NCBI GenBank assembly: GCA_006969905.1 | Contig: CP030887.1 | Location: 1,364,001 to 1,428,000 of the forward strand | Direction: 5' to 3' | Source of the DNA: Balneolaceae bacterium | Lineage (GTDB): Bacteria > Bacteroidota > Rhodothermia > Balneolales > Balneolaceae | DNA: 64,000 nt | Shown: piece by piece, positions 1-64,000 of the stretch | Numbering within the stretch: position 1 is the stretch's first letter | Layout: the number at the start of each line of letters is the position of its first letter | Program-made: the position numbers and the translations under genes | Notes under the pieces: generated by a model | What the model was told of the DNA's origin: nothing | Database searches by the model: none | What the model saw: the letters and a program-made list of their open reading frames with translations, nothing else

Positions 1-179
1 ACACTGGTTACCCTGCCACTACCGCCTGCATCCCAGCCTCTAAAACCTCCGGGGCGCTGTGATTGGTTTTCGTTACTATCTCCTCCACATCCGGTTAATA
101 CTAGAAATGATGATAATGATACAAATAGAGTAAAAAAGTATTTATTCACACTGAATTTTTTATTGTAATGGACGGTCAT
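1..179 (-). CDS. Lipoprotein, N-terminal 59 residues (gene runs off the left edge)
   Basis: Reading leftward from an ATG at 179, the frame stays open to the window edge and encodes a lipoprotein start. It has a basic N-terminus (MTVHYNKKFSVNK), a hydrophobic stretch (about residues 15-30) and a lipobox LTGC. A polar Gly/Arg/Gln-rich linker (SNENQSQRPGGFRG) follows. Leader, lipobox, flexible linker, and a strand starting near GRVTSV is a layout common in periplasmic adaptor subunits of RND efflux pumps, but the diagnostic lipoyl and barrel domains lie outside the window, so the function is open. The gene is divergent from the aldolase gene to the right. Confidence 0.6.
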   Translation of the reverse strand, partial: MTVHYNKKFSVNKYFFTLFVSLSSFLVLTGCGGDSNENQSQRPGGFRGWDAGGSGRVTS

Positions 180-323
180 AAGACATCAAACATATAGATT
201 TAGTTCGCCTGGTATTTGATTCCCATGTAAAAAAAAGCAATGAGAAATAATGTTTTACATGTGAAAGCTACCAGTCGAATACGTATTTTAGACGACAACT
301 TTTCAACAAACTCTCACTTACTT

Positions 324-980
324 ATGAAATTTTTTATTGATACAGCCAATCTTGAAGAAATACAGGAAGCTAATGATTTAGGCGTGCTGGATGGAGTGAC
401 CACAAATCCAAGTTTGTGTGCCAAGATTGGGGTGAGAGATTTTGAGGGGCATATCAAAAAAATCTGTGATATTGTGGAAGGTGATGTATCTGCAGAAGTT
501 GTATCCACAACCTATAATGAAATGGTTGAAGAAGGAAGAAAGATTGCAGCCATTGCTGATAATGTAGTCGTGAAAATCCCATTAATTAAAGATGGAATTA
601 AAGCTATCAAAACATTTTCGGAAGAAGGTATTAAAACAAACTGCACTCTTTGTTTTTCACCCACCCAGGCACTGATTGCTGCTAAGGCAGGAGCTACGTA
701 CATATCTCCTTTTATGGGGCGGCTGGATGATATTTCCAGCGATGGTATGAAATTAATCGAGGAAATCGTACTCATTTACACCAATTACGGTTTTATGACA
801 GAGGTTCTTGCAGCAAGTATTCGCCACCCAATGCATGTTGTAGAATGTGCTAAAGCAGGAGCTGATGTCGGAACCATGCCGCTGAGTGTTATAATGGGCT
901 TATTGAAGCACCCATTGACTGATATAGGATTAGCAAAGTTTTTAGAAGACTGGGATAAGCTCCAGGAGAGTTTGAAGTAA
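324..980 (+). CDS. fsa: Small transaldolase / fructose-6-phosphate aldolase (TalC/FSA family)
   Basis: This 218-residue protein matches the short (about 215-220 residue) TalC/FSA/MipB class of class I aldolases, which fold as a single TIM barrel. Visible signatures are the start [13 protein letters not shown], the TTNPSL motif, the Schiff-base lysine in VVVKIP (Lys84), and SPFMGRLDD near the middle. The enzyme moves or cleaves a dihydroxyacetone unit on sugar phosphates in the cytoplasm. SPFxGRLDD is more usual in true transaldolases than in FSA, so transaldolase activity in the pentose phosphate pathway is likely (inference). The frame extends upstream to an ATG at 240, but that would add 28 residues without family counterparts, so 324 was chosen. 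It stands alone. Confidence 0.85.
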
Positions 981-1063
981 TATTTCTTGGTTAATTTTAC
1001 CAAGATTTCAAAATGATGCTTAGGACAGGCCGGATTTAATTAGCAACTTTAATAAATTTGGAA

Positions 1064-1095
1064 ATCAGGACAGAATCCTGGTGGTTTTTGTTTTT
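1064..1095 (+). terminator. Weak candidate terminator after the aldolase gene
   Basis: A short stem (ATCAGGA / TCCTGGT, one wobble pair, loop CAGAA) is followed by two runs of five T split by one G. It lies 84 bases after the aldolase stop and before the next + strand gene. The stem is short, so this is only a candidate. Confidence 0.35.
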
Positions 1096-1139
1096 GATTC
1101 ACACTACCTACTTTCATAGCATAACTAACCTGAGGTACT

Positions 1140-3317
1140 ATGAAAAAACTCTCCTTCGTTTCTCTTTTTGCTTTTCTATTTCTATTTACGGCATGTGACC
1201 CCGAACTAAACCGGCTTAAACAACAAGCAGAAAATATAACCATCATTCGTGATGATTTTGGTGTTCCACATATCTATGGGAAAACAGATGCTGATGCAGT
1301 ATTTGGATTGATGTATGCCCAGGCCGAAGACGATTTCAACAGGGTAGAAAGAAATTATATCTGGGCAATTGGCCGCCTGGCAGAGGTTGAAGGAGAAGAT
1401 GCTTTGTATAGTGATCTGAGGGCAAGGCTTTTTATGACTAAGGAAGAGGCCATTGCAAATTATGAAAGTGCTCCCGGCTGGCTAAAAGAGCTATGCAATG
1501 CCTGGGCAGATGGATTGAATTATTACCTGGCTACACATCCGGAAGTAGAGCCGAAGTTAATTACTAAGTTTGAACCCTGGATGCCCATGTACTTTAGTGA
1601 AGGTTCTATTGGCGGAGATATAGAAAGAGTTTCAACAAGAAGAATTAAAGCCTTCTATGAGGATAAAGCTTCACTCTCTTTGAACGAATTTGGAAATGGG
1701 TTAACGGTACTTGATCCCTATGAAGAACCCAAAGGATCAAATGGGATTGCAATTTCCGGTGAGCTTACTGCATCAGGAAATGCAATGCTGCTAATCAATC
1801 CTCATACCTCTTTTTACTTTCGTGGAGAAGTTCATGCAGTTAGTGAAGAAGGGCTGAATGCATACGGTGCAGTGACATGGGGGCAGTTTTTTATCTACCA
1901 GGGATTTAATGAAAAAACAGGTTGGATGCACACTTCAACATACACGGATGTAATTGATGAATTCAAGCAGGTTATTGAAGAACGTGATGGCAAGTTGATG
2001 TACAAGTACGGAGAAGAATGGCGTGATGTTGAGACCAAAGAAGTGACCTTGAAATATGACGAAGGCGGAGTGCTGAAAGAGAAAACATTTCCGATTTACC
2101 GGACACACCACGGACCCATAACCCATATGATTGATGATCAATGGGTAGCTACAGCAATGATGTGGGAACCCGTTAAAGCCTTAGAACAATCTTATATCCG
2201 AACCAAGAAATCAAATCATACAGAGTTTGATGAAATGATGGAGATAAAAACGAATTCATCAAATAATACAGTGTTTGCTGATGCTGAAGGGAATATTGCA
2301 TATTACCACGGAAACTTTATTCCCATTCGTGATGATCAGTTCGACTATACAAAACCTGTTGATGGAAGCAATCCGGCAACAGACTGGCAGGGCCTTCATC
2401 CTGTTGATGAAGCAATTACCCTGTTAAATCCAGGCAATGGATGGATTCAGAATGCGAACTCAACTCCATTTACTTCCGCTGCTGAATTCAGTCCAAAGAA
2501 AGAAGATTACCCAAGTTATATGTCTCGTACTTCAGAAAATTTCCGTGGAATACATTCCATTGATTTACTAACTAAAGCGGAAAACCTAACCTTAGATGGA
2601 TTAATCGAGTTGGCTTATTCACCGAGGGTTCCTGCATTTGAGGAGCTGATCCCGGGTGTAGTCGGGGCTTATGATCGTTTCTCCAATAAGTATGGAGTTC
2701 CCAAAGAGGCTATTGAGGTATTACGAAATTGGGATTTCAAAACCGGAACTGAATCTGTAGCTATGACCATTGCTCATTTTTATGGTTTGAATTACATGAG
2801 AAACGGCGAACGGCCGGAAGGATTAAACTTTATGGAGCGTTTCTCCCATTATGGAACCAAATCTTCATTAAAAGAAAGACTGGAAATATTGAAAACTACA
2901 CTGGATCAGCTTGAAGAAGATTTTGGAACATGGAATATGGCGTGGGGCGAAGTGAATCGTTTTCAGAGACTGGACGGAAGTATTGCTCCAAACTTTAATG
3001 ATAATGAGCCAAGTCTTCCTGTTGGATTTGGTTCCGGAAGGTGGGGGGCATTAGCATCCTATGGTTCAAGGGCCTACGATACCAAAAAACTGTATGGGAC
3101 TTCAGGGAATAGTTTTGTTGCGGTGGTAGAGTTCGGTGATAAAGTGAAAGCAAAAAGCATACTGGCCGGAGGACAAAGTGGTGATCCCGATTCCCCTCAT
3201 TTCTATGATCAGGCGCAACGCTACATTGACGTAGACTTCAAGGATGTTGCCTACTATCGTGAAGATGTAGAAGCGAGAGCTAAGGAAACATATAAGCCGG
3301 GGCAAAGAAAGAACTAG
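1140..3317 (+). CDS. Penicillin acylase family (Ntn-hydrolase, peptidase S45) lipoprotein
   Basis: A 725-residue protein with a lipoprotein leader (lipobox FTAC, Cys19). An alpha-subunit-like segment contains IIRDDFGVPHIYG (about 35-47) and the conserved MYAQAEDDFNR. The autoprocessing site and nucleophile sit in PKGSNGIAISG, giving Ser200-Asn201; cleavage before the Ser would produce the two chains typical of S45 Ntn-hydrolases. A strand motif AMLLINPHTSF and a downstream Asn region (IQNANSTPF) also fit the family. Members hydrolyse amide bonds of penicillins, acyl-homoserine lactones or other acyl amides; the substrate cannot be read from the sequence. The lipobox puts it in the periplasm, membrane-anchored. 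It appears monocistronic. Confidence 0.85.
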   Translation: MKKLSFVSLFAFLFLFTACDPELNRLKQQAENITIIRDDFGVPHIYGKTDADAVFGLMYAQAEDDFNRVERNYIWAIGRLAEVEGEDALYSDLRARLFMTKEEAIANYESAPGWLKELCNAWADGLNYYLATHPEVEPKLITKFEPWMPMYFSEGSIGGDIERVSTRRIKAFYEDKASLSLNEFGNGLTVLDPYEEPKGSNGIAISGELTASGNAMLLINPHTSFYFRGEVHAVSEEGLNAYGAVTWGQFFIYQGFNEKTGWMHTSTYTDVIDEFKQVIEERDGKLMYKYGEEWRDVETKEVTLKYDEGGVLKEKTFPIYRTHHGPITHMIDDQWVATAMMWEPVKALEQSYIRTKKSNHTEFDEMMEIKTNSSNNTVFADAEGNIAYYHGNFIPIRDDQFDYTKPVDGSNPATDWQGLHPVDEAITLLNPGNGWIQNANSTPFTSAAEFSPKKEDYPSYMSRTSENFRGIHSIDLLTKAENLTLDGLIELAYSPRVPAFEELIPGVVGAYDRFSNKYGVPKEAIEVLRNWDFKTGTESVAMTIAHFYGLNYMRNGERPEGLNFMERFSHYGTKSSLKERLEILKTTLDQLEEDFGTWNMAWGEVNRFQRLDGSIAPNFNDNEPSLPVGFGSGRWGALASYGSRAYDTKKLYGTSGNSFVAVVEFGDKVKAKSILAGGQSGDPDSPHFYDQAQRYIDVDFKDVAYYREDVEARAKETYKPGQRKN

Positions 3318-3634
3318 TCAGGTCATCCTGAACCATGTGCTGAACTTGATTCAGTATTGTTTCAGGATCTGTAAAGGAAAGCACGTAATTCAAGATCACT
3401 TAATAATCGAATTTTCATTCTCCACAGATCCCGGATCAAGTCCGGGATGACTGATAAAGAGTGATATCGCACTCACTTCTTTCGCTTCGATTTTAAGGCC
3501 ATATTTTAAAAGTCATCCTGAGGATACTTCCGAAAGATCTTCCCAACTTTATATTTATGCAGGTACAAAAGTAAAGAGCAGAGAAAGGGATTGGAATCAT
3601 AAGATTCCGAAACAAGCCAGGAATGACTTAAAAC
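3318..3634. repeat. Gene-free block with two nested palindromic repeat units
   Basis: The 355-base gap after the acylase holds no gene. It has two imperfect long palindromes. Unit 1 runs from GTCATCCTGAACC (3322) with TTTCAGGATCTG near 3360 to CAGATCCCGGATCAAGTCC and GGGATGAC ending at 3451. Unit 2 runs from AGTCATCCTGAGGA (3511) with GAAAGATCTT near 3541 to AAGATTCCGAAACAAGCC and AGGAATGACT ending at 3628. Both open with GTCATCC and close with its complement, and inner arms share the TCCGGGAT/ATCCCGGA theme. This resembles REP or MITE-like interspersed repeats known in many bacterial genomes; no transposase is present. Confidence 0.6.
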
Positions 3635-3657
3635 AAAAAAGCCCTCTTTCGAGGGCT
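3635..3657 (-). terminator. Rho-independent terminator of pruA
   Basis: Read on the minus strand, the stem GCCCTC-GAAA-GAGGGC, extended by AA/TT pairs, is followed by TTTTTT. It begins 16 bases beyond the pruA stop codon. Confidence 0.85.
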
Positions 3658-3672
3658 TCATAATTAAATCAA

Positions 3673-5307
3673 CTATTTGTCTTCACCTAAAAACGGATAT
3701 CTATAATCTGTAGGTGGTACAAAGGTTTCTTTGATGGTTCTCGGAGAAACCCAGCGTAACAGGTTGATCATTGATCCGGCTTTATCATTGGTTCCCGATC
3801 CTCTTGCCCCACCAAATGGCTGTTGCCCAACCACAGCGCCTGTCGGCTTATCATTGATGTAGAAGTTTCCGGCCGACTGCTCCAATCTCTTTGTAGCAAG
3901 TTCAATGGCGTAGCGGTCTCTTCCAAAAATAGAACCAGTTAATGCATAAGGGGAAGTGTCATCTACCAGGTCAAGTGTAGCTTCGAACTCATTTTCATCA
4001 TACACATAAATAGTGAGTACGGGGCCGAAGATTTCCTCACACATAGTAGTGTATTTCGGGTTCTTTGAAAGCAAAACCGTTGGTTCAATAAAGTAGCCCT
4101 TGGAGTTATCATAGTTACCACCTGCAATTACTTCTATATCGCTGCTGGCTTTGGCATCGTCAATGTACTTGGTAATGCTGTTGAATGCCTTTTCATCAAT
4201 TACGGCATTAATGAAATTGCTAAAATCTTCAGTGCCACCCATCTTGAACGATTTCAGGTCTTCAATCACATAATTCTTCACTTCTTCCCAAAGATTGGTT
4301 GGGATGTAGGCACGGGATGCAGCAGAACACTTCTGTCCCTGGTACTCAAATGCTCCTCTCGAAATTGCGGTAGCTACTTCTTTTGCATCAGAAGATTTAT
4401 GAACCATAATAAAATCCTTTCCCCCGGTTTCTCCTACAATTCGTGGGTAGGACTTGTACTTATGGATATTCTCACCAATGGTTTTCCAGATGTTTTGGAA
4501 GACCCCGGTGCTGCCTGTAAAGTGAATTCCTGCAAAATCTTTGTGAGAGAAAATCACATCACCTGCTACTGGTCCTCTCACATAAACCAGGTTGATTACC
4601 CCATCAGGTACGCCTGCTTCACGGAATACCTCCATCAATACATTAGCAGCATAAATTTGAGAGTGTGCAGGTTTCCAAACAATGGTATTTCCCATCATGG
4701 CGGGAGCAGTAGGCAGGTTACCTGCTATAGCTGTAAAATTGAATGGAGTTAGTGCGAATACAAACCCTTCAAGCGGGCGCTGCTCTAACCGGTTCCAGAC
4801 ACCATCGGAAGATTCCGGCTGCTGTGCATAAATTTGTGCCATGAATTCCACATTAAACCGCAGGAAGTCAATAATTTCACATGCAGAATCAATTTCAGCC
4901 TGGTATACATTTTTTGACTGGCCTAACATGGTAGCTGCATTCATCTTGGCACGGTAAGGCCCGGCTATCAATTCAGCAGCCTTAAGAAAGATACTGGCAC
5001 GGTGTTCCCATCCCATCTTCACCCAGTCAGCTTTTGCTGCCATAGCAGCATCAATAGCTTGTTCAACATGTGAAGCATCACCTTCTGAGAAATACCCCAG
5101 GATATGTTTATGATCATGGGGAGGGGATAAAGGTTTCTTATTGTCTGTTGTTACTAATTTATCTCCAATGTACATGGGTACATCAATTTCTTTAGAGCGC
5201 ATCTGTTTGATTGCTACTTGTAATTCTTCTCTTTCCGGGGAGCCCGGCGCATAGCTTAAAATAGGTTCGTTAATTGCAGGGGGAACATTAAAAAATCCGG
5301 TGGCCAT
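3673..5307 (-). CDS. pruA: L-glutamate gamma-semialdehyde (1-pyrroline-5-carboxylate) dehydrogenase
   Basis: A 544-residue aldehyde dehydrogenase of the stand-alone P5C dehydrogenase type, like mitochondrial ALDH4A1. It oxidises glutamate semialdehyde to glutamate with NAD+, the second step of proline breakdown. Visible features: the N-terminal segment ending in YIGDK, FTPFN-type cofactor region (ALTPFNFTAIAGN), FTGST (263-267), catalytic Glu293 in VGETGGKD, and nucleophile Cys327 in GQKCSAASR. The C-terminal QQPFGGARGSG and PRTIKE stretches are also typical. No proline dehydrogenase domain is fused and none is adjacent, so the first step must be encoded elsewhere. It has its own terminator and is divergent from the saccharopine-dehydrogenase-like gene. 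Confidence 0.93.
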   Translation of the reverse strand: MATGFFNVPPAINEPILSYAPGSPEREELQVAIKQMRSKEIDVPMYIGDKLVTTDNKKPLSPPHDHKHILGYFSEGDASHVEQAIDAAMAAKADWVKMGWEHRASIFLKAAELIAGPYRAKMNAATMLGQSKNVYQAEIDSACEIIDFLRFNVEFMAQIYAQQPESSDGVWNRLEQRPLEGFVFALTPFNFTAIAGNLPTAPAMMGNTIVWKPAHSQIYAANVLMEVFREAGVPDGVINLVYVRGPVAGDVIFSHKDFAGIHFTGSTGVFQNIWKTIGENIHKYKSYPRIVGETGGKDFIMVHKSSDAKEVATAISRGAFEYQGQKCSAASRAYIPTNLWEEVKNYVIEDLKSFKMGGTEDFSNFINAVIDEKAFNSITKYIDDAKASSDIEVIAGGNYDNSKGYFIEPTVLLSKNPKYTTMCEEIFGPVLTIYVYDENEFEATLDLVDDTSPYALTGSIFGRDRYAIELATKRLEQSAGNFYINDKPTGAVVGQQPFGGARGSGTNDKAGSMINLLRWVSPRTIKETFVPPTDYRYPFLGEDK

Positions 5308-5392
5308 AGTAGTTATTTTCAGTGTTGGGATTCAAAATTCGAAAGGCTTAAATATACGGTTTCAAAGAGGGATAATGAAGTACGTGTTTTGT

Positions 5393-5434
5393 TAATAATT
5401 ATGTCAGAAAAGCGGTTTTCTGACATAATTATTA
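5393..5434. promoter_or_regulatory. Perfect 19-bp inverted repeat between divergent genes
   Basis: TTAATAATTATGTCAGAAAA-like arms: 5393-5411 and 5416-5434 are exact reverse complements, with a four-base loop GCGG. It lies about 85 bases upstream of the pruA start and 165 bases upstream of the divergent + strand gene, in a 291-base gap with no other gene. A terminator makes no sense here because both neighbours are transcribed away from it. It may be an operator or a structured 5' leader. Confidence 0.55.
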
Positions 5435-5598
5435 GCTGCGGCTATTTCTGATTTAATACTTCCTTTTTGGCGAATAAAATGAACGTATGATGTGATTAGT
5501 TACAATTTTTGGATGCCAGTTATTTTTAGATTCATACTTCCTTCATAAATATCTGTTAGATACAGACAAAGAATTAATGAAAGTACGAGAGGATAGCC

Positions 5599-6726
5599 AT
5601 GCCCGGTAAGATTTTAATTTTAGGGGGATACGGAAATACAGGAATACTAATAGCCCGTTTACTACTCAAAGAAGATGATATTGAACTCCTAATAGCAGGC
5701 AGGAATTATGATCGCGCTAAGGATTTAGCCGCAAAGCTAAATGCAGAGTTCCAAACAAATCGTGTTATTGCTGCCAGGATAGATGCTTCCGATAAAGAAA
5801 AAATCAAAAAAGCACTTCAGGATATAAGAATTATAGTTGTGGCATCCAGTACTATTGATTACACAAAAAATGTAGCCGAAGCTGCCTTGGAAACCGAAAC
5901 TGATTACATGGATATTCAATTATCCTCACCATTTAAGCTGGATATCTTGTCTGCACTAAGAAAGGAAATAGTAAATAGAGAGAGATGCTTTATAACTGAC
6001 GGAGGTTATCATCCCGGTGTTCCCGCCGCAATGGTGCGCCATGCTGCTTCGTATTTTGATACAATTGAGAAAGCAAATATTAATGCTGCTTTTAAGATGA
6101 ATTGGAAGGATTTGAAATTTTCTAAGTCTACAGTAGATGAGTTTGTAAATGAGCTTATAGATTATAATCCATTGGTATTTAAAAACAGCAAATGGATTCC
6201 TTTGAATATGAAAGAAGCTCCAAAGCATGATTTCGGTCCGGGGTTTGGAGAAAGGTATTGTGTCCCGATGTTCATGGAAGAGTTGCATACTCTGCCAGAT
6301 ACAAATCCTTCTTTACAGGAAATGGGTTTTTATATAGCAGGTTTTAACCGGGTTACTGATTATATAATCACGCCTGCCGTTTTTATGATGGCTAAATTAT
6401 TTGGAAATCGGTTTAAGAACCAGATGAGTAATCTTTTTTATTGGAGTCTGAAGTCGTTTACAAAACCACCTTATGGAGCAGTTCTCGAATTAGAGGCTAC
6501 AGGAAAAGTTGAAGGAGAAAATAAGCCCTTTTATATGAGGCTTTACCATGAAGACCCCTATTTTTTGACAGCGGCTCCTGCAGTCGCTTGTTTATTACAG
6601 TACTTAAAAGGGACAGCCAGAAAAACAGGGTTATGGTTTCAGGCTAATCTGGTTGAGCCTAAACAGTTTTTTGAAGATATAGAACGGTTTGGTGTGATAA
6701 CGAATATTGAATTTAATCCAGAATAA
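5599..6726 (+). CDS. Saccharopine dehydrogenase-like NAD(P)-binding oxidoreductase
   Basis: A 375-residue protein with an N-terminal Rossmann fold (ILILGGYGNTGILIARLLL, residues 4-22, a GxGxxG-like GGYGNTG). It contains the AGRNYDRAKDLAAKL stretch and a DYMDIQ/GGYHPG region typical of saccharopine dehydrogenase-like proteins. The family includes saccharopine reductases and trans-acting enoyl reductases, so the exact substrate is unknown. The C-terminal half (VLELEATGKVEGENKPF) resembles the catalytic part of uncharacterised members. A purine-rich GAGAGGA lies before the ATG and supports the start. It is monocistronic, with 94 bases before the next gene. Confidence 0.7.
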   Translation: MPGKILILGGYGNTGILIARLLLKEDDIELLIAGRNYDRAKDLAAKLNAEFQTNRVIAARIDASDKEKIKKALQDIRIIVVASSTIDYTKNVAEAALETETDYMDIQLSSPFKLDILSALRKEIVNRERCFITDGGYHPGVPAAMVRHAASYFDTIEKANINAAFKMNWKDLKFSKSTVDEFVNELIDYNPLVFKNSKWIPLNMKEAPKHDFGPGFGERYCVPMFMEELHTLPDTNPSLQEMGFYIAGFNRVTDYIITPAVFMMAKLFGNRFKNQMSNLFYWSLKSFTKPPYGAVLELEATGKVEGENKPFYMRLYHEDPYFLTAAPAVACLLQYLKGTARKTGLWFQANLVEPKQFFEDIERFGVITNIEFNPE

Positions 6727-6820
6727 AATACAGCTATTAAAATAAAATCAGCCTTTCTTCACCTGTTTTTCATATTTAAATCAAATATTTTTATATCAAT
6801 AATAAAAAGGAGAGGTAATA

Positions 6821-9355
6821 ATGGTGCGTATACTTTTTTCTTTAATAATACTCTTTCTTTCAATCTCGCCTTTAGAACTCAAAGCCCAATCCAGTTCATT
6901 TGATCTTCAGGCGTATAAAGATTTTTTGGAACAGAACTCAGGATTAACATTTTCAGGTATCAAAAGCTTATACCCAACTGAACCATTTGCAGTAAATGCT
7001 CCTGCTATATTTGAGGATGCATTATTTGCTGATTCGGTAAATAAGTATTATCGCTTTAACGAAGAGGAATTAGGCTTACTAAATGATCATGGCTTTATGG
7101 TATCGGATAGGATTCGATATAAAAGCTTTGGTGAAGCATTAATGACGATTTATAAGAGAGATCTTCCGGTTTATATATCCAGTGATGCCATTTTGCATGC
7201 TGTTCATATGTCTTATTCAAATATTCTGAGCAGTCTTGAAAAAGAAGAGCTATATCCAAGACTGGTTGCACTTTTAAGTGAGTTGCATAACGAATTGAGC
7301 AATCTAAAAGACAAATATGCAACAGAGCCTGAAATGTTGCGCAACCTGATGGATGTAGACGTATATTTAACTGTTCCTCTTTTGCTTCTGAACGAAAATG
7401 TGATACCGCTTTTCGAGGAAAATACTACAGAGGTTGATACCTTACTTAAACTAATTGACAATCAGATGGCTGTAAAATATCCACTGTTTCAAGACTTAGA
7501 TCGAGATATTGATTTCAGCCAGTTTACCCCAAGAGGCCATTATACACAAGAAGCTAAACTAACCCGATATTTTAAAGCAGTAATGTGGCTCGGCCGAACA
7601 GAAATGTACTTAATTATTCCTGAAGCCTTAGGGTATTTTGAATTGTCTCCAGAGCAAAAGGATAGTACAGGGCAACGCCAGACTATTGATGCATTTTTAG
7701 TAAATGAAGCTTTATCAAATTCAGAAACTGCCCAAAAAGCTTTAGGTGAGATTGAAGAATTGATTCAGTTTTTAGTAGGTGAGTCAGATAATGTACTGCC
7801 TGAGCATCTTGATTATTTAAAAGGAGTAGTAGGTTTTGAAGATGCATCTTCTTTGCTGGATATAAATGTGTACAAAGCTTTTGCCGAAAAACTTAAAACC
7901 GAACCTTTTGCTGAACAACGAATTTTATCTCAAATTCTGGTGCAGAGTCCAAATGCACCTGATGGGATTAAACCTGCCTCTGCCTTCTTATTATTGGGTC
8001 AGCGGTTTATAATTGACTCCTATATTCTTGGGAATGTAGTATTTGATAAAGTATTTGAGCGCAGAATGCTGCCCAAAAGCGCAGATGTATTATTTGCATT
8101 GGGTAATGATGATGCATTGGCATTATTGAAAGACGATTTGGAATACTATGATTACGCGTTAAACCTTGCAGGGGTAAGATACCTTGTTGATAGCTACGAG
8201 CAGGAATATTGGGAGCAGTCCTTTTTTAATCTTTGGTTAAATGCCATTCGTTCTTTGAACCCGCCTGAAGATCGGACAAACTTTCCTGAATTCACCCAAA
8301 CAGAAGGTTGGTCTAACAAAATGATGACCACGCAATTGGCTTCCTGGGCAGAGCTTCGCCATGATAATCTGCTATATGCAAAGCAATCTTACACAGGTGG
8401 CCCGGTTTGCAAATTCCCGTATTCTTATGTAGAGCCGGTTCCTAAATTTTTTGATGCTATCCAGAAATTGTCTGTGAAAGCCCACGGAGCTTTTAGTGAA
8501 ATTGATTTGTTATCGGAAGGGTATAAAGGCTACTACTCGAATTATTTTAACAGGGTAGCAGAAATTGCTGATACATTGGGAAATATTGCACAAAACCAGA
8601 TTAGTGGAATAGAGAACAGCGATGCAGAAAATCTTTTTCTCAGAGAAATGTTACACGAGGAGTTTTTGGGCTGTGTAACTGAGATTACCGGATGGTATAG
8701 GGATTTATATCTTACTGGAGAAGCCGGTTTATTAAAGGAAGACTTCATTGTTGCTGATGTGCACACTTCTCCATTTGATGAACGAGGTGCCTTTGTAGGT
8801 TGGGTAATGCATGCAGGAACGGGCCCGGTTAATCTGGCTACCCTTGTTACCGAGTTACCGGATGGCAATACTTACACCTTTGTTGGGCCCGTAATGAGTT
8901 ATTATGAGTATGTGAGCACCGGATTTAAACGGCTTACGGATGAAGAGTGGGCAGCCAGTTTTGAAACTGAATTAGGTTTCAGGCCTGAATTTGTAGAAAG
9001 CTATTTATCAACCTCGGGAGAGCACTACTATGATCATCGGGATTTTGTAATCACTTCTACGGAAGGTGAGATGCCGAATATTCCTCAACGAATTGAGCTT
9101 ACACAAAACTATCCTAATCCATTTAATGCTGGTACGGTTATCGGCTTCAGGATTCCGTCAGTAATGGCTAATCAACAGGTATTATTGCAGGTTTTCAATA
9201 TTCAAGGCCAGTTGATTGAAACATTAATTGACCGAAGAATGCCATCGGGTAATTTTACTGTTCGTTGGAACCCAACCTCAGCAAGTGGAACTTACTTTTA
9301 TCGCTTAAAAGTGGCAGGAGAAGAGCATACAAATAAAATGGTATTCATTAAGTAA
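6821..9355 (+). CDS. Secreted DUF3160 protein with type IX sorting domain
   Basis: An 844-residue exported protein. A signal peptide (about 1-22, ending LKAQ) is followed by a long helical body matching DUF3160 by its typical text: ISSDAILHAVHMSY, FLLLGQRFIIDSY, ELRHDNLLYAKQSYTGG, and YYYDHRDFV-like end. The last 80 residues form a type IX secretion sorting domain beginning LTQNYPNPFNAGT and ending in a Lys-containing strand (KMVFIK). The protein is therefore expected on the cell surface or released. A strong AAGGAGAGGT sits just before the ATG. The function of DUF3160 is unknown. It converges on the DPRP gene with only 45 bases between stops. Confidence 0.85.
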   Translation: MVRILFSLIILFLSISPLELKAQSSSFDLQAYKDFLEQNSGLTFSGIKSLYPTEPFAVNAPAIFEDALFADSVNKYYRFNEEELGLLNDHGFMVSDRIRYKSFGEALMTIYKRDLPVYISSDAILHAVHMSYSNILSSLEKEELYPRLVALLSELHNELSNLKDKYATEPEMLRNLMDVDVYLTVPLLLLNENVIPLFEENTTEVDTLLKLIDNQMAVKYPLFQDLDRDIDFSQFTPRGHYTQEAKLTRYFKAVMWLGRTEMYLIIPEALGYFELSPEQKDSTGQRQTIDAFLVNEALSNSETAQKALGEIEELIQFLVGESDNVLPEHLDYLKGVVGFEDASSLLDINVYKAFAEKLKTEPFAEQRILSQILVQSPNAPDGIKPASAFLLLGQRFIIDSYILGNVVFDKVFERRMLPKSADVLFALGNDDALALLKDDLEYYDYALNLAGVRYLVDSYEQEYWEQSFFNLWLNAIRSLNPPEDRTNFPEFTQTEGWSNKMMTTQLASWAELRHDNLLYAKQSYTGGPVCKFPYSYVEPVPKFFDAIQKLSVKAHGAFSEIDLLSEGYKGYYSNYFNRVAEIADTLGNIAQNQISGIENSDAENLFLREMLHEEFLGCVTEITGWYRDLYLTGEAGLLKEDFIVADVHTSPFDERGAFVGWVMHAGTGPVNLATLVTELPDGNTYTFVGPVMSYYEYVSTGFKRLTDEEWAASFETELGFRPEFVESYLSTSGEHYYDHRDFVITSTEGEMPNIPQRIELTQNYPNPFNAGTVIGFRIPSVMANQQVLLQVFNIQGQLIETLIDRRMPSGNFTVRWNPTSASGTYFYRLKVAGEEHTNKMVFIK

Positions 9356-9400
9356 TTTCTTACATAGCATACTGTAGGAAATATTAAGGTATTCAAGAAA

Positions 9401-10879
9401 CTATAAGTTATCTAGAAACTGCCCTGCATTATCCAAATGCTGATCAAGCTTATCTTTACTCATCTTGTCCAAATTACTTAACAGCATGTTGAGGCGGGGG
9501 TTTCCTTCAAAAAAATCACGATGAACATGCATAAATCTCCAGAAAAGAGCATCCCAGGTTTCATTCCAGTCCGCTTTTCCGTAATCACTCATTTTCTTGA
9601 TATAATTACTGCTGCTGATGTAAGGTTTGGTAGCCATTAAACCACCATCGGCAAACTGGCTCATTCCATAAACATTGGGAACCATAACCCAATCATAAGC
9701 ATCAATATACATTTCCATAAACCATTGATACACTTCATCAGGGGCAAATTCACACAGGAGCATAAAATTGCCAAGAATCATGAGCCGTTCGATGTGATGA
9801 TTGTACCCGGTTTTCAATACTTTTTTAATCGTATCATCAATGGGCTCAATTCCAGTGGAACCATCATAAAATGAATCCGGTATTTTGCGGTCAAATCCCC
9901 AGAAGTTTTCGGTTCGCTCTTGTGTCCCTTTCTTTTCGTACAAGCCACGCATGAATTCACGCCAGCCAATAATTTGCCGGACAAATCCTTCTACTGAATT
10001 TATTCTGATATCATTTTCTTCCGCATACTTCAACGCTTCATCAATTACGTACTGAGGTGTGATTAACCCCACATTTAGCATAGGTGTAAGTACACTGTGG
10101 TTTAATATTCTCTTATCTGAAATGATGGCATCTTCATACGGGCCAAACTCATCAAACCGTTGTTCCAGGAATTGTTGAAACCATTTTCTTGAACTTTCAA
10201 AATCGGTAGGGTAGAGCTGAATTTCTATCAACTCACCATAATTATTGCTGAAATATTCTTTCACGTATTCTCTGGCTTCTTTATAGAATTTAGTTTCTTC
10301 GGGGAATTCAATATCAGGCGGGGTTTTACTTTTCGGATATTTCTTGCGGTTGTCTTTGTCGTAGGTCCAGTCGCCACCCACCGGATTATCATCGCCTTCA
10401 ATCAGAATACCGCGCTTTTTCCGCTCATCTTTGTAGAAAGACGTCTGGAAGAATTTCTTTTCTTTAGATCCGAACCAATCTTCTAAATCTTCTCGTGTAT
10501 TTAAGAAAAGCCGATTTTCATATTCCTCAATTTCTATATCGTATTCTGCCGCAGATTCTGAGATTCTCTTTTCCAACCAGTTATCTGTGGGATTAATGAG
10601 CTGAATCTTTTCAACTCCTTCATCTGACAGATAAGCAATTAATTCCCGGATATCAGAATTGTCTTCTTGTGCTTCCACATAGCTAACTTCCTTTCCCTGA
10701 TCCTTCAAATAAGATTCATAAAACTTCATTGAAGCTCTGTGAAAAGCAATCTTCTGCTTGTGAAATTTATATTGGTTGAAGAAGAGTTCTTCCTCAATCA
10801 GAAAGCACGGGTAATCATTTTCCAGCAAAGGACTTTCTTCAAATAGTTGATGTGGAAAAATCAGGTTTATGGATTTCAT
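9401..10879 (-). CDS. DPRP / FeS-BCP-type cryptochrome-photolyase family protein lacking the Fe-S ligands
   Basis: A 492-residue relative of the deoxyribodipyrimidine photolyase-related proteins (PhrB/CryB group of prokaryotic (6-4) photolyases). The N-terminal alpha/beta domain starts [14 protein letters not shown]. The helical FAD domain shows [19 protein letters not shown] (297-315), [15 protein letters not shown] (361-375), [20 protein letters not shown] (391-410) and [19 protein letters not shown]. Known members bind a 4Fe-4S cluster through four cysteines; here only Cys25 and Cys376 exist in the whole protein. The usual Cys-rich insert after MSDY is replaced by [14 protein letters not shown], and the first ligand site reads TGIEPIDD. 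It either repairs (6-4) lesions without the cluster or signals. Its ATG overlaps the stop of the DUF2256 gene. Confidence 0.87.
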
Positions 10880-11010
10880 GGTCTCCTATTTCTTCTGCAA
10901 CGTTCGCTGCAATACTTTACATCGCTCCAATCTCTTTCCCATTTCTTTCTCCATTTGAATGGACGATTACAAACGGGGCACATTTTTTCCGGCAGATGTT
11001 CTTTCTTCAT
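10876..11010 (-). CDS. DUF2256 zinc-ribbon microprotein, 44 residues
   Basis: A tiny gene squeezed between the two photolyase-family genes. It starts [17 protein letters not shown] and continues with [20 protein letters not shown] and a basic tail. Cys11 and Cys14 form a CxxC and Cys34 and Cys38 a CxxxC, giving a four-cysteine zinc-ribbon pattern with many Arg/Lys/Trp residues, as in the DUF2256 family. Its ATG overlaps the stop of the upstream gene (ATGA at 11010-11007) and its TGA overlaps the ATG of the downstream gene (ATGA at 10879-10876), so the three are translationally coupled. This family commonly sits beside photolyase/cryptochrome genes; its job is unknown, possibly nucleic-acid binding or a partner of the flavoprotein (inference). 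Confidence 0.88.
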
Positions 11011-12125
11011 ACCTGGCTAAAAAGATCTGCGGGACGTTTTAATTCTTTCCTGGCGTTATTCCAGAATTTGAAAAAAGAAGGGTAGCATCCTTTAACCGAA
11101 AACATCCAGTTACGAGGCTCTTCAGTTCCTTCATAATTGGAGTTTAAAGGATGCTCTTTAAAGTAAACATCAGCTTCCCGAAGCGAATGATTTTGAGTCA
11201 GCTCCCCAAATTCACCAACAAATACCTGGAGCCCGGGTATATTTTTCCCAAGTTCCAATGCAAAACTGATGTTTTGTTTAGAGACAGGGTACTTATCAAA
11301 AACAGAAGGTTCTAAAAGTAAAATTCTATTTACATCCAGGCCTTGCTTCCAGATCGGGTCAAGGTTGTAGTAGTTGTAAATCAATGTTGGTTTGTCAGGA
11401 TCAATCGAAATCTCACCGGATTCCGGAAGTGGTGTTTTAAATTCAAGTTCAATCAAGCCGGATAAAACTTCAGGTACTTCCATAGAATCAAAAGCCTCGT
11501 AAGGAATATCCAGAAAAGTGCCTTTCTGATTTGAATGACAATACTTATTAATGTTATCCTGATTGGCTACATACTTCTTATTACTGTTTGCCCCGGCAAC
11601 CCATTGCCAACTTAATGCGTTACTTGCCCAGTCCCCATCCTTTAAATGATAGTACATCCAGCGGGCAGGTGTCTTCCAGTGACTTCCTCCCATATTACAA
11701 CAAATGGCAGCGATGTACATCCGAACATGATTATGAATGTATCCTGACTTATAGAATTCCCGGATTGCATCATCAATAGCTTCGATACCTGTTGATGCGT
11801 CTACAACTGCTCTTGGCATCTTATAATTCTTGGCATCAGGTTGCTCTCTTCTCAGATCGTAATTAATCTCATTTCCTTTTTCAATCCAGATAAGTTGCCA
11901 GTAATCTCTCCAGGCTAATTCCTGTAACCATTTTTGGATGTCATCAGGATTGAAGCCCCTTTCCAGTGTTCTTTTCATTACCTGTTTGGTAGAAATAACA
12001 CCCCTGGAAATGTATGGGGAGAGTCTACTTACATCTCCGTCTATGAAATTCCGGTTTCTACCATATGCAACCGGGTCAACATTATCAACTAACTTGAGAA
12101 TCCTTTCATAATCTGTTTCGAACAT
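11007..12125 (-). CDS. Short photolyase-like FAD-binding protein with possible C-terminal alpha/beta domain
   Basis: A 372-residue protein that starts directly in the photolyase FAD-binding fold instead of the usual N-terminal Rossmann domain. It shows [20 protein letters not shown] (23-42), [11 protein letters not shown] (70-80), NHVRMYIAA (132-140) and [19 protein letters not shown] (163-181), the last matching the photolyase DGDxASNxxxWQWxxG core. Residues about 225-372 form a separate domain whose strands and helices ([43 protein letters not shown]) resemble the normally N-terminal photolyase alpha/beta domain. A circular permutation is therefore possible but not proven. DNA repair or light sensing is the likely role. 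Its stop overlaps the DUF2256 start. Confidence 0.8.
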
Positions 12126-12163
12126 ATACTCGAAAACAGGGTAGCCAGCAAAATCATTTCAGG

Positions 12164-13642
12164 TTAAGCTTTTCCTATCAAATTCTGGGCAATTATACTT
12201 GAGGAAAGTACGCCGGGCAGCCCGGCTCCCGGATGTGTTCCCGCTCCCACAAAATATAAACCATCCACATCTTCAGATTTGTTATGAGGCCGGAACCAGG
12301 CTGATTGAGTAAGGATCGGCTCCACAGAAAAGGCAGAACCTTTGTAACTGTTCAGCACATTCTGGAAATGAAGAGGATCTATGTAATGCTCGGCCACAAG
12401 GTTTTCCTGTAAACCGGGCAGATAATTCTCTTCCAGGAAATCCATAATTGCATTCCTGTATTTTGGAGCAAATTCGTTCCAGTCGGTTCCACTGTCTAAA
12501 TGCGGAACCGGTGAAAGCACATAGAAACCTTCATGACCTTGAGGGGCTATACTTGGATCTGTGATAGTAGGCATGTGCAGGTATAGAGAAAAATCTTCAG
12601 CTACCTTTTTATTATGAAAGATATCTTCCAATAAGCCTTTGTAGCGTTTTCCGAGAATAATATTATGATGTGCCAATCCTGAATCCAAATAACGCTTCTT
12701 TGTGCCAAAATAAATCACAAAAAGAGACATACTGTATTTGGTTCGCTCTATTTTTTTATCCGTATACTTTTTTCGGTGGGCTGGATTGATTAGGTTTTTA
12801 TAAGTGAAAGCAACATCTGCATTGGAAACCACAATATCCGCATCCAGTTTTTCCCCATTCTTTAAACGTACGCCATTAGCTTTTCCATTTTTCACCAATA
12901 TTTCTTCAACCTCTGCTTCCAGGTGAAAAGTACCTCCCTGTTCGGTAATCAGCTTCTCAAAGGCATTAACAATAGCTCCTGTTCCTCCCATGGCATAATG
13001 TACTCCCCATTCCCTTTCCAGGTAATGGATCATGGCATAAATGGAAGTGGTATCAAACGGATTACCACCTACCAATAAGGGGTGAAAAGAAAAACACTGT
13101 CGCAGAAAGTCATCCTTTATGAATTTAGAGACATACTGGTAAACGGTTTTATACGATTGAAGCTTAATGAGATCAGGTGCTACTTTGAGCATATCCGAAA
13201 AATTAAGGAAAGGCTGATCCGCCAGTTCCACAAAACCTTTATCAAAAATTGCTTTGGTTGTTCCCAGGAACCTCTCATAACCAGCTACATCTTCCGGGCT
13301 CCTTTTTTCGATTTCTTTAATAGTGAATTCATGATCATTGTTGTAGTCAAACCTTTCACCATTATGATCAAAAATTCGATAGAAAGGATCACAGGGTACA
13401 AACTCTATATAATCGGATCGTTTTTTTCCTGCTGCCTCCCAGATATCATCAAACATAAAAGGAGCAGTAATTACGGTTGGGCCGCCATCAAATTTAAAGC
13501 CGTTCTTTTCGTAAACGTACGCACGACCGCCCAATTTATCTCTCTTTTCAAGGATGGTTACATCGTGTCCGGCTGATAATAAACGCGAAGCAGCTCCGAG
13601 TCCACCGAAACCGCTGCCAATAACTATAATCTTTTTTTTCAT
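12164..13642 (-). CDS. crtI: Phytoene desaturase-family carotenoid oxidoreductase (CrtI-like)
   Basis: A 492-residue FAD oxidoreductase. The N-terminal dinucleotide fold [17 protein letters not shown] (about 4-20), then [17 protein letters not shown] and FDGGPTVI, and the C-terminal [20 protein letters not shown] are the standard CrtI/CrtN marks. It would desaturate phytoene toward lycopene in the membrane during carotenoid synthesis, or act on a related carotenoid. No phytoene synthase lies in the window. It is followed after 38 bases by the short photolyase-like gene on the same strand, so carotenoid photoprotection and photolyase-type functions probably share an operon and a stimulus such as light (inference). 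Confidence 0.88.
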
Positions 13643-13709
13643 GGAGTAAATGAGTTTGCTTATTTGTAGCGGTTAACCCATTTAGAAAGATTTTCAATCC
13701 CGGTAAGAG

Positions 13710-14393
13710 CTAGTCATTTTCTATTTGCTTTACAAAACCATTAACACCTCGGCGTTTCAGTTTTTTTAAATCCTTTCCGGCTTTTGATGTATCGGTATAA
13801 TTGCCGTAGTAAACACGGAATATATCGCTCCCGTTTAAAGTCAGTTTTTCCACACGGCTCCCTTGAATCTCTTTTGAACGACGTTCTGCTGAGGCATGAT
13901 CGGTATATGAGCCAAGCTGAAGGGTATAATTAGGAACCTTAAGATTGGTAACCCTTGAACTCTTCAGGTCACCTTTAACAAGATAGAGTTTCACATTAGC
14001 TGTTCCGGGACCAATCATATCAACGATCTCAGCTGCAGCTCTCGAAAGATCAATAATACGGTCTTTCGCATAAGGCCCCCTGTCATTAATACGCACCCGT
14101 ACAGATTTTCCATTGTCCTGGTTTTCTACTATTACTTCTGTATTAAAAGGTAAAGTCCGGTGAGCGGCAGAAACCTGGTTCATGTCAAAAGTTTCCCCAT
14201 TGGCTGTAAGCTTCCCATGAAAGTTGGGGCCATACCAACTGGCAATGCCATCTTCTATGAGGTTTCCTTTTTTTATTGAGGAAGATGTTACTCTATCATC
14301 ACTACTATCTGAACTAGTGCTTCTGGTAACGCCACATGAAAGCAAGAATAAAAACCCTGTAAGGAAAAGTACTGAAGTAACTGATAACCGCAT
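13710..14393 (-). CDS. rlpA: RlpA-like septal-ring lytic transglycosylase lipoprotein
   Basis: A 227-residue lipoprotein with lipobox LLSC (Cys20) and a Ser/Thr-rich linker. The double-psi barrel (about 47-140) includes GIASWYGPNFHGKLTANGE and the catalytic-type Asp104 in RINDRGPY. A C-terminal SPOR domain (about 155-227, YTLQLGSYTDHASAE) binds denuded peptidoglycan. RlpA proteins cleave glycan strands lacking stem peptides at division sites, acting from the outer membrane in the periplasm. It lies 67 bases upstream of crtI on the same strand, so it may head that transcript, but the functional link is not obvious. It is divergent from the next gene across 154 bases. Confidence 0.9.
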   Translation of the reverse strand: MRLSVTSVLFLTGFLFLLSCGVTRSTSSDSSDDRVTSSSIKKGNLIEDGIASWYGPNFHGKLTANGETFDMNQVSAAHRTLPFNTEVIVENQDNGKSVRVRINDRGPYAKDRIIDLSRAAAEIVDMIGPGTANVKLYLVKGDLKSSRVTNLKVPNYTLQLGSYTDHASAERRSKEIQGSRVEKLTLNGSDIFRVYYGNYTDTSKAGKDLKKLKRRGVNGFVKQIEND

Positions 14394-14547
14394 GATGATG
14401 ATATTTCAGACAAGATAAGTAAAACACCCTCTCAAAAACCACCGATTTGGGTAGTGTTTAAACAGTAGTGATGTACTAGTTTTACCACAAATAGGTATTT
14501 GAGTTTTGTCAACAAGAACTCAATTCCTGTAATAAAACACATTTATT

Positions 14548-15060
14548 ATGCGGTGCTTAAAATTTATTCTTGGGTTTTGTTGTATTGCTTATTTCTTGAG
14601 TTCAGATTTAAAGGCTCAAAGTGGCATACTTTCAGCCTCCGGCTTTTTCAGTAATGATGATCTTTCTTTCGTTTTTTCAGCCGGAAATCCCATCGTTGGG
14701 GAATTTGGAAATAGCTCAATAAGCCTGGTTCCGGTTAGTGTGCCCGATTTAGTAGTAATTCCAACTTCTACTGAATCTTTGAGTGAAATTCCCAGAGTAT
14801 TTGACCTGAGTCAAAACTATCCCAATCCTTTTAACCCATCAACTATTATCAATTATGCAGTGCCAAAAGCATCAGATATAACCATTGATGTCTTTGATAT
14901 ACTAGGCAAGAAAGTTGCCTCCCTGGTTAATCAGAGGCAAACAGCAGGCAATTACTCGGTACAATTTAACGCACTTAACTTAGCAAGCGGGGTATATATA
15001 TATACCCTTAGGGTGAATGGCAAAGCGCTGAAATCAGAAAAAATGTTACTAATAAAATAA
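14548..15060 (+). CDS. Small type IX-secreted protein (sorting domain plus short N-terminal module)
   Basis: A 170-residue exported protein. A signal peptide (about 1-24, ending LKAQ) is followed by only about 60 residues of mature sequence (SGILSASGFFSNDD, SAGNPIVGEFGNSS). An almost complete C-terminal sorting domain then starts DLSQNYPNPFNPSTIINYAV and ends SEKMLLIK. Unlike most type IX cargo it has little passenger. It sits nine bases upstream of the S74 tail-fibre protein, so the two are probably co-expressed; it might anchor or export that partner (inference). No enzymatic motif is visible. Confidence 0.78.
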   Translation: MRCLKFILGFCCIAYFLSSDLKAQSGILSASGFFSNDDLSFVFSAGNPIVGEFGNSSISLVPVSVPDLVVIPTSTESLSEIPRVFDLSQNYPNPFNPSTIINYAVPKASDITIDVFDILGKKVASLVNQRQTAGNYSVQFNALNLASGVYIYTLRVNGKALKSEKMLLIK

Positions 15061-15069
15061 ATCAGTTAT

Positions 15070-17439
15070 ATGAAATCGATTCTACAAAAAATAGCATTCA
15101 GCATTACTGTGGTTTTAATGACATCAGTAAGTATATATGCACAGGTTCCACAGGGATTCAATTTCCAGGCAGTAGCCAGAGACGCAAACGGGGATATACT
15201 TGCTAACCAGGATTTAGGAGTACAGGTTTCCCTTATCAAGGGAAATGAAGGAAACAACCCCCTTTACCAGGAAGCTCATTCTGTTACTACCAATACTTTA
15301 GGGCTAATACAAATTGTAATTGGAGAAGGTACACCCGGCGATGGCCAGTCATTTTCAGCCATTGATTTTGCAAGTGATGATTTCTATGTAAAATTAGCAA
15401 TAGATCCTGCAGGAGGTACTGAATATGCAGATTTGGGAACCACAAGATTGCTTTCGGTTCCTTATGCTTTGGTTGCTCATAAGGCCATAGAAGGTGGCAA
15501 CAGCGGGGGTATAATAACAGAATTGAATTTAAACACGGCAAATCCTGACTCATCTTTTATCATAAATCTGGAAGGAGATAAGCAGGCAAAACCCTTTCAG
15601 GTATTCAGTAAATCTTCTACTGATAACAGAGCGATTTACGGTGAAGCCTTTAGCGAGGAATCAAATTCAGGAAACCAGCGAGGGGTTTTGGGCTTTGCCA
15701 ATGGAGCTGGAACAGGCCAGCATGTAGGCATTTTTGGAGGAGCTGTAAACTTTGAGGCAACCGGAAGTTCCAGAAGAGGGGTTTACGGACAAGCAGCATC
15801 TAAAGCAAAATACAATTATGGTGTTTTTGGATTAGCTGCCGGCGATGGTAATGGGGAGTCAGAAATCGATCCTGAAAACGGAGACTTTGGGTCTTTTAAC
15901 CTGGGCGGTTACTTCCAATCTTATGGCAACCTAAATGGTAATACAGGGGTACAGGGGGTTGCGGCTGGTGAGGCGGGAAGCCTTAGAAACTTTGGTGTGA
16001 TTGGTACTTCCAGGACAACAGCAAATGGCTCTAATATAGGTGTCAGGGCAGAAGCATTTAATTCTTCCTCAATTAATATAGCACTTGATGGAGCTGCAAC
16101 AGGTTCATCAAAGAATTTAGGGCTTCGAATTGAAGCCAGCGGGGGAACATCTAATGTAGGGATGGAAGTGAATGCAGATACTGCTGCCATTTTTAATGGT
16201 AATGTAATTATCAACGGATCATTTACACATAATGGGAGTGGTGGATCCGGTGGTGGGTTTTCAGATTTCATCAATATTGATACTAATGATCCTAATCTTC
16301 AGGATTCATTAACAATCGTTCGAAATGGATTAGAATCTGAAGAAGAATTTGCCCGTGGACTTAATGTAATAGGTTTTTCTACAGGTAGAAACCGACCTTT
16401 ACTAGGTCAGATTCGTGAAGATGTATCAAATAATGCTTCTCAATATGCTATAAGTGGTAGAGCGGATGGTTTAGGTGGAGGTACTCATATTGGAGTATTA
16501 GGGTCTTCGTTTAACTCAGATGCTGCAAACGGCGGCACCAGATACGGACTTTATGGTCAGGCATCCTCAAAATCAAAGTTTAATATTGGCACCTTTGCTT
16601 ATGCTACGGGTACCGGAAGTGGTGAATATGTTCCAATTGGTGACCCTCAGGAGAGCCAGGGAAATTTTGGGAGTTTTAACCAGGCAATTGGTGCTTTGGC
16701 AACTGGTAATACGAATGGAAATATAGCAATTGATGCACAGGTAGGCGGAACAGAAGGTCAGAGAATCAATATTGGTGGTGAGTTCAGAGTATTTACTGAA
16801 GCAGCTGGCGGTAATACAGGTGTTAATGTATTTGCACGAGGTTCCCAAAAAGAAAACATTGGATACTTTGGTCTTATAAATGGAACCACGCAAAACCGAG
16901 GTATTATCCTGGATGTAAATGGAGGAGTTTCAAATCTTGGTATGATAATTAATGCGGATACAGCCGCTGTATTAAATGGATTGGTAGAAGTTAATAATGA
17001 TTTACAGGTTAATGGAGATATCAGGTATACAGGTACATCATCACAAACATCCGATAAAAACCTGAAGGAAAATATTCGCCCTCTGCAAAATGGTTTGGAA
17101 ACCATTATGAAGCTCAATCCAACTACTTACAATTTTCGGGGAAATGGAGAGTATAATGGACTAAAACTCTCAACTGGACTTCATTATGGGTTAATAGCCC
17201 AGGAAGTAGAAGAGGTACTGCCATCATTAGTTAAAAATAACGTTCATACTTATACTGTACCGGTTAACTCAGGCTCAGGTCCTGACGCAACCCAAGAAAC
17301 GGAGGTTGAGAAAACCATGGATTACAAAACCATGAATTACACCGAGTTGATCCCTGTTCTTATTAAAGCTGTACAGGAACAACAGAAGGAAATTGAGGAT
17401 CTAAAAAAGCAGATCAAATCTTTAAAAGAAGAAGAATAG
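15070..17439 (+). CDS. Tail-fibre-like surface protein with C-terminal S74 intramolecular chaperone
   Basis: A 789-residue exported protein with signal peptide (about 1-25, ending IYAQ). The first domain (VPQGFNFQAVARDANGDI to SVPYALVAHKA) is a beta-rich module common at the start of Bacteroidota/Balneolota fibre proteins. A long Gly/Asn-rich region of repeated beta-like segments follows (RRGVYGQAASKAKYN near 240, RYGLYGQASSKSKFN near 500). The end is a Peptidase_S74 domain with Ser661-Asp662-Lys663 in SDKNLKENI, the self-cleaving trimerisation chaperone of phage endosialidases and tail fibres. A final coiled coil (QEQQKEIEDLKKQIKSLKEE) would trimerise it. It is probably a trimeric adhesin-like surface fibre. 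No other phage gene is nearby, so this is not prophage evidence. Confidence 0.83.
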   Translation: MKSILQKIAFSITVVLMTSVSIYAQVPQGFNFQAVARDANGDILANQDLGVQVSLIKGNEGNNPLYQEAHSVTTNTLGLIQIVIGEGTPGDGQSFSAIDFASDDFYVKLAIDPAGGTEYADLGTTRLLSVPYALVAHKAIEGGNSGGIITELNLNTANPDSSFIINLEGDKQAKPFQVFSKSSTDNRAIYGEAFSEESNSGNQRGVLGFANGAGTGQHVGIFGGAVNFEATGSSRRGVYGQAASKAKYNYGVFGLAAGDGNGESEIDPENGDFGSFNLGGYFQSYGNLNGNTGVQGVAAGEAGSLRNFGVIGTSRTTANGSNIGVRAEAFNSSSINIALDGAATGSSKNLGLRIEASGGTSNVGMEVNADTAAIFNGNVIINGSFTHNGSGGSGGGFSDFINIDTNDPNLQDSLTIVRNGLESEEEFARGLNVIGFSTGRNRPLLGQIREDVSNNASQYAISGRADGLGGGTHIGVLGSSFNSDAANGGTRYGLYGQASSKSKFNIGTFAYATGTGSGEYVPIGDPQESQGNFGSFNQAIGALATGNTNGNIAIDAQVGGTEGQRINIGGEFRVFTEAAGGNTGVNVFARGSQKENIGYFGLINGTTQNRGIILDVNGGVSNLGMIINADTAAVLNGLVEVNNDLQVNGDIRYTGTSSQTSDKNLKENIRPLQNGLETIMKLNPTTYNFRGNGEYNGLKLSTGLHYGLIAQEVEEVLPSLVKNNVHTYTVPVNSGSGPDATQETEVEKTMDYKTMNYTELIPVLIKAVQEQQKEIEDLKKQIKSLKEEE

Positions 17440-17467
17440 TATTTACTCTTATTCTTATTTTATGTAG

Positions 17468-17498
17468 ACCCATCAGGATAAGCCTGATGGGTTTTTTT
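17468..17498 (+). terminator. Rho-independent terminator after the S74 fibre gene
   Basis: A perfect 10-bp stem ACCCATCAGG / CCTGATGGGT with loop ATAAG runs into seven T residues, 28 bases after the stop codon. Confidence 0.93.
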
Positions 17499-17521
17499 AT
17501 TGTAATCTGTCCGGCTTTCTC

Positions 17522-18121
17522 ATGGATTTTTCAATCACACTTATTCTTATTATTGTAAATGCAGCAGTATCATTGCTGGGCTTATTTGCTGTTCCCAAAA
17601 TAATTGAACAGTGGATGATGATGCCTTACCGGGTAATACAAAACAAAACATGGTATGAGCTTATTACTTCCGGCTTTGTTCATGGCAGCATTGGGCATCT
17701 GCTATTCAACATGATTACTCTATTTTTCTTTGGGTCGGTAATCGAAAATGTAATTGGCCAGGGGCATTTTATAGCGCTTTATTTCAGTGGACTGCTTGCT
17801 TCTTCTCTGCCTTCTTTAATCAAACATAAGGACAACCCTCAATATGCAACGCTGGGTGCTTCGGGAGCCGTTGAAAGTGTGCTTTTCGCTTTCATACTCT
17901 TGTTTCCTTTCGAAAATATTTACCTCGTGTTCATTCCTATTGGTATCCCGGCCATATTATTCGGGGCTATTTTTGTGGGGTATAGTATTTATGCCAGTAA
18001 GCAGGAAGGAAAAATAAATCATGAAGCACATATAGCTGGGGCCGTATGGGGGGTGCTATATATGTTGATTTTTATCCCGAATACTTTAGACCATATTTTA
18101 ACAGTATTTGGGCTAATCTAG
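17522..18121 (+). CDS. Rhomboid family intramembrane serine protease
   Basis: A 199-residue polytopic membrane protein with about six transmembrane segments. Rhomboid hallmarks are present: FVHGSIGHLLFNM in TM2, the nucleophile Ser115 in LGASGAVES, and the catalytic His170 in NHEAHIAGAVWG. Rhomboids cleave single-pass membrane proteins inside the bilayer. It starts right after the fibre-gene terminator, so it has its own promoter, and it ends at a bidirectional terminator shared with serC. The length is that of a minimal bacterial rhomboid with no cytoplasmic domain. The substrate is unknown. Confidence 0.92.
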   Translation: MDFSITLILIIVNAAVSLLGLFAVPKIIEQWMMMPYRVIQNKTWYELITSGFVHGSIGHLLFNMITLFFFGSVIENVIGQGHFIALYFSGLLASSLPSLIKHKDNPQYATLGASGAVESVLFAFILLFPFENIYLVFIPIGIPAILFGAIFVGYSIYASKQEGKINHEAHIAGAVWGVLYMLIFIPNTLDHILTVFGLI

Positions 18122-18130
18122 AAGTAAGAT

Positions 18131-18190
18131 ATAAAACAAAAGATGTAAGTAATCGGGGATAAATCGAATGTCTTACATCTTTTGTTTTAT
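18131..18190. terminator. Bidirectional terminator between rhomboid and serC
   Basis: ATAAAACAAAAGATGTAAG at 18131-18149 is perfectly complementary to 18172-18190 (19 bp, 22-base loop). The A-rich foot on one side and T-rich foot on the other suit both converging genes. Confidence 0.85.
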
Positions 18191-18193
18191 TTG

Positions 18194-19276
18194 TTATCCA
18201 TTTTTTGACCTGAAATCTTTCATGAAGGAAGTCAATACAGACACAGTTTCCAGAGTACATGCATTGTAAATACTTGCCCTGATTCCCCCTACACTTCGAT
18301 GTCCTTTTAAAGCAACTAACTGAACTTCAGCAGCTTCTTTTAAAAATTTTGCTTCCAGTTCCTCAGTAGGTAACCGGAAAGTAACATTCATTTTGGACCT
18401 TGAAGCTCTTTCAGCCGTTCCGGTGTAAAACCCATCAGCATCTATTTCTCCATAAAGCAGTTCGGCCTTTTGGGTATTAACCTTTTCAAAGTACTTCAGT
18501 CCTCCTTTGCTTTCTACCCATTCCAGTACAAGGTTTACCATATATACCGGGAAGGTTGGAGGTGTATTGAACATAGCAGCCCCGGCATGAGTATTGTAGT
18601 TTTGTATGGTTGGGATATTTTCTTTATCCATTGTATAAAGAAAATCTTTACGGATAATTACTACTGTTACACCTGCAGGTCCCAGGTTTTTTTGAGCCCC
18701 GGCATAAATAATTCCATGGCGGCTAACATCGATAGGTTTGGACAAAAAATCAGATGAGGCATCGCAAACTAATGGAGCTCCGTTCGATCCAGGCTCTACA
18801 GCAAACTGGGTTCCGAATATGGTATTATTGGATGTATAGTGTACATATCGGGGGTTTTCGGAAAGTTTAAGCTCAACATCTTCAGGAACCCTGCTGAAAT
18901 TGGAGACAGCACTTGTAAAAACTTCATTCACGTTTCCAAAAAGTTTGGCTTCTTTAATTGCCTTGGTAGACCAGGTTCCGGTATTTATATAATCTGCTGT
19001 TTGGGTTTTGTTCAAAAAGTTTAAAGGAACCTGCATGAACTGTGTGCTGGCCCCGCCTTGCAGAAAAAGAACTTCGAAATCATTGCCCAGGCCAAGAATA
19101 CGAATTAATCGTTCCCGGGCTTGTGAATCTACTTCAACATATTCCTTTCCACGATGACTCATTTCCATAATGGAAGCACCGGAGTTTTTATAATTCAGGA
19201 ACTCTGATTGTGCTTTTTCTAAGACTTCAGTAGGCAAGGCTGCCGGACCGGCGCTAAAATTGTGAACTCTGTTCAT
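18194..19276 (-). CDS. serC: Phosphoserine aminotransferase
   Basis: A 360-residue class V aminotransferase of standard SerC length. It starts VHNFSAGPAALP and carries MEMSHRGKEY, FLQGGAST and the pyridoxal phosphate lysine Lys196 in YAGAQKNLGPAG. The end GGIRASIYNA is also SerC-specific. It converts 3-phosphohydroxypyruvate to phosphoserine with glutamate in serine synthesis, and can serve pyridoxine synthesis. It lies 28 bases downstream of the DUF1015 gene on the same strand and probably shares its transcript, a pairing that recurs near serine-pathway genes in other bacteria. Confidence 0.95.
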   Translation of the reverse strand: MNRVHNFSAGPAALPTEVLEKAQSEFLNYKNSGASIMEMSHRGKEYVEVDSQARERLIRILGLGNDFEVLFLQGGASTQFMQVPLNFLNKTQTADYINTGTWSTKAIKEAKLFGNVNEVFTSAVSNFSRVPEDVELKLSENPRYVHYTSNNTIFGTQFAVEPGSNGAPLVCDASSDFLSKPIDVSRHGIIYAGAQKNLGPAGVTVVIIRKDFLYTMDKENIPTIQNYNTHAGAAMFNTPPTFPVYMVNLVLEWVESKGGLKYFEKVNTQKAELLYGEIDADGFYTGTAERASRSKMNVTFRLPTEELEAKFLKEAAEVQLVALKGHRSVGGIRASIYNACTLETVSVLTSFMKDFRSKNG

Positions 19277-19304
19277 TTTGAAATTAGTGTGAGTGAGTTT
19301 TTAG

Positions 19305-20507
19305 TTAAAATGTATGAATGAGAAAACCTGACCTGAGCTTAGGTTCAAACCAGGTAGATTTTGGTGGCATTAGCAATCCCGCGTTAGAAACATCAACAAG
19401 CTCTTGTATGCTGGTAGGATACATGCTTATTGCGAGTTCAGCTTTTCCTGAATTTACCAGGGATTCAAGTTCATTAGTACCTCTTATTCCGCCTACAAAG
19501 TTGAGGTTTTTGTCTGTTCTTTGGTCACTGATACCTAACAATGGTTCAAGAATAAACTCCTGCAAACGTGCAACATCAAGTTGTGCATTTACTTCGTTGC
19601 TTTCAGATTCAGGCAATGCGGTCGAGTACCATTCACCATTTAGGTATAAACAAATAGTACCTGCTTTTTCAGGAACCGGATCAGAGGTTTTCTTTAAATC
19701 GAATTGACCGGATAAGCGCTCAAAAAAGTTTTCATCCAGCTTATACACTATCCTATTATATGAAAGAATGTCCATTTGATCCATAGGGAATAAAACTGCA
19801 GGGAAGAAATTATACTCTTCATCACCGGAAGAATCGGCTTCTCTTAACTTTTGGGCAACTCTCCATGCACTTGCACACCGGTGATGGCCATCAGCTATAA
19901 AAAGCGCATCCTGTTTTGAAAAAGCAGATTCAAAAGACACAGTATCTTCCACCTTCCAGATAGTATGTTTAACCTGGTCTTCCGTTACCAGATCATAGAT
20001 CGGCGCAGAGGCCATTTCCCTTTCCATAAGGCTTGTAATTCCTGAACGATCTTCAAAAGTCATCATTACAGGCTCGGCATGTGCCCTTTGGGTGAGAATG
20101 TGCCGCGTCCTATCGTCTTCTTTATCAGGCCGGGTAAGTTCGTGTTTCAGGATGATATTATTTTCATAATCAAAAGTGGAAACACAACAAAAGACTCCCG
20201 TTTGGGAATGGCCCTTCCAGGTTAGTTGATAAAGATATAAGCTAGGTTTTTCTTCCTGCAGGTATGCATCTGAATCTAAAAGTTCCTGAAGGTTCTGTTT
20301 GCCTTGCTCATATACCTCATCCGCATAGATGTTTGTATCCTCAGGAAGGCCAATCTCAGGCCTGATTACATGTAAGAAAGAAAATGGGTTGCCCTCAGCA
20401 AGTGATCTGGCTTCTTCCGTATTTACTACATCATAAGGGAGTGAGATGATATTTTTTGCTTTTTCAGTTGTTGGTCTCCAGGCTTGGAACGGACGGATTT
20501 TTACCAT
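19305..20507 (-). CDS. DUF1015 family protein
   Basis: A 400-residue cytoplasmic protein matching DUF1015 by its start MVKIRPFQAWRP, the SLPYDVVNTEEARSLAEGNP segment, and the central RPDKEDDRTRH, FIADGHHRCASAW and FPAVLFPMDQMDILSYNR motifs. The last group (DGHHRYxxA) recalls a nucleotide- or phosphate-handling pocket, but no activity has been assigned to the family that I know of. The position directly before serC suggests a role linked to serine or phosphohydroxypyruvate metabolism (inference from context only). The protein is full length. Confidence 0.88.
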   Translation of the reverse strand: MVKIRPFQAWRPTTEKAKNIISLPYDVVNTEEARSLAEGNPFSFLHVIRPEIGLPEDTNIYADEVYEQGKQNLQELLDSDAYLQEEKPSLYLYQLTWKGHSQTGVFCCVSTFDYENNIILKHELTRPDKEDDRTRHILTQRAHAEPVMMTFEDRSGITSLMEREMASAPIYDLVTEDQVKHTIWKVEDTVSFESAFSKQDALFIADGHHRCASAWRVAQKLREADSSGDEEYNFFPAVLFPMDQMDILSYNRIVYKLDENFFERLSGQFDLKKTSDPVPEKAGTICLYLNGEWYSTALPESESNEVNAQLDVARLQEFILEPLLGISDQRTDKNLNFVGGIRGTNELESLVNSGKAELAISMYPTSIQELVDVSNAGLLMPPKSTWFEPKLRSGFLIHTF

Positions 20508-20620
20508 GAAATGAGTGAATTTTTGTTTTGTATAAAACTAAGTTGAAAGGTAGGTATCTTGATACTAATTTTCTTAGTAACCTTTATTAATTCGATAATA
20601 ATAAACTGACTACTGAAGCA

Positions 20621-20941
20621 ATGAATACAGATAATCTAAATGCTGACCAACAAAACCAATTGCTTTTTATGATGCTGATACAGCAGCATCAACAAATTGC
20701 CATGATGGGCATGGGGAAATTAAAGAATCCCGCAACGGATGCTATTGAAAGAGACTTATCTTCGGCCAAGTATGCGATTGATACATTAAATGCCCTGGAT
20801 GCTTACACAGCAGATAACCTCCCCAAAGAGCTTAAAGGATATCTGGATCAAACACTGACTAACTTGCGCCTTAATTATGCAGACGAAGTAAAAAAAGGTG
20901 ATGAGTCCAAAGATCCGGGTAATGAAAAAGAAGAAGATTAA
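20621..20941 (+). CDS. DUF1844 family small protein
   Basis: A 106-residue acidic helical protein. The core MMGMGKLKNPATDAIERDLSS and AKYAIDTLNALDAYTADNLP to TLTNLRLNYADEV is typical of DUF1844. No signal peptide or transmembrane segment is visible, and the tail is highly charged (KKGDESKDPGNEKEED). The family is widespread and uncharacterised. The 3' end overlaps the Nudix gene start by 20 bases, so the two are translationally coupled. Confidence 0.85.
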   Translation: MNTDNLNADQQNQLLFMMLIQQHQQIAMMGMGKLKNPATDAIERDLSSAKYAIDTLNALDAYTADNLPKELKGYLDQTLTNLRLNYADEVKKGDESKDPGNEKEED

Positions 20942-21380
20942 GGCAGCGGGTGGGGTTGTTTTTAGGGCGGATGCAACTCAGCGACCTAATCTTTATGTGT
21001 TACTGATTTTCAGAAACGGGTATTGGGATTTGCCAAAAGGGGTGAAAGAAAAGGGGGAAAGTCTTTCTGAATGTGCCCGCAGGGAAGTATCGGAAGAAGT
21101 AGGATCATCATTGCCTGTAATTATGAGCAGGTTGGGCGACAGTTATCATGAATACATAGAGAAGGAAAAGCTAATGGCTAAAACCACGGCATGGTATACT
21201 ATGTATTTGGAAGAGGATGAGGAACTGACCCCTCAGGAAAAGGAAGGGATTGAGAAAGTGGAGTGGATAGAGTTGGGGGAGGCTAAACGAAGAGTGGGTT
21301 TTGAGAACCTTGAAAAGGTTCTGGATGATTTTGATGATTGGTATGAAAATCAAGAAAACAAAAAAGGCATGAATGGTTAA
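20922..21380 (+). CDS. Nudix hydrolase
   Basis: A 152-residue Nudix-fold hydrolase. The Nudix box GVKEKGESLSECARREVSEE followed by VG fits GX5EX7REUXEEXGU, with the REVSEEVG Glu residues for metal binding. The region before it (AAGGVVFRADATQ and LPKGVKEKGE) resembles diadenosine polyphosphate hydrolase or MutT-like members, so it likely cleaves a nucleoside diphosphate derivative. The frame opens at 20898, but the ATG at 20922 gives MKKKKIKAAGGVVF, the normal family start, and was chosen. It ends inside the loop of a bidirectional terminator. Confidence 0.87.
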   Translation: MKKKKIKAAGGVVFRADATQRPNLYVLLIFRNGYWDLPKGVKEKGESLSECARREVSEEVGSSLPVIMSRLGDSYHEYIEKEKLMAKTTAWYTMYLEEDEELTPQEKEGIEKVEWIELGEAKRRVGFENLEKVLDDFDDWYENQENKKGMNG

Positions 21381-21395
21381 ATCATTCATGCCTTT
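21363..21395. terminator. Bidirectional terminator between Nudix and TonB genes
   Basis: A perfect 13-bp stem AAAGGCATGAATG / CATTCATGCCTTT with a seven-base loop. The Nudix stop codon lies in the loop, and the TonB gene converges from the right. Confidence 0.75.
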
Positions 21396-21419
21396 GAAAA
21401 GAGAAAAGACTCAGGGTAT

Positions 21420-22076
21420 TTAATTATTCAGTTTAAATACAATAGGTAAACTGTACTGAACACGAACCGGGCGACCGCGCTGCATACCGGGGGTAAATTT
21501 AGCGGTTTTAACAGCTCTCAAGGCTTCTTCATCACAGCCACCGCCAATACCACGGATTACACGGGGATTTTCAACTTCACCACGCTCATTAACGATGAAC
21601 TGAATGGTAACACGTCCTTCAATACCGGCACGTGTAGCCATTTCCGGGTAACGTACTTTCTTTTGAAGGCCAGCTAAACCACCTTTTAATTCAGGCATTT
21701 GCTCTACCACAACAAAGAAGTCTTCTTCTTCCTCTTCAGCAGGTGGAGGAGGTGGTGGTAAATCAATCGGGCCATCTAGATCTAATTCGGCATCAAGATC
21801 AAGAATTTCATCTTCAATAATTTCGTCATTAGGAACCTCTACAGGAACCGGTGGTCGTGGTGGTGGTGGTGGTGTTTCAATCTGCTTGGTTTGAATTACC
21901 TCTTCCACTACAACCTCTTCCTGTTCTTCAACGGGAGGTGGTGCCGGAGGTTCGCTGTATAAATTAACACGTACTGCTACAATCATAATCAGCAGGGCTA
22001 CAATCAGCCCTGACTGTAAATACACATTGTATGTACGTTTAAGGTCTGCTTTTGGGTCTTTTCTGCGGTTGTTCAT
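21420..22076 (-). CDS. Energy transducer TonB (copy 1)
   Basis: A 218-residue TonB-family protein. A short cytoplasmic N-terminus (MNNRRKDPKADLKR) precedes one transmembrane helix (about 20-38). A periplasm-spanning Pro/Glu-rich linker contains PPPPPRPPVPVEVP and PPPPPPAEEEEEDF runs. The C-terminal TonB domain (about 130-218) holds MPELKGGLAGLQKKVRYPE, GIEGRVTIQFIVNERGEV and CDEEALRAVKTAKFTPG. It couples the proton-motive force, through ExbBD, to outer-membrane receptors. It is 139 bases downstream of a diverged paralog in the same orientation, with no exbBD in the window. Confidence 0.93.
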   Translation of the reverse strand: MNNRRKDPKADLKRTYNVYLQSGLIVALLIMIVAVRVNLYSEPPAPPPVEEQEEVVVEEVIQTKQIETPPPPPRPPVPVEVPNDEIIEDEILDLDAELDLDGPIDLPPPPPPAEEEEEDFFVVVEQMPELKGGLAGLQKKVRYPEMATRAGIEGRVTIQFIVNERGEVENPRVIRGIGGGCDEEALRAVKTAKFTPGMQRGRPVRVQYSLPIVFKLNN

Positions 22077-22215
22077 GCCAATATTTTTTTGAATGAAATT
22101 CAGGGTTAAAAGAAAATCAATATTTTCTTGGGCTGCAAGTCAAAATTCTAAATTTAATGAACTGTTTGCTTCAACGGTTTTTTACCAAAAATATTCTGCC
22201 CTTGGTGCACAAGAG

Positions 22216-22863
22216 TTAACGTTCAAGTTTGAAAAAAACTGATTGTGCCATTCTCACCTTCACGAGCCTGCCATTTTGAATACCGGGGGTAAATGTCATG
22301 AGCTTAATCACACGAAGTACTTCCTCGTCGCAGCCGGCTCCAATACCCCGGATAATTTCAGGATCATATACTTTACCGTTTTTATCCACTACAAACCGGA
22401 CAACAACCCTTCCTTCCACACCTTGTTTTAAAGCTAGTTCAGGATATTTGATTTTGCTGTAGAGTTTTTCAATACCTCCCTTCATTGTAGGCATCACTTC
22501 AACGATTTCATGTGGCTCCTCTTTAAGAATTTTATCATCTGGTAAAAGAGGCAATGGTTCGGGTATTTCAAACATATCAAAATCATGGAATTCGATCTCA
22601 TCTTCAATCGGAGTATCATTTGGTTCTTCAATAAGAACACCCGGGTTAATCGGCTTGGGAGGTATTTTTTCAGGTGGGGTTTGAGGTATTTCTTCGATTT
22701 TATCGAAATCAGCTTTTTTACCCGGAACAACAGGGGAAGTATTTGTCTCCTTTATAGTCATGTTAGTAACTAAAAGCATGAAGAGAAGCGAGAATATGAT
22801 ACCTGTTTCAACAAATAGAAGATGGTATTTTCGAAGATCGGCTTTTGGATGTTTCTTTTTCAT
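22216..22863 (-). CDS. Energy transducer TonB (copy 2)
   Basis: A 215-residue paralog of the adjacent TonB protein with the same plan: a basic N-terminus (MKKKHPKADLRKYHLL), a transmembrane helix (about 18-36) and a Pro-rich linker that is shorter and less repetitive than copy 1 (EEIPQTPPEKIPPKPINPG). A C-terminal TonB domain follows (VMPTMKGGIEKLYSKIKYPE, GVEGRVVVRFVVDKNGKV, CDEEVLRVIKLMTFTPG). Domain conservation with strong linker divergence suggests an old tandem duplication and perhaps different receptor sets. It lies downstream of the vanZ-like gene's opposite side on the same strand. Confidence 0.92.
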   Translation of the reverse strand: MKKKHPKADLRKYHLLFVETGIIFSLLFMLLVTNMTIKETNTSPVVPGKKADFDKIEEIPQTPPEKIPPKPINPGVLIEEPNDTPIEDEIEFHDFDMFEIPEPLPLLPDDKILKEEPHEIVEVMPTMKGGIEKLYSKIKYPELALKQGVEGRVVVRFVVDKNGKVYDPEIIRGIGAGCDEEVLRVIKLMTFTPGIQNGRLVKVRMAQSVFFKLER

Positions 22864-22926
22864 GAGATAGCGTTTGTTGGGATTACACTATCAAGAAAAA
22901 TTATTTAGATAGGTATTTCTATCACA

Positions 22927-23271
22927 TTATAATGCAGGAGGTTCTTTAGGGTCAAAGATATTTTTGAAAAGAAAATGAAGTCCAATGATTGCAGCTCCTG
23001 AACCCAGCATGTCAGCGATAAAGTCGAGCAGTTCAGGGCTTCGGTTTATAGGCATTACAAATTGAAGAAGCTCAACAAGTAATCCATAAGATGTACCCAG
23101 AACAAAAACAATCCAAAGGTTTGGCCTGTTTCCCTTTCTTACAGCCCGTACTACACCATATAAAAACGTCCAGACTCCAAATGCCAGGAAATGAACAAGC
23201 TTATCATGTTCCCATACATTGATTCCTATTTCTTCGTCCGTAGGAAGTAATGTACCAAACAGAATAGCCAT
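22927..23271 (-). CDS. VanZ-like membrane protein (start uncertain)
   Basis: At least 114 residues, with three transmembrane segments, the DKLVHFLAFGVW motif and the GLLVELLQFVMPINRSPELLD stretch (split here) that mark VanZ-like proteins, often linked to glycopeptide resistance in name only. From the first ATG the protein begins MAILFGTLLP inside what should be the first membrane helix. The frame continues open upstream to the preceding gene with KVPLILFALAT in front, but has no ATG, GTG or TTG. A rare ATT at 23346 would give 139 residues with a normal N-terminus. It follows nnr on the same strand. Role unknown. Confidence 0.75.
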   Translation of the reverse strand: MAILFGTLLPTDEEIGINVWEHDKLVHFLAFGVWTFLYGVVRAVRKGNRPNLWIVFVLGTSYGLLVELLQFVMPINRSPELLDFIADMLGSGAAIIGLHFLFKNIFDPKEPPAL

Positions 23272-23351
23272 AGTTGCAAGAGCGAAAAGAATAAGCGGAA
23301 CTTTTCTGTATTTAAGGATAATGCTTTTGATGATAGTCTTGTTAATTATTT

Positions 23352-24851
23352 TTAAATAAGATCAAGCGGTTCAAGCTTGTTTTCTACTTCCGATAAAACC
23401 GATTCAGCTTTTGATTGCCCGTCAATTAATGCATTTAATGCAGAAAAAATGGGCTCGTTTAATTGTACAAACAAAGCTGCAATTTTGCCTGCTAATACAT
23501 CACCAAATCCGGCACGGGAAAAAATTCGAGTGTCATAACCGGTTATATAAGCCTTACCTTCTGATGTTCCCACAATGGTTGGTAATCCCTTTGATACTAT
23601 AGTAACCTTTTTTTCTTGTGCCTTTTTAGTTGATTGCAATAAACGATCAAATCCATCACTTGTTTCAGAATTTAATAAGCCTTTTAACTCTCCGGGGTGT
23701 GGAGTGAGTATCCAGTTTGTCTCTTCAGGTTTTTGCCAGTCTTTAACTTGTGAAAGAGCAAACAGTGCATCAGCATCAATTATAGTATCTCCTTTAAACT
23801 CTTTGAGGATATGCTGAACAAAAGAGATGGTTTCGGGATCACGTCCTAATCCAGGCCCAATAAGGAGTTTGCCCGGCTTTTCATTTAAAATGGTTAGTGC
23901 TTCTTCTTTATGATAAGTATTAAAAGCTTTGTCAGTATCTTTGCCTACCGGTTTTTTAATGATCTGTATCAGGTTTTTCTCATAGATATCCAACAATCCT
24001 TTTGGGGTAATAAGTACCACGGCTCCCAAACCTGTAGCCCATGCACTTTGTGTGGCTAAAGCAGCAGCTCCGGTTAACCCTTCGGAACCGGCTATTATAT
24101 AAAGAACCCCGCCATCATATTTATGGGATTTCTGTTTTAGGGTAGGTGTATTTTCTGAAACCCAGCTTTCATCAATTAAATAAGCAGCAGCTTCTTTGTA
24201 TTTATTAGGGAAAGGAAGTTCACATAATAGTATTTGCCCTGTATACTTATAACCGGCATTCAAATAAAAGCCTGCCTTTAACGCCCCGAAAGCGAGGGTA
24301 TAGTCAGCAGTAACGGAAGTCCCCATTATTCGCCCTGTATCTGAATGTAATCCTGAGGGAACATCCATAGAAAAAACAGTACAGCTACTTTTATTAATCT
24401 TCTCTATTACCGAACTGGCAGGTTCTCTCACTTCAGAAGACAGCCCCGTCCCGAATATGCCATCAACTATAAAGTCGAATGCTGAGAAATCTATAGATTC
24501 ATATTCATTTTGAATTTCAATTGATCCATCCAATTGGAGAAGCAAATCCAGGTTTTTTTGAGTATCAGGGCTCAACGATTCCCGGCCAAGCACAAAACAG
24601 ATGGTAATTTTGTATGCCTTTTCGGAAAGGAGGCGGGCAACGACCAATGCATCTCCGGCATTATTCCCTTTTCCACAAACTATTAATCCATGTGACGAAG
24701 TTTCTAGTTTGGACATAATGAAATCAGTGGCTCGGGTACCTGCAATTTCCATTAAGGTAAATCCATCGATGCCAAATTCCTGAATAGTTCGCTCATCCAT
24801 TCTTCTGCACTGTTCAGCGGAGCATAAATAATATGGATAGGGAATATTCAT
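23352..24851 (-). CDS. nnr: Bifunctional NAD(P)HX epimerase / ADP-dependent NAD(P)HX dehydratase
   Basis: A 499-residue two-domain metabolite repair enzyme. The N-terminal YjeF_N epimerase (about 10-215) shows GKGNNAGDALVVARLL, DGIFGTGLSSEVREP and MDVPSGLHSDTG. The C-terminal YjeF_C dehydratase of ribokinase fold (about 225-490) shows GGVLYIIAGSEGLTGAAALA, LLIGPGLGRDPETI, DADALFALS, LTPHPGELKGLL and the late GFGDVLAGKIAALF motif. Together they restore damaged NADHX and NADPHX to usable cofactors. It is the standard fused bacterial form and lies 11 bases downstream of proS, probably in the same operon. Confidence 0.93.
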   Translation of the reverse strand: MNIPYPYYLCSAEQCRRMDERTIQEFGIDGFTLMEIAGTRATDFIMSKLETSSHGLIVCGKGNNAGDALVVARLLSEKAYKITICFVLGRESLSPDTQKNLDLLLQLDGSIEIQNEYESIDFSAFDFIVDGIFGTGLSSEVREPASSVIEKINKSSCTVFSMDVPSGLHSDTGRIMGTSVTADYTLAFGALKAGFYLNAGYKYTGQILLCELPFPNKYKEAAAYLIDESWVSENTPTLKQKSHKYDGGVLYIIAGSEGLTGAAALATQSAWATGLGAVVLITPKGLLDIYEKNLIQIIKKPVGKDTDKAFNTYHKEEALTILNEKPGKLLIGPGLGRDPETISFVQHILKEFKGDTIIDADALFALSQVKDWQKPEETNWILTPHPGELKGLLNSETSDGFDRLLQSTKKAQEKKVTIVSKGLPTIVGTSEGKAYITGYDTRIFSRAGFGDVLAGKIAALFVQLNEPIFSALNALIDGQSKAESVLSEVENKLEPLDLI

Positions 24852-24862
24852 AAGAACAGCTC

Positions 24863-26329
24863 TTAATAGGCCCTGGCGAAAAGTACTCTTTGTTTAGAAG
24901 GTTTACCTGTCACCATACAGGTGCCTTCTTCGCCTTTATCCAGCGGGATGCAGCGAATGGTAGCTTTGGTTTCATTTTTGATTCGTTCTTCCGTTTCAGC
25001 AGTTCCGTCCCAATGAGCGTAGATAAAACCACCTTTCTCATCAAGAATCTTTTTAAACTGATCATAATCGTCAACAAAAGAGGTCATTTCATCACGTCTT
25101 TTTTTAGCAGTCTCAAACAAGTCATTTTGGATAGTTTCCAAGAGCTTTTTAGCAAGTTCACCAATCCCTTCTCTGGATTCAATGGATTTACTCAGGGTGT
25201 CACGACGTGCCAATTCTACATTTTCGTTTTGTACATCACGAGGACCGATGGCAATTCGTAACGGTATTCCCCGGGCTTCGTGTTCCGCAAATTTGAAACC
25301 GGGCTTGTAATTATCCCGGTCATCAAGCTTTACGCGAATACCTAATTCTTTTAGCTCGTTATAAATTGAGTCGCCATATTCTATCACGGTTGCCCGTTCT
25401 TCATCACTTCGGTAAATAGGAACAATAACAACCTGGGTAGGTGCCAGTTTCGGAGGGATGACCAATCCCTGGTCATCAGAGTGGGTCATAATCAACCCGC
25501 CAATTAACCGGGTGGAAACTCCCCAGCTGGTTGCCCAAACCAGTTTATGATCGCCGTCTTTATCCTGGAACTTTACATCAAACGCTTTAGCAAAGTTCTG
25601 GCCCAAAAAGTGAGAGGTACCTGCCTGCAATGCCTTCCCATCCTGCATAAGAGCTTCTATACAATAGGTATCTTCGGCTCCGGCAAAACGTTCGCTTTCG
25701 GTTTTTACACCCGTTATAACCGGCATAGCCATAAAATCTTCGGCAAAACTGCGATACACATCCAGCATCTGGAGTGTTTCATCTACCGCTTCTTCTTTGG
25801 TTGCATGGGCGGTATGCCCTTCCTGCCATAGAAATTCCATAGTACGTAAAAACAAACGGGTTCTCATTTCCCAGCGCACCACATTAGCCCATTGGTTAAC
25901 CAGAATGGGTAAGTCACGGTAAGACTGAATCCAGTTTCTGTAGGTATCCCATATAATAGTCTCAGAAGTAGGGCGTACAATCAGTTCTTCTTCTAATTGG
26001 GATTCAGGATCTACTTCCACACCTCCATCCACAGCTTTTAAACGGCTATGAGTAATAACGGCACATTCTTTAGCAAAACCCTCCACATGCTGCGCTTCTT
26101 TTGACATAAAAGACTTTGGTATAAAAAGAGGGAAATAGGCATTTTCATGACCGGTGTCTTTAAACATCTGGTCTAATCCCTTTTGCATATTCTCCCAAAG
26201 TGCCATACCTGTAGGCCGGATTACCATGCAGCCACGTACCGGGGAGTGCTCGGCTAATTTAGCCTCCTTTATTACATCCAGGTACCATTGTGAATAGTCT
26301 TCTTCTCGTTTTGTAATTTTCTGCGCCAT
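24863..26329 (-). CDS. proS: Prolyl-tRNA synthetase, archaeal/eukaryotic-like (type 3)
   Basis: A class II aminoacyl-tRNA synthetase of 488 residues without the editing insertion of the long bacterial form. Motif 1 area [19 protein letters not shown], motif 2 area [24 protein letters not shown] and motif 3 area [24 protein letters not shown] fit ProS type 3. The C-terminal anticodon-binding and zinc-like domain ends in RAY as is usual (VLFARAY). The frame opens at 26359, but the ATG at 26329 gives [15 protein letters not shown], the normal family start, with AAAAAGG just upstream. It heads the proS-nnr-vanZ run. Confidence 0.94.
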
Positions 26330-26525
26330 CGTGCCTTTTTTGAATCCTTTTAATTGCAAAGCAAAGGTAACAAACTTCAGAATGAGAATCGGGGATAAAA
26401 AAGTGTTTACCCTTAAGGAAGGAAAGCCTTATATTCAAACTCTTTTGGAGAAAGCGCCACAAAAGCACTGAGACATGGAATTTAATAGTACTTTTGCGTT
26501 TTAGAATTTTGGTGGCTAATAAAAT

Positions 26526-26599
26526 GGCGTGGTAGCTCAGATGGTTAGAGCGCACGACTCATAATCGTGAGGTCGGCGGTTCAATTCCGCCCCACGCTA
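26526..26599 (+). tRNA. tRNA with CAT anticodon (elongator Met; Ile2 not excluded)
   Basis: A full cloverleaf can be folded: acceptor GGCGTGG / CCACGCT (first pair G-T), D stem GCTC/GAGC, anticodon stem CACGA/TCGTG with loop CTCATAA, T stem GGCGG/CCGCC with loop TTCAATT, discriminator A. The anticodon is CAT. The anticodon stem lacks the three G-C pairs of initiator tRNA, so it is elongator Met or the CAT isoacceptor modified to read ATA (Ile2). CCA is not encoded. Confidence 0.93.
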
Positions 26600-26606
26600 C
26601 ATTAAT

Positions 26607-26639
26607 AAAAGCCCGGTTCAACAATGAGCCGGGCTTTTT
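26607..26639 (+). terminator. Rho-independent terminator of the tRNA gene
   Basis: Stem AAAAGCCCGGTTCA / TGAGCCGGGCTTTT (one wobble) with loop ACAA and a T tract, starting eight bases after the tRNA 3' end. Confidence 0.93.
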
Positions 26640-26761
26640 GGTTTATTGGAGAAATTGTATTTCTTTAAGATTATTATTCATCTTGCAACCATTTTGGTTT
26701 AAATCGGTAACAGATTGTCGATACTTAGGGCGAAGTAAGATTGCCAAAGAATTAGAATACA

Positions 26762-27394
26762 TTGAATAGATCAGATCAACTAGAGCTTGTTTATATAGCC
26801 GAGAATGTTTTCAAAAAGGCCTCGGATAAATACCGTGAAGTGGTAAGTGAGCTGAGTGAAGAAGAAAAGAAGTCTGGTTTGGTGGAAACGGTTCACGATA
26901 CGCTCCAAAATTTGAACCGCAAGATCAAAGCCCATCAACAGCGAAAAATTGACATGAACCAGCTGATAAATGAATTCGTTTTTGAACGAGGGGTTTTGGT
27001 TGGAGAGTTAGAAATTGCGCAGGAAGAAAACCACAGAGTAAAGCGATTAGCAAAGCGGATTTTAATAAGCGTAGAAGAATTTCTTGAAAAAACCTATGTA
27101 GAAAAATCTTCTTTTAAGCTAAAAAGGTTAAAAGAACCGGGAGCTTTCAAATCAAAAAAGATTGCCTATCTCATGTGGCTGATTGGCGGATTTGGAACTT
27201 TTGGTTTTCATCGCTTTTATCTTGAAAAGTATGGAACCGGGGTAGGGTGGTTTTTATCAGGCGGGTTGTTTTTTGCAGGATCGCTATATGATCTGGTTAC
27301 GTTGGGTAAACAGGTAGAAGAAAACAATAATATTGTAGAAGAAAAGTACCACGAAACCAGGCGCCTGCAAGAAGTGAAAAAACTTACCAACTAG
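26762..27394 (+). CDS. TM2-domain membrane protein with N-terminal helical region, TTG start
   Basis: A 210-residue protein. The first 110 residues are charged and helical (coiled-coil-like: VVSELSEEEKKSGLVETVHD, RKIKAHQQRKIDMNQL). Residues about 128-185 form a TM2 domain (KKIAYLMWLIGGFGTFGFHRFYLEKYGTG split here, then GWFLSGGLFFAGSLYDLVTL). An in-frame TAG lies six bases before 26762 and no ATG is near, so TTG is the only start that keeps the helical region; the next Met is at residue 61. TM2 proteins are small membrane proteins of unknown function, some with DnaJ-like or sensor partners. No operon partner is visible. Confidence 0.82.
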   Translation: MNRSDQLELVYIAENVFKKASDKYREVVSELSEEEKKSGLVETVHDTLQNLNRKIKAHQQRKIDMNQLINEFVFERGVLVGELEIAQEENHRVKRLAKRILISVEEFLEKTYVEKSSFKLKRLKEPGAFKSKKIAYLMWLIGGFGTFGFHRFYLEKYGTGVGWFLSGGLFFAGSLYDLVTLGKQVEENNNIVEEKYHETRRLQEVKKLTN

Positions 27395-27416
27395 TCTTAC
27401 TGAAAGATTTCTCGTC

Positions 27417-27442
27417 CACAAAAAAGCCGTCCCCAAATCAAT
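27417..27442. repeat. 26-bp direct repeat, left copy
   Basis: CACAAAAAAGCCGTCCCC followed by AAATCAAT occurs exactly here and again at 28942-28967, bracketing the DUF285 gene. In the right copy it is half of a working terminator; here the partner arm is missing. Confidence 0.85.
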
Positions 27443-27528
27443 ACCGCCTCTATTGTAATAAGTCCCAGTTATTCTTACAAACTTCATAAAGTAAAATTAC
27501 ATTTAGGTGGTAACCTATATATAAGTCT

Positions 27529-28905
27529 ATGAAAGCATTAATTAAGAAGACGCACTATGTCTTAGTTGCGGGTATATGTGTAGTTATTTTTTCTAATGAA
27601 GTATTTGCCCAGGCCACTTTTCAATTAGCAGAAAACGGAGTAACTATTACCTGCGATGGAGCTGAATCGGGAGATACGGAAGAGGTAAATGGAATGATCT
27701 ATACGGCCGTAAATGAAAGTTCTTTGAAGGATAGCCTGAATGTTGGAGCTGACCTTTCTAAAGTTTGTACAAGTTTAGTTGAGGATATGTCAGGTCTATT
27801 CTTCTTAAATGATACATTTAATACTGACATAAGCAGCTGGGATGTGAGTTTAGTAACAAATATGTCGACCATGTTTGCAATGGCCTCAGCATTCAACAAG
27901 GATATCGGTTATTGGGATGTAAGTTCAGTGACAGACATGTCTTTTATGTTCAAAAAGGCACTTTCATTCAATCAGGATATAGGTAATTGGGAGGTAAGTT
28001 TGGTTAATGATATGAAATCTATGTTCAAAGAAGCTACTAAGTTTAATCAGAATATTGATAGTTGGGATGTAAGCTCGGTCGTTGATATGTCATCTATGTT
28101 TGGAAGGGCATCGTCTTTTAATCAGAATATAGGGAGCTGGAATATGAGTTCTGTTATTGTGATGAAATCTATGTTTGAAGATGCGGCAGCTTTCAATCAG
28201 GACATAAACAGCTGGAATGTAAGTTCAGTTGAGAATATGAATGGGTTATTTAAAGGAGCGACTACCTTTAATCAACCGATAGGAGATTGGGAGGTGAGCG
28301 CAGTAAATACAATGGAAAATATGTTTAGAGCAGCCACTTCTTTTGATCAAGATATAGGTAGCTGGGATGTAAGTTCAGTAACGAGAATGTCAAGTATGTT
28401 TGATAGTGCCATTGTTTTTAACCATGACATAGGAGATTGGGATGTCAGTTCGGTTGATAATATGAGATTTATGTTCAAAGAATCAATTAACTTCAATCAG
28501 GATTTAAGTGGTTGGTGTGTTACGAATATAGCTAGCGAGCCAAATAGTTTTTCTACAAATAGTGCTCTAATTTTATCCAATAAACCGGTATGGGGAACAT
28601 GCCCAGGATCTACTTCAACTGAAGAGCCGGATGCAGTTCCTGCCACAGTTGCTTTGCAGCAAAATTACCCGAATCCTTTTAACCCGTCTACCATTATCCG
28701 TTATGAGTTACCTGAACCTACGCAGGTTACAGTGTCCGTATACAACATGTTGGGTCAGCGGGTTCGTATTTTAGCAGATGGAATCAGAAATGCTGGGGTG
28801 CATGATATTCTATTTGATGCCAGAGGATTGTCTTCAGGGGTGTATATTTACCAAATAGTTACCCCCACCCAGATGCTCACTAAACAAATGCTATTAGTGA
28901 AATAA
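27529..28905 (+). CDS. BspA-like DUF285 repeat surface protein with type IX sorting domain
   Basis: A 458-residue exported protein. A signal peptide (about 1-28, ending VFAQ) is followed by a short lead-in. Ten tandem units of about 25 residues (97 to about 345) have the pattern FNxDIxxWDVSSVxxMxxMF, the DUF285/BspA family of leucine-rich-like repeats found on bacterial surface adhesins. The C-terminal type IX sorting domain starts LQQNYPNPFNPSTIIRYELP and ends KQMLLVK. It would be secreted and attached to the cell surface, probably binding host or matrix proteins or other cells (inference). The gene is flanked by 26-bp direct repeats, which suggests it is an inserted or duplicated block. Confidence 0.9.
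   Translation: MKALIKKTHYVLVAGICVVIFSNEVFAQATFQLAENGVTITCDGAESGDTEEVNGMIYTAVNESSLKDSLNVGADLSKVCTSLVEDMSGLFFLNDTFNTDISSWDVSLVTNMSTMFAMASAFNKDIGYWDVSSVTDMSFMFKKALSFNQDIGNWEVSLVNDMKSMFKEATKFNQNIDSWDVSSVVDMSSMFGRASSFNQNIGSWNMSSVIVMKSMFEDAAAFNQDINSWNVSSVENMNGLFKGATTFNQPIGDWEVSAVNTMENMFRAATSFDQDIGSWDVSSVTRMSSMFDSAIVFNHDIGDWDVSSVDNMRFMFKESINFNQDLSGWCVTNIASEPNSFSTNSALILSNKPVWGTCPGSTSTEEPDAVPATVALQQNYPNPFNPSTIIRYELPEPTQVTVSVYNMLGQRVRILADGIRNAGVHDILFDARGLSSGVYIYQIVTPTQMLTKQMLLVK
27817..28491 (+). repeat. Nine full 75-bp tandem coding repeats of the DUF285 region
   Basis: Each unit encodes 25 residues beginning FN or FD and containing W and SSV at fixed positions; a tenth, diverged unit (FNQDLSGW) follows from 28492. 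DNA copies are diverged but in strict 75-bp phase, so copy number could change by slippage or recombination. Confidence 0.85.
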
Positions 28906-28941
28906 GCTTTTCGGTTCGATCTGTTCTGTTTCTATTTTCCT

Positions 28942-28967
28942 CACAAAAAAGCCGTCCCCAAATCAAT
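28942..28967. repeat. 26-bp direct repeat, right copy
   Basis: Exact match to 27417-27442. It forms the distal arm and T tract of the minus-strand terminator at 28945-28978. Confidence 0.85.
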
Positions 28968-28978
28968 GAGTGACGGCT
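28945..28978 (-). terminator. Terminator for the LuxR-type regulator gene
   Basis: On the minus strand, AGCCGTC (28978-28972) pairs with GACGGCT (28956-28950) across a 15-base loop and runs into TTTTTT. It lies about 110 bases beyond the regulator stop codon. A second GACGGCT at 28995 adds an alternative arm. Confidence 0.55.
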
Positions 28979-29090
28979 AATATCATCTACAGACGGCTAT
29001 TACCCCATTTGCATAATCAACATAAATGAAAGATTGCGAGTGCTCAATAAAGGGATTTGCGTAATTTAACTACGTATTTTTACGTAGTAC

Positions 29091-29726
29091 TCAGGTAAGT
29101 GATTTGTTTTCCAGGGCGTATCGTACCAGGGCGGGAGTATTTTTTAACCCAAGTTTCTTCAAAAGATTGGTTCGGTGCTTGTCTACTGTTCGGGGGCTTA
29201 TAAAAAGTTTGGTGGCAATTTCGGAGCTGGTTAACCCATCAATCAACAAAGCAAGGATTTCCCGTTCCCGCGCGGTGATACTTTCACCTTTGTTTTTACG
29301 CAAGCGGGCAAGCCGTATATATTCCCGGGTCATCATCTTTGAGAATTGTTTACCCAGGTAATGTTCTCCATTGGCAATTTTATGTGCTGCATCCAATAGT
29401 TCCAGGCGATGGGCTGATTTGAGTAAAAGCCCGCTTGCACCTGAATCCAAAAACTCATTTAGGACTTCCTCGGATGCTTTTTGAGCTAATATTAGCACCT
29501 GGGCATGGGGATGTTTGGCAACGATTTTATTGGCGAGCTGAATTCCATTAATCTCAGGCATGGTAAAAGAAAGCACACAAAGCTGGGGTTCCACACTCTC
29601 AAAAGCAGTGAGTACCAATGCACCATTATCTACTTCGCTCAGAATCTCAAAGCCATCTTCCCGAAGTATAGAGCTTAAGCCATATCTGAATATTTCGTTG
29701 CCGTCCGCAACTACTGTTTTAATCAT
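29091..29726 (-). CDS. NarL/LuxR-type response regulator with degenerate receiver domain
   Basis: A 211-residue two-domain regulator. The N-terminal receiver (about 1-120) keeps the fold (MIKTVVADGNEIFRYGL, MPEINGIQLAN, conserved Lys103 in GLLLKSA). Residue 53, where the phosphoacceptor Asp should be, is Ser in CVLSFTMP. The acidic pair near the start is reduced to one Asp (ADGN), and the switch Ser/Thr position reads LILAQKA. The C-terminal LuxR-type helix-turn-helix (about 147-205) is intact: ITAREREILALLIDGLTSSE, then KLFISPRTVDKHRTNLLKKL. It therefore probably binds DNA without phosphorylation, controlled by ligand, partner or level. No histidine kinase is nearby. Confidence 0.9.
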   Translation of the reverse strand: MIKTVVADGNEIFRYGLSSILREDGFEILSEVDNGALVLTAFESVEPQLCVLSFTMPEINGIQLANKIVAKHPHAQVLILAQKASEEVLNEFLDSGASGLLLKSAHRLELLDAAHKIANGEHYLGKQFSKMMTREYIRLARLRKNKGESITAREREILALLIDGLTSSEIATKLFISPRTVDKHRTNLLKKLGLKNTPALVRYALENKSLT

Positions 29727-29847
29727 TCCTCAGAGACCTCCCCAAGCTCGTTGGATTACAAATGGACGAATAATTTAATTAAAATAATTGGTTAGGCAAG
29801 TATTTTTTTATGCTTTTCAACCGGTAAGGTATTTGATCGAGTTTTTT

Positions 29848-29908
29848 GCGAATGCAGTGAAGCAATCTATTGCCTTAACTGCGGGATCGATTCGCTATGC
29901 TCGCGAAT
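29848..29908. repeat. Degenerate palindromic intergenic repeat
   Basis: GCGAATGCAGTGAAGCAATC near the left end and GGGATCGATTCGCTATGC then TCGCGAAT near the right form an imperfect inverted repeat in the gap before the 140-residue membrane protein. It resembles interspersed intergenic repeats of unknown origin. Nothing else is seen in this gap. Confidence 0.4.
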
Positions 29909-29931
29909 ACCATCCATTTTTCCTGCTTTGC

Positions 29932-30354
29932 TTAGAGCAGCATAAATAGCCCCAAACCGCTTTTCAGGCTCCAGAGAATGGTTCGTATCCAATTAGTAGA
30001 AACTAAACGATCTATTACTTCAGCATTTTTTGAATTATTCAGTTTAGCATGGGCGGGAACTGAAAGAAGAAAGGTTGACAACCAGATAGCCAGTACTAAA
30101 TAGAAGCCCATTGTATGAAGAGAAACCCAACCGTTAAACCAGCTGAGTATTCCGGAAGTAACTAATTCACATATCATAACAGGCATTACAATAAAGCCTG
30201 TTTTTGAAGAATGGAGATTGTGGAATTCCTGAAAACGAGTTTCCTCAATAAAACGAAAGGAAGGGTAGTGAACTGTTTGTACATACCAGATGAGACCCGT
30301 CATAAAGACCGAGCAAACTATATTGATTAAAAAAATGAGGTCATGAGGCATCAA
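29932..30354 (-). CDS. Conserved four-helix membrane protein, function unknown
   Basis: A 140-residue integral membrane protein with four predicted transmembrane helices (about 5-25, 55-73, 80-100, 122-140). Conserved-looking features include WYVQTVHYPSFRFI after the first helix, FHNLHSSKTGFIVMPVM in the loop and second helix, and VIDRLVSTNWIRTILWS before the last. The His/Tyr/Pro and TNWIRT motifs are seen in small uncharacterised membrane proteins, and I do not recognise an activity. It is divergent from aspS with 83 bases between the two. Confidence 0.7.
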   Translation of the reverse strand: MMPHDLIFLINIVCSVFMTGLIWYVQTVHYPSFRFIEETRFQEFHNLHSSKTGFIVMPVMICELVTSGILSWFNGWVSLHTMGFYLVLAIWLSTFLLSVPAHAKLNNSKNAEVIDRLVSTNWIRTILWSLKSGLGLFMLL

Positions 30355-30437
30355 ATCAAGCGATTCGTTTTCATTATGCTTATTTTTGTCAGCTTGTTAA
30401 CCAAAGTTTTCACTCTACGATTCATCGAACTATATAA

Positions 30438-32213
30438 ATGGCTTTCAAAAGAACACATACCTGCGGGGAATTAACTGCGGCACACCTGGAAGAGGAAGTA
30501 ATTTTAAATGGCTGGGTTGGGCCCCGTCGTGATCTTGGAGGACTCATTTTTATTGATCTCAGAGATCGCTACGGGATTACACAGGTAGTATTTACAGAGA
30601 CCGATGAGGAACTCCACAGAAAAGCAGAACAACTACGTGCAGAGTATGTTGTATGCGTGAAGGGTAAAGTGATACCACGGGGAGAAGAAAATATAAACCC
30701 GAATCTGGTTACGGGAGAAATTGAGATTGAGGCTACAAGCCTGGTTATTTATTCGGAAGCGGAAACCCCTCCTTTTGAAATTAAGGATGGAATTCCTACC
30801 AACGAAGAAACCCGTTTGCGATATCGGTATTTGGATCTAAGGCGACCAGAAATCCAACAAAAGCTGATGCTGCGATCAAAGGCATACCAGGTTATCCATT
30901 CGTATTACCAGGACCATAACTTTGCAGAAGTGGAAACCCCTGTTCTTATGAAAAGCACCCCGGAAGGAGCCCGTGACTATTTGGTACCCAGCCGGGTGAA
31001 TGAAGGAAAATTCTTTGCCTTACCGCAAAGCCCCCAAACCTACAAGCAGTTGCTTATGGTTTCAGGTTTTGATCGTTATTTCCAGATTGTGAAGTGTTTC
31101 CGTGACGAGGATTTACGAGCAGACCGGCAGCCGGAATTTACCCAGATTGATGTGGAAATGTCATTTGTGAATGAGGATGATGTTTATGCCCATCATGAAG
31201 GCCTAATGAAAAAGCTTTTTAAGGAAACCATTGGCGAAGAGATTAAAACACCCTTTCCCAGGATGACCTACGAGCAAGCCATGAATACCTACGGTTCGGA
31301 TAAACCGGATACACGTTTTGGCCTTGAGTTTGTTGATTTTTCAGAGATTGTCCGGGGTGCAGAGTTCAAGGTTTTTTCCGGAACGGTTGAAAGTGGCGGT
31401 GCAGTAGTTGGAATAACTGTACCGGGTCAGGGTGAAATTGGCCGTGGTGCTATTGACCGGCTTACAGACCGGGTTAAAAAAGAAACCGGTGCCGGTGGTT
31501 TGATCTATATCAAAATGCAGGAAGACGGGCCGTTATGTAGTGTGGCAAAGTTTTTGACAGATGATATTGTTACAAAAATGGTAGACGCATCCGGTGCCAA
31601 AAAAGGAGATTTGGTATTGATTCTTGCAGGACCCAAACCAAGTGTATTGGAACAACTAGGTCAACTCCGTCTCATGATGGGCAAGGAACATAGTTTAATA
31701 GATGAGTCCGCTTATAATTTTCTTTGGGTTACCGAATTTCCATTGCTTGAATGGGACGAAGAAACCAGACGCTATCATGCCATGCACCATCCATTCACTT
31801 CTCCAAAAGAAGAAGACATGGATAAACTGGATTCTGATCCTGCTTCGGTTAAAGCCCGGGCGTACGATTTAGTGCTTAATGGATCGGAAATTGGTGGAGG
31901 ATCAATTCGGATTCATAACCGAGAAGTACAACAGAAAATGTTTGAACTGCTGGGTATTGGTGAGAAAGAAGCAGAGGAGAAATTCGGATTTCTGCTTTCG
32001 GCATTCAAATATGGTGCCCCTCCTCATGGCGGCATTGCCTTGGGGCTTGACCGTATTATAATGTTGCTGACTGGGGCACAAAGCTTGCGGGATGTAATTG
32101 CATTCCCCAAAAACCAAAAAGCGCAAAGCTTAATGGATAACAGTCCTGATGTAGTTGACAAAGCACAATTGGACGAACTTCATATCTCATTAAAGAAAAA
32201 ACCCGGCGCATGA
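30438..32213 (+). CDS. aspS: Aspartyl-tRNA synthetase, bacterial type
   Basis: A 591-residue class IIb synthetase. An N-terminal OB anticodon-binding domain (CGELTAAHLEEEVILNGWVG) precedes the class II core with motif 2 (FRDEDLRADRQPEFTQID) and motif 3 (GIALGLDRIIMLL). The bacterial GAD insertion lies between them (about 290-420). It charges tRNA-Asp; whether it is discriminating or also charges tRNA-Asn cannot be decided safely by eye. The last codons overlap the DUF429 gene (ATGA), so the two are translationally coupled. Confidence 0.95.
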   Translation: MAFKRTHTCGELTAAHLEEEVILNGWVGPRRDLGGLIFIDLRDRYGITQVVFTETDEELHRKAEQLRAEYVVCVKGKVIPRGEENINPNLVTGEIEIEATSLVIYSEAETPPFEIKDGIPTNEETRLRYRYLDLRRPEIQQKLMLRSKAYQVIHSYYQDHNFAEVETPVLMKSTPEGARDYLVPSRVNEGKFFALPQSPQTYKQLLMVSGFDRYFQIVKCFRDEDLRADRQPEFTQIDVEMSFVNEDDVYAHHEGLMKKLFKETIGEEIKTPFPRMTYEQAMNTYGSDKPDTRFGLEFVDFSEIVRGAEFKVFSGTVESGGAVVGITVPGQGEIGRGAIDRLTDRVKKETGAGGLIYIKMQEDGPLCSVAKFLTDDIVTKMVDASGAKKGDLVLILAGPKPSVLEQLGQLRLMMGKEHSLIDESAYNFLWVTEFPLLEWDEETRRYHAMHHPFTSPKEEDMDKLDSDPASVKARAYDLVLNGSEIGGGSIRIHNREVQQKMFELLGIGEKEAEEKFGFLLSAFKYGAPPHGGIALGLDRIIMLLTGAQSLRDVIAFPKNQKAQSLMDNSPDVVDKAQLDELHISLKKKPGA

Positions 32214-32917
32214 AGACAGCAGGAATAGATGGTTGCAAAATAGGTTGGTTGTTAATCACTTTTAATGAAGGTGCGGCTAGCTATGAAGTATTGAGAACAA
32301 AGGAAGATATTCATAAAGCCTTTGAAGAGTACGACCGGATATTTATTGATATGCCGATTGGTTTGCAAGATGAAGACTATCACCGGGAATGTGATGTTTT
32401 ACTGAGAAAAGAACTTGGAGCAGATTACGCTCCGAGTGTTTTTACACCCCCCATACGCCCGGCACTGCATGCGCCAAGCTATGCTGAAGCCAATATGATC
32501 AGCTTTGATTATACTGAGAAAAAGCTCTCTCTCCAGGCATGGAACATAGTTCCTAAAATTCAGCAGGTAGATGAGTTGCTACGGCAAAATGACGAGCTAA
32601 AAGACAAAGTACTTGAAAGCCACCCGGAATATTTATTTCAAAAGCTGAACGGAGGGCTCATTTTTCAAAAGAAAAACCTCAAAAAAGGTATTAAGCACCG
32701 CCTCGAACTCATAAGAAATATTGAGCCGGTTGCAGATGATTTTTTCAGAGATATAAAAGAAGAGTATCGCAGAAATGAAATTGCAGAAGATGATATTGTA
32801 GATGCAATGGCTCTTGCTTTGTTTGCAAAGTGGTCAGTTGATAAAGGGCTTAAAACCATACCGGAAACAGTGCCTTTTGATTCTGAGGGGCTGAAAATGG
32901 CGTATCACTACGTGTAA
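32210..32917 (+). CDS. DUF429 RNase H-like fold protein
   Basis: A 235-residue protein of the DUF429 family (predicted RNase H-like nuclease fold). Acidic motifs are placed as in that fold: AGIDGCKIGWLLITF (3-17), IFIDMPIGLQDE, ESHPEYLFQKLNGG and the late DDIVDAMALALFA. Asp7, Asp47-region and the C-terminal Asp pair could form a metal site. No substrate is known. It overlaps aspS by four bases, so it may act on nucleic acid or tRNA in a quality-control role, but that is only context-based. Confidence 0.85.
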   Translation: MKTAGIDGCKIGWLLITFNEGAASYEVLRTKEDIHKAFEEYDRIFIDMPIGLQDEDYHRECDVLLRKELGADYAPSVFTPPIRPALHAPSYAEANMISFDYTEKKLSLQAWNIVPKIQQVDELLRQNDELKDKVLESHPEYLFQKLNGGLIFQKKNLKKGIKHRLELIRNIEPVADDFFRDIKEEYRRNEIAEDDIVDAMALALFAKWSVDKGLKTIPETVPFDSEGLKMAYHYV

Positions 32918-32928
32918 TAAGTACACGT
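32910..32928. terminator. Hairpin between converging DUF429 and sthA genes
   Basis: ACGTGTA-ATAAG-TACACGT, a perfect 7-bp stem spanning the DUF429 stop codon and reaching the sthA stop. No T tract follows on either side, so termination is uncertain. Confidence 0.4.
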
Positions 32929-34379
32929 TATTTCAAAAGCTTTTTGTATTTAACTCCTGCTTTATAAACACGGTTAATTCCATTAAAAGCAGCAACCCGG
33001 TAAAGCTCACTGTATGTCGGGTAATTGAGCACATGATTTATGAAGTACCGTATGTCTCCACCTAACGACATTACAGCTTGCCCAAGGTGAATTAAATCAC
33101 TTGCACGCTCACCGATAATATGAATACCCAAAAGCTTCAGGGTTTTGGTATCAAAAACCAATTTGAGAAGTCCTGTTTGCTGGTTGCTTACATCCCCCTG
33201 GGTAATATTTTTATAGTAAGCCCTCCCAACAGTAATATCCAATCCTTTTTCTCTTGCCTCGTTTTCAGTAAGCCCGATGTTTGACATTTCCGGGATAGAA
33301 TAAATACCGTAAGGTATTTCGGCTTCTACTTCGAGCCTTGCTATGTCAAACATTTTGCAAGAAGCGATTCTACCCTGGGTAAAAGAAGCCGAAGCCAGGC
33401 GTGGAAATCCTACGACATCACCTGCAGCATAAATGCTCTCAACAGAAGAACGCATATCTTTGTCAACTTTAACAAAACCTTCCTTATCTAGTTTTATCCC
33501 GACCTTATCCAGCCCGATATTTTTTGTATTTGGTGTTTTACCCCCAAGATAAAGCACGTGCTCTGTTTCAATTACATATTTACGGCCCGGCTCTTTATCA
33601 TCTTTAATTTGGTAACTCACTTCTGTAACATTTCGAATATCATTGTCTTTGATTCGAATATTCTTTGTCGGCATAACTATCTCGATCTTATTATCTGCTA
33701 AGATCTCATGTACCTGTTCGGCTATCTCATGGTCGAGCCAGCGCAGAAAGGTGTCGTTCTCGTTCAGGATAGTTACCCTGGTTCCTAGCTTCGAAAATGT
33801 GGTAGCATACTCAATGGCATTTACACCAATACCTATAACAACGAGCCGGCGGGGTATGTGGGTAAGTGTTAGAATAGAAGCATAATCCAGGATTTTATTA
33901 TGATCCAGCTTAAAGTTCTTAGGCTGTATCGGCTTGCTTCCTGTGGCAACAAGAATGTATTCTGCAGTAAATTTCTTTGTTTCTCCATCGCCGTTTTTAA
34001 CCTCTACAGTATTGGGATCAATCAAAACGCCAAAACCTCTGTAGATATCCACTTCATTTTTCTTCAGGTCTTTGGCTACTTTTTTGTTCTTACTTTTAAG
34101 GGTTTTTTCTTTATATGAGAGTAATTCAGCCATCTCATATTTAGCATAAGGCTTGATATTTTCCTCATCAGGAAACTGGTTGTGATATCTTTGTATAATC
34201 CTGGCGGTTTCTCTTAGCGCTTTACTGGGTACAGTGCCTGTATTAATCCATGCCCCTCCCAGATACTTTTCATTAGCTTCAATGACCAATGCTTTTTTAC
34301 CAAACTTGGAGCTTTGCATAGCACATGAAAACCCTGCCGGACCGCTCCCGAGAATAATTACGTCGTAGTCGTATTTCAT
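32928..34379 (-). CDS. sthA: Soluble pyridine nucleotide transhydrogenase
   Basis: A 483-residue flavoprotein of the disulfide reductase superfamily. The FAD site VIILGSGPAGFSCAMQS (about 7-23) and the NAD(P) site VVIGIGVNAIEYAT are clear, as is AAGDVVGFP near the middle. Where lipoamide dehydrogenase and glutathione reductase have a CxxxxC redox pair, this protein reads GGAWINTGTVPSKALRE, with no cysteines, as in Sth enzymes. It therefore fits energy-independent NADPH/NAD+ transhydrogenase, balancing the two cofactors in the cytoplasm. The C-terminal dimerisation domain is complete. It is divergent from sodA across 225 bases. Confidence 0.9.
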   Translation of the reverse strand: MKYDYDVIILGSGPAGFSCAMQSSKFGKKALVIEANEKYLGGAWINTGTVPSKALRETARIIQRYHNQFPDEENIKPYAKYEMAELLSYKEKTLKSKNKKVAKDLKKNEVDIYRGFGVLIDPNTVEVKNGDGETKKFTAEYILVATGSKPIQPKNFKLDHNKILDYASILTLTHIPRRLVVIGIGVNAIEYATTFSKLGTRVTILNENDTFLRWLDHEIAEQVHEILADNKIEIVMPTKNIRIKDNDIRNVTEVSYQIKDDKEPGRKYVIETEHVLYLGGKTPNTKNIGLDKVGIKLDKEGFVKVDKDMRSSVESIYAAGDVVGFPRLASASFTQGRIASCKMFDIARLEVEAEIPYGIYSIPEMSNIGLTENEAREKGLDITVGRAYYKNITQGDVSNQQTGLLKLVFDTKTLKLLGIHIIGERASDLIHLGQAVMSLGGDIRYFINHVLNYPTYSELYRVAAFNGINRVYKAGVKYKKLLK

Positions 34380-34604
34380 AAATCGATGTAGTGATAATGT
34401 GAGGCGCTAAAGATAACCTATTTTTGGTAGTAAAGCAGGGAGCTATTCAGGCATAGTATTATTAAATGATGCAGATAGAAGCTTTAGATAAGGTTTAGGA
34501 ACGAAATTTTGAGTGCCTTTGCTTATTTTAATACGAATTTATTAATGCATCCTATTTATGATGGATGTTATATAGACACAATTTTAATTTAAAACGAGGA
34601 AAAA

Positions 34605-35210
34605 ATGGCTTACTCATTACCGGAACTGCCATACGCTTACGATGCACTTGAACCACACATAGATGCAAGAACTATGGAAATCCATCATGGAAAGCATCAT
34701 GCGGGATATACGAATAATTTAAATAATGCAATTGCAGGTACCGACATGGAAGGCAAGAGTATTGAAGATCTTTTGGCTAACCATACTGATAACGGAGCGG
34801 TAAGGAATAATGGTGGTGGTTTTTATAACCACAGTTTATTCTGGTCAATCTTATCTCCCAACGGTGGGGGAGAACCCTCAGGAGAATTAGCTGATGCAAT
34901 TAATGAGGCATTTGGTTCTTTTGATGATTTTAAAGAAGCCTTTTCAAAAGCAGCTGCGACACGTTTTGGTTCGGGTTGGGCATGGCTTTGTGTACATCCT
35001 GGAGGCAAGGTAGAAGTTTGCTCAACAGCTAACCAGGATAATTCATTAATGCCAAATATTGGTTGTGACGGCACTCCTATTTTAGGCCTCGATGTTTGGG
35101 AACATGCCTATTATCTGCATTACCAAAACCGGCGTCCGGATTATATCGCTGCTTTTTGGAATGTGGTGAACTGGGATAAAGTAAGTGAATATTATAATGC
35201 CGGAAAATAA
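34605..35210 (+). CDS. sodA: Superoxide dismutase, Mn-type (Fe/Mn family)
   Basis: A 201-residue Fe/Mn superoxide dismutase. Metal ligands are His27 (MEIHHGKHH), His76 (YNHSLFW), Asp163 and His167 (LDVWEHAYY). Gln144 in ANQDNS, and Gly in place of the Gln used by iron enzymes before NHSLFW, point to the Mn subtype. It has no signal peptide, so it protects the cytoplasm from superoxide. A CGAGGA motif precedes the ATG. The bacilliredoxin gene follows 100 bases later behind a hairpin, making a small oxidative-stress cluster. Confidence 0.94.
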
Positions 35211-35224
35211 GCTTATCTACTATG

Positions 35225-35261
35225 CTTCAATAGTTCGAAAGGACTATTGAAGTAGGTTTTT
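35225..35261 (+). terminator. Probable terminator after sodA
   Basis: A perfect 10-bp stem CTTCAATAGT / ACTATTGAAG with loop TCGAAAGG, followed shortly by TTTTT. It starts 15 bases after the stop codon. Confidence 0.65.
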
Positions 35262-35310
35262 AGATGAGCAACTATGTATCTTTATTACGAATAATTTAAA
35301 GGAGAATATT

Positions 35311-35757
35311 ATGCAGTTTGGATTTGGTATAGGCCCGGATACTTCATGGATGAGGGAAGAACTCACGCAATTTGGCGTTGAGGAGCTTAAAACCCCGGAA
35401 GATGTAGATCGTGCTATGAAAGAATACAAAGGCACCATGTTGATGGCGATCAATTCCGTATGTGGCTGTGCAGCAGGTAATGCACGCCCTGGTTTAGGTA
35501 TTGCTTTAGAGAATTCTGAAGTAAAGCCCGATCATATGGTTACCGTATTTGCCGGCCAGGATAAGGAAGCTACGGCTCATGCCAGGGAATACTTTAGCGA
35601 GTATCCTCCTTCATCACCTGCCTTTGCATATTTTGTAGACGGTGAGATAAAAGCCATGATACCTCGCCACCGTATTGAAGGAAGAACCAGCCAGGATGTT
35701 GCTAATGACTTGAAAATGGTATTTGAAGCTTTTGGAAAAGAAAAAGCCCAGAAATAG
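35311..35757 (+). CDS. BrxA/BrxB-type bacilliredoxin (YphP/YqiW family)
   Basis: A 148-residue thioredoxin-fold protein. The family-specific redox site CGC is at Cys51-Gly52-Cys53 (AINSVCGCAAGNARPG). The ending IEGRTSQDVANDLKMVFEAF is also typical. Bacilliredoxins remove bacillithiol from proteins; this family is present in bacteria that make bacillithiol, which includes Balneolota-type lineages as far as I know, but no bsh gene lies in this window. AAAGGAG precedes the ATG. Its position beside sodA fits a redox-stress role. Confidence 0.9.
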   Translation: MQFGFGIGPDTSWMREELTQFGVEELKTPEDVDRAMKEYKGTMLMAINSVCGCAAGNARPGLGIALENSEVKPDHMVTVFAGQDKEATAHAREYFSEYPPSSPAFAYFVDGEIKAMIPRHRIEGRTSQDVANDLKMVFEAFGKEKAQK

Positions 35758-35782
35758 ATAACTTCCGTATTGAAAATTTATA

Positions 35783-35817
35783 AAAACCCATTACATTTTA
35801 TGTGATGGGTTTTTTTA
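35783..35817 (+). terminator. Rho-independent terminator after the bacilliredoxin gene
   Basis: ACCCAT / ATGGGT stem extended inward by TACAT/ATGTG and outward by AAA/TTT, followed by seven T residues. Confidence 0.9.
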
Positions 35818-35846
35818 TTACCATCAGTTGTAATTACCGGGGTTGA

Positions 35847-36221
35847 ATGCAGATATCTAAAAAGGCAATTATTGTTGAGGACAATTTGGTACTCTCCATT
35901 TTATATGAGAACTACCTGGAGGGAATGGTTTTTAAAACAGTGGGTAAGATTAAAAGTGGGGAAGCTGCTGTAAAACTGGTAGAAAAATATAAGCCTGATG
36001 TGGTGATTATGGATATTAAACTGGAAGGTGAAATGGATGGAATTGAAGCAGCAGTAAAAATCAGGTCTTTTTCTACTTCCCCTATCATTTTTATAACAGG
36101 CAACTCTGACCCGATGCATGTTGAAAGGGCAAAACTGGTTTCAAATTCTGACTTTCTTCGAAAACCTGTAACGGAAGAAATCCTGTCTGCAGCGGTGGAG
36201 AATATGCTGGGCAGCTCTTAG
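35847..36221 (+). CDS. Stand-alone CheY-like response regulator receiver
   Basis: A 124-residue single-domain receiver. The acidic pocket (VEDN, Glu11-Asp12), phosphoacceptor Asp56 in VVIMDIKLEGEMDG, the switch Thr in FITGNSD and the conserved Lys in FLRKPVTEE are all present, so unlike the LuxR-type regulator at 29091 it can accept phosphate. The KLEGEMDGIEAA form is common in receivers paired with hybrid kinases and PAS sensors. It has no output domain and no neighbouring kinase, so it acts through a partner. It converges on the slipin gene with 18 bases between stops. Confidence 0.9.
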   Translation: MQISKKAIIVEDNLVLSILYENYLEGMVFKTVGKIKSGEAAVKLVEKYKPDVVIMDIKLEGEMDGIEAAVKIRSFSTSPIIFITGNSDPMHVERAKLVSNSDFLRKPVTEEILSAAVENMLGSS

Positions 36222-36239
36222 TAAGTTTCAGGATTCCGG

Positions 36240-37028
36240 TTACTCTTTTTTGTCTTTTAGAAGTACTTTTTTGAAAGGTTCAATAAGATCAATTGGAAGA
36301 GGTATAAATGCAAATGTCGCGTTTTCCTCACTGATTTCACTCATTGTTTGCAGAAAGCGGAGCTGAAGTGCCGCAGGGGTTTCTTCGATCATTTTACCGG
36401 CTTCAACTAGTTTTTCAGCAGCCTGGTATTCACCTTCAGCGTTAATGATTTTAGCTCTTCTGTCCCGTTCTGTTTCAGCCTGTCGGGCCATAGCTCTTTT
36501 CATAACCTCAGGAAGTACAACATCCCTTACTTCAACAGAAACCACTTTTACTCCCCACGGATCGGTTTGCCTGTCAATAATCTCTTGTATTTTTTTGTTG
36601 ATCTTGTCGCGTTGCGCCAATAGTTCGTCCAGTTCAACCTGCCCAACCACACTTCGCAAAGTAGTTTGTGCCAGCATAGAGGTTGCATGAATAAATTGTT
36701 CTACCTGGATGATGGCTTTCTCAGCATCTATCACACGGAAAAAAGTAATGGCATCCACATTAATGGTGACATTGTCTTTAGTGATAGCTTCCTGTTTATC
36801 TACATTAATAGTGAGTACCCGCAAATCAACCCGTACAATACGGTCGATGAAAGGGATAAGAAAAATAAGACCTGGCCCTTTTGTTGTATAGAATTTTCCT
36901 AATCGAAATACCACGGCACGTTCATATTCACGAAGAATCTTGAACATCTGTGGAATAAGGACCACGAAAAAAATAACAAGTGTGAACAGCCAGATGAGGT
37001 AACTGTTTAGGATTTCAGATGCTTCCAT
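36240..37028 (-). CDS. Slipin, SPFH/stomatin-family membrane protein
   Basis: A 262-residue membrane-anchored SPFH protein. One N-terminal membrane helix (about 8-28) is followed by the SPFH domain: LREYERAVVFRLGKFYTTKG, TKDNVTINVDAITFFRV, VGQVELDELLAQRDKIN and a helical tail with RAKIINAEGEYQAAEKL. Such proteins form oligomers and organise membrane microdomains. It overlaps the NfeD gene by 14 bases; the NfeD-slipin pair is a classic conserved operon in which the NfeD protease cleaves the partner slipin. Confidence 0.92.
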   Translation of the reverse strand: MEASEILNSYLIWLFTLVIFFVVLIPQMFKILREYERAVVFRLGKFYTTKGPGLIFLIPFIDRIVRVDLRVLTINVDKQEAITKDNVTINVDAITFFRVIDAEKAIIQVEQFIHATSMLAQTTLRSVVGQVELDELLAQRDKINKKIQEIIDRQTDPWGVKVVSVEVRDVVLPEVMKRAMARQAETERDRRAKIINAEGEYQAAEKLVEAGKMIEETPAALQLRFLQTMSEISEENATFAFIPLPIDLIEPFKKVLLKDKKE

Positions 37029-38364
37029 GATGATTCTCCAATTTTTTGTTTATAGGTTTAACGATGAGCGTCAGACCGTCAATTTCCAGAATTTCACAAC
37101 TCTCGTTTCTTTTTAGTTTTTGAGGTGGGCGTGTACGGGCATTCCAGTATTCTCCGTCAATCAAAACGCGTCCTTTTTCACTGCTAACTGGGTCTACCAC
37201 CACAGCCGGTTTTGATATCATAGACTCTGGCCCTGTTCTGTGTTTGCTGAATTGAGCTTTTAAGCCTGCACCAGCAACAAGCCCAAAGAAAAGAACAGTA
37301 AGGATAGTAGCCGGAACCAACCAGAACCAGGAAAGCTGCATTTCTTCGGGAAAATCCTGAAAAAGCATAAGTGCCCCCAGGAAGAAAGAAACAGCGCCAC
37401 CTGCCATCAATATTCCGAATGTAGGGGTTAATGCTTCAGAAATAAATAAGATCACTGCCAGCCCAATTAAAATAAATCCGGCAGTATTTATAGGTAATGA
37501 TGCCGTGCCGTAAAGTAAAAGTATCAGGGCAATAACTCCTCCAACGCCGGGAATTATGGCTCCCGGATTGGTGACTTCTCCGATAATGCCATAAATGGCA
37601 ATAAGGGTGAGTATGAGGATAATTTCAGGGCGCAGAATAAAGCTGAATACTTTTTCAGCAAAGGTAGGTTGTAGACGGTTTATAGTGGCATCTTTGGTAT
37701 TAAGAGTGGTTCCTTCAACTTCTGTTCCATGAATTTTTGTAAGAAGCTCCCGCAGATCTACCGCTCGAATATCAATCACATTCATTTCAAGCGCTTCATA
37801 ATCAGTTAAAGCCGAGCCGTCACGAACAGCAGAAATAGCCCATTCTTTGTTTCTGCCGCGTTCTTCAGCAATTCCTTCAATGTAGTTTTCCGAATAGTTA
37901 AACATTTTATTCTGCATTACACTATCCATACCCGCTCCCCCGGGAGCCATTGATACTGGGGAAGCAGCTCCTATAGTAGTGGCAGGAGCCATAGCAGCTA
38001 TATGTGCGGCAAGAGTTATATACGCACCTGCACTACCGGCAGCTGCCCCTTTGGGGCTTACATAAACAACGAGGGGGAGCTCGGAAGCAAGCATTTCCCT
38101 TACAATATCCTGGGTAGAGTTGAGCAAACCTCCGGGTGTATCCAGTTCAATAATAAGGCACTCATCACCACGGGCTTTGGCTGTTTCAATACCTCGTATA
38201 ATGAATGATGTTACAGTAGGGCCAATGGTGCCTTCAACTTTTAAAACAGAAACGGATGGGGTGGAAGAGCCTGGATCCTGGTAGGCAAATCCATTCTTAA
38301 TGAGTAGGGGTACACCCATGCATACTATCAGTGCAATGACCCGAAGAGTTTTCATAATTGGCAC
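37015..38364 (-). CDS. nfeD: NfeD-type membrane serine protease (ClpP-like domain plus OB domain)
   Basis: A 449-residue long-form NfeD. After a signal/anchor (about 1-27), a ClpP-class protease domain (about 35-230) has the nucleophile Ser111 in GAAAGSAGAYI and Lys173 in ERGRNKEWAIS, the Ser-Lys dyad of the archaeal PH1510 homolog. Several membrane helices follow (about 240-365). The end is the OB-fold NfeD domain (GKGRVLIDGEYWNARTRPP-like, ending in a Lys-rich tail). It is the protease partner of the overlapping slipin gene. The ATG at 38364 is used; the Met three codons on is equally possible. Confidence 0.93.
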   Translation of the reverse strand: MPIMKTLRVIALIVCMGVPLLIKNGFAYQDPGSSTPSVSVLKVEGTIGPTVTSFIIRGIETAKARGDECLIIELDTPGGLLNSTQDIVREMLASELPLVVYVSPKGAAAGSAGAYITLAAHIAAMAPATTIGAASPVSMAPGGAGMDSVMQNKMFNYSENYIEGIAEERGRNKEWAISAVRDGSALTDYEALEMNVIDIRAVDLRELLTKIHGTEVEGTTLNTKDATINRLQPTFAEKVFSFILRPEIILILTLIAIYGIIGEVTNPGAIIPGVGGVIALILLLYGTASLPINTAGFILIGLAVILFISEALTPTFGILMAGGAVSFFLGALMLFQDFPEEMQLSWFWLVPATILTVLFFGLVAGAGLKAQFSKHRTGPESMISKPAVVVDPVSSEKGRVLIDGEYWNARTRPPQKLKRNESCEILEIDGLTLIVKPINKKLENHHGSI

Positions 38365-38460
38365 ACAATGAATAAAAGCTACGAGGCAAATAGGTACATC
38401 AACCTCATGCTAAATAGTAATAAATAAGAAAGAACTTTTTATGAAGAAAACAAAGAAAGC

Positions 38461-40155
38461 TTATTTACTGCTTCCAAAATCCACTTCTTTACCATCTTTG
38501 AAAATACGCAGGCCCTCGGGTTTACCTTTGCTTCCATTCGGTCCGAACTCGGTTACGCTGGAGGCCAATTCCTCTTCACTTTGTTGTTTGCCAACTTTGC
38601 GGGGTTCGTCTTTATGGAAAGAGTCTACATGAAGGGTTTGTGTTGGGAAAGCGAATTCAACTCCCACTTCTTTTGCAAGGCGAAGAACTTCCAGTAAGAA
38701 ATTGTGGCGTTGCTGAAGCTCAGTACTCCAGTCAGGCACTTTAAAGAATACATATACCAAAACATCGAGGGAATGAGCACCGAAAGAATTGAAATGGACT
38801 TCATAAAAATCCTGACGGAAGTTTTTATTTGCTTTTACAATGGCTTTAATCCCTTCCACAAAAGCTTCCATTTGTTCAGGGGTGGTCGAATAAGTAAGAT
38901 TCAGCACTGTTTTCAATCTTCGATACTGACGCATTCCATAATTATCAATGTCAGTAGTGGCTACCTGTGAATTGGGTACAGAAACAAGTGAATTGTAGAA
39001 AGTTCGAACCCGGGTAGTTCGGAAGCCGACTTCTTCCACTACTCCTTCTACATCACCAACTTTAATCCAGTCACCGATTCTAAATGGTTTATCAGCAAAA
39101 ATAGTGATAGACCCAAAGAAATTAGCTAATGTGTCTTTTGCTGCCAGGGCTACCGCAAGGCCACCAATACCGAGTCCTGCAATTAAGGAAGCCACATTAT
39201 ACCCATTGTTTTGCAGAATCAGGATAAAACCCATTAGCACTATAAAGAAACGCAGGGTTTTACGGATGAGGGGTACCAGTTGGTCATCAAGCTGATTTTC
39301 GGTTTTGGATGTGACAACGGTTAAATATTTAGCAAATACATCAGCGAGGTTGTAGAACAACCATACAAAACCTGCTGATATGGCAATTTCAAGTATAGTT
39401 GAAAGATATAAATTAACCGTTACTGAGAGTTGCAGATTTGTATAGCTGATGAGGAAAAAAAGCATCAAAAAGATGAAACCCGAAGGCCGCTCAACCCCGT
39501 CAAGCAGATCATCGTCCCAGGTAAAACTGGTTTTTTGAGTGATTCGCCGGATATAGTTATCAAGTATGAACTCGAAAATCTTTCTGAGAATGATACCGGT
39601 TAACAGCCAAAGGAAGACAGCAAGATATTGCCAGATCTCTATTCCAAGCCATTCATTTTTAGCCCATTCGGGTAACCTATCCAGTAGGGCTTCTATTATA
39701 CCTGAAAATGTAGCCTGGTGTAAATCCGGGATTTGCTCAATAGTAGCTGTAGAGAATACCCATTGATTATCCTGTTTCACCAAAAAAACCTCGGGCAATT
39801 CATCGAACAGAATGTATTGATTGAGCCCGGAGAGGCTATCGGTGTAGTTAGGGTTGTTAGATACATTTTCATAAACAACAAGCAATCCTCTGGCATCAAG
39901 TACTCTTCTGAGTTGGGTAGCCAATTCAATCTTTTCTTCCCTGGTTCCATTAGCCAGTTTAAATGGAAGAATTACCCGGTCCAGGTTCTGATGTCCTTTT
40001 TGCTGCCAATGCAGAAAAGTATGCACGGCTCGCCTGGGAGTGGTCAGGTTTGTTGTAGCTGAGGACAATTCCGAACTTTGGAGTGCTAGTATATCAGCGG
40101 GTATTAAAAGAATGATTGAAAATAATAAAAGAGAAAAGCCAAACCGGGTCTTCAT
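38461..40155 (-). CDS. Mechanosensitive channel of the MscS family, with N-terminal periplasmic domain
   Basis: A 564-residue protein. A signal peptide (about 1-25) and a periplasmic region (about 26-165) precede membrane helices near 172-192, 226-245, 252-272 and 300-316. The MscS core has the pore helix (IAGLGIGGLAVALAAKDTLA, about 325-344, Gly/Ala-rich) and FFGSITIFADKPFRIGDWIK. The beta domain follows (VEEVGFRTTRVRTFYNSLVS). It opens under membrane tension to release solutes in osmotic downshock. The larger N-terminus resembles MscM/YbdG-like members more than minimal MscS. Single gene. Confidence 0.9.
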   Translation of the reverse strand: MKTRFGFSLLLFSIILLIPADILALQSSELSSATTNLTTPRRAVHTFLHWQQKGHQNLDRVILPFKLANGTREEKIELATQLRRVLDARGLLVVYENVSNNPNYTDSLSGLNQYILFDELPEVFLVKQDNQWVFSTATIEQIPDLHQATFSGIIEALLDRLPEWAKNEWLGIEIWQYLAVFLWLLTGIILRKIFEFILDNYIRRITQKTSFTWDDDLLDGVERPSGFIFLMLFFLISYTNLQLSVTVNLYLSTILEIAISAGFVWLFYNLADVFAKYLTVVTSKTENQLDDQLVPLIRKTLRFFIVLMGFILILQNNGYNVASLIAGLGIGGLAVALAAKDTLANFFGSITIFADKPFRIGDWIKVGDVEGVVEEVGFRTTRVRTFYNSLVSVPNSQVATTDIDNYGMRQYRRLKTVLNLTYSTTPEQMEAFVEGIKAIVKANKNFRQDFYEVHFNSFGAHSLDVLVYVFFKVPDWSTELQQRHNFLLEVLRLAKEVGVEFAFPTQTLHVDSFHKDEPRKVGKQQSEEELASSVTEFGPNGSKGKPEGLRIFKDGKEVDFGSSK

Positions 40156-40234
40156 AGAATCAAAGATTTTTTAAAGAAACAGCCTGTAAGATACTAAGCC
40201 TGAAAGAGGTAGTCACCTATTTGTGAGAGTGTTT

Positions 40235-41266
40235 TTAGTAGTTACTTTCGAGTAGGGGAATAATACTATGTTCCAATAAATCGAAAACCGGTTTTTTATA
40301 GGAACGGTTTTGGGAAGGGTTATCGGAAGAAGAAGTAAGAACAACAGTTGCTTCTAACTCGGGAATCATAAACAGGTATTGCCCTCCAAAACCCCAGGCA
40401 AAAAATACTTTGTAACCGGCAACTTCCCGGTTCCACCACATGTAGCCATACCCATAAGGATTATAATTGCTGTAGGTGTATGTTTTAAAAGAATCCCAAA
40501 TCCACTCTTTTGAAACAATTTGTTCCCCTTCGAATTGGCCTACATCCAAAATCATTTGCCCGATTTTCAATAGGTCTCCGGGCTTCATGGAAAGATTATT
40601 TCCCCCCATATAATAACCATTGGGGCCCCTGTCCCATCCACCAATTTGTATATCAAGAGGATCAAACAGATAGGTTTCAGCAAAAGCTTTGGTACTGGCT
40701 CCGGTTGCTTTAGTAAGTATGGCAGAAAGCAGGTGAGATATTCCGGTGCTGTATACCATCTTTCCACCAGGCTCCTCCACAAAGGGCTGATCAAGCTGAA
40801 ATTTTATCCAGTCTTTGCTGATTGCCCATTTTCCGTAATTGAATATGCTGGTAGACTCCAATCCCGCTTGCATAGATAGCAGATGACGGATAGTGAGTTG
40901 TTCTTTTGCAGAATCGGGGTTTTCTGCAAAGTATTCCGGGAAGTAATTAACAATGGGTTCTTCGATACTTTCTATAAAGCCCTTGTCTATCGCAATACCT
41001 ACCAATAAGGTAATGATACTTTTAGAAGCCGATTTGATATTGTATGGTTGATTAGCACGCCTTCCTTTATAGTATTGCTCACCTATGAGCCGGCCTTTTT
41101 GTTGCAGTAATAAACTTCTTACGGATGGGATATCATCCGCTTTATCAAATACGCTTTCAAGTTCATAGCTGGTATCGCGGGGCTGTGCAAGACTATTTGA
41201 AATGCTTATTGCTACAAGTATCGCGAAAAAAAGTAATCGAATAAGGCTTTGATGAATAGAGATCAA
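40235..41266 (-). CDS. Serine hydrolase of the beta-lactamase class C / PBP family
   Basis: A 343-residue exported protein with signal peptide (about 1-27). The beta-lactamase fold is shown by the SxxK motif Ser79-Ala-Ser-Lys82 (YNIKSASKSIITLLVG), the Tyr motif Tyr172-Ser-Thr (GKMVYSTGISHLLS) and a downstream GGQYLF/ WGFGGQ stretch in the KTG position. Family members are DD-peptidases, esterases or peptidases; true beta-lactamase activity is not implied. Its ATG overlaps the stop of the small upstream gene (ATGA), so the pair is translationally coupled. Confidence 0.87.
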   Translation of the reverse strand: MISIHQSLIRLLFFAILVAISISNSLAQPRDTSYELESVFDKADDIPSVRSLLLQQKGRLIGEQYYKGRRANQPYNIKSASKSIITLLVGIAIDKGFIESIEEPIVNYFPEYFAENPDSAKEQLTIRHLLSMQAGLESTSIFNYGKWAISKDWIKFQLDQPFVEEPGGKMVYSTGISHLLSAILTKATGASTKAFAETYLFDPLDIQIGGWDRGPNGYYMGGNNLSMKPGDLLKIGQMILDVGQFEGEQIVSKEWIWDSFKTYTYSNYNPYGYGYMWWNREVAGYKVFFAWGFGGQYLFMIPELEATVVLTSSSDNPSQNRSYKKPVFDLLEHSIIPLLESNY

Positions 41267-41520
41267 TCTTTGAACTTGAATGTAACTGGAATTTTATCCT
41301 CATAGGGAGCCCCTATATGATAAAGCTCCCATTCAGAATCATAATTAAGGATACGATCTCTAAGGATATTCACCAAATCTTCTGAGCTTCCGTTTTCTGA
41401 ATTCCAGTCAAACGTTTCCACACGGAACTTCATTTTACGCTCCTCTCCATTTACGTAAATATCAAGGTTGGCCGTTTTTTCGACATTTGGGATGGTAAAT
41501 TGAACTCTTACATTTTGCAT
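41263..41520 (-). CDS. Small hypothetical protein, coupled to the serine hydrolase
   Basis: An 85-residue protein, beta-rich by look (VRVQFTIPNV, LDIYVNGEERKMKFRVETFD, KIPVTFKF), with no signal peptide, membrane helix or cysteine. I do not recognise the family. The stop overlaps the ATG of the serine hydrolase and it follows the NTF2-like gene by 26 bases, so the three may be one operon. Codon use looks like its neighbours. Its length and the overlap support it being a real gene. Confidence 0.65.
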   Translation of the reverse strand: MQNVRVQFTIPNVEKTANLDIYVNGEERKMKFRVETFDWNSENGSSEDLVNILRDRILNYDSEWELYHIGAPYEDKIPVTFKFKD

Positions 41521-41546
41521 AACTATTGTTATATCCTGATTTTCGT

Positions 41547-41978
41547 TTAGTCTTTTTTAAATTCCCAAAACACATTAATAATTTTCCATTTCCCTTCTTC
41601 TTTCACTAAATGCATATACTCTGTCCATCTGGCGTTTGGGTATCCGGTTCTCAAACTTGCACTGGCCATTTTTCCAAACACAGTAATATTTTCTACAGCA
41701 TTATTTTGGTGCTTTACTTCAAATTTTGGTTTGGTTGACATAAGTTCTTTTAATTTCTTAGGGGGGAAATCCTCACTTAGCGTACCATCTGGATTTAGTC
41801 CTCTTTTAGCAAGCCTTGGGTGCAATGATACATTCATCGCATCATAATTGTTTTCAAAGAAATTTTCTATGTAGCTTAAAATAGCTTTCTCAATTGCAGC
41901 ATTTTCAGCTGTTTCTGATTGAGCATAAGAGTTAGTTGTAGAAATTAATACGATAATTAGGATAAATATTTTTCTCAT
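41547..41978 (-). CDS. Secreted NTF2-like (SnoaL/lumazine-binding-like) protein
   Basis: A 143-residue exported protein. After a signal peptide (about 1-20, ending SYAQS) comes one NTF2-like cone fold of the putative lumazine-binding type: AIEKAILSYIENFFENNYDA, LHPRLAKRGLN, FGKMASASLRTGYPNARWTE and a final EGKWKIINVFWEF. Members bind small ligands or act as immune-like or enzyme accessory proteins; no catalytic residues are clear. It appears to start the small operon with the 85-residue protein and the serine hydrolase. Confidence 0.8.
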   Translation of the reverse strand: MRKIFILIIVLISTTNSYAQSETAENAAIEKAILSYIENFFENNYDAMNVSLHPRLAKRGLNPDGTLSEDFPPKKLKELMSTKPKFEVKHQNNAVENITVFGKMASASLRTGYPNARWTEYMHLVKEEGKWKIINVFWEFKKD

Positions 41979-42169
41979 TTTTGCTACTTAATTAGTTAGC
42001 TGTACTAATTTGCATATAGCTTGAATTAGGTTAATGCTTTATTGTACACCAATAATCATACCAAATTCACCTGACCTTTAATTTCGCTTCATTTGAAGGT
42101 TTTTTGATCATGAAACTGTCCGCAAATAATACACAGGTGTTCATTTATGGACAATAAAGTATTGCAAGC

Positions 42170-44842
42170 TTACTCGTTTCTTAAGCTATATATGGGATTA
42201 ATAAGAGCCGCCTTTATTGATTTATAGCTCATGGTTAACCAGGCTACAGTAAGCGCAATTAGTCCAGATAATAGATATATAAGAAAATTTGTATCAGTTT
42301 GATAAGCAAAATTCTGCATCCAGCTTTTCATAAGATGCCAGGTGATCGGCCAGGCAATGAAATTGGCAATGGCAACCAGTAAAATGAATTTCTTTGAAAG
42401 TAAAAAAGCGATCTGCAGAGCTGTTGCACCCAAAACTTTCCGGATACCTATCTCTTTAGTACGCTGAAGTATAAAGTGACTGATAAGGCCATATAACCCA
42501 AGGCAGGCTATGAGAATAGTTAGGACTGTAAAGGCCGTAACCAACTTAAAGAATCTTTGATCAGCCTGGTACATTTCATCCAGATGCTCATCTAAAAAAC
42601 GGAAGTGGAAAGGAAAGTCCGGAACAGCTTCTTCCCATGTTTGCTCAAGAGAAGTGAGCATATCACTGAAAGTTCCTGCACGAACTCTTACAAATAAATT
42701 TTCCATGTTAGTAGGAGGGATAAACATAACCAAAGGCTGTATTTCTCTGTGTAGTGAAGCAAAGTTGAAGTTCTTAGTTACACCAATAACTTGCCCTTCA
42801 GTAATTTGATCAACCTGTATATGTTTTCCGAGTGGGTTTTCCCAACCAAATATTTTAGCAGCAGCTTCATTCAAAACTATTCCACTTACAGAATCTGTTG
42901 AATAGGATTCATCAAATCCTCGACCCTGAATGAATTCAATACCCATTGTTTCAAAAAAGCCAAAATGAGCACCATAAATATTCATAGGATATCCTTCATT
43001 ATCTTCTGCATCCCGGGAAAAAATAGGTACGCTTCCATTATCACCATCCAATAATCCCCCACCCATTCCTGCACTTATCACATGAGGGTTCGATTCAATT
43101 TGTTGTCTGATTAAATCGTAACGGCGTGTAAGTTCTTGTCCATCCATATGGAGAACGATCAATTGGTCTTGTTCAAAACCTAAATTTCTTTCTTGAATGA
43201 ATTGAATCTGCTGGCGAATAATGAAACTACCAGCAATTAGAAGAATGGCAATCGTAAACTGGGCTACTACCAAGACCGTCCGAATATCAAACCGGGTTTT
43301 TTTATTAAAGAAATGTCCCTTAAGTACTTTTACTGGTTTAAATGCAGACATTACAAGAGCAGGATATAAACCTGAAATCATCCCAAGACCCAATCCAATT
43401 ACAAAGAATATTGGAATTATAAATTTGAAATCTTCCAAACGAACTATGAATTCCATTCCTAATAGTGATGAAACGAACTTTGAAAATGGAATGGAAAAAA
43501 TAATCGCGAGTAGTGCACTTAAAAGTGCTATTAGAATCGATTCTCCCAGAAACTGACGAATTAAGCCGGACCTTTGTGCACCCAATGTTTTGCGAACCCC
43601 AACTTCTTTTCCTCGTCGGATGGACTGTGCTGTACTAAGGTTCATAAAATTAAAACATGCGATTAGAAGTAAAAAAGCTGCTACAGCGGACATTGCCCAT
43701 ATATAACCACGGTTACCGGTCAATAAATGAGTACTTGCATTCCGTAAGTCAGAATTAAGGTAAACTTCCGAAAGCGGTTGAAGGTGAAGAATCCGGTTTT
43801 CACCAACATCTTCGCCCATATTAATAACTAAAAAGTCCTTAAACTTTGCCTGTAGTTCGTCAGGATTTGTTCCTTCTCGAAGACGCACATATGTGTAAAA
43901 TGAAACCCATCCCCAACTTTCAACAGTGACAGGATATCCAGGAGGAGGAGAGAAAGATTGAAAACTGATAATAAAATCAAAATGTAGATGAGTATTCTGT
44001 TTGATGGGAGCCAGGACTCCCGTTACAGTTAATGTGGTAATATTATCAAGGGTCAGCGATTTTCCGATAGGATTTTCTTCCCCAAAATATTTTTCAGCCA
44101 TTTCACTTGTAAGAATTACAGAATTTATATCGTTAAGGGCTGTAATAGCATTACCTTTTTCTAAAGGAAAGTTGAACATTTTAAGAAAGGAAGGGTCAGC
44201 ATAAGCGACCCCATATTCATAAAATTGTTGGTCCTGATGTTGAAGTATATTACTATCGACAAAACGAAAGCGTACTACTTCTTCAATTTCAGGATAGGTC
44301 TCAAGCAATGCAGGTCCCATTGGGGGAGAGGTTGTTGCAAAATGCCGTGCTCCGGGACGGTTTATTTCCTGAAATGTAAGCCGATAAATTTGGTCTGAAT
44401 TTTCATGAAATCGATCGAAAGTGAGTTCTTGCTTTACATAAGTAAAAATTACAATACAGCATATAAGGGCTGTGGTTAGACCAAAAATGTTTATGAAAGT
44501 ATTCCCACGGTCGTGGTTTAAATTCCGAAGTCCGATTTTTATATAGTTGGGCAATAATATGGGTATCCACTTCTTGTGTTGCCATAGCGGAGTTGGCCTA
44601 TTTTTCTTAGTCCTTGTTTTATAAAACTCAGATCCAACCGATTCCAGCTCGCCCATTTCTTCTATAGCTTTTAAAAAAGCTTCTTCGTTTGACAGACCAT
44701 CTTCTTTTAGGTGTTCAATTTCATCTAATAAATGTGATTCCAACTCCTCAATATCTCCATCCTCATAGGCTGGGTTTTTTCGAAGCTTGCGTTTCCATTC
44801 CTTAATTGTTTTTTCTAAATCAAACATATACTTGTTTTCCAT
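42170..44842 (-). CDS. FtsX/MacB-type ABC permease with permease prefix domain (array member 1)
   Basis: An 890-residue permease, the last gene of the array. The first about 75 residues are a cytoplasmic prefix domain (EKTIKEWKRKLRKNPAYEDG, IEELESHLLDEIEHLKEDGL). Then come one membrane helix, a periplasmic MacB-like domain (TFDRFHENSDQIYRL), three helices with the cytoplasmic turn KEVGVRKTLGA, a further helix, a second periplasmic domain, and three final helices with KEIGIRKVLGA, ending SLRNE. That is two FtsX units in one chain, about eight helices, so a single chain plus an ATPase dimer could make a transporter of the MacB mechanotransmission kind (inference). The ATG overlaps the previous stop as TAATG; the Met five codons on matches the paralogs' start. 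Confidence 0.9.
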   Translation of the reverse strand: MENKYMFDLEKTIKEWKRKLRKNPAYEDGDIEELESHLLDEIEHLKEDGLSNEEAFLKAIEEMGELESVGSEFYKTRTKKNRPTPLWQHKKWIPILLPNYIKIGLRNLNHDRGNTFINIFGLTTALICCIVIFTYVKQELTFDRFHENSDQIYRLTFQEINRPGARHFATTSPPMGPALLETYPEIEEVVRFRFVDSNILQHQDQQFYEYGVAYADPSFLKMFNFPLEKGNAITALNDINSVILTSEMAEKYFGEENPIGKSLTLDNITTLTVTGVLAPIKQNTHLHFDFIISFQSFSPPPGYPVTVESWGWVSFYTYVRLREGTNPDELQAKFKDFLVINMGEDVGENRILHLQPLSEVYLNSDLRNASTHLLTGNRGYIWAMSAVAAFLLLIACFNFMNLSTAQSIRRGKEVGVRKTLGAQRSGLIRQFLGESILIALLSALLAIIFSIPFSKFVSSLLGMEFIVRLEDFKFIIPIFFVIGLGLGMISGLYPALVMSAFKPVKVLKGHFFNKKTRFDIRTVLVVAQFTIAILLIAGSFIIRQQIQFIQERNLGFEQDQLIVLHMDGQELTRRYDLIRQQIESNPHVISAGMGGGLLDGDNGSVPIFSRDAEDNEGYPMNIYGAHFGFFETMGIEFIQGRGFDESYSTDSVSGIVLNEAAAKIFGWENPLGKHIQVDQITEGQVIGVTKNFNFASLHREIQPLVMFIPPTNMENLFVRVRAGTFSDMLTSLEQTWEEAVPDFPFHFRFLDEHLDEMYQADQRFFKLVTAFTVLTILIACLGLYGLISHFILQRTKEIGIRKVLGATALQIAFLLSKKFILLVAIANFIAWPITWHLMKSWMQNFAYQTDTNFLIYLLSGLIALTVAWLTMSYKSIKAALINPIYSLRNE

Positions 44843-47487
44843 TACTCATCCTTCAAACTATCTACTGGGTTCATCCAGGCTACTTTCAAAGTTTGATAAC
44901 TAACAGTTACAATTGCTAAGAGCACAACTACCAGTCCCGCAATCAAATAGTTGCCCATACTATTACTGATTCTATACGCATAGTTTTGAAGCCATTCTTC
45001 AGCCAGAAAGTATGTAACCGGTGCTGCAATGAAGAAAGAAATCACCACTACAATCAGAATCTCTTTATTGAAAGATATCAGGAGGTCTGATAATGAAGCA
45101 CCAAGAATCTTTCGAATTCCCATTTCTTTGCTTCGTTTTTCTGCATTAAAAGTAGCCAGGCCAAACAGCCCCAGGCAAGCAATAACAATGGCTATGATAG
45201 AAAATGCGAAGAATAATTTTCTTTGACGGGTATCACTTTCATATAGTTGAGCGAATTGCTCATTCACAAAACGATATTCGATCGGATAGAGCGGAGAGAA
45301 ATTGTTCCAGACCTCAGTAATTTGAGGCAGTAAACCAGAAATATTCTCGGCATTCACCTTAACTACTAAGTTTCTATAGTCTTCCGCCATTGAAACGGCT
45401 AAAGGGCTTATCTGATGATGAAGTGAAGTAAAATGGAAATCATCAACTACACCTATTACAAATCTAGGATGTTCATCAGTAAATACATTTCGAATTTCCT
45501 TGCCAATAGCTTCTTCATTGGTCCATCCTAGAAATTCAGCTGCCTTTTCATTTATAACAATAGCAGAAGTAGAGTCGGTAGAATAAGCCCTGTCAAAATC
45601 TCTTCCGGTTACCATCTGTAAATCAAAAACTTCAGAAAAACTGTCATCGATAAATAGGGTGCTCATCGTTAAAGGATCTTCATACCCTTCTACATCAAAC
45701 GAATAATTATCAAAAAAACCACCCGGCGAACCTGACATTACACTTGCTTCCTCAATACCGGGAATCGTTTTCAATTGATCGAGCATTTGCAGAATATTAC
45801 TCTGGGCCGTAGAATTATTCAGGGAAATATCAAGCAGTTGTTCCGGTTGAAAACCCAACGATTTATTGGAGATATAGTCCAGTTGTTTGTTAACTATTGA
45901 AACCCCAATAATCAGCAAGCTCGATATTGCGAATTGAAAGATAATCAGTCCTTTTCGTGTTACTACCTGAGAAGTACCAAAACTGATTTTTTCTTTCAAC
46001 GCTTTTATTGGTTTAAAGGAAGAAAGAAATAGGGCAGGATATACTCCGGCCAAAAAGCCGGTTAGCACCAGAATTGAGAACGTCATCAGGAGAATCTCAG
46101 GAGAGAACTGGTTAATTGAGATTGAAGTGCCAATCATCTGCTCAAACGGGGGAAGTAAAAAGTACACGAGGATAAAAGAGATAAATCCCGCGAAAAAGGC
46201 CATTACAAAAGCTTCCGACATAAACTGAGTGAACAGGATTAGTCGCTGAGCACCTAGTGTTTTTCTAATTCCAACCTCCTTGGCGCGACTAACAGATCGG
46301 GCGGTTGCAAGATTTATGAAATTAACTCCGGCTACTACAATAATAAGAATGGCGATAATTCCGAAAATATAAATTACCGTTTTATCGCCATGTTCAACCT
46401 GCCAGTCGAAGGCCAGGTGATTGGAAAAGTAGACTTCTTCGAGTGGCATAAGGCTCAGGTCAATGCGACGATTCATTTCGGCCATATTTTCGCCGAAATA
46501 TTTATCCATAAAAGCCGGTAGCTGAGGCTCGATATCGGAAAGCTGAACTCCGTCGCTTAAGAGCGCATAAGTATGTACCTGATTCCAGCCCCACTGATTA
46601 TAGAAATTGTAATCACTAAAGGTGATGATGCTTACAGCCAGGTCAAAATTTACGTGACTTTTAGCACCCTCAGGAAATTCAAAAACTCCGGTTACTTCGA
46701 AGCTATCTTCGCCATCAATAATTATATTTTTCCCAATGGGATTCTCATCCCCAAAGTATTTTTGAGCAGTTTCTTTTGATAAAACTACGGTGTAAGGTTC
46801 AACCAAAGCTGTTTCCGGATTGCCTGCAATAAACAGATAAGTGAATACCTGAAAGAAATTTTTGTCAGCCATGTATAAGCGCGACTCCATGAAATTCTGG
46901 TCGTCTATACTCACCACGCCATCTCCGGGTCCCAGTGTAGCAGCCATTTCAATCATTTCAGGGAACTCGCTTTCCAAACCCGATTTAAAAGGAGCAGAAG
47001 TAATACCTACCAACTCAGTTCCTTCAGGTCGTTCCATCTGGCGATTAACTTTATAAATACGATTTGCCTTTTCATGAAATGTATCATAACTAAGCTCATT
47101 TTGAATAAACAGGTAGATAAAAATGGCGCTTGTGATTCCGATAACTAACCCTGTTGTATTTAGAATGCTATAAAGCTTGTTACGAACCAGGTTTCTTTGA
47201 GCGATTTTTACAAAACTGCCTAAGATGCCCCAGTTCATAGCAGCAGAGGTGTCCAGGTAAGACTTGGTGGTTGTGGTTTTGTATAATTCAGTTCCCAGTT
47301 CATTCACATCACCAATTTCATTAGCTGCGATATCAAAGGCTTGCTGCGCAGTGTAAGATTCAGCTTCAAGCGCTTCGATTCTATCCCTTAAATGTGATTC
47401 CAACTCCTCAATATCTCCATCTTCGTACCCCGAATTTTTTCGAAGTCTACGTTTCCATTCTTTGATTGCTTTTTCTAATTCAAACAT
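44842..47487 (-). CDS. FtsX/MacB-type ABC permease with permease prefix domain (array member 2)
   Basis: An 881-residue paralog with the same order: prefix domain (ELEKAIKEWKRRLRKN, IEELESHLRDRIEALEAESY) followed by two MacB/FtsX units. The half-domain turns read KEVGIRKTLGA and KEMGIRKILGA, and the end is SLKDE. The periplasmic loop begins SYDTFHEKANRIYKVNR. Its prefix is far more similar to its neighbours than its body is. It is joined to both neighbours by one-base stop/start overlaps (TAATG at 47487 and at 44842), so translation is coupled. Substrate unknown; related permeases move peptides, lipopeptides or antimicrobials. Confidence 0.9.
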   Translation of the reverse strand: MFELEKAIKEWKRRLRKNSGYEDGDIEELESHLRDRIEALEAESYTAQQAFDIAANEIGDVNELGTELYKTTTTKSYLDTSAAMNWGILGSFVKIAQRNLVRNKLYSILNTTGLVIGITSAIFIYLFIQNELSYDTFHEKANRIYKVNRQMERPEGTELVGITSAPFKSGLESEFPEMIEMAATLGPGDGVVSIDDQNFMESRLYMADKNFFQVFTYLFIAGNPETALVEPYTVVLSKETAQKYFGDENPIGKNIIIDGEDSFEVTGVFEFPEGAKSHVNFDLAVSIITFSDYNFYNQWGWNQVHTYALLSDGVQLSDIEPQLPAFMDKYFGENMAEMNRRIDLSLMPLEEVYFSNHLAFDWQVEHGDKTVIYIFGIIAILIIVVAGVNFINLATARSVSRAKEVGIRKTLGAQRLILFTQFMSEAFVMAFFAGFISFILVYFLLPPFEQMIGTSISINQFSPEILLMTFSILVLTGFLAGVYPALFLSSFKPIKALKEKISFGTSQVVTRKGLIIFQFAISSLLIIGVSIVNKQLDYISNKSLGFQPEQLLDISLNNSTAQSNILQMLDQLKTIPGIEEASVMSGSPGGFFDNYSFDVEGYEDPLTMSTLFIDDSFSEVFDLQMVTGRDFDRAYSTDSTSAIVINEKAAEFLGWTNEEAIGKEIRNVFTDEHPRFVIGVVDDFHFTSLHHQISPLAVSMAEDYRNLVVKVNAENISGLLPQITEVWNNFSPLYPIEYRFVNEQFAQLYESDTRQRKLFFAFSIIAIVIACLGLFGLATFNAEKRSKEMGIRKILGASLSDLLISFNKEILIVVVISFFIAAPVTYFLAEEWLQNYAYRISNSMGNYLIAGLVVVLLAIVTVSYQTLKVAWMNPVDSLKDE

Positions 47488-50099
47488 TATTCACTCTTTA
47501 AACTTTTTACCGGATTCATATAAGCTGCACGAATAGCCTGACCGCTTACGGTTATTAGCGCAATAGTAAAGGCGATTAATCCTGTGATGAGAAAAACTTC
47601 CCAACTGACTTCAGTTTTATACGCAAAGCTTTCAAGCCATTGATTCATGATAAACCAGGCAACCGGAATGGCTATCAAAAAGCCGAAGGCTACCAGTTTT
47701 AATAAATCGGTACTTACCAGCTGTACAATCTGGGTAGTTGTAGCTCCAAGTACTTTACGAATACCGATTTCTTTGGTGCGTTGTATAACCATAAAGGCAG
47801 CCAGACCAAATAAGCCGAGGCAACCAATAAAGATTGCAAGACCGGAAAACGATCCAAATACTTTGATCAACCTGTCTTCGGCTTCATACTGAGTTTTCAG
47901 GTCATCCGCCAGGAAAGAGTATTCGAGCGTTAATGAAGAAAACTGTTTCCAGCCGGCTTGTACTTCTTCGATAATTCTGGGAAGATCTGCTTCCGGGTTT
48001 ATGCGTAATGCCACATATCTTGGGCGTTGCCTTGGCCCGAAAAGCGCAAGAGGATATACCTCTGCATGTAGTGACCTGTAATTGAAATCCCGAAGAACCC
48101 CTATAATATCATATTCGGTTGTACCCCTTAAAATCTTATGGTTAACAGCCTCATCCGGCGACCAACCGAAATCTTTCACAGCAGCTTCATTTAACATGAC
48201 TGCAAAAGAATCACTTCTGAAAGAACGTGAAAAACTACGGCCAGCTATAACTTCTAAATCCAATGTTTCTACATAATCAAAATTCACGAACGAATAATCC
48301 AGGTTATGGGCATCTGCATCAGGAGTGTCGGGTTGCCACATGGAATTAATAAAGAAGGTGCCTGGTACAGAGAAACCTGATGTAACATTTTCAACCCCGG
48401 AGATTTTTGATAACTCGTTAATAAATGGCGTATGGTTTTGTCCCAGAAAATTAGCCTGTTTTATAAGTAGTACATCATTAGGGTTGAACCCTAAGCCGGA
48501 CCTTTTCATGAATTGAATTTGTTTGTGGATTATGCCTGTTCCAGCAAGCAGGGTGATAGAAATGGCGAATTGAAATACCACCAGGCTTTTTCGCAGAAAG
48601 CTATTTCCCTCAGATCTGAATACACTTTTTAGTACTTGCGATGGCTGAAAACGACTAAGAATAAATGCCGGATATCCACCTGCAAGAAGCCCTGTGAGTA
48701 TGGTTATTGAAAGAAGTAGTACTGAATTTTTCAAAGTTAAAAAATCAGTAAATGCTATTGAAGTACCGGAGATCGCATTAAGAAAAGGGAGGGCAATGTA
48801 GTTTAATATTATTGCCAAAGCAGAGGCGAGGAAAGCCATTAATAAAGATTCTCCAAGAAACTGAAATGCAATCTGGGTTCGGTTTCCTCCTAATGTTTTT
48901 CTCATTCCAACTTCTCGTGCCCGTTCCATGGAACGTGCTGTAGCCAGGTTCATGAAATTGATACAAGCCAAAATTACAATGAAAACGGCCAGGGCTATGA
49001 ATAGGTACAGGTACTGAATATTACCCTCTGAGCCAATATCTACAGAAACACCTTGACCTAAGTAGATACCGGTTAAGGGTTGAAGGTGTGGAATAAAGTC
49101 ATTGCCTGCTAATTGGTTACCTGATCCCGATTGTGACAGGATTAGCTCTCCTATTTCTTTGATAACATTATTTAAGGAATATTCCGGTGTTAGTAAGAGA
49201 TAAGTTTGAAAATTATTTCGTCCCCAATTAAGTTCACGGGTATTCATGGAGGCTATAAAGTCAAAATCAAGATGAGAATTAGAAGGAGGGTCTGTAAGTA
49301 CTCCTGTTATTTCCATTTCCCGATTTCCAACCAATAAGCTTTTGCCTATTGGGTTTTCTTCCCCAAAATATTTGGGAACCATCCTTTGAGTAATCATTAC
49401 TGTATTTGGACGGTCTAAATGGGAGGTTCCTTCAAGTAAATCAAATGAAAATATTTCGAAGAAACCATCATCAGCAATCAAAAACGAAGGTTCTACAAAT
49501 TTTTCTAAGCCATATCCAACTACCGGGCTATCCATTTGTATTCTTACAGCTCTTTCAACTGACGCAAGATTTTCCATTACTGCAGGTGCAAGCGCAGAAG
49601 GAGTTGAGGAAATAGTTGTTTGCAAGTCCGGAATGTCAAATTCGCGAAGTACACGGTAGCTGCGGTCAGCATTCTCATGAAAAGTATCATAAGACCACTC
49701 ATGCTGAACGTATAGTGCGATAAGAATACATGCCGCCAGGCCTATAGATAATCCAATAATATTAATAACAGTGTAACCTTTTCTTAAGATCAGGTTCCGC
49801 CATGCTATTTTAAAATAGTTCGGAAGCAGTGATGAAATCCCAGAGGATTCTTTCCAATGAGTTGAGGGGCGATTTCCTTTAATCCGGGTTTTACTTAACT
49901 CGGTTCCTATACGGTTAATATCACCTACTTCATTAGCAGCGATATCAAATGCTTGTTGCTCAGTATAAGATTCAGCTTCAAGCGTTTCGATTCTATCCCT
50001 TAAGTGTGATTCCAATTCTTCAATATCCCCATCCTCATAGGCTGGGTTTTTTCGAAGCTTCCTTTTCCATTCTTTAATTGCTTTTTCTAAATCAAACAT
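47487..50099 (-). CDS. FtsX/MacB-type ABC permease with permease prefix domain (array member 3)
   Basis: An 870-residue paralog, the first permease after padR. The prefix (DLEKAIKEWKRKLRKNPAYE and IEELESHLRDRIETLEAESY) is nearly identical to that of member 2. Turns read REVGMRKTLGG and KEIGIRKVLGA; the end is SLKSE. It starts 12 bases after the padR stop with AAAGGA in between, so PadR and these three permeases form one transcription unit. Permease prefix domains recur in proteins encoded next to PadR regulators, which matches here. No ATPase gene lies between padR and the end of this unit. Confidence 0.9.
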   Translation of the reverse strand: MFDLEKAIKEWKRKLRKNPAYEDGDIEELESHLRDRIETLEAESYTEQQAFDIAANEVGDINRIGTELSKTRIKGNRPSTHWKESSGISSLLPNYFKIAWRNLILRKGYTVINIIGLSIGLAACILIALYVQHEWSYDTFHENADRSYRVLREFDIPDLQTTISSTPSALAPAVMENLASVERAVRIQMDSPVVGYGLEKFVEPSFLIADDGFFEIFSFDLLEGTSHLDRPNTVMITQRMVPKYFGEENPIGKSLLVGNREMEITGVLTDPPSNSHLDFDFIASMNTRELNWGRNNFQTYLLLTPEYSLNNVIKEIGELILSQSGSGNQLAGNDFIPHLQPLTGIYLGQGVSVDIGSEGNIQYLYLFIALAVFIVILACINFMNLATARSMERAREVGMRKTLGGNRTQIAFQFLGESLLMAFLASALAIILNYIALPFLNAISGTSIAFTDFLTLKNSVLLLSITILTGLLAGGYPAFILSRFQPSQVLKSVFRSEGNSFLRKSLVVFQFAISITLLAGTGIIHKQIQFMKRSGLGFNPNDVLLIKQANFLGQNHTPFINELSKISGVENVTSGFSVPGTFFINSMWQPDTPDADAHNLDYSFVNFDYVETLDLEVIAGRSFSRSFRSDSFAVMLNEAAVKDFGWSPDEAVNHKILRGTTEYDIIGVLRDFNYRSLHAEVYPLALFGPRQRPRYVALRINPEADLPRIIEEVQAGWKQFSSLTLEYSFLADDLKTQYEAEDRLIKVFGSFSGLAIFIGCLGLFGLAAFMVIQRTKEIGIRKVLGATTTQIVQLVSTDLLKLVAFGFLIAIPVAWFIMNQWLESFAYKTEVSWEVFLITGLIAFTIALITVSGQAIRAAYMNPVKSLKSE

Positions 50100-50111
50100 A
50101 AAATCTGTCCT

Positions 50112-50456
50112 TTACTCCATAGCCCATTGCGGAGTAGGCCCCCATATTTTTGCAAATACTTCGTGGATGCTCAGCCACTGTGCTTTAGCCGCTTGAAGCT
50201 CTCCCAGGCCTGTTTCGGTAATGGAGTAATACTTTCTCTTTCTTCCTTCTTCAGAAACCACCCACTTAGATTGAATACAGCCATCTTTTTGGAGCTTATG
50301 AAGTACGGGATAGAGCATTCCGTCCGACCACTCGAGAGTTCCACCCGAAAGGTGCTTTACATCCTGGATAATTTGGTAACCATAACTTTCACCACGCTTG
50401 AGGATTGTTAAAAGAAGCGGACGTGTAGAGGCCGCCATAAGTTCTTTTGAAAGCAT
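50112..50456 (-). CDS. PadR-family transcriptional repressor
   Basis: A 114-residue winged-helix regulator: SKELMAASTRPLLLTILKRG, the wing and recognition area GGTLEWSDGMLYPVLHKLQK, and KRKYYSITETGLGEL, followed by a short C-terminal helix for dimerisation. PadR proteins sense small ligands, often antibiotics or phenolics, or envelope stress signals, and release their operator. The frame opens at 50495, but that ATG lies inside the 19-bp palindrome and promoter; the ATG at 50456 gives the normal PadR start and sits about 25-30 bases past the predicted -10 box, so it was chosen. It lies between the single ATPase gene and three prefix-type permeases. Confidence 0.92.
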   Translation of the reverse strand: MLSKELMAASTRPLLLTILKRGESYGYQIIQDVKHLSGGTLEWSDGMLYPVLHKLQKDGCIQSKWVVSEEGRKRKYYSITETGLGELQAAKAQWLSIHEVFAKIWGPTPQWAME

Positions 50457-50463
50457 AATAAGA

Positions 50464-50509
50464 TACATTGAAGTTCTATGTATTGCATTATACATAGAAC
50501 TTCAATGTA
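50464..50509. promoter_or_regulatory. Perfect 19-bp palindrome, probable PadR operator
   Basis: TACATTGAAGTTCTATGTA (50464-50482) and its exact reverse complement (50491-50509) flank an eight-base centre. The inner part reads ATGTA-N8-TACAT, the ATGT-N8-ACAT form reported for PadR-family operators. It lies just upstream of the chosen padR start and overlaps the promoter below, so PadR binding should block transcription (autorepression). Confidence 0.85.
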
Positions 50510-50515
50510 ATCCAA
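50487..50515 (-). promoter_or_regulatory. Promoter of the padR-permease unit
   Basis: On the minus strand, TATAAT (50492-50487) sits in the centre of the palindrome, with TTGGAT (50515-50510) 17 bases upstream. The -10 box is perfect; the -35 box is a partial match. This would start transcription about 25 bases before the padR ATG. Confidence 0.6.
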
Positions 50516-50536
50516 TTAGAAAATCAATTGCCTTTT

Positions 50537-50559
50537 AAGTGATCAGGCCATTATCACTT
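50537..50559. other. Intercistronic hairpin between ATPase and padR genes
   Basis: AAGTGAT / ATCACTT, 7-bp stem with nine-base loop, no T tract. It may stabilise the upstream transcript end or weaken read-through into padR. Confidence 0.4.
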
Positions 50560-50569
50560 CGGTAAATAC

Positions 50570-51247
50570 CTAATAAGGATTTTTGGTTACAATGGCCCCG
50601 TCCTGGAGGTTAATAACACGGTTCCCGTAAGCAGCCATGGCATCCGAATGGGTAACCTGGATAATAGTAACACCTTCTTCCTGGTTCAGTTGTTTGAATA
50701 GCTGCATGATATACTCGCTTTGTTCAGAATGGAGGTTCCCGGTAGGTTCATCAGCGAGTATAAGTTTGGGGTTTCCTATCAACGCCCGGGCAACGCCAAC
50801 AACCTGCTGTTGACCGCCCGAGAGTTGATTGGGAAAAAGATCTTTTTTAGCTACGATATTAAATTTATCCAGCATGTCGGCCACCAGGCTTTTTCGCTCT
50901 TTACCTTTCACTTTCCGGTACAGCAAAGGCATTTCGATATTTTCATACACCGTTAATTCATCAATAAGGTGGTAAGCCTGAAAAACAAAGCCGATATGCG
51001 ATTTGTGGTATTCTGATTTTTGGCGTTCGCTTAAGTTGTGAACGGGCTCATCCAAAAAGTAATACTCGCCATCATTCGGCTCATCCAGAAAACCAAGAAT
51101 ATTGAGCAAGGTAGATTTGCCGGCACCGCTAGGCCCCATAATGGAAACGAATTCACCTTGTTCTATTTCAAGATCAATGCTTCTGAGTATAAAGGTTCGC
51201 TGAAATTTTTTGTCCAGGTATTTGCTGATTCCGGATAGTTTGATCAT
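50570..51247 (-). CDS. ABC transporter ATP-binding protein (MacB/LolD-like)
   Basis: A 225-residue ATPase, the only one in the array. Walker A GPSGAGKST (38-46), Q-loop Gln90 in FVFQAYHL, signature LSGGQQQ (142-148), Walker B LILADEPTGNL (163-173) and H-loop His (THSDAM, about 200) are all intact. The signature is followed by VVGVARAL, with Val where Arg is usual. It resembles LolD and the MacB-type ATPases that energise FtsX-family permeases. It lies 10 bases downstream of permease member 4 and upstream of the padR promoter, so it belongs to the upstream transcript. It may serve all nine permeases (inference). Confidence 0.93.
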   Translation of the reverse strand: MIKLSGISKYLDKKFQRTFILRSIDLEIEQGEFVSIMGPSGAGKSTLLNILGFLDEPNDGEYYFLDEPVHNLSERQKSEYHKSHIGFVFQAYHLIDELTVYENIEMPLLYRKVKGKERKSLVADMLDKFNIVAKKDLFPNQLSGGQQQVVGVARALIGNPKLILADEPTGNLHSEQSEYIMQLFKQLNQEEGVTIIQVTHSDAMAAYGNRVINLQDGAIVTKNPY

Positions 51248-51257
51248 AAGGTTTTAA

Positions 51258-53639
51258 TTATTCGCTTTTGAGTGATTTAACAGGGTTTGCGGTAGCTGCT
51301 TTTATTGACTGCCAGCTTACAGTAATCAGGGTTACAGTTAGTGCAAGTAGCGCAGTTACTAAGAAGATGAAGATTCCAATATCAATGCGAAAGGCAAAAT
51401 TTTGAAGCCATTTGTTCATTACAAACCAGGCTATCGGAGATCCAATCAGAAAGCCAATGGCAACTAGTTTTATAAAATCAGTAGAAAGAAGTGCTACAAT
51501 GCTGGAAACAGAAGCTCCAAGTACTTTTCGAATTCCAATTTCACTTGCTCTTTTCTCTATTAAGAAAGAAGAAAGGCCTATAAGCCCAAGGCAGGCAATG
51601 AAAATGCCAAGAATTGAGAATAATATAAGAAGGTTGCGGGTTTCTAATTCCGACTTGTACAGAGCATCGAGCTGCTGATCCATAAACTCATATTCGAAGG
51701 GGCGGTGAGGAGCAATTTCATTCCATACACTATTAATAGCCGTTAAGGTATTTTGGATATTATCAGGAGCAATTTTAACTAAAAGGTGATTATGCATATC
51801 GGCATTCATGAATAACGCCAAAGGTTCTACATTTTCTCTGAGGGATGCAAAGTTGAAATCTTTGATTACGCCCACAATTTCTCCTTCACGATTTCCCAAT
51901 ACATTAAACTTCTTTCCTATAGCTTCTTCAGCACTCCACCCATAAGCATTAACTAATGTCTCATTTAAAAGATAAACATAGCCTTGGTCTTTGGAGTAAC
52001 CGGGATTTTGAGGGAATCCATTTCCTGCAAGCAATTCAAGATCAAGCGTTCGTATTAAATCCTTGTCTGCTGCCCCTGCGCGTGTAGCAATATGGTTCGT
52101 GTTTGGAGTGTGTTCAGAAGAATATCCTCCAAATACTTTTCCCGGTATGTTAGACATAAAGGTTGCATTTAAAACCCCGGGTTGTCGCAATATCTCAGAT
52201 TTTAAAATATCTTGCTTAGGAGCTAATTCCCTATCCCGAACTGGCAGCACCAATACTTCGTCTTTATCAAAACCAAGGTCTTTGTTAAGAATAAAGTCCG
52301 TCTGTAAATAAATAATTATAGTTCCGAGAATCAGGAAAGTAGAAATCATAAATTGAAAGACAACCAATCCTTTCCGTAATATACTATCAGACCCTTTCTT
52401 ATCGAATAAACCTTTTAGAACTTTCACAGGTTGGTAAGAAGAAAGCATTAAAGCCGGGTAGCTGCCGGCCAGCAATGCTGTAACTATCATAATGCCCGAT
52501 AAAAGAAAGAGTACAGTAGAATCAGTAAATAGGCTGAATTCAATATTTTGCCCCATTAAAGAAAAGAAAGGGTCTTTAAAAAATTCAATCATCAATATTG
52601 ATATAGAAATCGAGATTAACGTAATAACTATAGACTCTCCATAAAACTGCCGGATGAGTTGTACCCTGGCGGCACCTAAAGCTTTCCTTATGCCTACTTC
52701 AGCTCCACGCCTTGCAGATCGGGCTGTAGCCAAATTTATATAATTAATGATGGCAATTAATAGAATGAGAAATGCCAGAAATGAAAAACCATATACATTC
52801 TGCATGCTTCCCATTGGGGCTATTTCGGCACCAAAGTCAGAAGATAAATATATATCAGTAAGAGCGGTAAGAGTTAACCCAAAGTCTCTGCCTTCAGGCA
52901 TATTATTTGATATATATTTATCAATCGTAGCTTGAAGGTTGTTACGATTTGTTTCCGGTTGTAATAAAAGATAGGTGTAAAAGTTGGCCGATCTTAATTC
53001 TGTATCGGAAAGTTGAGACCAGGTTTGTATGGTATGAAGTGAACCCAGGTAATCAAACCTGAAATGGGAATTTTCAGGAATATTTTCCAAAACAGCGGTG
53101 ACTTCAAAATCATAAACAGTATTAAATATTTTGGCATTAACCGTATTTCCAATAACATTAGTAGTTCCAAAAAGCATGAGGGCTTTTGATTCAGTAAGTA
53201 TAAGAGATCTTGGTTTTTGTAATGCTGTTTCAGGATTTCCGGCAATCACTTTAAATGAAAACAAATCAAAGAAGCTTGAATCAGCATATAAAAAGCTTTC
53301 TTCCTGGAATTTTTCATTTTCAGTAGAAATAATTACCGGGCTGTATCTAGTTGGCTCATAAAGCCGAATCCATTTTTCAATTTCCGGGGCAATAAAGCCT
53401 AAAGTAGGGGCAACCATAGAAGGGGTAACGGCTATTGCACCTTCTTCATCAACCATACTTACTCTTACAATCCTATCTGCGTGTTCATGGAATGTATCGT
53501 AACTAAGCTGGTGCTTAACAAATATCAGGATAAGAAGGCAAAGCCCTATCCCTATCGATAAACCTGCAATGTTTATAAAGGAATATCCTTTATGCTTTGT
53601 AAGGTTTCTGAATGTAATTTTTATATAGTTTTTAAGCAT
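51258..53639 (-). CDS. FtsX/MacB-type ABC permease, no prefix (array member 4)
   Basis: A 793-residue permease without the N-terminal prefix: it starts MLKNYIKITFRNLTKHKGYS and goes straight to the first helix (about 20-41). Two MacB periplasmic domains and two FtsX units follow, with turns AEVGIRKALGA and SEIGIRKVLGA and the end SLKSE. The periplasmic part begins SYDTFHEHADRIVRVS. It is the permease directly upstream of the ATPase gene (10-base gap), so it is the most natural partner by position. Its start is set by an SD in the codons of the previous gene's end (see the junction repeat). Confidence 0.9.
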   Translation of the reverse strand: MLKNYIKITFRNLTKHKGYSFINIAGLSIGIGLCLLILIFVKHQLSYDTFHEHADRIVRVSMVDEEGAIAVTPSMVAPTLGFIAPEIEKWIRLYEPTRYSPVIISTENEKFQEESFLYADSSFFDLFSFKVIAGNPETALQKPRSLILTESKALMLFGTTNVIGNTVNAKIFNTVYDFEVTAVLENIPENSHFRFDYLGSLHTIQTWSQLSDTELRSANFYTYLLLQPETNRNNLQATIDKYISNNMPEGRDFGLTLTALTDIYLSSDFGAEIAPMGSMQNVYGFSFLAFLILLIAIINYINLATARSARRGAEVGIRKALGAARVQLIRQFYGESIVITLISISISILMIEFFKDPFFSLMGQNIEFSLFTDSTVLFLLSGIMIVTALLAGSYPALMLSSYQPVKVLKGLFDKKGSDSILRKGLVVFQFMISTFLILGTIIIYLQTDFILNKDLGFDKDEVLVLPVRDRELAPKQDILKSEILRQPGVLNATFMSNIPGKVFGGYSSEHTPNTNHIATRAGAADKDLIRTLDLELLAGNGFPQNPGYSKDQGYVYLLNETLVNAYGWSAEEAIGKKFNVLGNREGEIVGVIKDFNFASLRENVEPLALFMNADMHNHLLVKIAPDNIQNTLTAINSVWNEIAPHRPFEYEFMDQQLDALYKSELETRNLLILFSILGIFIACLGLIGLSSFLIEKRASEIGIRKVLGASVSSIVALLSTDFIKLVAIGFLIGSPIAWFVMNKWLQNFAFRIDIGIFIFLVTALLALTVTLITVSWQSIKAATANPVKSLKSE

Positions 53640-53672
53640 GGCCTATTCTCCTTTTAGGCTATCAACAGGGTT
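53616..53672. repeat. 57-bp direct repeat at a permease junction, copy 1
   Basis: The stretch covering the start of member 4 and the end of member 5 is identical to 56082-56138, exactly 2,466 bases apart, which equals one gene plus its spacer. It contains the LKGE codons AAAGGAGAA, the stop, three spacer bases and the next ATG. Confidence 0.9.
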
Positions 53673-56105
53673 TGCGGTAGCTGCTTTTAATGATTGCCAG
53701 CTAACGGTGATCAACGCAACAACCAGGGTGGTTAATCCTGCATGGAAGAATGGCCATATATTCAAATCTATTTTATAGCTGAAATTTGTTAGCCATTGTA
53801 TACTGAAATACCACGCCACCGGTATAGCGATAATAAACCCTCCCATAACTAATATTATAAAGTCTTTGGATACCAGTTCAAGGATATTTTGGACAGAGGC
53901 TCCAAAGGCCTTTCGTATTCCTATTTCTTTTACTCTTCGCTGGCTGACTAATGCTGAAAGACCGAATAACCCGAAACAAGCCAGTAATACTGAAATCAGA
54001 GAAGCAATATTAATAATACGATTCCACCTTACTTCTTCACGGTATTGTTTTTGAACCATATCGTCTATGAAGGAAATATTGAATGCCTCTTTACCGGCAA
54101 CGCCATCCCACAGGTTTTCCAGTTGAGAAATTGTTTCCGACATATTAGCTGATGCAATTCGTACCAGTATGGTTCCGGGATTTTGTTGAACTGTTTCAAT
54201 ATGCTTAAGAGCCATCGGAAGCAAGGGGTCATAAAGGCTTTTGAAATGATAATTCTCAATTACTCCGATTACTTTCTTGCCGTCAAAAAGAGGGGTCCAA
54301 TTTCGATTTTCTAGTTTATCTTCTATTATCTGACCTACTGGTTTTTCCCAATTCATAGCATCAGCAAAGGCCTGATTTATGATAATTTCATCCGAAGGAT
54401 ATGAATTAGCTACTTTCGAAAAATTGGAGCCCGATAAAAGTTTAATCTCCATTGTATTAAGATATTCCGAGTCCACAGCTTCATGTGCAATTCCATCTCC
54501 AAGCTGTTTCAAAGTAGTTCCTGTCATTGTCTGAACCATACCGATATTCACAACACCAAATTGAGAATAATCCCGGTATTCACCACTTGTTATGGAAGCA
54601 GATTGAACCCCGTTAATTTTTATAGCCTCATCTGCATATAATTGTCCAAGGTCCATTCCGTTTTCCAACTCAGAATTAATCTCGATAGCAAGTATGTTTT
54701 CAGGATTAAAGCCAAGTTCTTTGTTCAACAAAAAGTGAATTTGATTCTGCATTACATAGGTGCCGGTAATAAGCGCGATTGCCATAGCAAACTGTACAAC
54801 TATAAGGCCTTTAACCACAGTTGGGATTTTTTTGGTGGTAGTATTTCTTGAAAAGAGAGAAATTGCATTTTTTTGAGATATCCAAAAAGCAGGGTACAGA
54901 CTGGTGATCATTGTAAGAATAATCAATAGCCCTAGTGCCGAAAGTAAAAGCAAGGGCTCTTTTACAAGAGTGAGGCTAAATTCCTTGCCAAATAATAAAC
55001 CGGTATAAGGGGAAAGAACTTCTGCCATGATTAATCCAATTATGATGGCAATGCTGCAAGTGATAAATACTTCTCCAATGATTTGTACCCTGATCTGATG
55101 TTTGTAAGCCCCCACTGTTTTTCTTATTCCAACTTCATGGAATCGGGAAGTGGCACGGCTTAATGTAAGCGACATAAAATTGATGCCTGCTATAATCAGT
55201 ATTATAAGTGCCAGGCCACCCAGAATCATTGAGTACGTTTTCCTAGTGCTTTGCGTGAAGTCTGAATCAATACTTTCATCAAAGTAAACTTCAGGTAAAG
55301 GCTGTAAGCCGAGCTCCATCTTTTGTGCCGAAATCCAGCCGTCATCATAATGACGCGCAAGAAAATCGTCGAATTTCATTTCCAGCTGTTGACGAGAACT
55401 TTCTTCTTTTAGCGTAATCCATATTTCCAGAAAACCTACAGACAAGCTTTCCTGCAAGGCTTTTCTATTTTCTTCAGGATAGGTTCGAAAGATATTTTCA
55501 AATGGCAGTAAAAACTGAAATTGCAGGCTTGAATTCAAAGGCATATCCCTGGCTACTCCCGACACTACAAAATTTTGAGGCTGATCCAGTAGCCTGATTG
55601 TCATGGTTTCTCCCAGAACCTCGGTTTTCCCAAAATATTTCCGAGCCATAGATTCAGTTAAAACAATATTATCTATTTTTGAAAGAGCACTTTCAGCATC
55701 GCCATAAACCAATGGAAAAGAAAATTGTGTAAGAAAATCAGCATCAACGGTGGTTATCAGTTCCGATATATATTTGTCTTCAATCAGAAAGTCAGCGAAT
55801 GCACCGGATACTTTAATAACTTTTTCTATTTCCGGGAATTCCTTTTCAAGGGCAATAGCAAGGGGGTATGGATGAGTAGTACTTATATTAGCAACATCTC
55901 GGCCTGGATTAGTATAGCTTTCAGTAAGACGGAAAATTGAATCCCTGTTTTCATGAAAGGTATCATAGGACCATTCAAATTGTACATATTTGATAAGTAT
56001 GATACACGCACATAACCCGAGTGCTAAACCGGATATGCTTATAAAAGAATCAATTTTATTTTTTCTAAGGTTTCGAAGAGCAATTTTTATATAGTTTTTA
56101 AGCAT
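53643..56105 (-). CDS. FtsX/MacB-type ABC permease, no prefix (array member 5)
   Basis: An 820-residue permease of the same two-unit plan. Turns are HEVGIRKTVGA and KEIGIRKAFGA, and the second FtsX unit has SALVSQRRVKEIG where most members have a hydrophobic FLIEKR or similar. The end SLKGE supplies AAAGGAG upstream of member 4. The periplasmic part begins SYDTFHENRDSIFRLTES. Both ends lie in the 57-bp repeats, so this gene could be excised or duplicated precisely by homologous recombination. Confidence 0.9.
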   Translation of the reverse strand: MLKNYIKIALRNLRKNKIDSFISISGLALGLCACIILIKYVQFEWSYDTFHENRDSIFRLTESYTNPGRDVANISTTHPYPLAIALEKEFPEIEKVIKVSGAFADFLIEDKYISELITTVDADFLTQFSFPLVYGDAESALSKIDNIVLTESMARKYFGKTEVLGETMTIRLLDQPQNFVVSGVARDMPLNSSLQFQFLLPFENIFRTYPEENRKALQESLSVGFLEIWITLKEESSRQQLEMKFDDFLARHYDDGWISAQKMELGLQPLPEVYFDESIDSDFTQSTRKTYSMILGGLALIILIIAGINFMSLTLSRATSRFHEVGIRKTVGAYKHQIRVQIIGEVFITCSIAIIIGLIMAEVLSPYTGLLFGKEFSLTLVKEPLLLLSALGLLIILTMITSLYPAFWISQKNAISLFSRNTTTKKIPTVVKGLIVVQFAMAIALITGTYVMQNQIHFLLNKELGFNPENILAIEINSELENGMDLGQLYADEAIKINGVQSASITSGEYRDYSQFGVVNIGMVQTMTGTTLKQLGDGIAHEAVDSEYLNTMEIKLLSGSNFSKVANSYPSDEIIINQAFADAMNWEKPVGQIIEDKLENRNWTPLFDGKKVIGVIENYHFKSLYDPLLPMALKHIETVQQNPGTILVRIASANMSETISQLENLWDGVAGKEAFNISFIDDMVQKQYREEVRWNRIINIASLISVLLACFGLFGLSALVSQRRVKEIGIRKAFGASVQNILELVSKDFIILVMGGFIIAIPVAWYFSIQWLTNFSYKIDLNIWPFFHAGLTTLVVALITVSWQSLKAATANPVDSLKGE

Positions 56106-56138
56106 GGCCTATTCTCCTTTTAGGCTATCAACAGGGTT
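56082..56138. repeat. 57-bp direct repeat at a permease junction, copy 2
   Basis: Exact match to 53616-53672, covering the start of member 5 and the end of member 6. Confidence 0.9.
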
Positions 56139-58565
56139 AATTATGGTTGCTTTGAATGACTGGTAGCCAACGGTAATCCAGGCTACGATAAGTGTAATTA
56201 TCCCGGCAATAAGAAATGAAGTTATACCAATATTGATGCTGTAGGCGAAGTTTTGCAGCCACGAGTGCATGGCGTACCATGCAAGGGGCAGTGCCAGGGC
56301 AAAAGCTATGACCAGTAAGCGAGTGAATTCTTTATTCACCAGTATGATAATGCCTTTAGAGCTTGCGCCCAATACCTTCCGAACCCCAATTTCTTTGGTA
56401 CGCCGTACTACCATAAGGGAAGCCAACCCAAAGAGCCCAAGGCATGCGATGATAATAGCCAGGGTTGATCCAAAGGTGACAATTCTACTGAGTTGCTCCT
56501 CCTGCCGATACTGCCTGTCCACTGCCTGATCCAGAAAGTAATAGTTAAAGGGTTCACCCGGACTTATACTTTTCCATGCCTGCTGGATACTTTCTATAGT
56601 TTTAGGAATGTTTTCAGTATCAATATTAAGGCTGATCTTCGGCTGTGTGGAAGCAACTCCAATATTATCAATCCCTGAAAAAATAATAACAGGATTAATC
56701 ACCATTGCAAGAGGCTCAACTTCAGTTCTGAGGGAGGCATAGTTGAAATTGTCGGTTACTCCTATAATCTCATGATTTTGGAAATCAGGGCCGGGTAAAA
56801 TCTGGTTCAATGGGTCCTCTAAGCCCAGTGCATCTGCAAAGGCCTGGTTAATAATCATTCCCTGCTGCAGGTCAGAGGTGATCTCTTCAGAGAAAGTTCT
56901 GCCCCGGATAAATTTAAGGTTCATCAACCCAAGGTAGTTGGGATCAACAAGATTGATATTGAACTGGTATTGTTTGTCGTTAGTATCCCGGAAATCAGCA
57001 TTCATCCATCCCTGATCTGCAGGGGTGTGTAATGAAACGGCAAGCTCTTTTACTCCAGGTACAGCAGCTAACTGTGAGCGTAACAAATCGGTTCGTTGAC
57101 GGGCTTCTTCCATCATGCCGGTGAATCCAGTTTCCTGGGTGGGATTGTCATCAACCTGAACAACTAGTATATGTTCTTTTTGATATCCGAGGTCTTTTGA
57201 TCTTAGGAAATCAAGCTGGTCATTAATAATAAGAGTGCTTGCTATTAGAAATATGGAAAGGGTAAACTGGAAAACGACCATGCCGGTACGGAACAAGCTC
57301 CGATTACTTTTGATATTTGCTCGTCCTTTAAGTACTTCCACAGGCTTGAAGCCGGAAAGAATTAACGCCGGATAGATTCCTGCCACTAAACTGATAAAGC
57401 CAATCAGGGCTAACATCAGTGAAAGGGTTTGGGTATTAAGATGAAAGTTGAGAGCAGTACCTGAAAGCTGGTTAAAGTAGGGGAGCATAAACTCTACAAA
57501 CAAAATACCAACGCCTAAGGCCAGAATGGTCATTAAAAAAGCCTCTCCCCAAAACTGGTACATCAGGTGCGTACGTTCTGCACCTATGGTTTTTCGAATC
57601 CCGACTTCTTTTGCCCGGCTTGTAGACCGGCTTATCGAAAGGGTCATAAAATTCACACAGGCAATAAGCAGCACCAAAAGGGCAATCCCGGCCAGGATGT
57701 AGAGGTAAGTAGGATCACTGACATCCGCAATGCCAACAGGAACGTTTGGATTAAGGTGTATATCAGTTACAGGCTGCAATCCTACAGTATAATTGCTTTG
57801 AGGCCATCTTTCCCCTAACTCTAGCTTCATCATATCGATGAGTTTGGCCCTGGTTTTTTCTGCATCAGAACTTTGGCTGACCTGGACATAAGTTTCAGGA
57901 GATACAGAAAACCATCCGTTTAAGGCCCCTTCTGAAAACAGTTTCTGAGCCTGTTCAAACGGGATCAGAACCTGGTAGGTAATGCTGGAATTGCTTGGGT
58001 GGTCTTCAATGAGGCCAGTTACAGTAAAGGGCATAAAATCGTCCATAACCTTTACCAAAAGAGTCTTCTCAAGCACATCAGTGGTTCCAAAGTAACGTTT
58101 GGCTGCAGTTTCACTAAGAACCAGGTTAGTGGGTTGTGAAAAAACAGCTTCCGGATCTCCTTTAAGCAGTTCAAAATCGAACATTTGGAAGAACTCAGGA
58201 TCAACCAGCTGGATAGACTCAGAAAAAGACTCAGCACTCTGGCTGGTTTTTACCCGGTCGTTGTAAATATATCTCCTGGCTACAAGTTCAGCTTCGGGTA
58301 TATGCTGTTCGATGGAGGACTTTAATCGGATCGGGGAAGTAGTGTTCCAGTAGATATCTCCATCGCCATAATCCTCATGCACCCAGGCCCGGTATATCCG
58401 GTCTGAGTTCTCATGAAACTTATCATAACTGAATTCATTGGTAAGGTACAGAAGAATTAACAGCGAACAAGCAATACCAACCGATAGTCCAAAGATGTTG
58501 ATAGAAGAATAAGTTTTGCTTTTAAAGAGATTTCTAAAAGCAATTTTCAGATAGTTTTTAATCAT
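56109..58565 (-). CDS. FtsX/MacB-type ABC permease, no prefix (array member 6)
   Basis: An 818-residue permease. It starts IKNYLKIAFRNLFKSKTYS; the periplasmic part begins SYDKFHENSDRIYRAWV. Turns are KEVGIRKTIGA and KEIGVRKVLGA and the end is SLKGE, again supplying AAAGGAG before the stop for the next gene three bases on. The second periplasmic domain holds the long loop around NPVIIFSGIDNIGVAST not seen in the others, so its extracytoplasmic face differs. It is likely to handle a different substrate or partner from members 4 and 5 (inference). Confidence 0.9.
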   Translation of the reverse strand: MIKNYLKIAFRNLFKSKTYSSINIFGLSVGIACSLLILLYLTNEFSYDKFHENSDRIYRAWVHEDYGDGDIYWNTTSPIRLKSSIEQHIPEAELVARRYIYNDRVKTSQSAESFSESIQLVDPEFFQMFDFELLKGDPEAVFSQPTNLVLSETAAKRYFGTTDVLEKTLLVKVMDDFMPFTVTGLIEDHPSNSSITYQVLIPFEQAQKLFSEGALNGWFSVSPETYVQVSQSSDAEKTRAKLIDMMKLELGERWPQSNYTVGLQPVTDIHLNPNVPVGIADVSDPTYLYILAGIALLVLLIACVNFMTLSISRSTSRAKEVGIRKTIGAERTHLMYQFWGEAFLMTILALGVGILFVEFMLPYFNQLSGTALNFHLNTQTLSLMLALIGFISLVAGIYPALILSGFKPVEVLKGRANIKSNRSLFRTGMVVFQFTLSIFLIASTLIINDQLDFLRSKDLGYQKEHILVVQVDDNPTQETGFTGMMEEARQRTDLLRSQLAAVPGVKELAVSLHTPADQGWMNADFRDTNDKQYQFNINLVDPNYLGLMNLKFIRGRTFSEEITSDLQQGMIINQAFADALGLEDPLNQILPGPDFQNHEIIGVTDNFNYASLRTEVEPLAMVINPVIIFSGIDNIGVASTQPKISLNIDTENIPKTIESIQQAWKSISPGEPFNYYFLDQAVDRQYRQEEQLSRIVTFGSTLAIIIACLGLFGLASLMVVRRTKEIGVRKVLGASSKGIIILVNKEFTRLLVIAFALALPLAWYAMHSWLQNFAYSINIGITSFLIAGIITLIVAWITVGYQSFKATIINPVDSLKGE

Positions 58566-58575
58566 CTTTCTTTCC

Positions 58576-60960
58576 TTATTCGTTTTTCAGACTTTTTACA
58601 GGATTCATCGTAGCTGCCTTAATGGATTGCCAGCTTGTAGTTAGTCCCGATACCAGCAAGGCAGCCCCACCAGCTAAAAGGAATATGCCAATACCAATAT
58701 CAATACGGTAAGCGAAATCGCTAAGCCACTTGTTCATTATGTACCACGAAAATGGAATAGCAATCGTAAATCCTATGGCAACTAACCGCAAAAAGTCGGT
58801 AGATAAAAGGCTCACTATATTTGTTACAGTGGCTCCCAGTACTTTTCTTATTCCAATTTCTTTTGTTCTCAACTCAGCTGAAAATGCGGTAAGACCCAGC
58901 AGTCCCATACAAGATATCAGAATTCCAATACCGGCAAAAAAGGAAAACACAGTACCAAGCTTTTTATCTGTCTCGAAGAGCTTATCCATTTGCTCATCCA
59001 AAAAACCATATTCCATGGGTGATCCTGAAACGATTTCATTCCATGTGCTTTGTATATAAGGAATAAGGTCTTGCATTTGATCAGGAAGGAAGCGTACCAC
59101 CAAGACTTCGCCTCCGGAAAATGAACTGCTTGGTGTATGAATAGAGTTAATAATAACGGGGGTAATTTCAGTCCTTAGGGTGCGAAAATGAAAATCTTTG
59201 ACTACACCAATAACTTCATCACCGGTAGAAAGTTTTTGGCCTATAGCTTCATCAGCAGAAAGCCAGTTCATTCTTTTTTGCATCGCCTCGTTAATTACGA
59301 TAGCATCTTTCTGGTCATCCGACCTCCCTTCTTCAAAGTATCTTCCGGCCAATAGTTGGAGGCTCAGAGTCTCATAAAATTTTTCATCGGTCGCAATAAC
59401 ATGTGCAGCAAATTGTACATCCGGTCTTTGGCTATCAAACTCCTGGCTTGTTGAAAAGTAAAATCTCCCTGGAATTCCATTTGAGTGCGAGGTTGATATT
59501 ACTGCCTGGTGGCTTTCAATTTTATCAATAAATGCGCTTTTATTAGAAATGGAATCAAAAGAAATATACAGGGTATGCTCTTTTTCAAACCCAAGGTCTT
59601 TATTTAATAAATAATCGAGTTGAGTAAGGACTACTATTGTGCCAACAATTAAAACGGTTGAAATACTGAATTGAAATACTACCAGTATTTTTCTTAGGCT
59701 TACCCCACCGATAGTGTTTGAAGGGCGCCCCTTAAGTACCTCTGAAGTTTTAAAACCTGACAAAAATACAGCGGGATATAGGCCCGATAAAGCTCCCAGC
59801 CCAATTGTTATTGAAATTAAAGCGAGTATAAGCCAGTAATTCTCATCCAGATTCAAACTAAGTGATTTATCAAAGAACTGATTGAATCCCGGCAATACAA
59901 GTGTAGCAATAGTAAATGCAACTATTAAAGAAAAGAGAGATAGAATAACAGATTCTCCCAAAAACTGCTTTATAAGCTGCCGCTTATTTGCACCCAAAAC
60001 TTTTCTGACGCCAACCTCTCGTCCCCTTTGCATTCCCCTTGCTGTAGATAAGTTCATGTAATTGATGTTAGCCAGCACTAAGATGAACAGGGCAATGGAC
60101 ATGAAAATATATATATAAACATAGCTTCCTTTAAAACCCGTTGGTGTAATAAGATCCGATAAATACAGCTCAGAAATAGGCACAAAGAAATAGTTTGTAT
60201 TAGGTGCCCTGGCTTCACCGAGGTGGGTATCAAAGGCTTCATTAGCTACCGATTCAATTTGAGTCCGTTCAACACCATTTTGAAGCTTTGCAAAGGTGTT
60301 GTACATACTGGATCCCCATGAGTTTAGATTACTCTTGGTAGAAGAGAGTCCCTGAATTGAGAAAACCAGGTCAAAGTCCAAATAACTATTTTTTTTACCA
60401 TTTTCTGCAATCCCGGTAATTGTGTATTCAGCTATTCCGTATCTATCTATAAAGAGAGTCTTACCAATGGGGTTTTCATTCGGAAAGTATTGTTCGGCAA
60501 TTTTTTCGGTGATAACTACTGTTCCCGGATCTTGCAATACAACGCTGGGGTTGCCCACTTTTAAAGGAAAACCAAATAGTGTAAAAAAGCCTGGACTGGA
60601 AGCTATTGATCCAACACCGCTCAAAAAATCCTTGTTGTCAAGGCTTACTCTTGCAGGATTCGGAGGGGTTATAGTAACGTAATTCTCAATCCCGGAAACC
60701 TCATCGACTGCAGTTCTGCCAAGTGGATATTGGGTTATCCTGCTTTTTTTAAAGTCCCCGCCAAATTTTCTCTCAACCCCTATAAAGTATATCTGTTCGT
60801 GGTTTTCGTGGAACGTATCATAACTCATTTCGTCAGAAACAAACAAAACAATAAGTACAAAGCAGGTTAATCCTATAGATAAGCCAAATATATTTATAAC
60901 AGTATAAAACTTATTGGCTTTGAAGTTTCTTAATGCAATTTTCAGATAGTTTTTGATCAT
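58576..60960 (-). CDS. FtsX/MacB-type ABC permease, no prefix (array member 7)
   Basis: A 794-residue permease. Turns are REVGVRKVLGA and KEIGIRKVLGA; the end is SLKNE. The first periplasmic domain (SYDTFHENHEQIYFIGVERK) differs from the others soon after the conserved FHEN start. It is separated from member 6 by 10 bases, and a purine-rich GGAAAGAAAG precedes the member 6 ATG. Eight helices and two MacB domains are complete; no frameshift is seen. Confidence 0.9.
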   Translation of the reverse strand: MIKNYLKIALRNFKANKFYTVINIFGLSIGLTCFVLIVLFVSDEMSYDTFHENHEQIYFIGVERKFGGDFKKSRITQYPLGRTAVDEVSGIENYVTITPPNPARVSLDNKDFLSGVGSIASSPGFFTLFGFPLKVGNPSVVLQDPGTVVITEKIAEQYFPNENPIGKTLFIDRYGIAEYTITGIAENGKKNSYLDFDLVFSIQGLSSTKSNLNSWGSSMYNTFAKLQNGVERTQIESVANEAFDTHLGEARAPNTNYFFVPISELYLSDLITPTGFKGSYVYIYIFMSIALFILVLANINYMNLSTARGMQRGREVGVRKVLGANKRQLIKQFLGESVILSLFSLIVAFTIATLVLPGFNQFFDKSLSLNLDENYWLILALISITIGLGALSGLYPAVFLSGFKTSEVLKGRPSNTIGGVSLRKILVVFQFSISTVLIVGTIVVLTQLDYLLNKDLGFEKEHTLYISFDSISNKSAFIDKIESHQAVISTSHSNGIPGRFYFSTSQEFDSQRPDVQFAAHVIATDEKFYETLSLQLLAGRYFEEGRSDDQKDAIVINEAMQKRMNWLSADEAIGQKLSTGDEVIGVVKDFHFRTLRTEITPVIINSIHTPSSSFSGGEVLVVRFLPDQMQDLIPYIQSTWNEIVSGSPMEYGFLDEQMDKLFETDKKLGTVFSFFAGIGILISCMGLLGLTAFSAELRTKEIGIRKVLGATVTNIVSLLSTDFLRLVAIGFTIAIPFSWYIMNKWLSDFAYRIDIGIGIFLLAGGAALLVSGLTTSWQSIKAATMNPVKSLKNE

Positions 60961-60969
60961 CTTCTCTCC

Positions 60970-63396
60970 TTATTCGTTTTTCAGGCTTTTTACAGGATTT
61001 ATGAGTGCAGACCGAATGGCATGATAACTTACCGTGATCATTGCAATACCCAGTCCGATCACACCCGCTCCGATAAAGAAAAGAGGATTGATACTGATAC
61101 GGTAAGCAAATTCGCTCAACCAGGTTTCCGCAGCGTACCATGCAAACGGAGTGGCAAGCAAGAACCCAACAAGTACCAAGGTTACAAAATCTTTGCACAC
61201 CAGCAGCACAATGTTTTGCACCGATGCTCCCAATACTTTCCGGATACCAATCTCTTTGATCCGGCTTTCAATCGAAAAGGAGGCCAGTGCAAATAAGCCC
61301 ATACAGGCGATAAAAATGATGATAGCGGAAAAGAACAGAAAAACTTTACCCCGCATCTGATCAGCGCGGTAAATCTCCTCAAACCGACTGTCAAGGAAAG
61401 TGAGTTCCATAGGATTTTCCGGATCAAATCGGTGAAGAATTTCCTGCAGACGATTGACAGCTTCAGGGATATTGGAAGTATTCACATTTACGGTATAATA
61501 ATCAATGTTATGAATGGGATTGCGGTTAGAGGCGATCATTACCGGGCGTTGTGATTTATGAAGCGATTCAAAGTGAAAGTCCTCAATTATACCGACGATC
61601 CTGAATTGATAAAGGTCGTCCTCATCCAGGTCTCCGTCCCATATCGTTCCGTTGATATTCACCCACTTACCAACCGGATCGGTAAGGCCAAGTGCAGTTA
61701 CGCCTTGCTCAGTGATGAGTACTGAAGTTGAATCAGCGGGTTCATCTCTCAGATTTCTTCCAGTTATCAATTCAATATTATAAGTATTCAGGAAAGCGTC
61801 ATCTGCACCGATATAGATCATATCGGATGTGGTCTGTACCTCAGGATTCCCCACCCTTGCAACAGGGAATGTCTTCCATTCGCCGGGCACCCTGGATGAA
61901 ACCGATACATGCTCAACTTCAGGCAGCTTTTTTATTTCCTGCTTAATACTTTGATATTGACTTCTCATTATTCCACTGTTTATATCGATCACTAGTTGGT
62001 TTTCAATATCAAAACCTAGCTGCTTTTCCTGCAGGTAGCTAAGCTGCTGGTAGATAATTAGCGTGGCAGCAATCATGCCGATAGAGATTGAAAACTGGGT
62101 GACAACTAGGGTCTTTCTCAATGAAAAACTAGAGGTTCCAATCCGGATCTCGTTCTTGAAAGCAGAAGCCGGATTCACCCTGGAAAGAAAGAAGGCCAGA
62201 TATAGTGCGGATAGAACACCAGCGATCAGTACAGTTAAAAGCAACGCAGTAATTAACGGAAGACTATTGAAAGGAAGCGAGAGCGCTTTACCAGTTAAAA
62301 CATTGATGTATGGAAGGAAAACCTCCACACTTACTATAGCCAATGACAGGGAGAGCATGGAGAGTATCAGGGATTCTCCCAGATACTGAGTAATGAGCTG
62401 TCCCTTTCCAGCTCCAAGGGTTTTTCTCATGCCGACTTCACGAGTTCTGCGGGAAGCTGCTGCAGTCGAAAGATTCATATAATTAAAGCAGGCAATAACC
62501 AGAATAAGAACACTTATAATCGCAAACATGTACAAGTATAAAGGACTACCCTGATTTACATTCATACCGTCCTGGATTTCAGATGAATATAGATGGATAT
62601 CTCGTAGCGGCTGTAGAGCAAAAGAACTAGTGTAATCCACATCACTGTTGTAATTAGAAGTAACCAGATCGGTAAGTTTCTTCTCGAAAGCAGCCTTTTC
62701 AAAGTTTGGCTGCATGCGCACATACGTTATAAAGGAGTTGGAGGTCCAGTTTGATGAGACCCAGTTATTCCAGCCTTCGATGATTCTTGCCCAGGTAGGT
62801 TCGGAATGGATCAACTCCAGGCGGATGTGTGAATTGGAAGGGAAGTCTTTAATGACACCGGATATGGTGGCCTCATAGCTATTGGTATAGAGTAAGCGCC
62901 CCACTACTTCAGTTTCACCAAAATATTTTTGGGCTATCGATTCCGTGATTACTAGGTTATCGGGTTGAGTGAGGGCTGTTAACGGGTCACCATGAATGAA
63001 CTCAAAATCAAAAAACTGGAAGAAGTTAGCATCGGCAATCCATATGGTTTCATAGTCTCTGTTAAGGGGATCGTTGCCCACCGTGTTACGGCCAATAGAA
63101 ATAAGCTGGGTTTGTTGCTGAACTTCGGGGAAGCGATTTTCGGCTTCAGGACCAATCAGAGGAGCTATTGAGGCAAGATTCCGAGAGTCGCCGGATGGTT
63201 CGGTAATATGTTGAATCACCCGGTAGATCTCATCGGCTTCTTCATGGAAGTTGTCAAAACTCATTTCATCGATCACAAACAGTGAAAGCAGGATAAAACA
63301 CCCAAAGCCCAGTGTGAGCCCAAGCAGGTTGACGATGGAAAAGGTTTTATTCTTTACTAGATTTCTAAAAGCAATTTTGATGTAGTTCTTAAACAT
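60970..63396 (-). CDS. FtsX/MacB-type ABC permease, no prefix (array member 8)
   Basis: An 808-residue permease. It starts MFKNYIKIAFRNLVKNKTFS; the periplasmic part begins SFDNFHEEADEIYRVIQH. Turns are REVGMRKTLGA and KEIGIRKVLGA and the end is SLKNE. Here the stop is followed by AAGGAGAGAAG before the member 7 ATG, so the SD is in the nine-base spacer rather than in codons. Base composition looks slightly richer in GC than members 4 and 5, by eye. It lies three bases downstream of the partial member 9. Confidence 0.9.
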   Translation of the reverse strand: MFKNYIKIAFRNLVKNKTFSIVNLLGLTLGFGCFILLSLFVIDEMSFDNFHEEADEIYRVIQHITEPSGDSRNLASIAPLIGPEAENRFPEVQQQTQLISIGRNTVGNDPLNRDYETIWIADANFFQFFDFEFIHGDPLTALTQPDNLVITESIAQKYFGETEVVGRLLYTNSYEATISGVIKDFPSNSHIRLELIHSEPTWARIIEGWNNWVSSNWTSNSFITYVRMQPNFEKAAFEKKLTDLVTSNYNSDVDYTSSFALQPLRDIHLYSSEIQDGMNVNQGSPLYLYMFAIISVLILVIACFNYMNLSTAAASRRTREVGMRKTLGAGKGQLITQYLGESLILSMLSLSLAIVSVEVFLPYINVLTGKALSLPFNSLPLITALLLTVLIAGVLSALYLAFFLSRVNPASAFKNEIRIGTSSFSLRKTLVVTQFSISIGMIAATLIIYQQLSYLQEKQLGFDIENQLVIDINSGIMRSQYQSIKQEIKKLPEVEHVSVSSRVPGEWKTFPVARVGNPEVQTTSDMIYIGADDAFLNTYNIELITGRNLRDEPADSTSVLITEQGVTALGLTDPVGKWVNINGTIWDGDLDEDDLYQFRIVGIIEDFHFESLHKSQRPVMIASNRNPIHNIDYYTVNVNTSNIPEAVNRLQEILHRFDPENPMELTFLDSRFEEIYRADQMRGKVFLFFSAIIIFIACMGLFALASFSIESRIKEIGIRKVLGASVQNIVLLVCKDFVTLVLVGFLLATPFAWYAAETWLSEFAYRISINPLFFIGAGVIGLGIAMITVSYHAIRSALINPVKSLKNE

Positions 63397-63399
63397 AAT

Positions 63400-64000
63400 C
63401 TATTCTCCTTTCAGGCTTTGTACAGGATTTGCCAGTGCAGCTCGTACAGTTTGGTAGCTTACTGCTATGGTTGCAACAGCAACGGCAATTATCCCGACAA
63501 GGAAGAAAAGCCCAAACCCGATTTCGATACTATCCGCAAAGTTTTGTAACCACTGGTTAAGCAGGTACACAGCTACGGGGATTGAAATGAGGAAGCCCAG
63601 GATTACGAGTTTTAAGAAATCTTTGGAAAGTAAACCCAGGATATCAATGATTGAAGCACCAAGAACTTTTCGGATGCCTAATTCTTTGAATCGTTGTTCG
63701 GTGCTGTACGAAGCAAGCCCGAATAATCCCAGGCAGGCAATAATAATGGTAATGATTGAGAACAGGTTAAAAACCATACTTAACTGCTGCTCAGATTTAT
63801 ACATCGAATTAAAAGTATCATCTAAAAAAGAATACTCGAATGGACGATCGGGATTAAAAGCCAGCCATTTTTTCTCAACTTCACTAATAGCAGCTTCCAT
63901 ATTAGCTGTATTGAATCGTATGGCGAGATAGTCATGATAGAAAGTGGCTGAATAAACATGAATAAGAATAGGATCAAATTCATTATGCAGGGAGTGGTAT
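63400..64000 (-). CDS. FtsX/MacB-type ABC permease, C-terminal 199 residues (array member 9, cut by window)
   Basis: The frame is open to the right edge, and the visible part begins inside the second periplasmic domain (YHSLHNEFDPILI, YLAIRFNTANMEAAI). It continues with AFNPDRPFEYSFLDDTFNSM, then three final helices with the turn KELGIRKVLGA, and ends SLKGE. An internal ATG at 63900 is not the start: the coding sequence upstream of it keeps the paralog pattern. The ending supplies AAAGGAG for member 8, three bases on. The array therefore continues past the window. Confidence 0.88.
   Translation of the reverse strand, partial: YHSLHNEFDPILIHVYSATFYHDYLAIRFNTANMEAAISEVEKKWLAFNPDRPFEYSFLDDTFNSMYKSEQQLSMVFNLFSIITIIIACLGLFGLASYSTEQRFKELGIRKVLGASIIDILGLLSKDFLKLVILGFLISIPVAVYLLNQWLQNFADSIEIGFGLFFLVGIIAVAVATIAVSYQTVRAALANPVQSLKGE

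Follow-up and report, generated by a model that had tools for sequence, protein, structure and literature searches.

Autoregulation through two operator sites by an LmrR-like PadR protein is already known from cdPadR1 of Clostridioides difficile R20291, a PadR-s2 protein whose own promoter holds a pair of inverted-repeat sites: the first lies over the -35/-10 region, the second between that site and the gene (PMC5050560). In Lactococcus lactis, LmrR acts as a repressor both of its own gene and of an ABC transporter (PMC5428041; PDB 3f8b). Strong autorepression, roughly 150-450 fold, is also known for LltR, LstR, and LftR of Listeria, as given in the available excerpt of PMC6624303. In the available excerpt of PMC11237479, HAAS-PadR pairs are described as a padR gene followed by genes for membrane proteins with an N-terminal helical domain, including FtsX/MacB fusions.

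We analyzed a padR gene and its surroundings in a 64-kb stretch of DNA (hereafter, the window; Table 1). The encoded protein scored 86 bits against PF03551 (cut-off 27, E 1.7e-24), which places it in the PadR family, and matched LmrR, its closest solved structure by sequence, over residues 3-102 (E ~5e-20). PadR-s2 proteins are recognized by a length of ~110 aa, a single C-terminal dimerization helix (here judged by sequence), the motif (E/D)G.LYP.L.(R/K)L, and a tryptophan in alpha4; the window PadR has 114 aa, the stretch DGMLYPVLHKL, and W94, which aligns with Trp96 of LmrR. The opening of its recognition helix, DGMLYP, is comparable to EGTLYP in PMC3506622. The best NCBIfam models for PadR and the permeases, TIGR03433 (padR_acidobact) and TIGR03434 (ADOP), scored below threshold, at 86 bits against a curated cut-off of 101.8 and at ~296-333 against 622, respectively.

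A gap of 12 bp separates padR from the first of three permease genes, and all three products carry prefix domain 1. The segment from 41266 to 50515, which holds padR and the genes of the three prefix permeases as well as a 143-aa ORF, has a G+C content of 0.387 versus 0.40-0.41 around it. When the window was taken together with 73 relatives, the gene following padR encoded the prefix domain NF038403 in 71 of the 74 loci; in Planctomycetes, Verrucomicrobia, and Gemmatimonadota this neighbor was a short protein of ~230 aa, not a permease. The order of padR followed by membrane proteins with an N-terminal helical domain is shared with the HAAS-PadR pairs and the Listeria loci, as far as the excerpts of PMC11237479 and PMC6624303 describe them. 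The differences are that no operator is described in those excerpts and that the prefix domain here fits NF038403 but matches the Pfam HAAS model weakly (12/74 neighbors, best E 0.0036). A fold search with the prefix domain, the model of which was confident in the first 70 residues, returned no significant match to a solved structure.

In six congeners, only a short stretch holding one small gene separates the upstream ABC ATPase gene from a serine hydrolase gene; in the window, the padR-permease block sits between the ABC ATPase and the serine hydrolase. A padR of this kind was absent from the seven congeners, and the nearest copy (93% identical) belongs to a different genus. Gain of the block as a cassette is probable, with loss elsewhere a possible alternative.

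Table 1. Features of the padR-permease locus, in window coordinates
Feature	Position	Strand	Basis or remark
-35 box TTGGAT	50510-50515	-	read directly; 3/6 versus TTGACA
Operator site 1, TACATTGAAGTTCTATGTA, filling the 17-bp spacer	50491-50509	-	predicted site; 10/10 versus TACMT-N9-AKGTA
-10 box TATAAT	50487-50492	-	read directly; first two bases common to site 1
Operator site 2, TACATAGAACTTCAATGTA, over the predicted transcription start	50464-50482	-	predicted site; 10/10 versus consensus
Perfect inverted repeat built of both sites	50464-50509	.	arms 20 bp, center 6 bp
padR, 114 aa, LmrR-like PadR, winged helix	50112-50456	-	PF03551, LmrR match
Codons for PadR D45 and G46, start of the recognition helix	50319-50324	-	top co-varying columns
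MacB/FtsX-type permease 1, N-terminal prefix domain	47487-50099	-	NF038403 36 bits (cut-off 30); MacB_PCD, FtsX
Prefix-domain permease 2	44842-47487	-	NF038403 36 bits; one-base overlap with neighbors
Prefix-domain permease 3	42170-44842	-	NF038403 47.5 bits, ADOP-like

Read on the minus strand from 50515 to 50454, the DNA in front of padR consists of TTGGAT, TACATTGAAGTTCTATGTA, TAATGCAA, TACATAGAACTTCAATGTA, TCTTATT, and the ATG. It contains a perfect inverted repeat with 20-bp arms (50464-50483 and 50490-50509), the longest in the window among perfect repeats with a loop of at most 20 bp and one for which ~3e-6 would be expected by chance. A preliminary description had given 19-bp arms and an 8-bp center, which is the same repeat, one pair shorter. 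It had also dismissed a longer padR frame from 50495, and we agree: that frame starts inside site 1 and lacks homologue support, and the conserved start is the ATG at 50456. Each arm is near-palindromic alone (TACAT-N9-ATGTA), and a one-arm query of the window matched both arms on both strands, with no further match in the window at up to three mismatches. The second-longest perfect inverted repeat of the window (5393-5434; 19-bp arms, 4-bp loop, TAATAATTATGTCAGAAAA...) lies in the gap of a divergent gene pair, 86 bp ahead of an aldehyde-dehydrogenase-like gene, and is perhaps another operator.

We compared this region with the DNA in front of 84 related padR genes. At least eight phyla are represented, with loci in Balneolaceae, Cytophagales, Aminicenantes, Planctomycetes, Verrucomicrobia, Gemmatimonadota, Latescibacterota, Acidobacteria, and Poribacteria (80 of 234 candidates were retained in the homologue collection). 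A perfect TACMT-N9-AKGTA was found upstream in 60/84 loci, versus ~0.05-0.1 loci in shuffles, and a match of at least 9/10 in 75/84, versus 2.2. Among unit lengths of 16-22 bp, all except 19 were at or near chance in these 84 loci; beyond this range, lengths 15 and 23 stood out, as register shifts of the same unit. Half-site positions outside the scoring were conserved too (position 6 was W in 202/212 and position 7 was R in 208/212), giving a full consensus of TACMTWR-N5-YWAKGTA, a 19-bp quasi-palindrome that occurs twice in the window with a start-to-start distance of 27 bp. Two sites per promoter were usual, spaced by 22 bp in most Aminicenantes and Planctomycetes and by 24-35 bp in Balneolaceae, and Verrucomicrobia had a single arm-type site without a second arm. 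The conservation of the 19-bp unit, the variable spacing, and the single-site Verrucomicrobia suggest that the 19-bp arm is the operator, and the single-site promoters and the range of spacings from 22 to 35 bp suggest that the arms act separately. By this comparison, the long inverted repeat is best described as two predicted operators facing each other. The spacings, which scatter over 22-28 and 32-35 bp, do not support a strict helical phasing of the sites.

The preliminary description had instead proposed one 46-bp dyad centered on TATAAT, with the operator form ATGT-N8-ACAT. The dyad in fact reads ATGT-N10-ACAT, without the N8 form; it is centered near the -10 box and has the half-site spacing reported for LmrR at lmrCD (PMC5428041), which favors a single LmrR/PadR-type operator with TATAAT at its center. 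However, of the 84 related promoters, none has ATGT-N8-ACAT, the canonical PadR operator, and 2 have ATGT-N10-ACAT, and what is conserved is the 19-bp unit, in one or two copies per promoter, while the distance between arms changes. We consider a single long dyad quite improbable.

Among the relatives examined, L061, L079, L104, L119, and L124 had no site within 150 bp upstream, and Balneolaceae group C (L039/L042) carried a variant of 18 bp, at odds with the 19-bp form. At position 1500 of L150, twin TACCTCG-type sites 32 bp apart precede a 398-aa ORF with no padR directly behind, and the padR homologue L169 is ~1 kb away on the same contig; L150 may represent a second arrangement or a second target. 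The idea that the window's genome holds a wider regulon was also rejected: it contains 18 copies of TACMT-N9-AKGTA, versus 27 of a backwards control. The genome scan for further copies of the operator returned no full-consensus match in 3.49 Mb beyond the padR pair. The operator was likewise missing at 17 distant PadR loci, five of them in the window's own genome. At the distant PadR genes L002-L005, L031, L034, L035, L044, L045, and L047-L051, from which the operator is absent, the next gene carries a diverged prefix-like domain, and part of this set has other inverted repeats upstream; these genes may use a different site.

Turning to the promoter, TTGGAT (50515-50510) and TATAAT (50492-50487) on the minus strand are separated by exactly 17 bp, as the preliminary description had it. 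As a candidate sigma-70-type promoter, the pair matches at 6/6 positions in the -10 box and at 3/6 in the -35 box, though the lineage's own promoter consensus may differ, and the weak -35 box explains why a promoter scan did not list this promoter. At the -35 place, the four closest relatives carry TTGACT or TTGAAT, followed after 17 bp by TATTCT or TATAAT; because its position is conserved in relatives, we take TTGGAT to be the counterpart of a real -35 box. Over the 75 site-bearing loci, TTGACA (at least 5/6) directly abutted the upstream site in 28 and was absent at neighboring upstream offsets, and a -10 box (at least 5/6) was found at the 17-bp spacing offset in 28. From the position of the -10 box, we infer that transcription starts at site 2. 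The earlier idea of a repressor lying over the -10 box was narrowed: a protein on site 1 would fill the spacer and reach no further than the second base of the box, while one on site 2 would cover the start region.

Other promoter types accompany the same site. In Verrucomicrobia and similar loci (L083, L087, L095, L100, L101, L106, L107, L109, and L116), a single site lies within TTGACA-17-TATAAN. The -10 box of the single-site Verrucomicrobia ends about six bases 5' of the ATG, which suggests that their padR transcripts are leaderless. At nine Aminicenantes loci, a sigma-54-like TGGCAY-N5-TTGC precedes the site (0 in shuffles), 16 bp upstream of it in eight of the nine, and sigma-54 was encoded in 6/6 tested genomes among these loci. 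The element stands 39-56 bp before padR (L056, L062, L064, L066, L077, L091, L094, L097, and L131). These sigma-54-like versions are unusual, since self-repression at an activator-dependent promoter implies that two separate inputs are at work. In Cytophagales, an ECF-like GNAAC-N15-17-CGT was seen before the site, a pattern that was picked after inspection and serves as a lead only.

Genes on the same strand lie upstream, and transcription of the ABC operon there may continue into padR; the repeat might then act as RNA, with a 20-bp hairpin terminating the transcript or hiding the padR start. If transcribed through, the repeat would fold at -28.7 kcal/mol (z -8.1), and it appeared terminator-like in the promoter/terminator scan. 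However, the arms pair perfectly only here; in close relatives they are mismatched and the fold has half the stability (-14 to -15 kcal/mol), and on this basis we rejected the hairpin as a conserved feature or main function. Many relatives have one site only, the stem has just 5 G-C pairs with a poor T tract, and RNA that begins at the promoter itself has a single arm and stays unfolded. The hairpin also leaves the TTGACA/TATAAT register unexplained, as well as the co-variation with PadR described below. We consider it improbable as the explanation of the repeat, but it could act alongside the operators. A repressor that blocks the promoter would stop read-through only as a roadblock.

To relate the sites to their putative reader, we ranked the columns of PadR against half-site bases. 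In the first set, residue 45 (D/E) ranked first of all columns for base 4 (A/C; z 22.6), and residue 46 (G/A) ranked first for base 7 (G/A; z 15.0). Independent contrasts, on a tree built without columns 45 and 46, again ranked residues 45 and 46 first in 282 tests (uncorrected P 0.0011 and 3.3e-5, respectively); after correction for the 282 tests, the contrast for residue 46 survived but that for residue 45 did not. In a second set of 61 further homologues of the same class, an acidic residue 45 was accompanied by a TACMT-type site in 23/27 loci, versus 3/34 for non-acidic residues (Fisher P ~1e-9, with relatedness ignored). The finer rule that D or E decides A or C at base 4 was strong in the first set and had the same direction in the 61 new loci, where it was not significant (P 0.13). 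Proteins with Thr45 had G at base 4 in 11/12 half-sites. The Thr45 homologues L182, L197, L200, L201, L204, and L207, which have TATGT or TACGT half-sites, apparently form a different specificity class, judging from these sequences.

Binding of the window PadR to these sites is a prediction, and the genome encodes further PadR proteins, so the sites might be read by another regulator encoded elsewhere. The site, however, accompanies this PadR subfamily across phyla and was not found at other PadR loci, and co-variation links its bases to the recognition helix of PadR; we regard a reader from elsewhere as very improbable.

The occurrence of the site before related padR genes in many phyla indicates that the arrangement is real, conserved, and known in kind. 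By position and conservation, the sites overlap the regulator's own core promoter, and the comparison supports the earlier proposal that padR and the three prefix-domain permeases share an autoregulatory PadR promoter in which operator sequence alternates with the -35 and -10 boxes. We conclude that two-site autorepression of these four genes by PadR is very probable. A PadR dimer would sit on each of the two 19-bp operators: at site 1, it would occupy the -35/-10 spacer and touch the -10 box, and at site 2, it would lie over the predicted start and the greater part of the short leader. Filled operators would exclude RNA polymerase and silence padR and the three permeases, giving negative feedback.

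Some PadR-related proteins activate transcription, AphA being an example, and AphA was among the structural matches of the window PadR. Activation of the operon from these sites nevertheless appears highly unlikely to us, given that they lie on the spacer, the -10 box, and the start region, positions that would obstruct polymerase, and that characterized LmrR-like relatives repress (PMC5428041, and PMC6624303 in the available excerpt). Under autorepression, release of PadR from the DNA would lift the block. The trigger would be either a ligand that occupies the pocket at the conserved Trp94 or contact of PadR with the permease prefix domains, the latter as is proposed for HAAS-PadR pairs in the available excerpt of PMC11237479.

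The arrangement is close to that of cdPadR1, the nearest parallel for two-site autorepression. Both are LmrR-like PadR-s2 proteins with two sites in their own promoter, and the cdPadR1 motif TACT-N11/12-AGTA has the same TAC...GTA polarity, its N11 form also being 19 bp long. The cdPadR1 motif differs in having T as its fourth base and requiring an AT-rich core, whereas the sites here read TAC[AC]T and their core is not AT-only; in addition, the C. difficile genome has ~200 further motif matches, and here there is no other full match. LmrR differs in its operator, ATGT-Nn-ACAT with a spacing of 10 at lmrCD (PMC5428041), and in its target, the exporter LmrCD rather than prefix-domain permeases.

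We found no description of the operator or its spread in the literature searched; as far as these searches reach, the operator, its distribution, and its use on sigma-54-like promoters are new. One broader reading, to which we give slightly less than an even chance, is that of a portable cassette in which the operator, its PadR, and a prefix-domain membrane protein would form one unit across many phyla. In such a cassette, the 19-bp site would stay constant while promoters are exchanged (sigma-70 type, sigma-54-like, and ECF-like) and the membrane output varies between an ABC-type permease and a short membrane protein. Two recognition-helix residues would set half-site bases 4 and 7, so that operators could be read from the protein sequence. 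For the window, the finding would mean an operon under local control. For the large and almost unstudied set of PadR proteins that are paired with prefix-domain membrane proteins, it would provide a defined operator and make their targets predictable from sequence.
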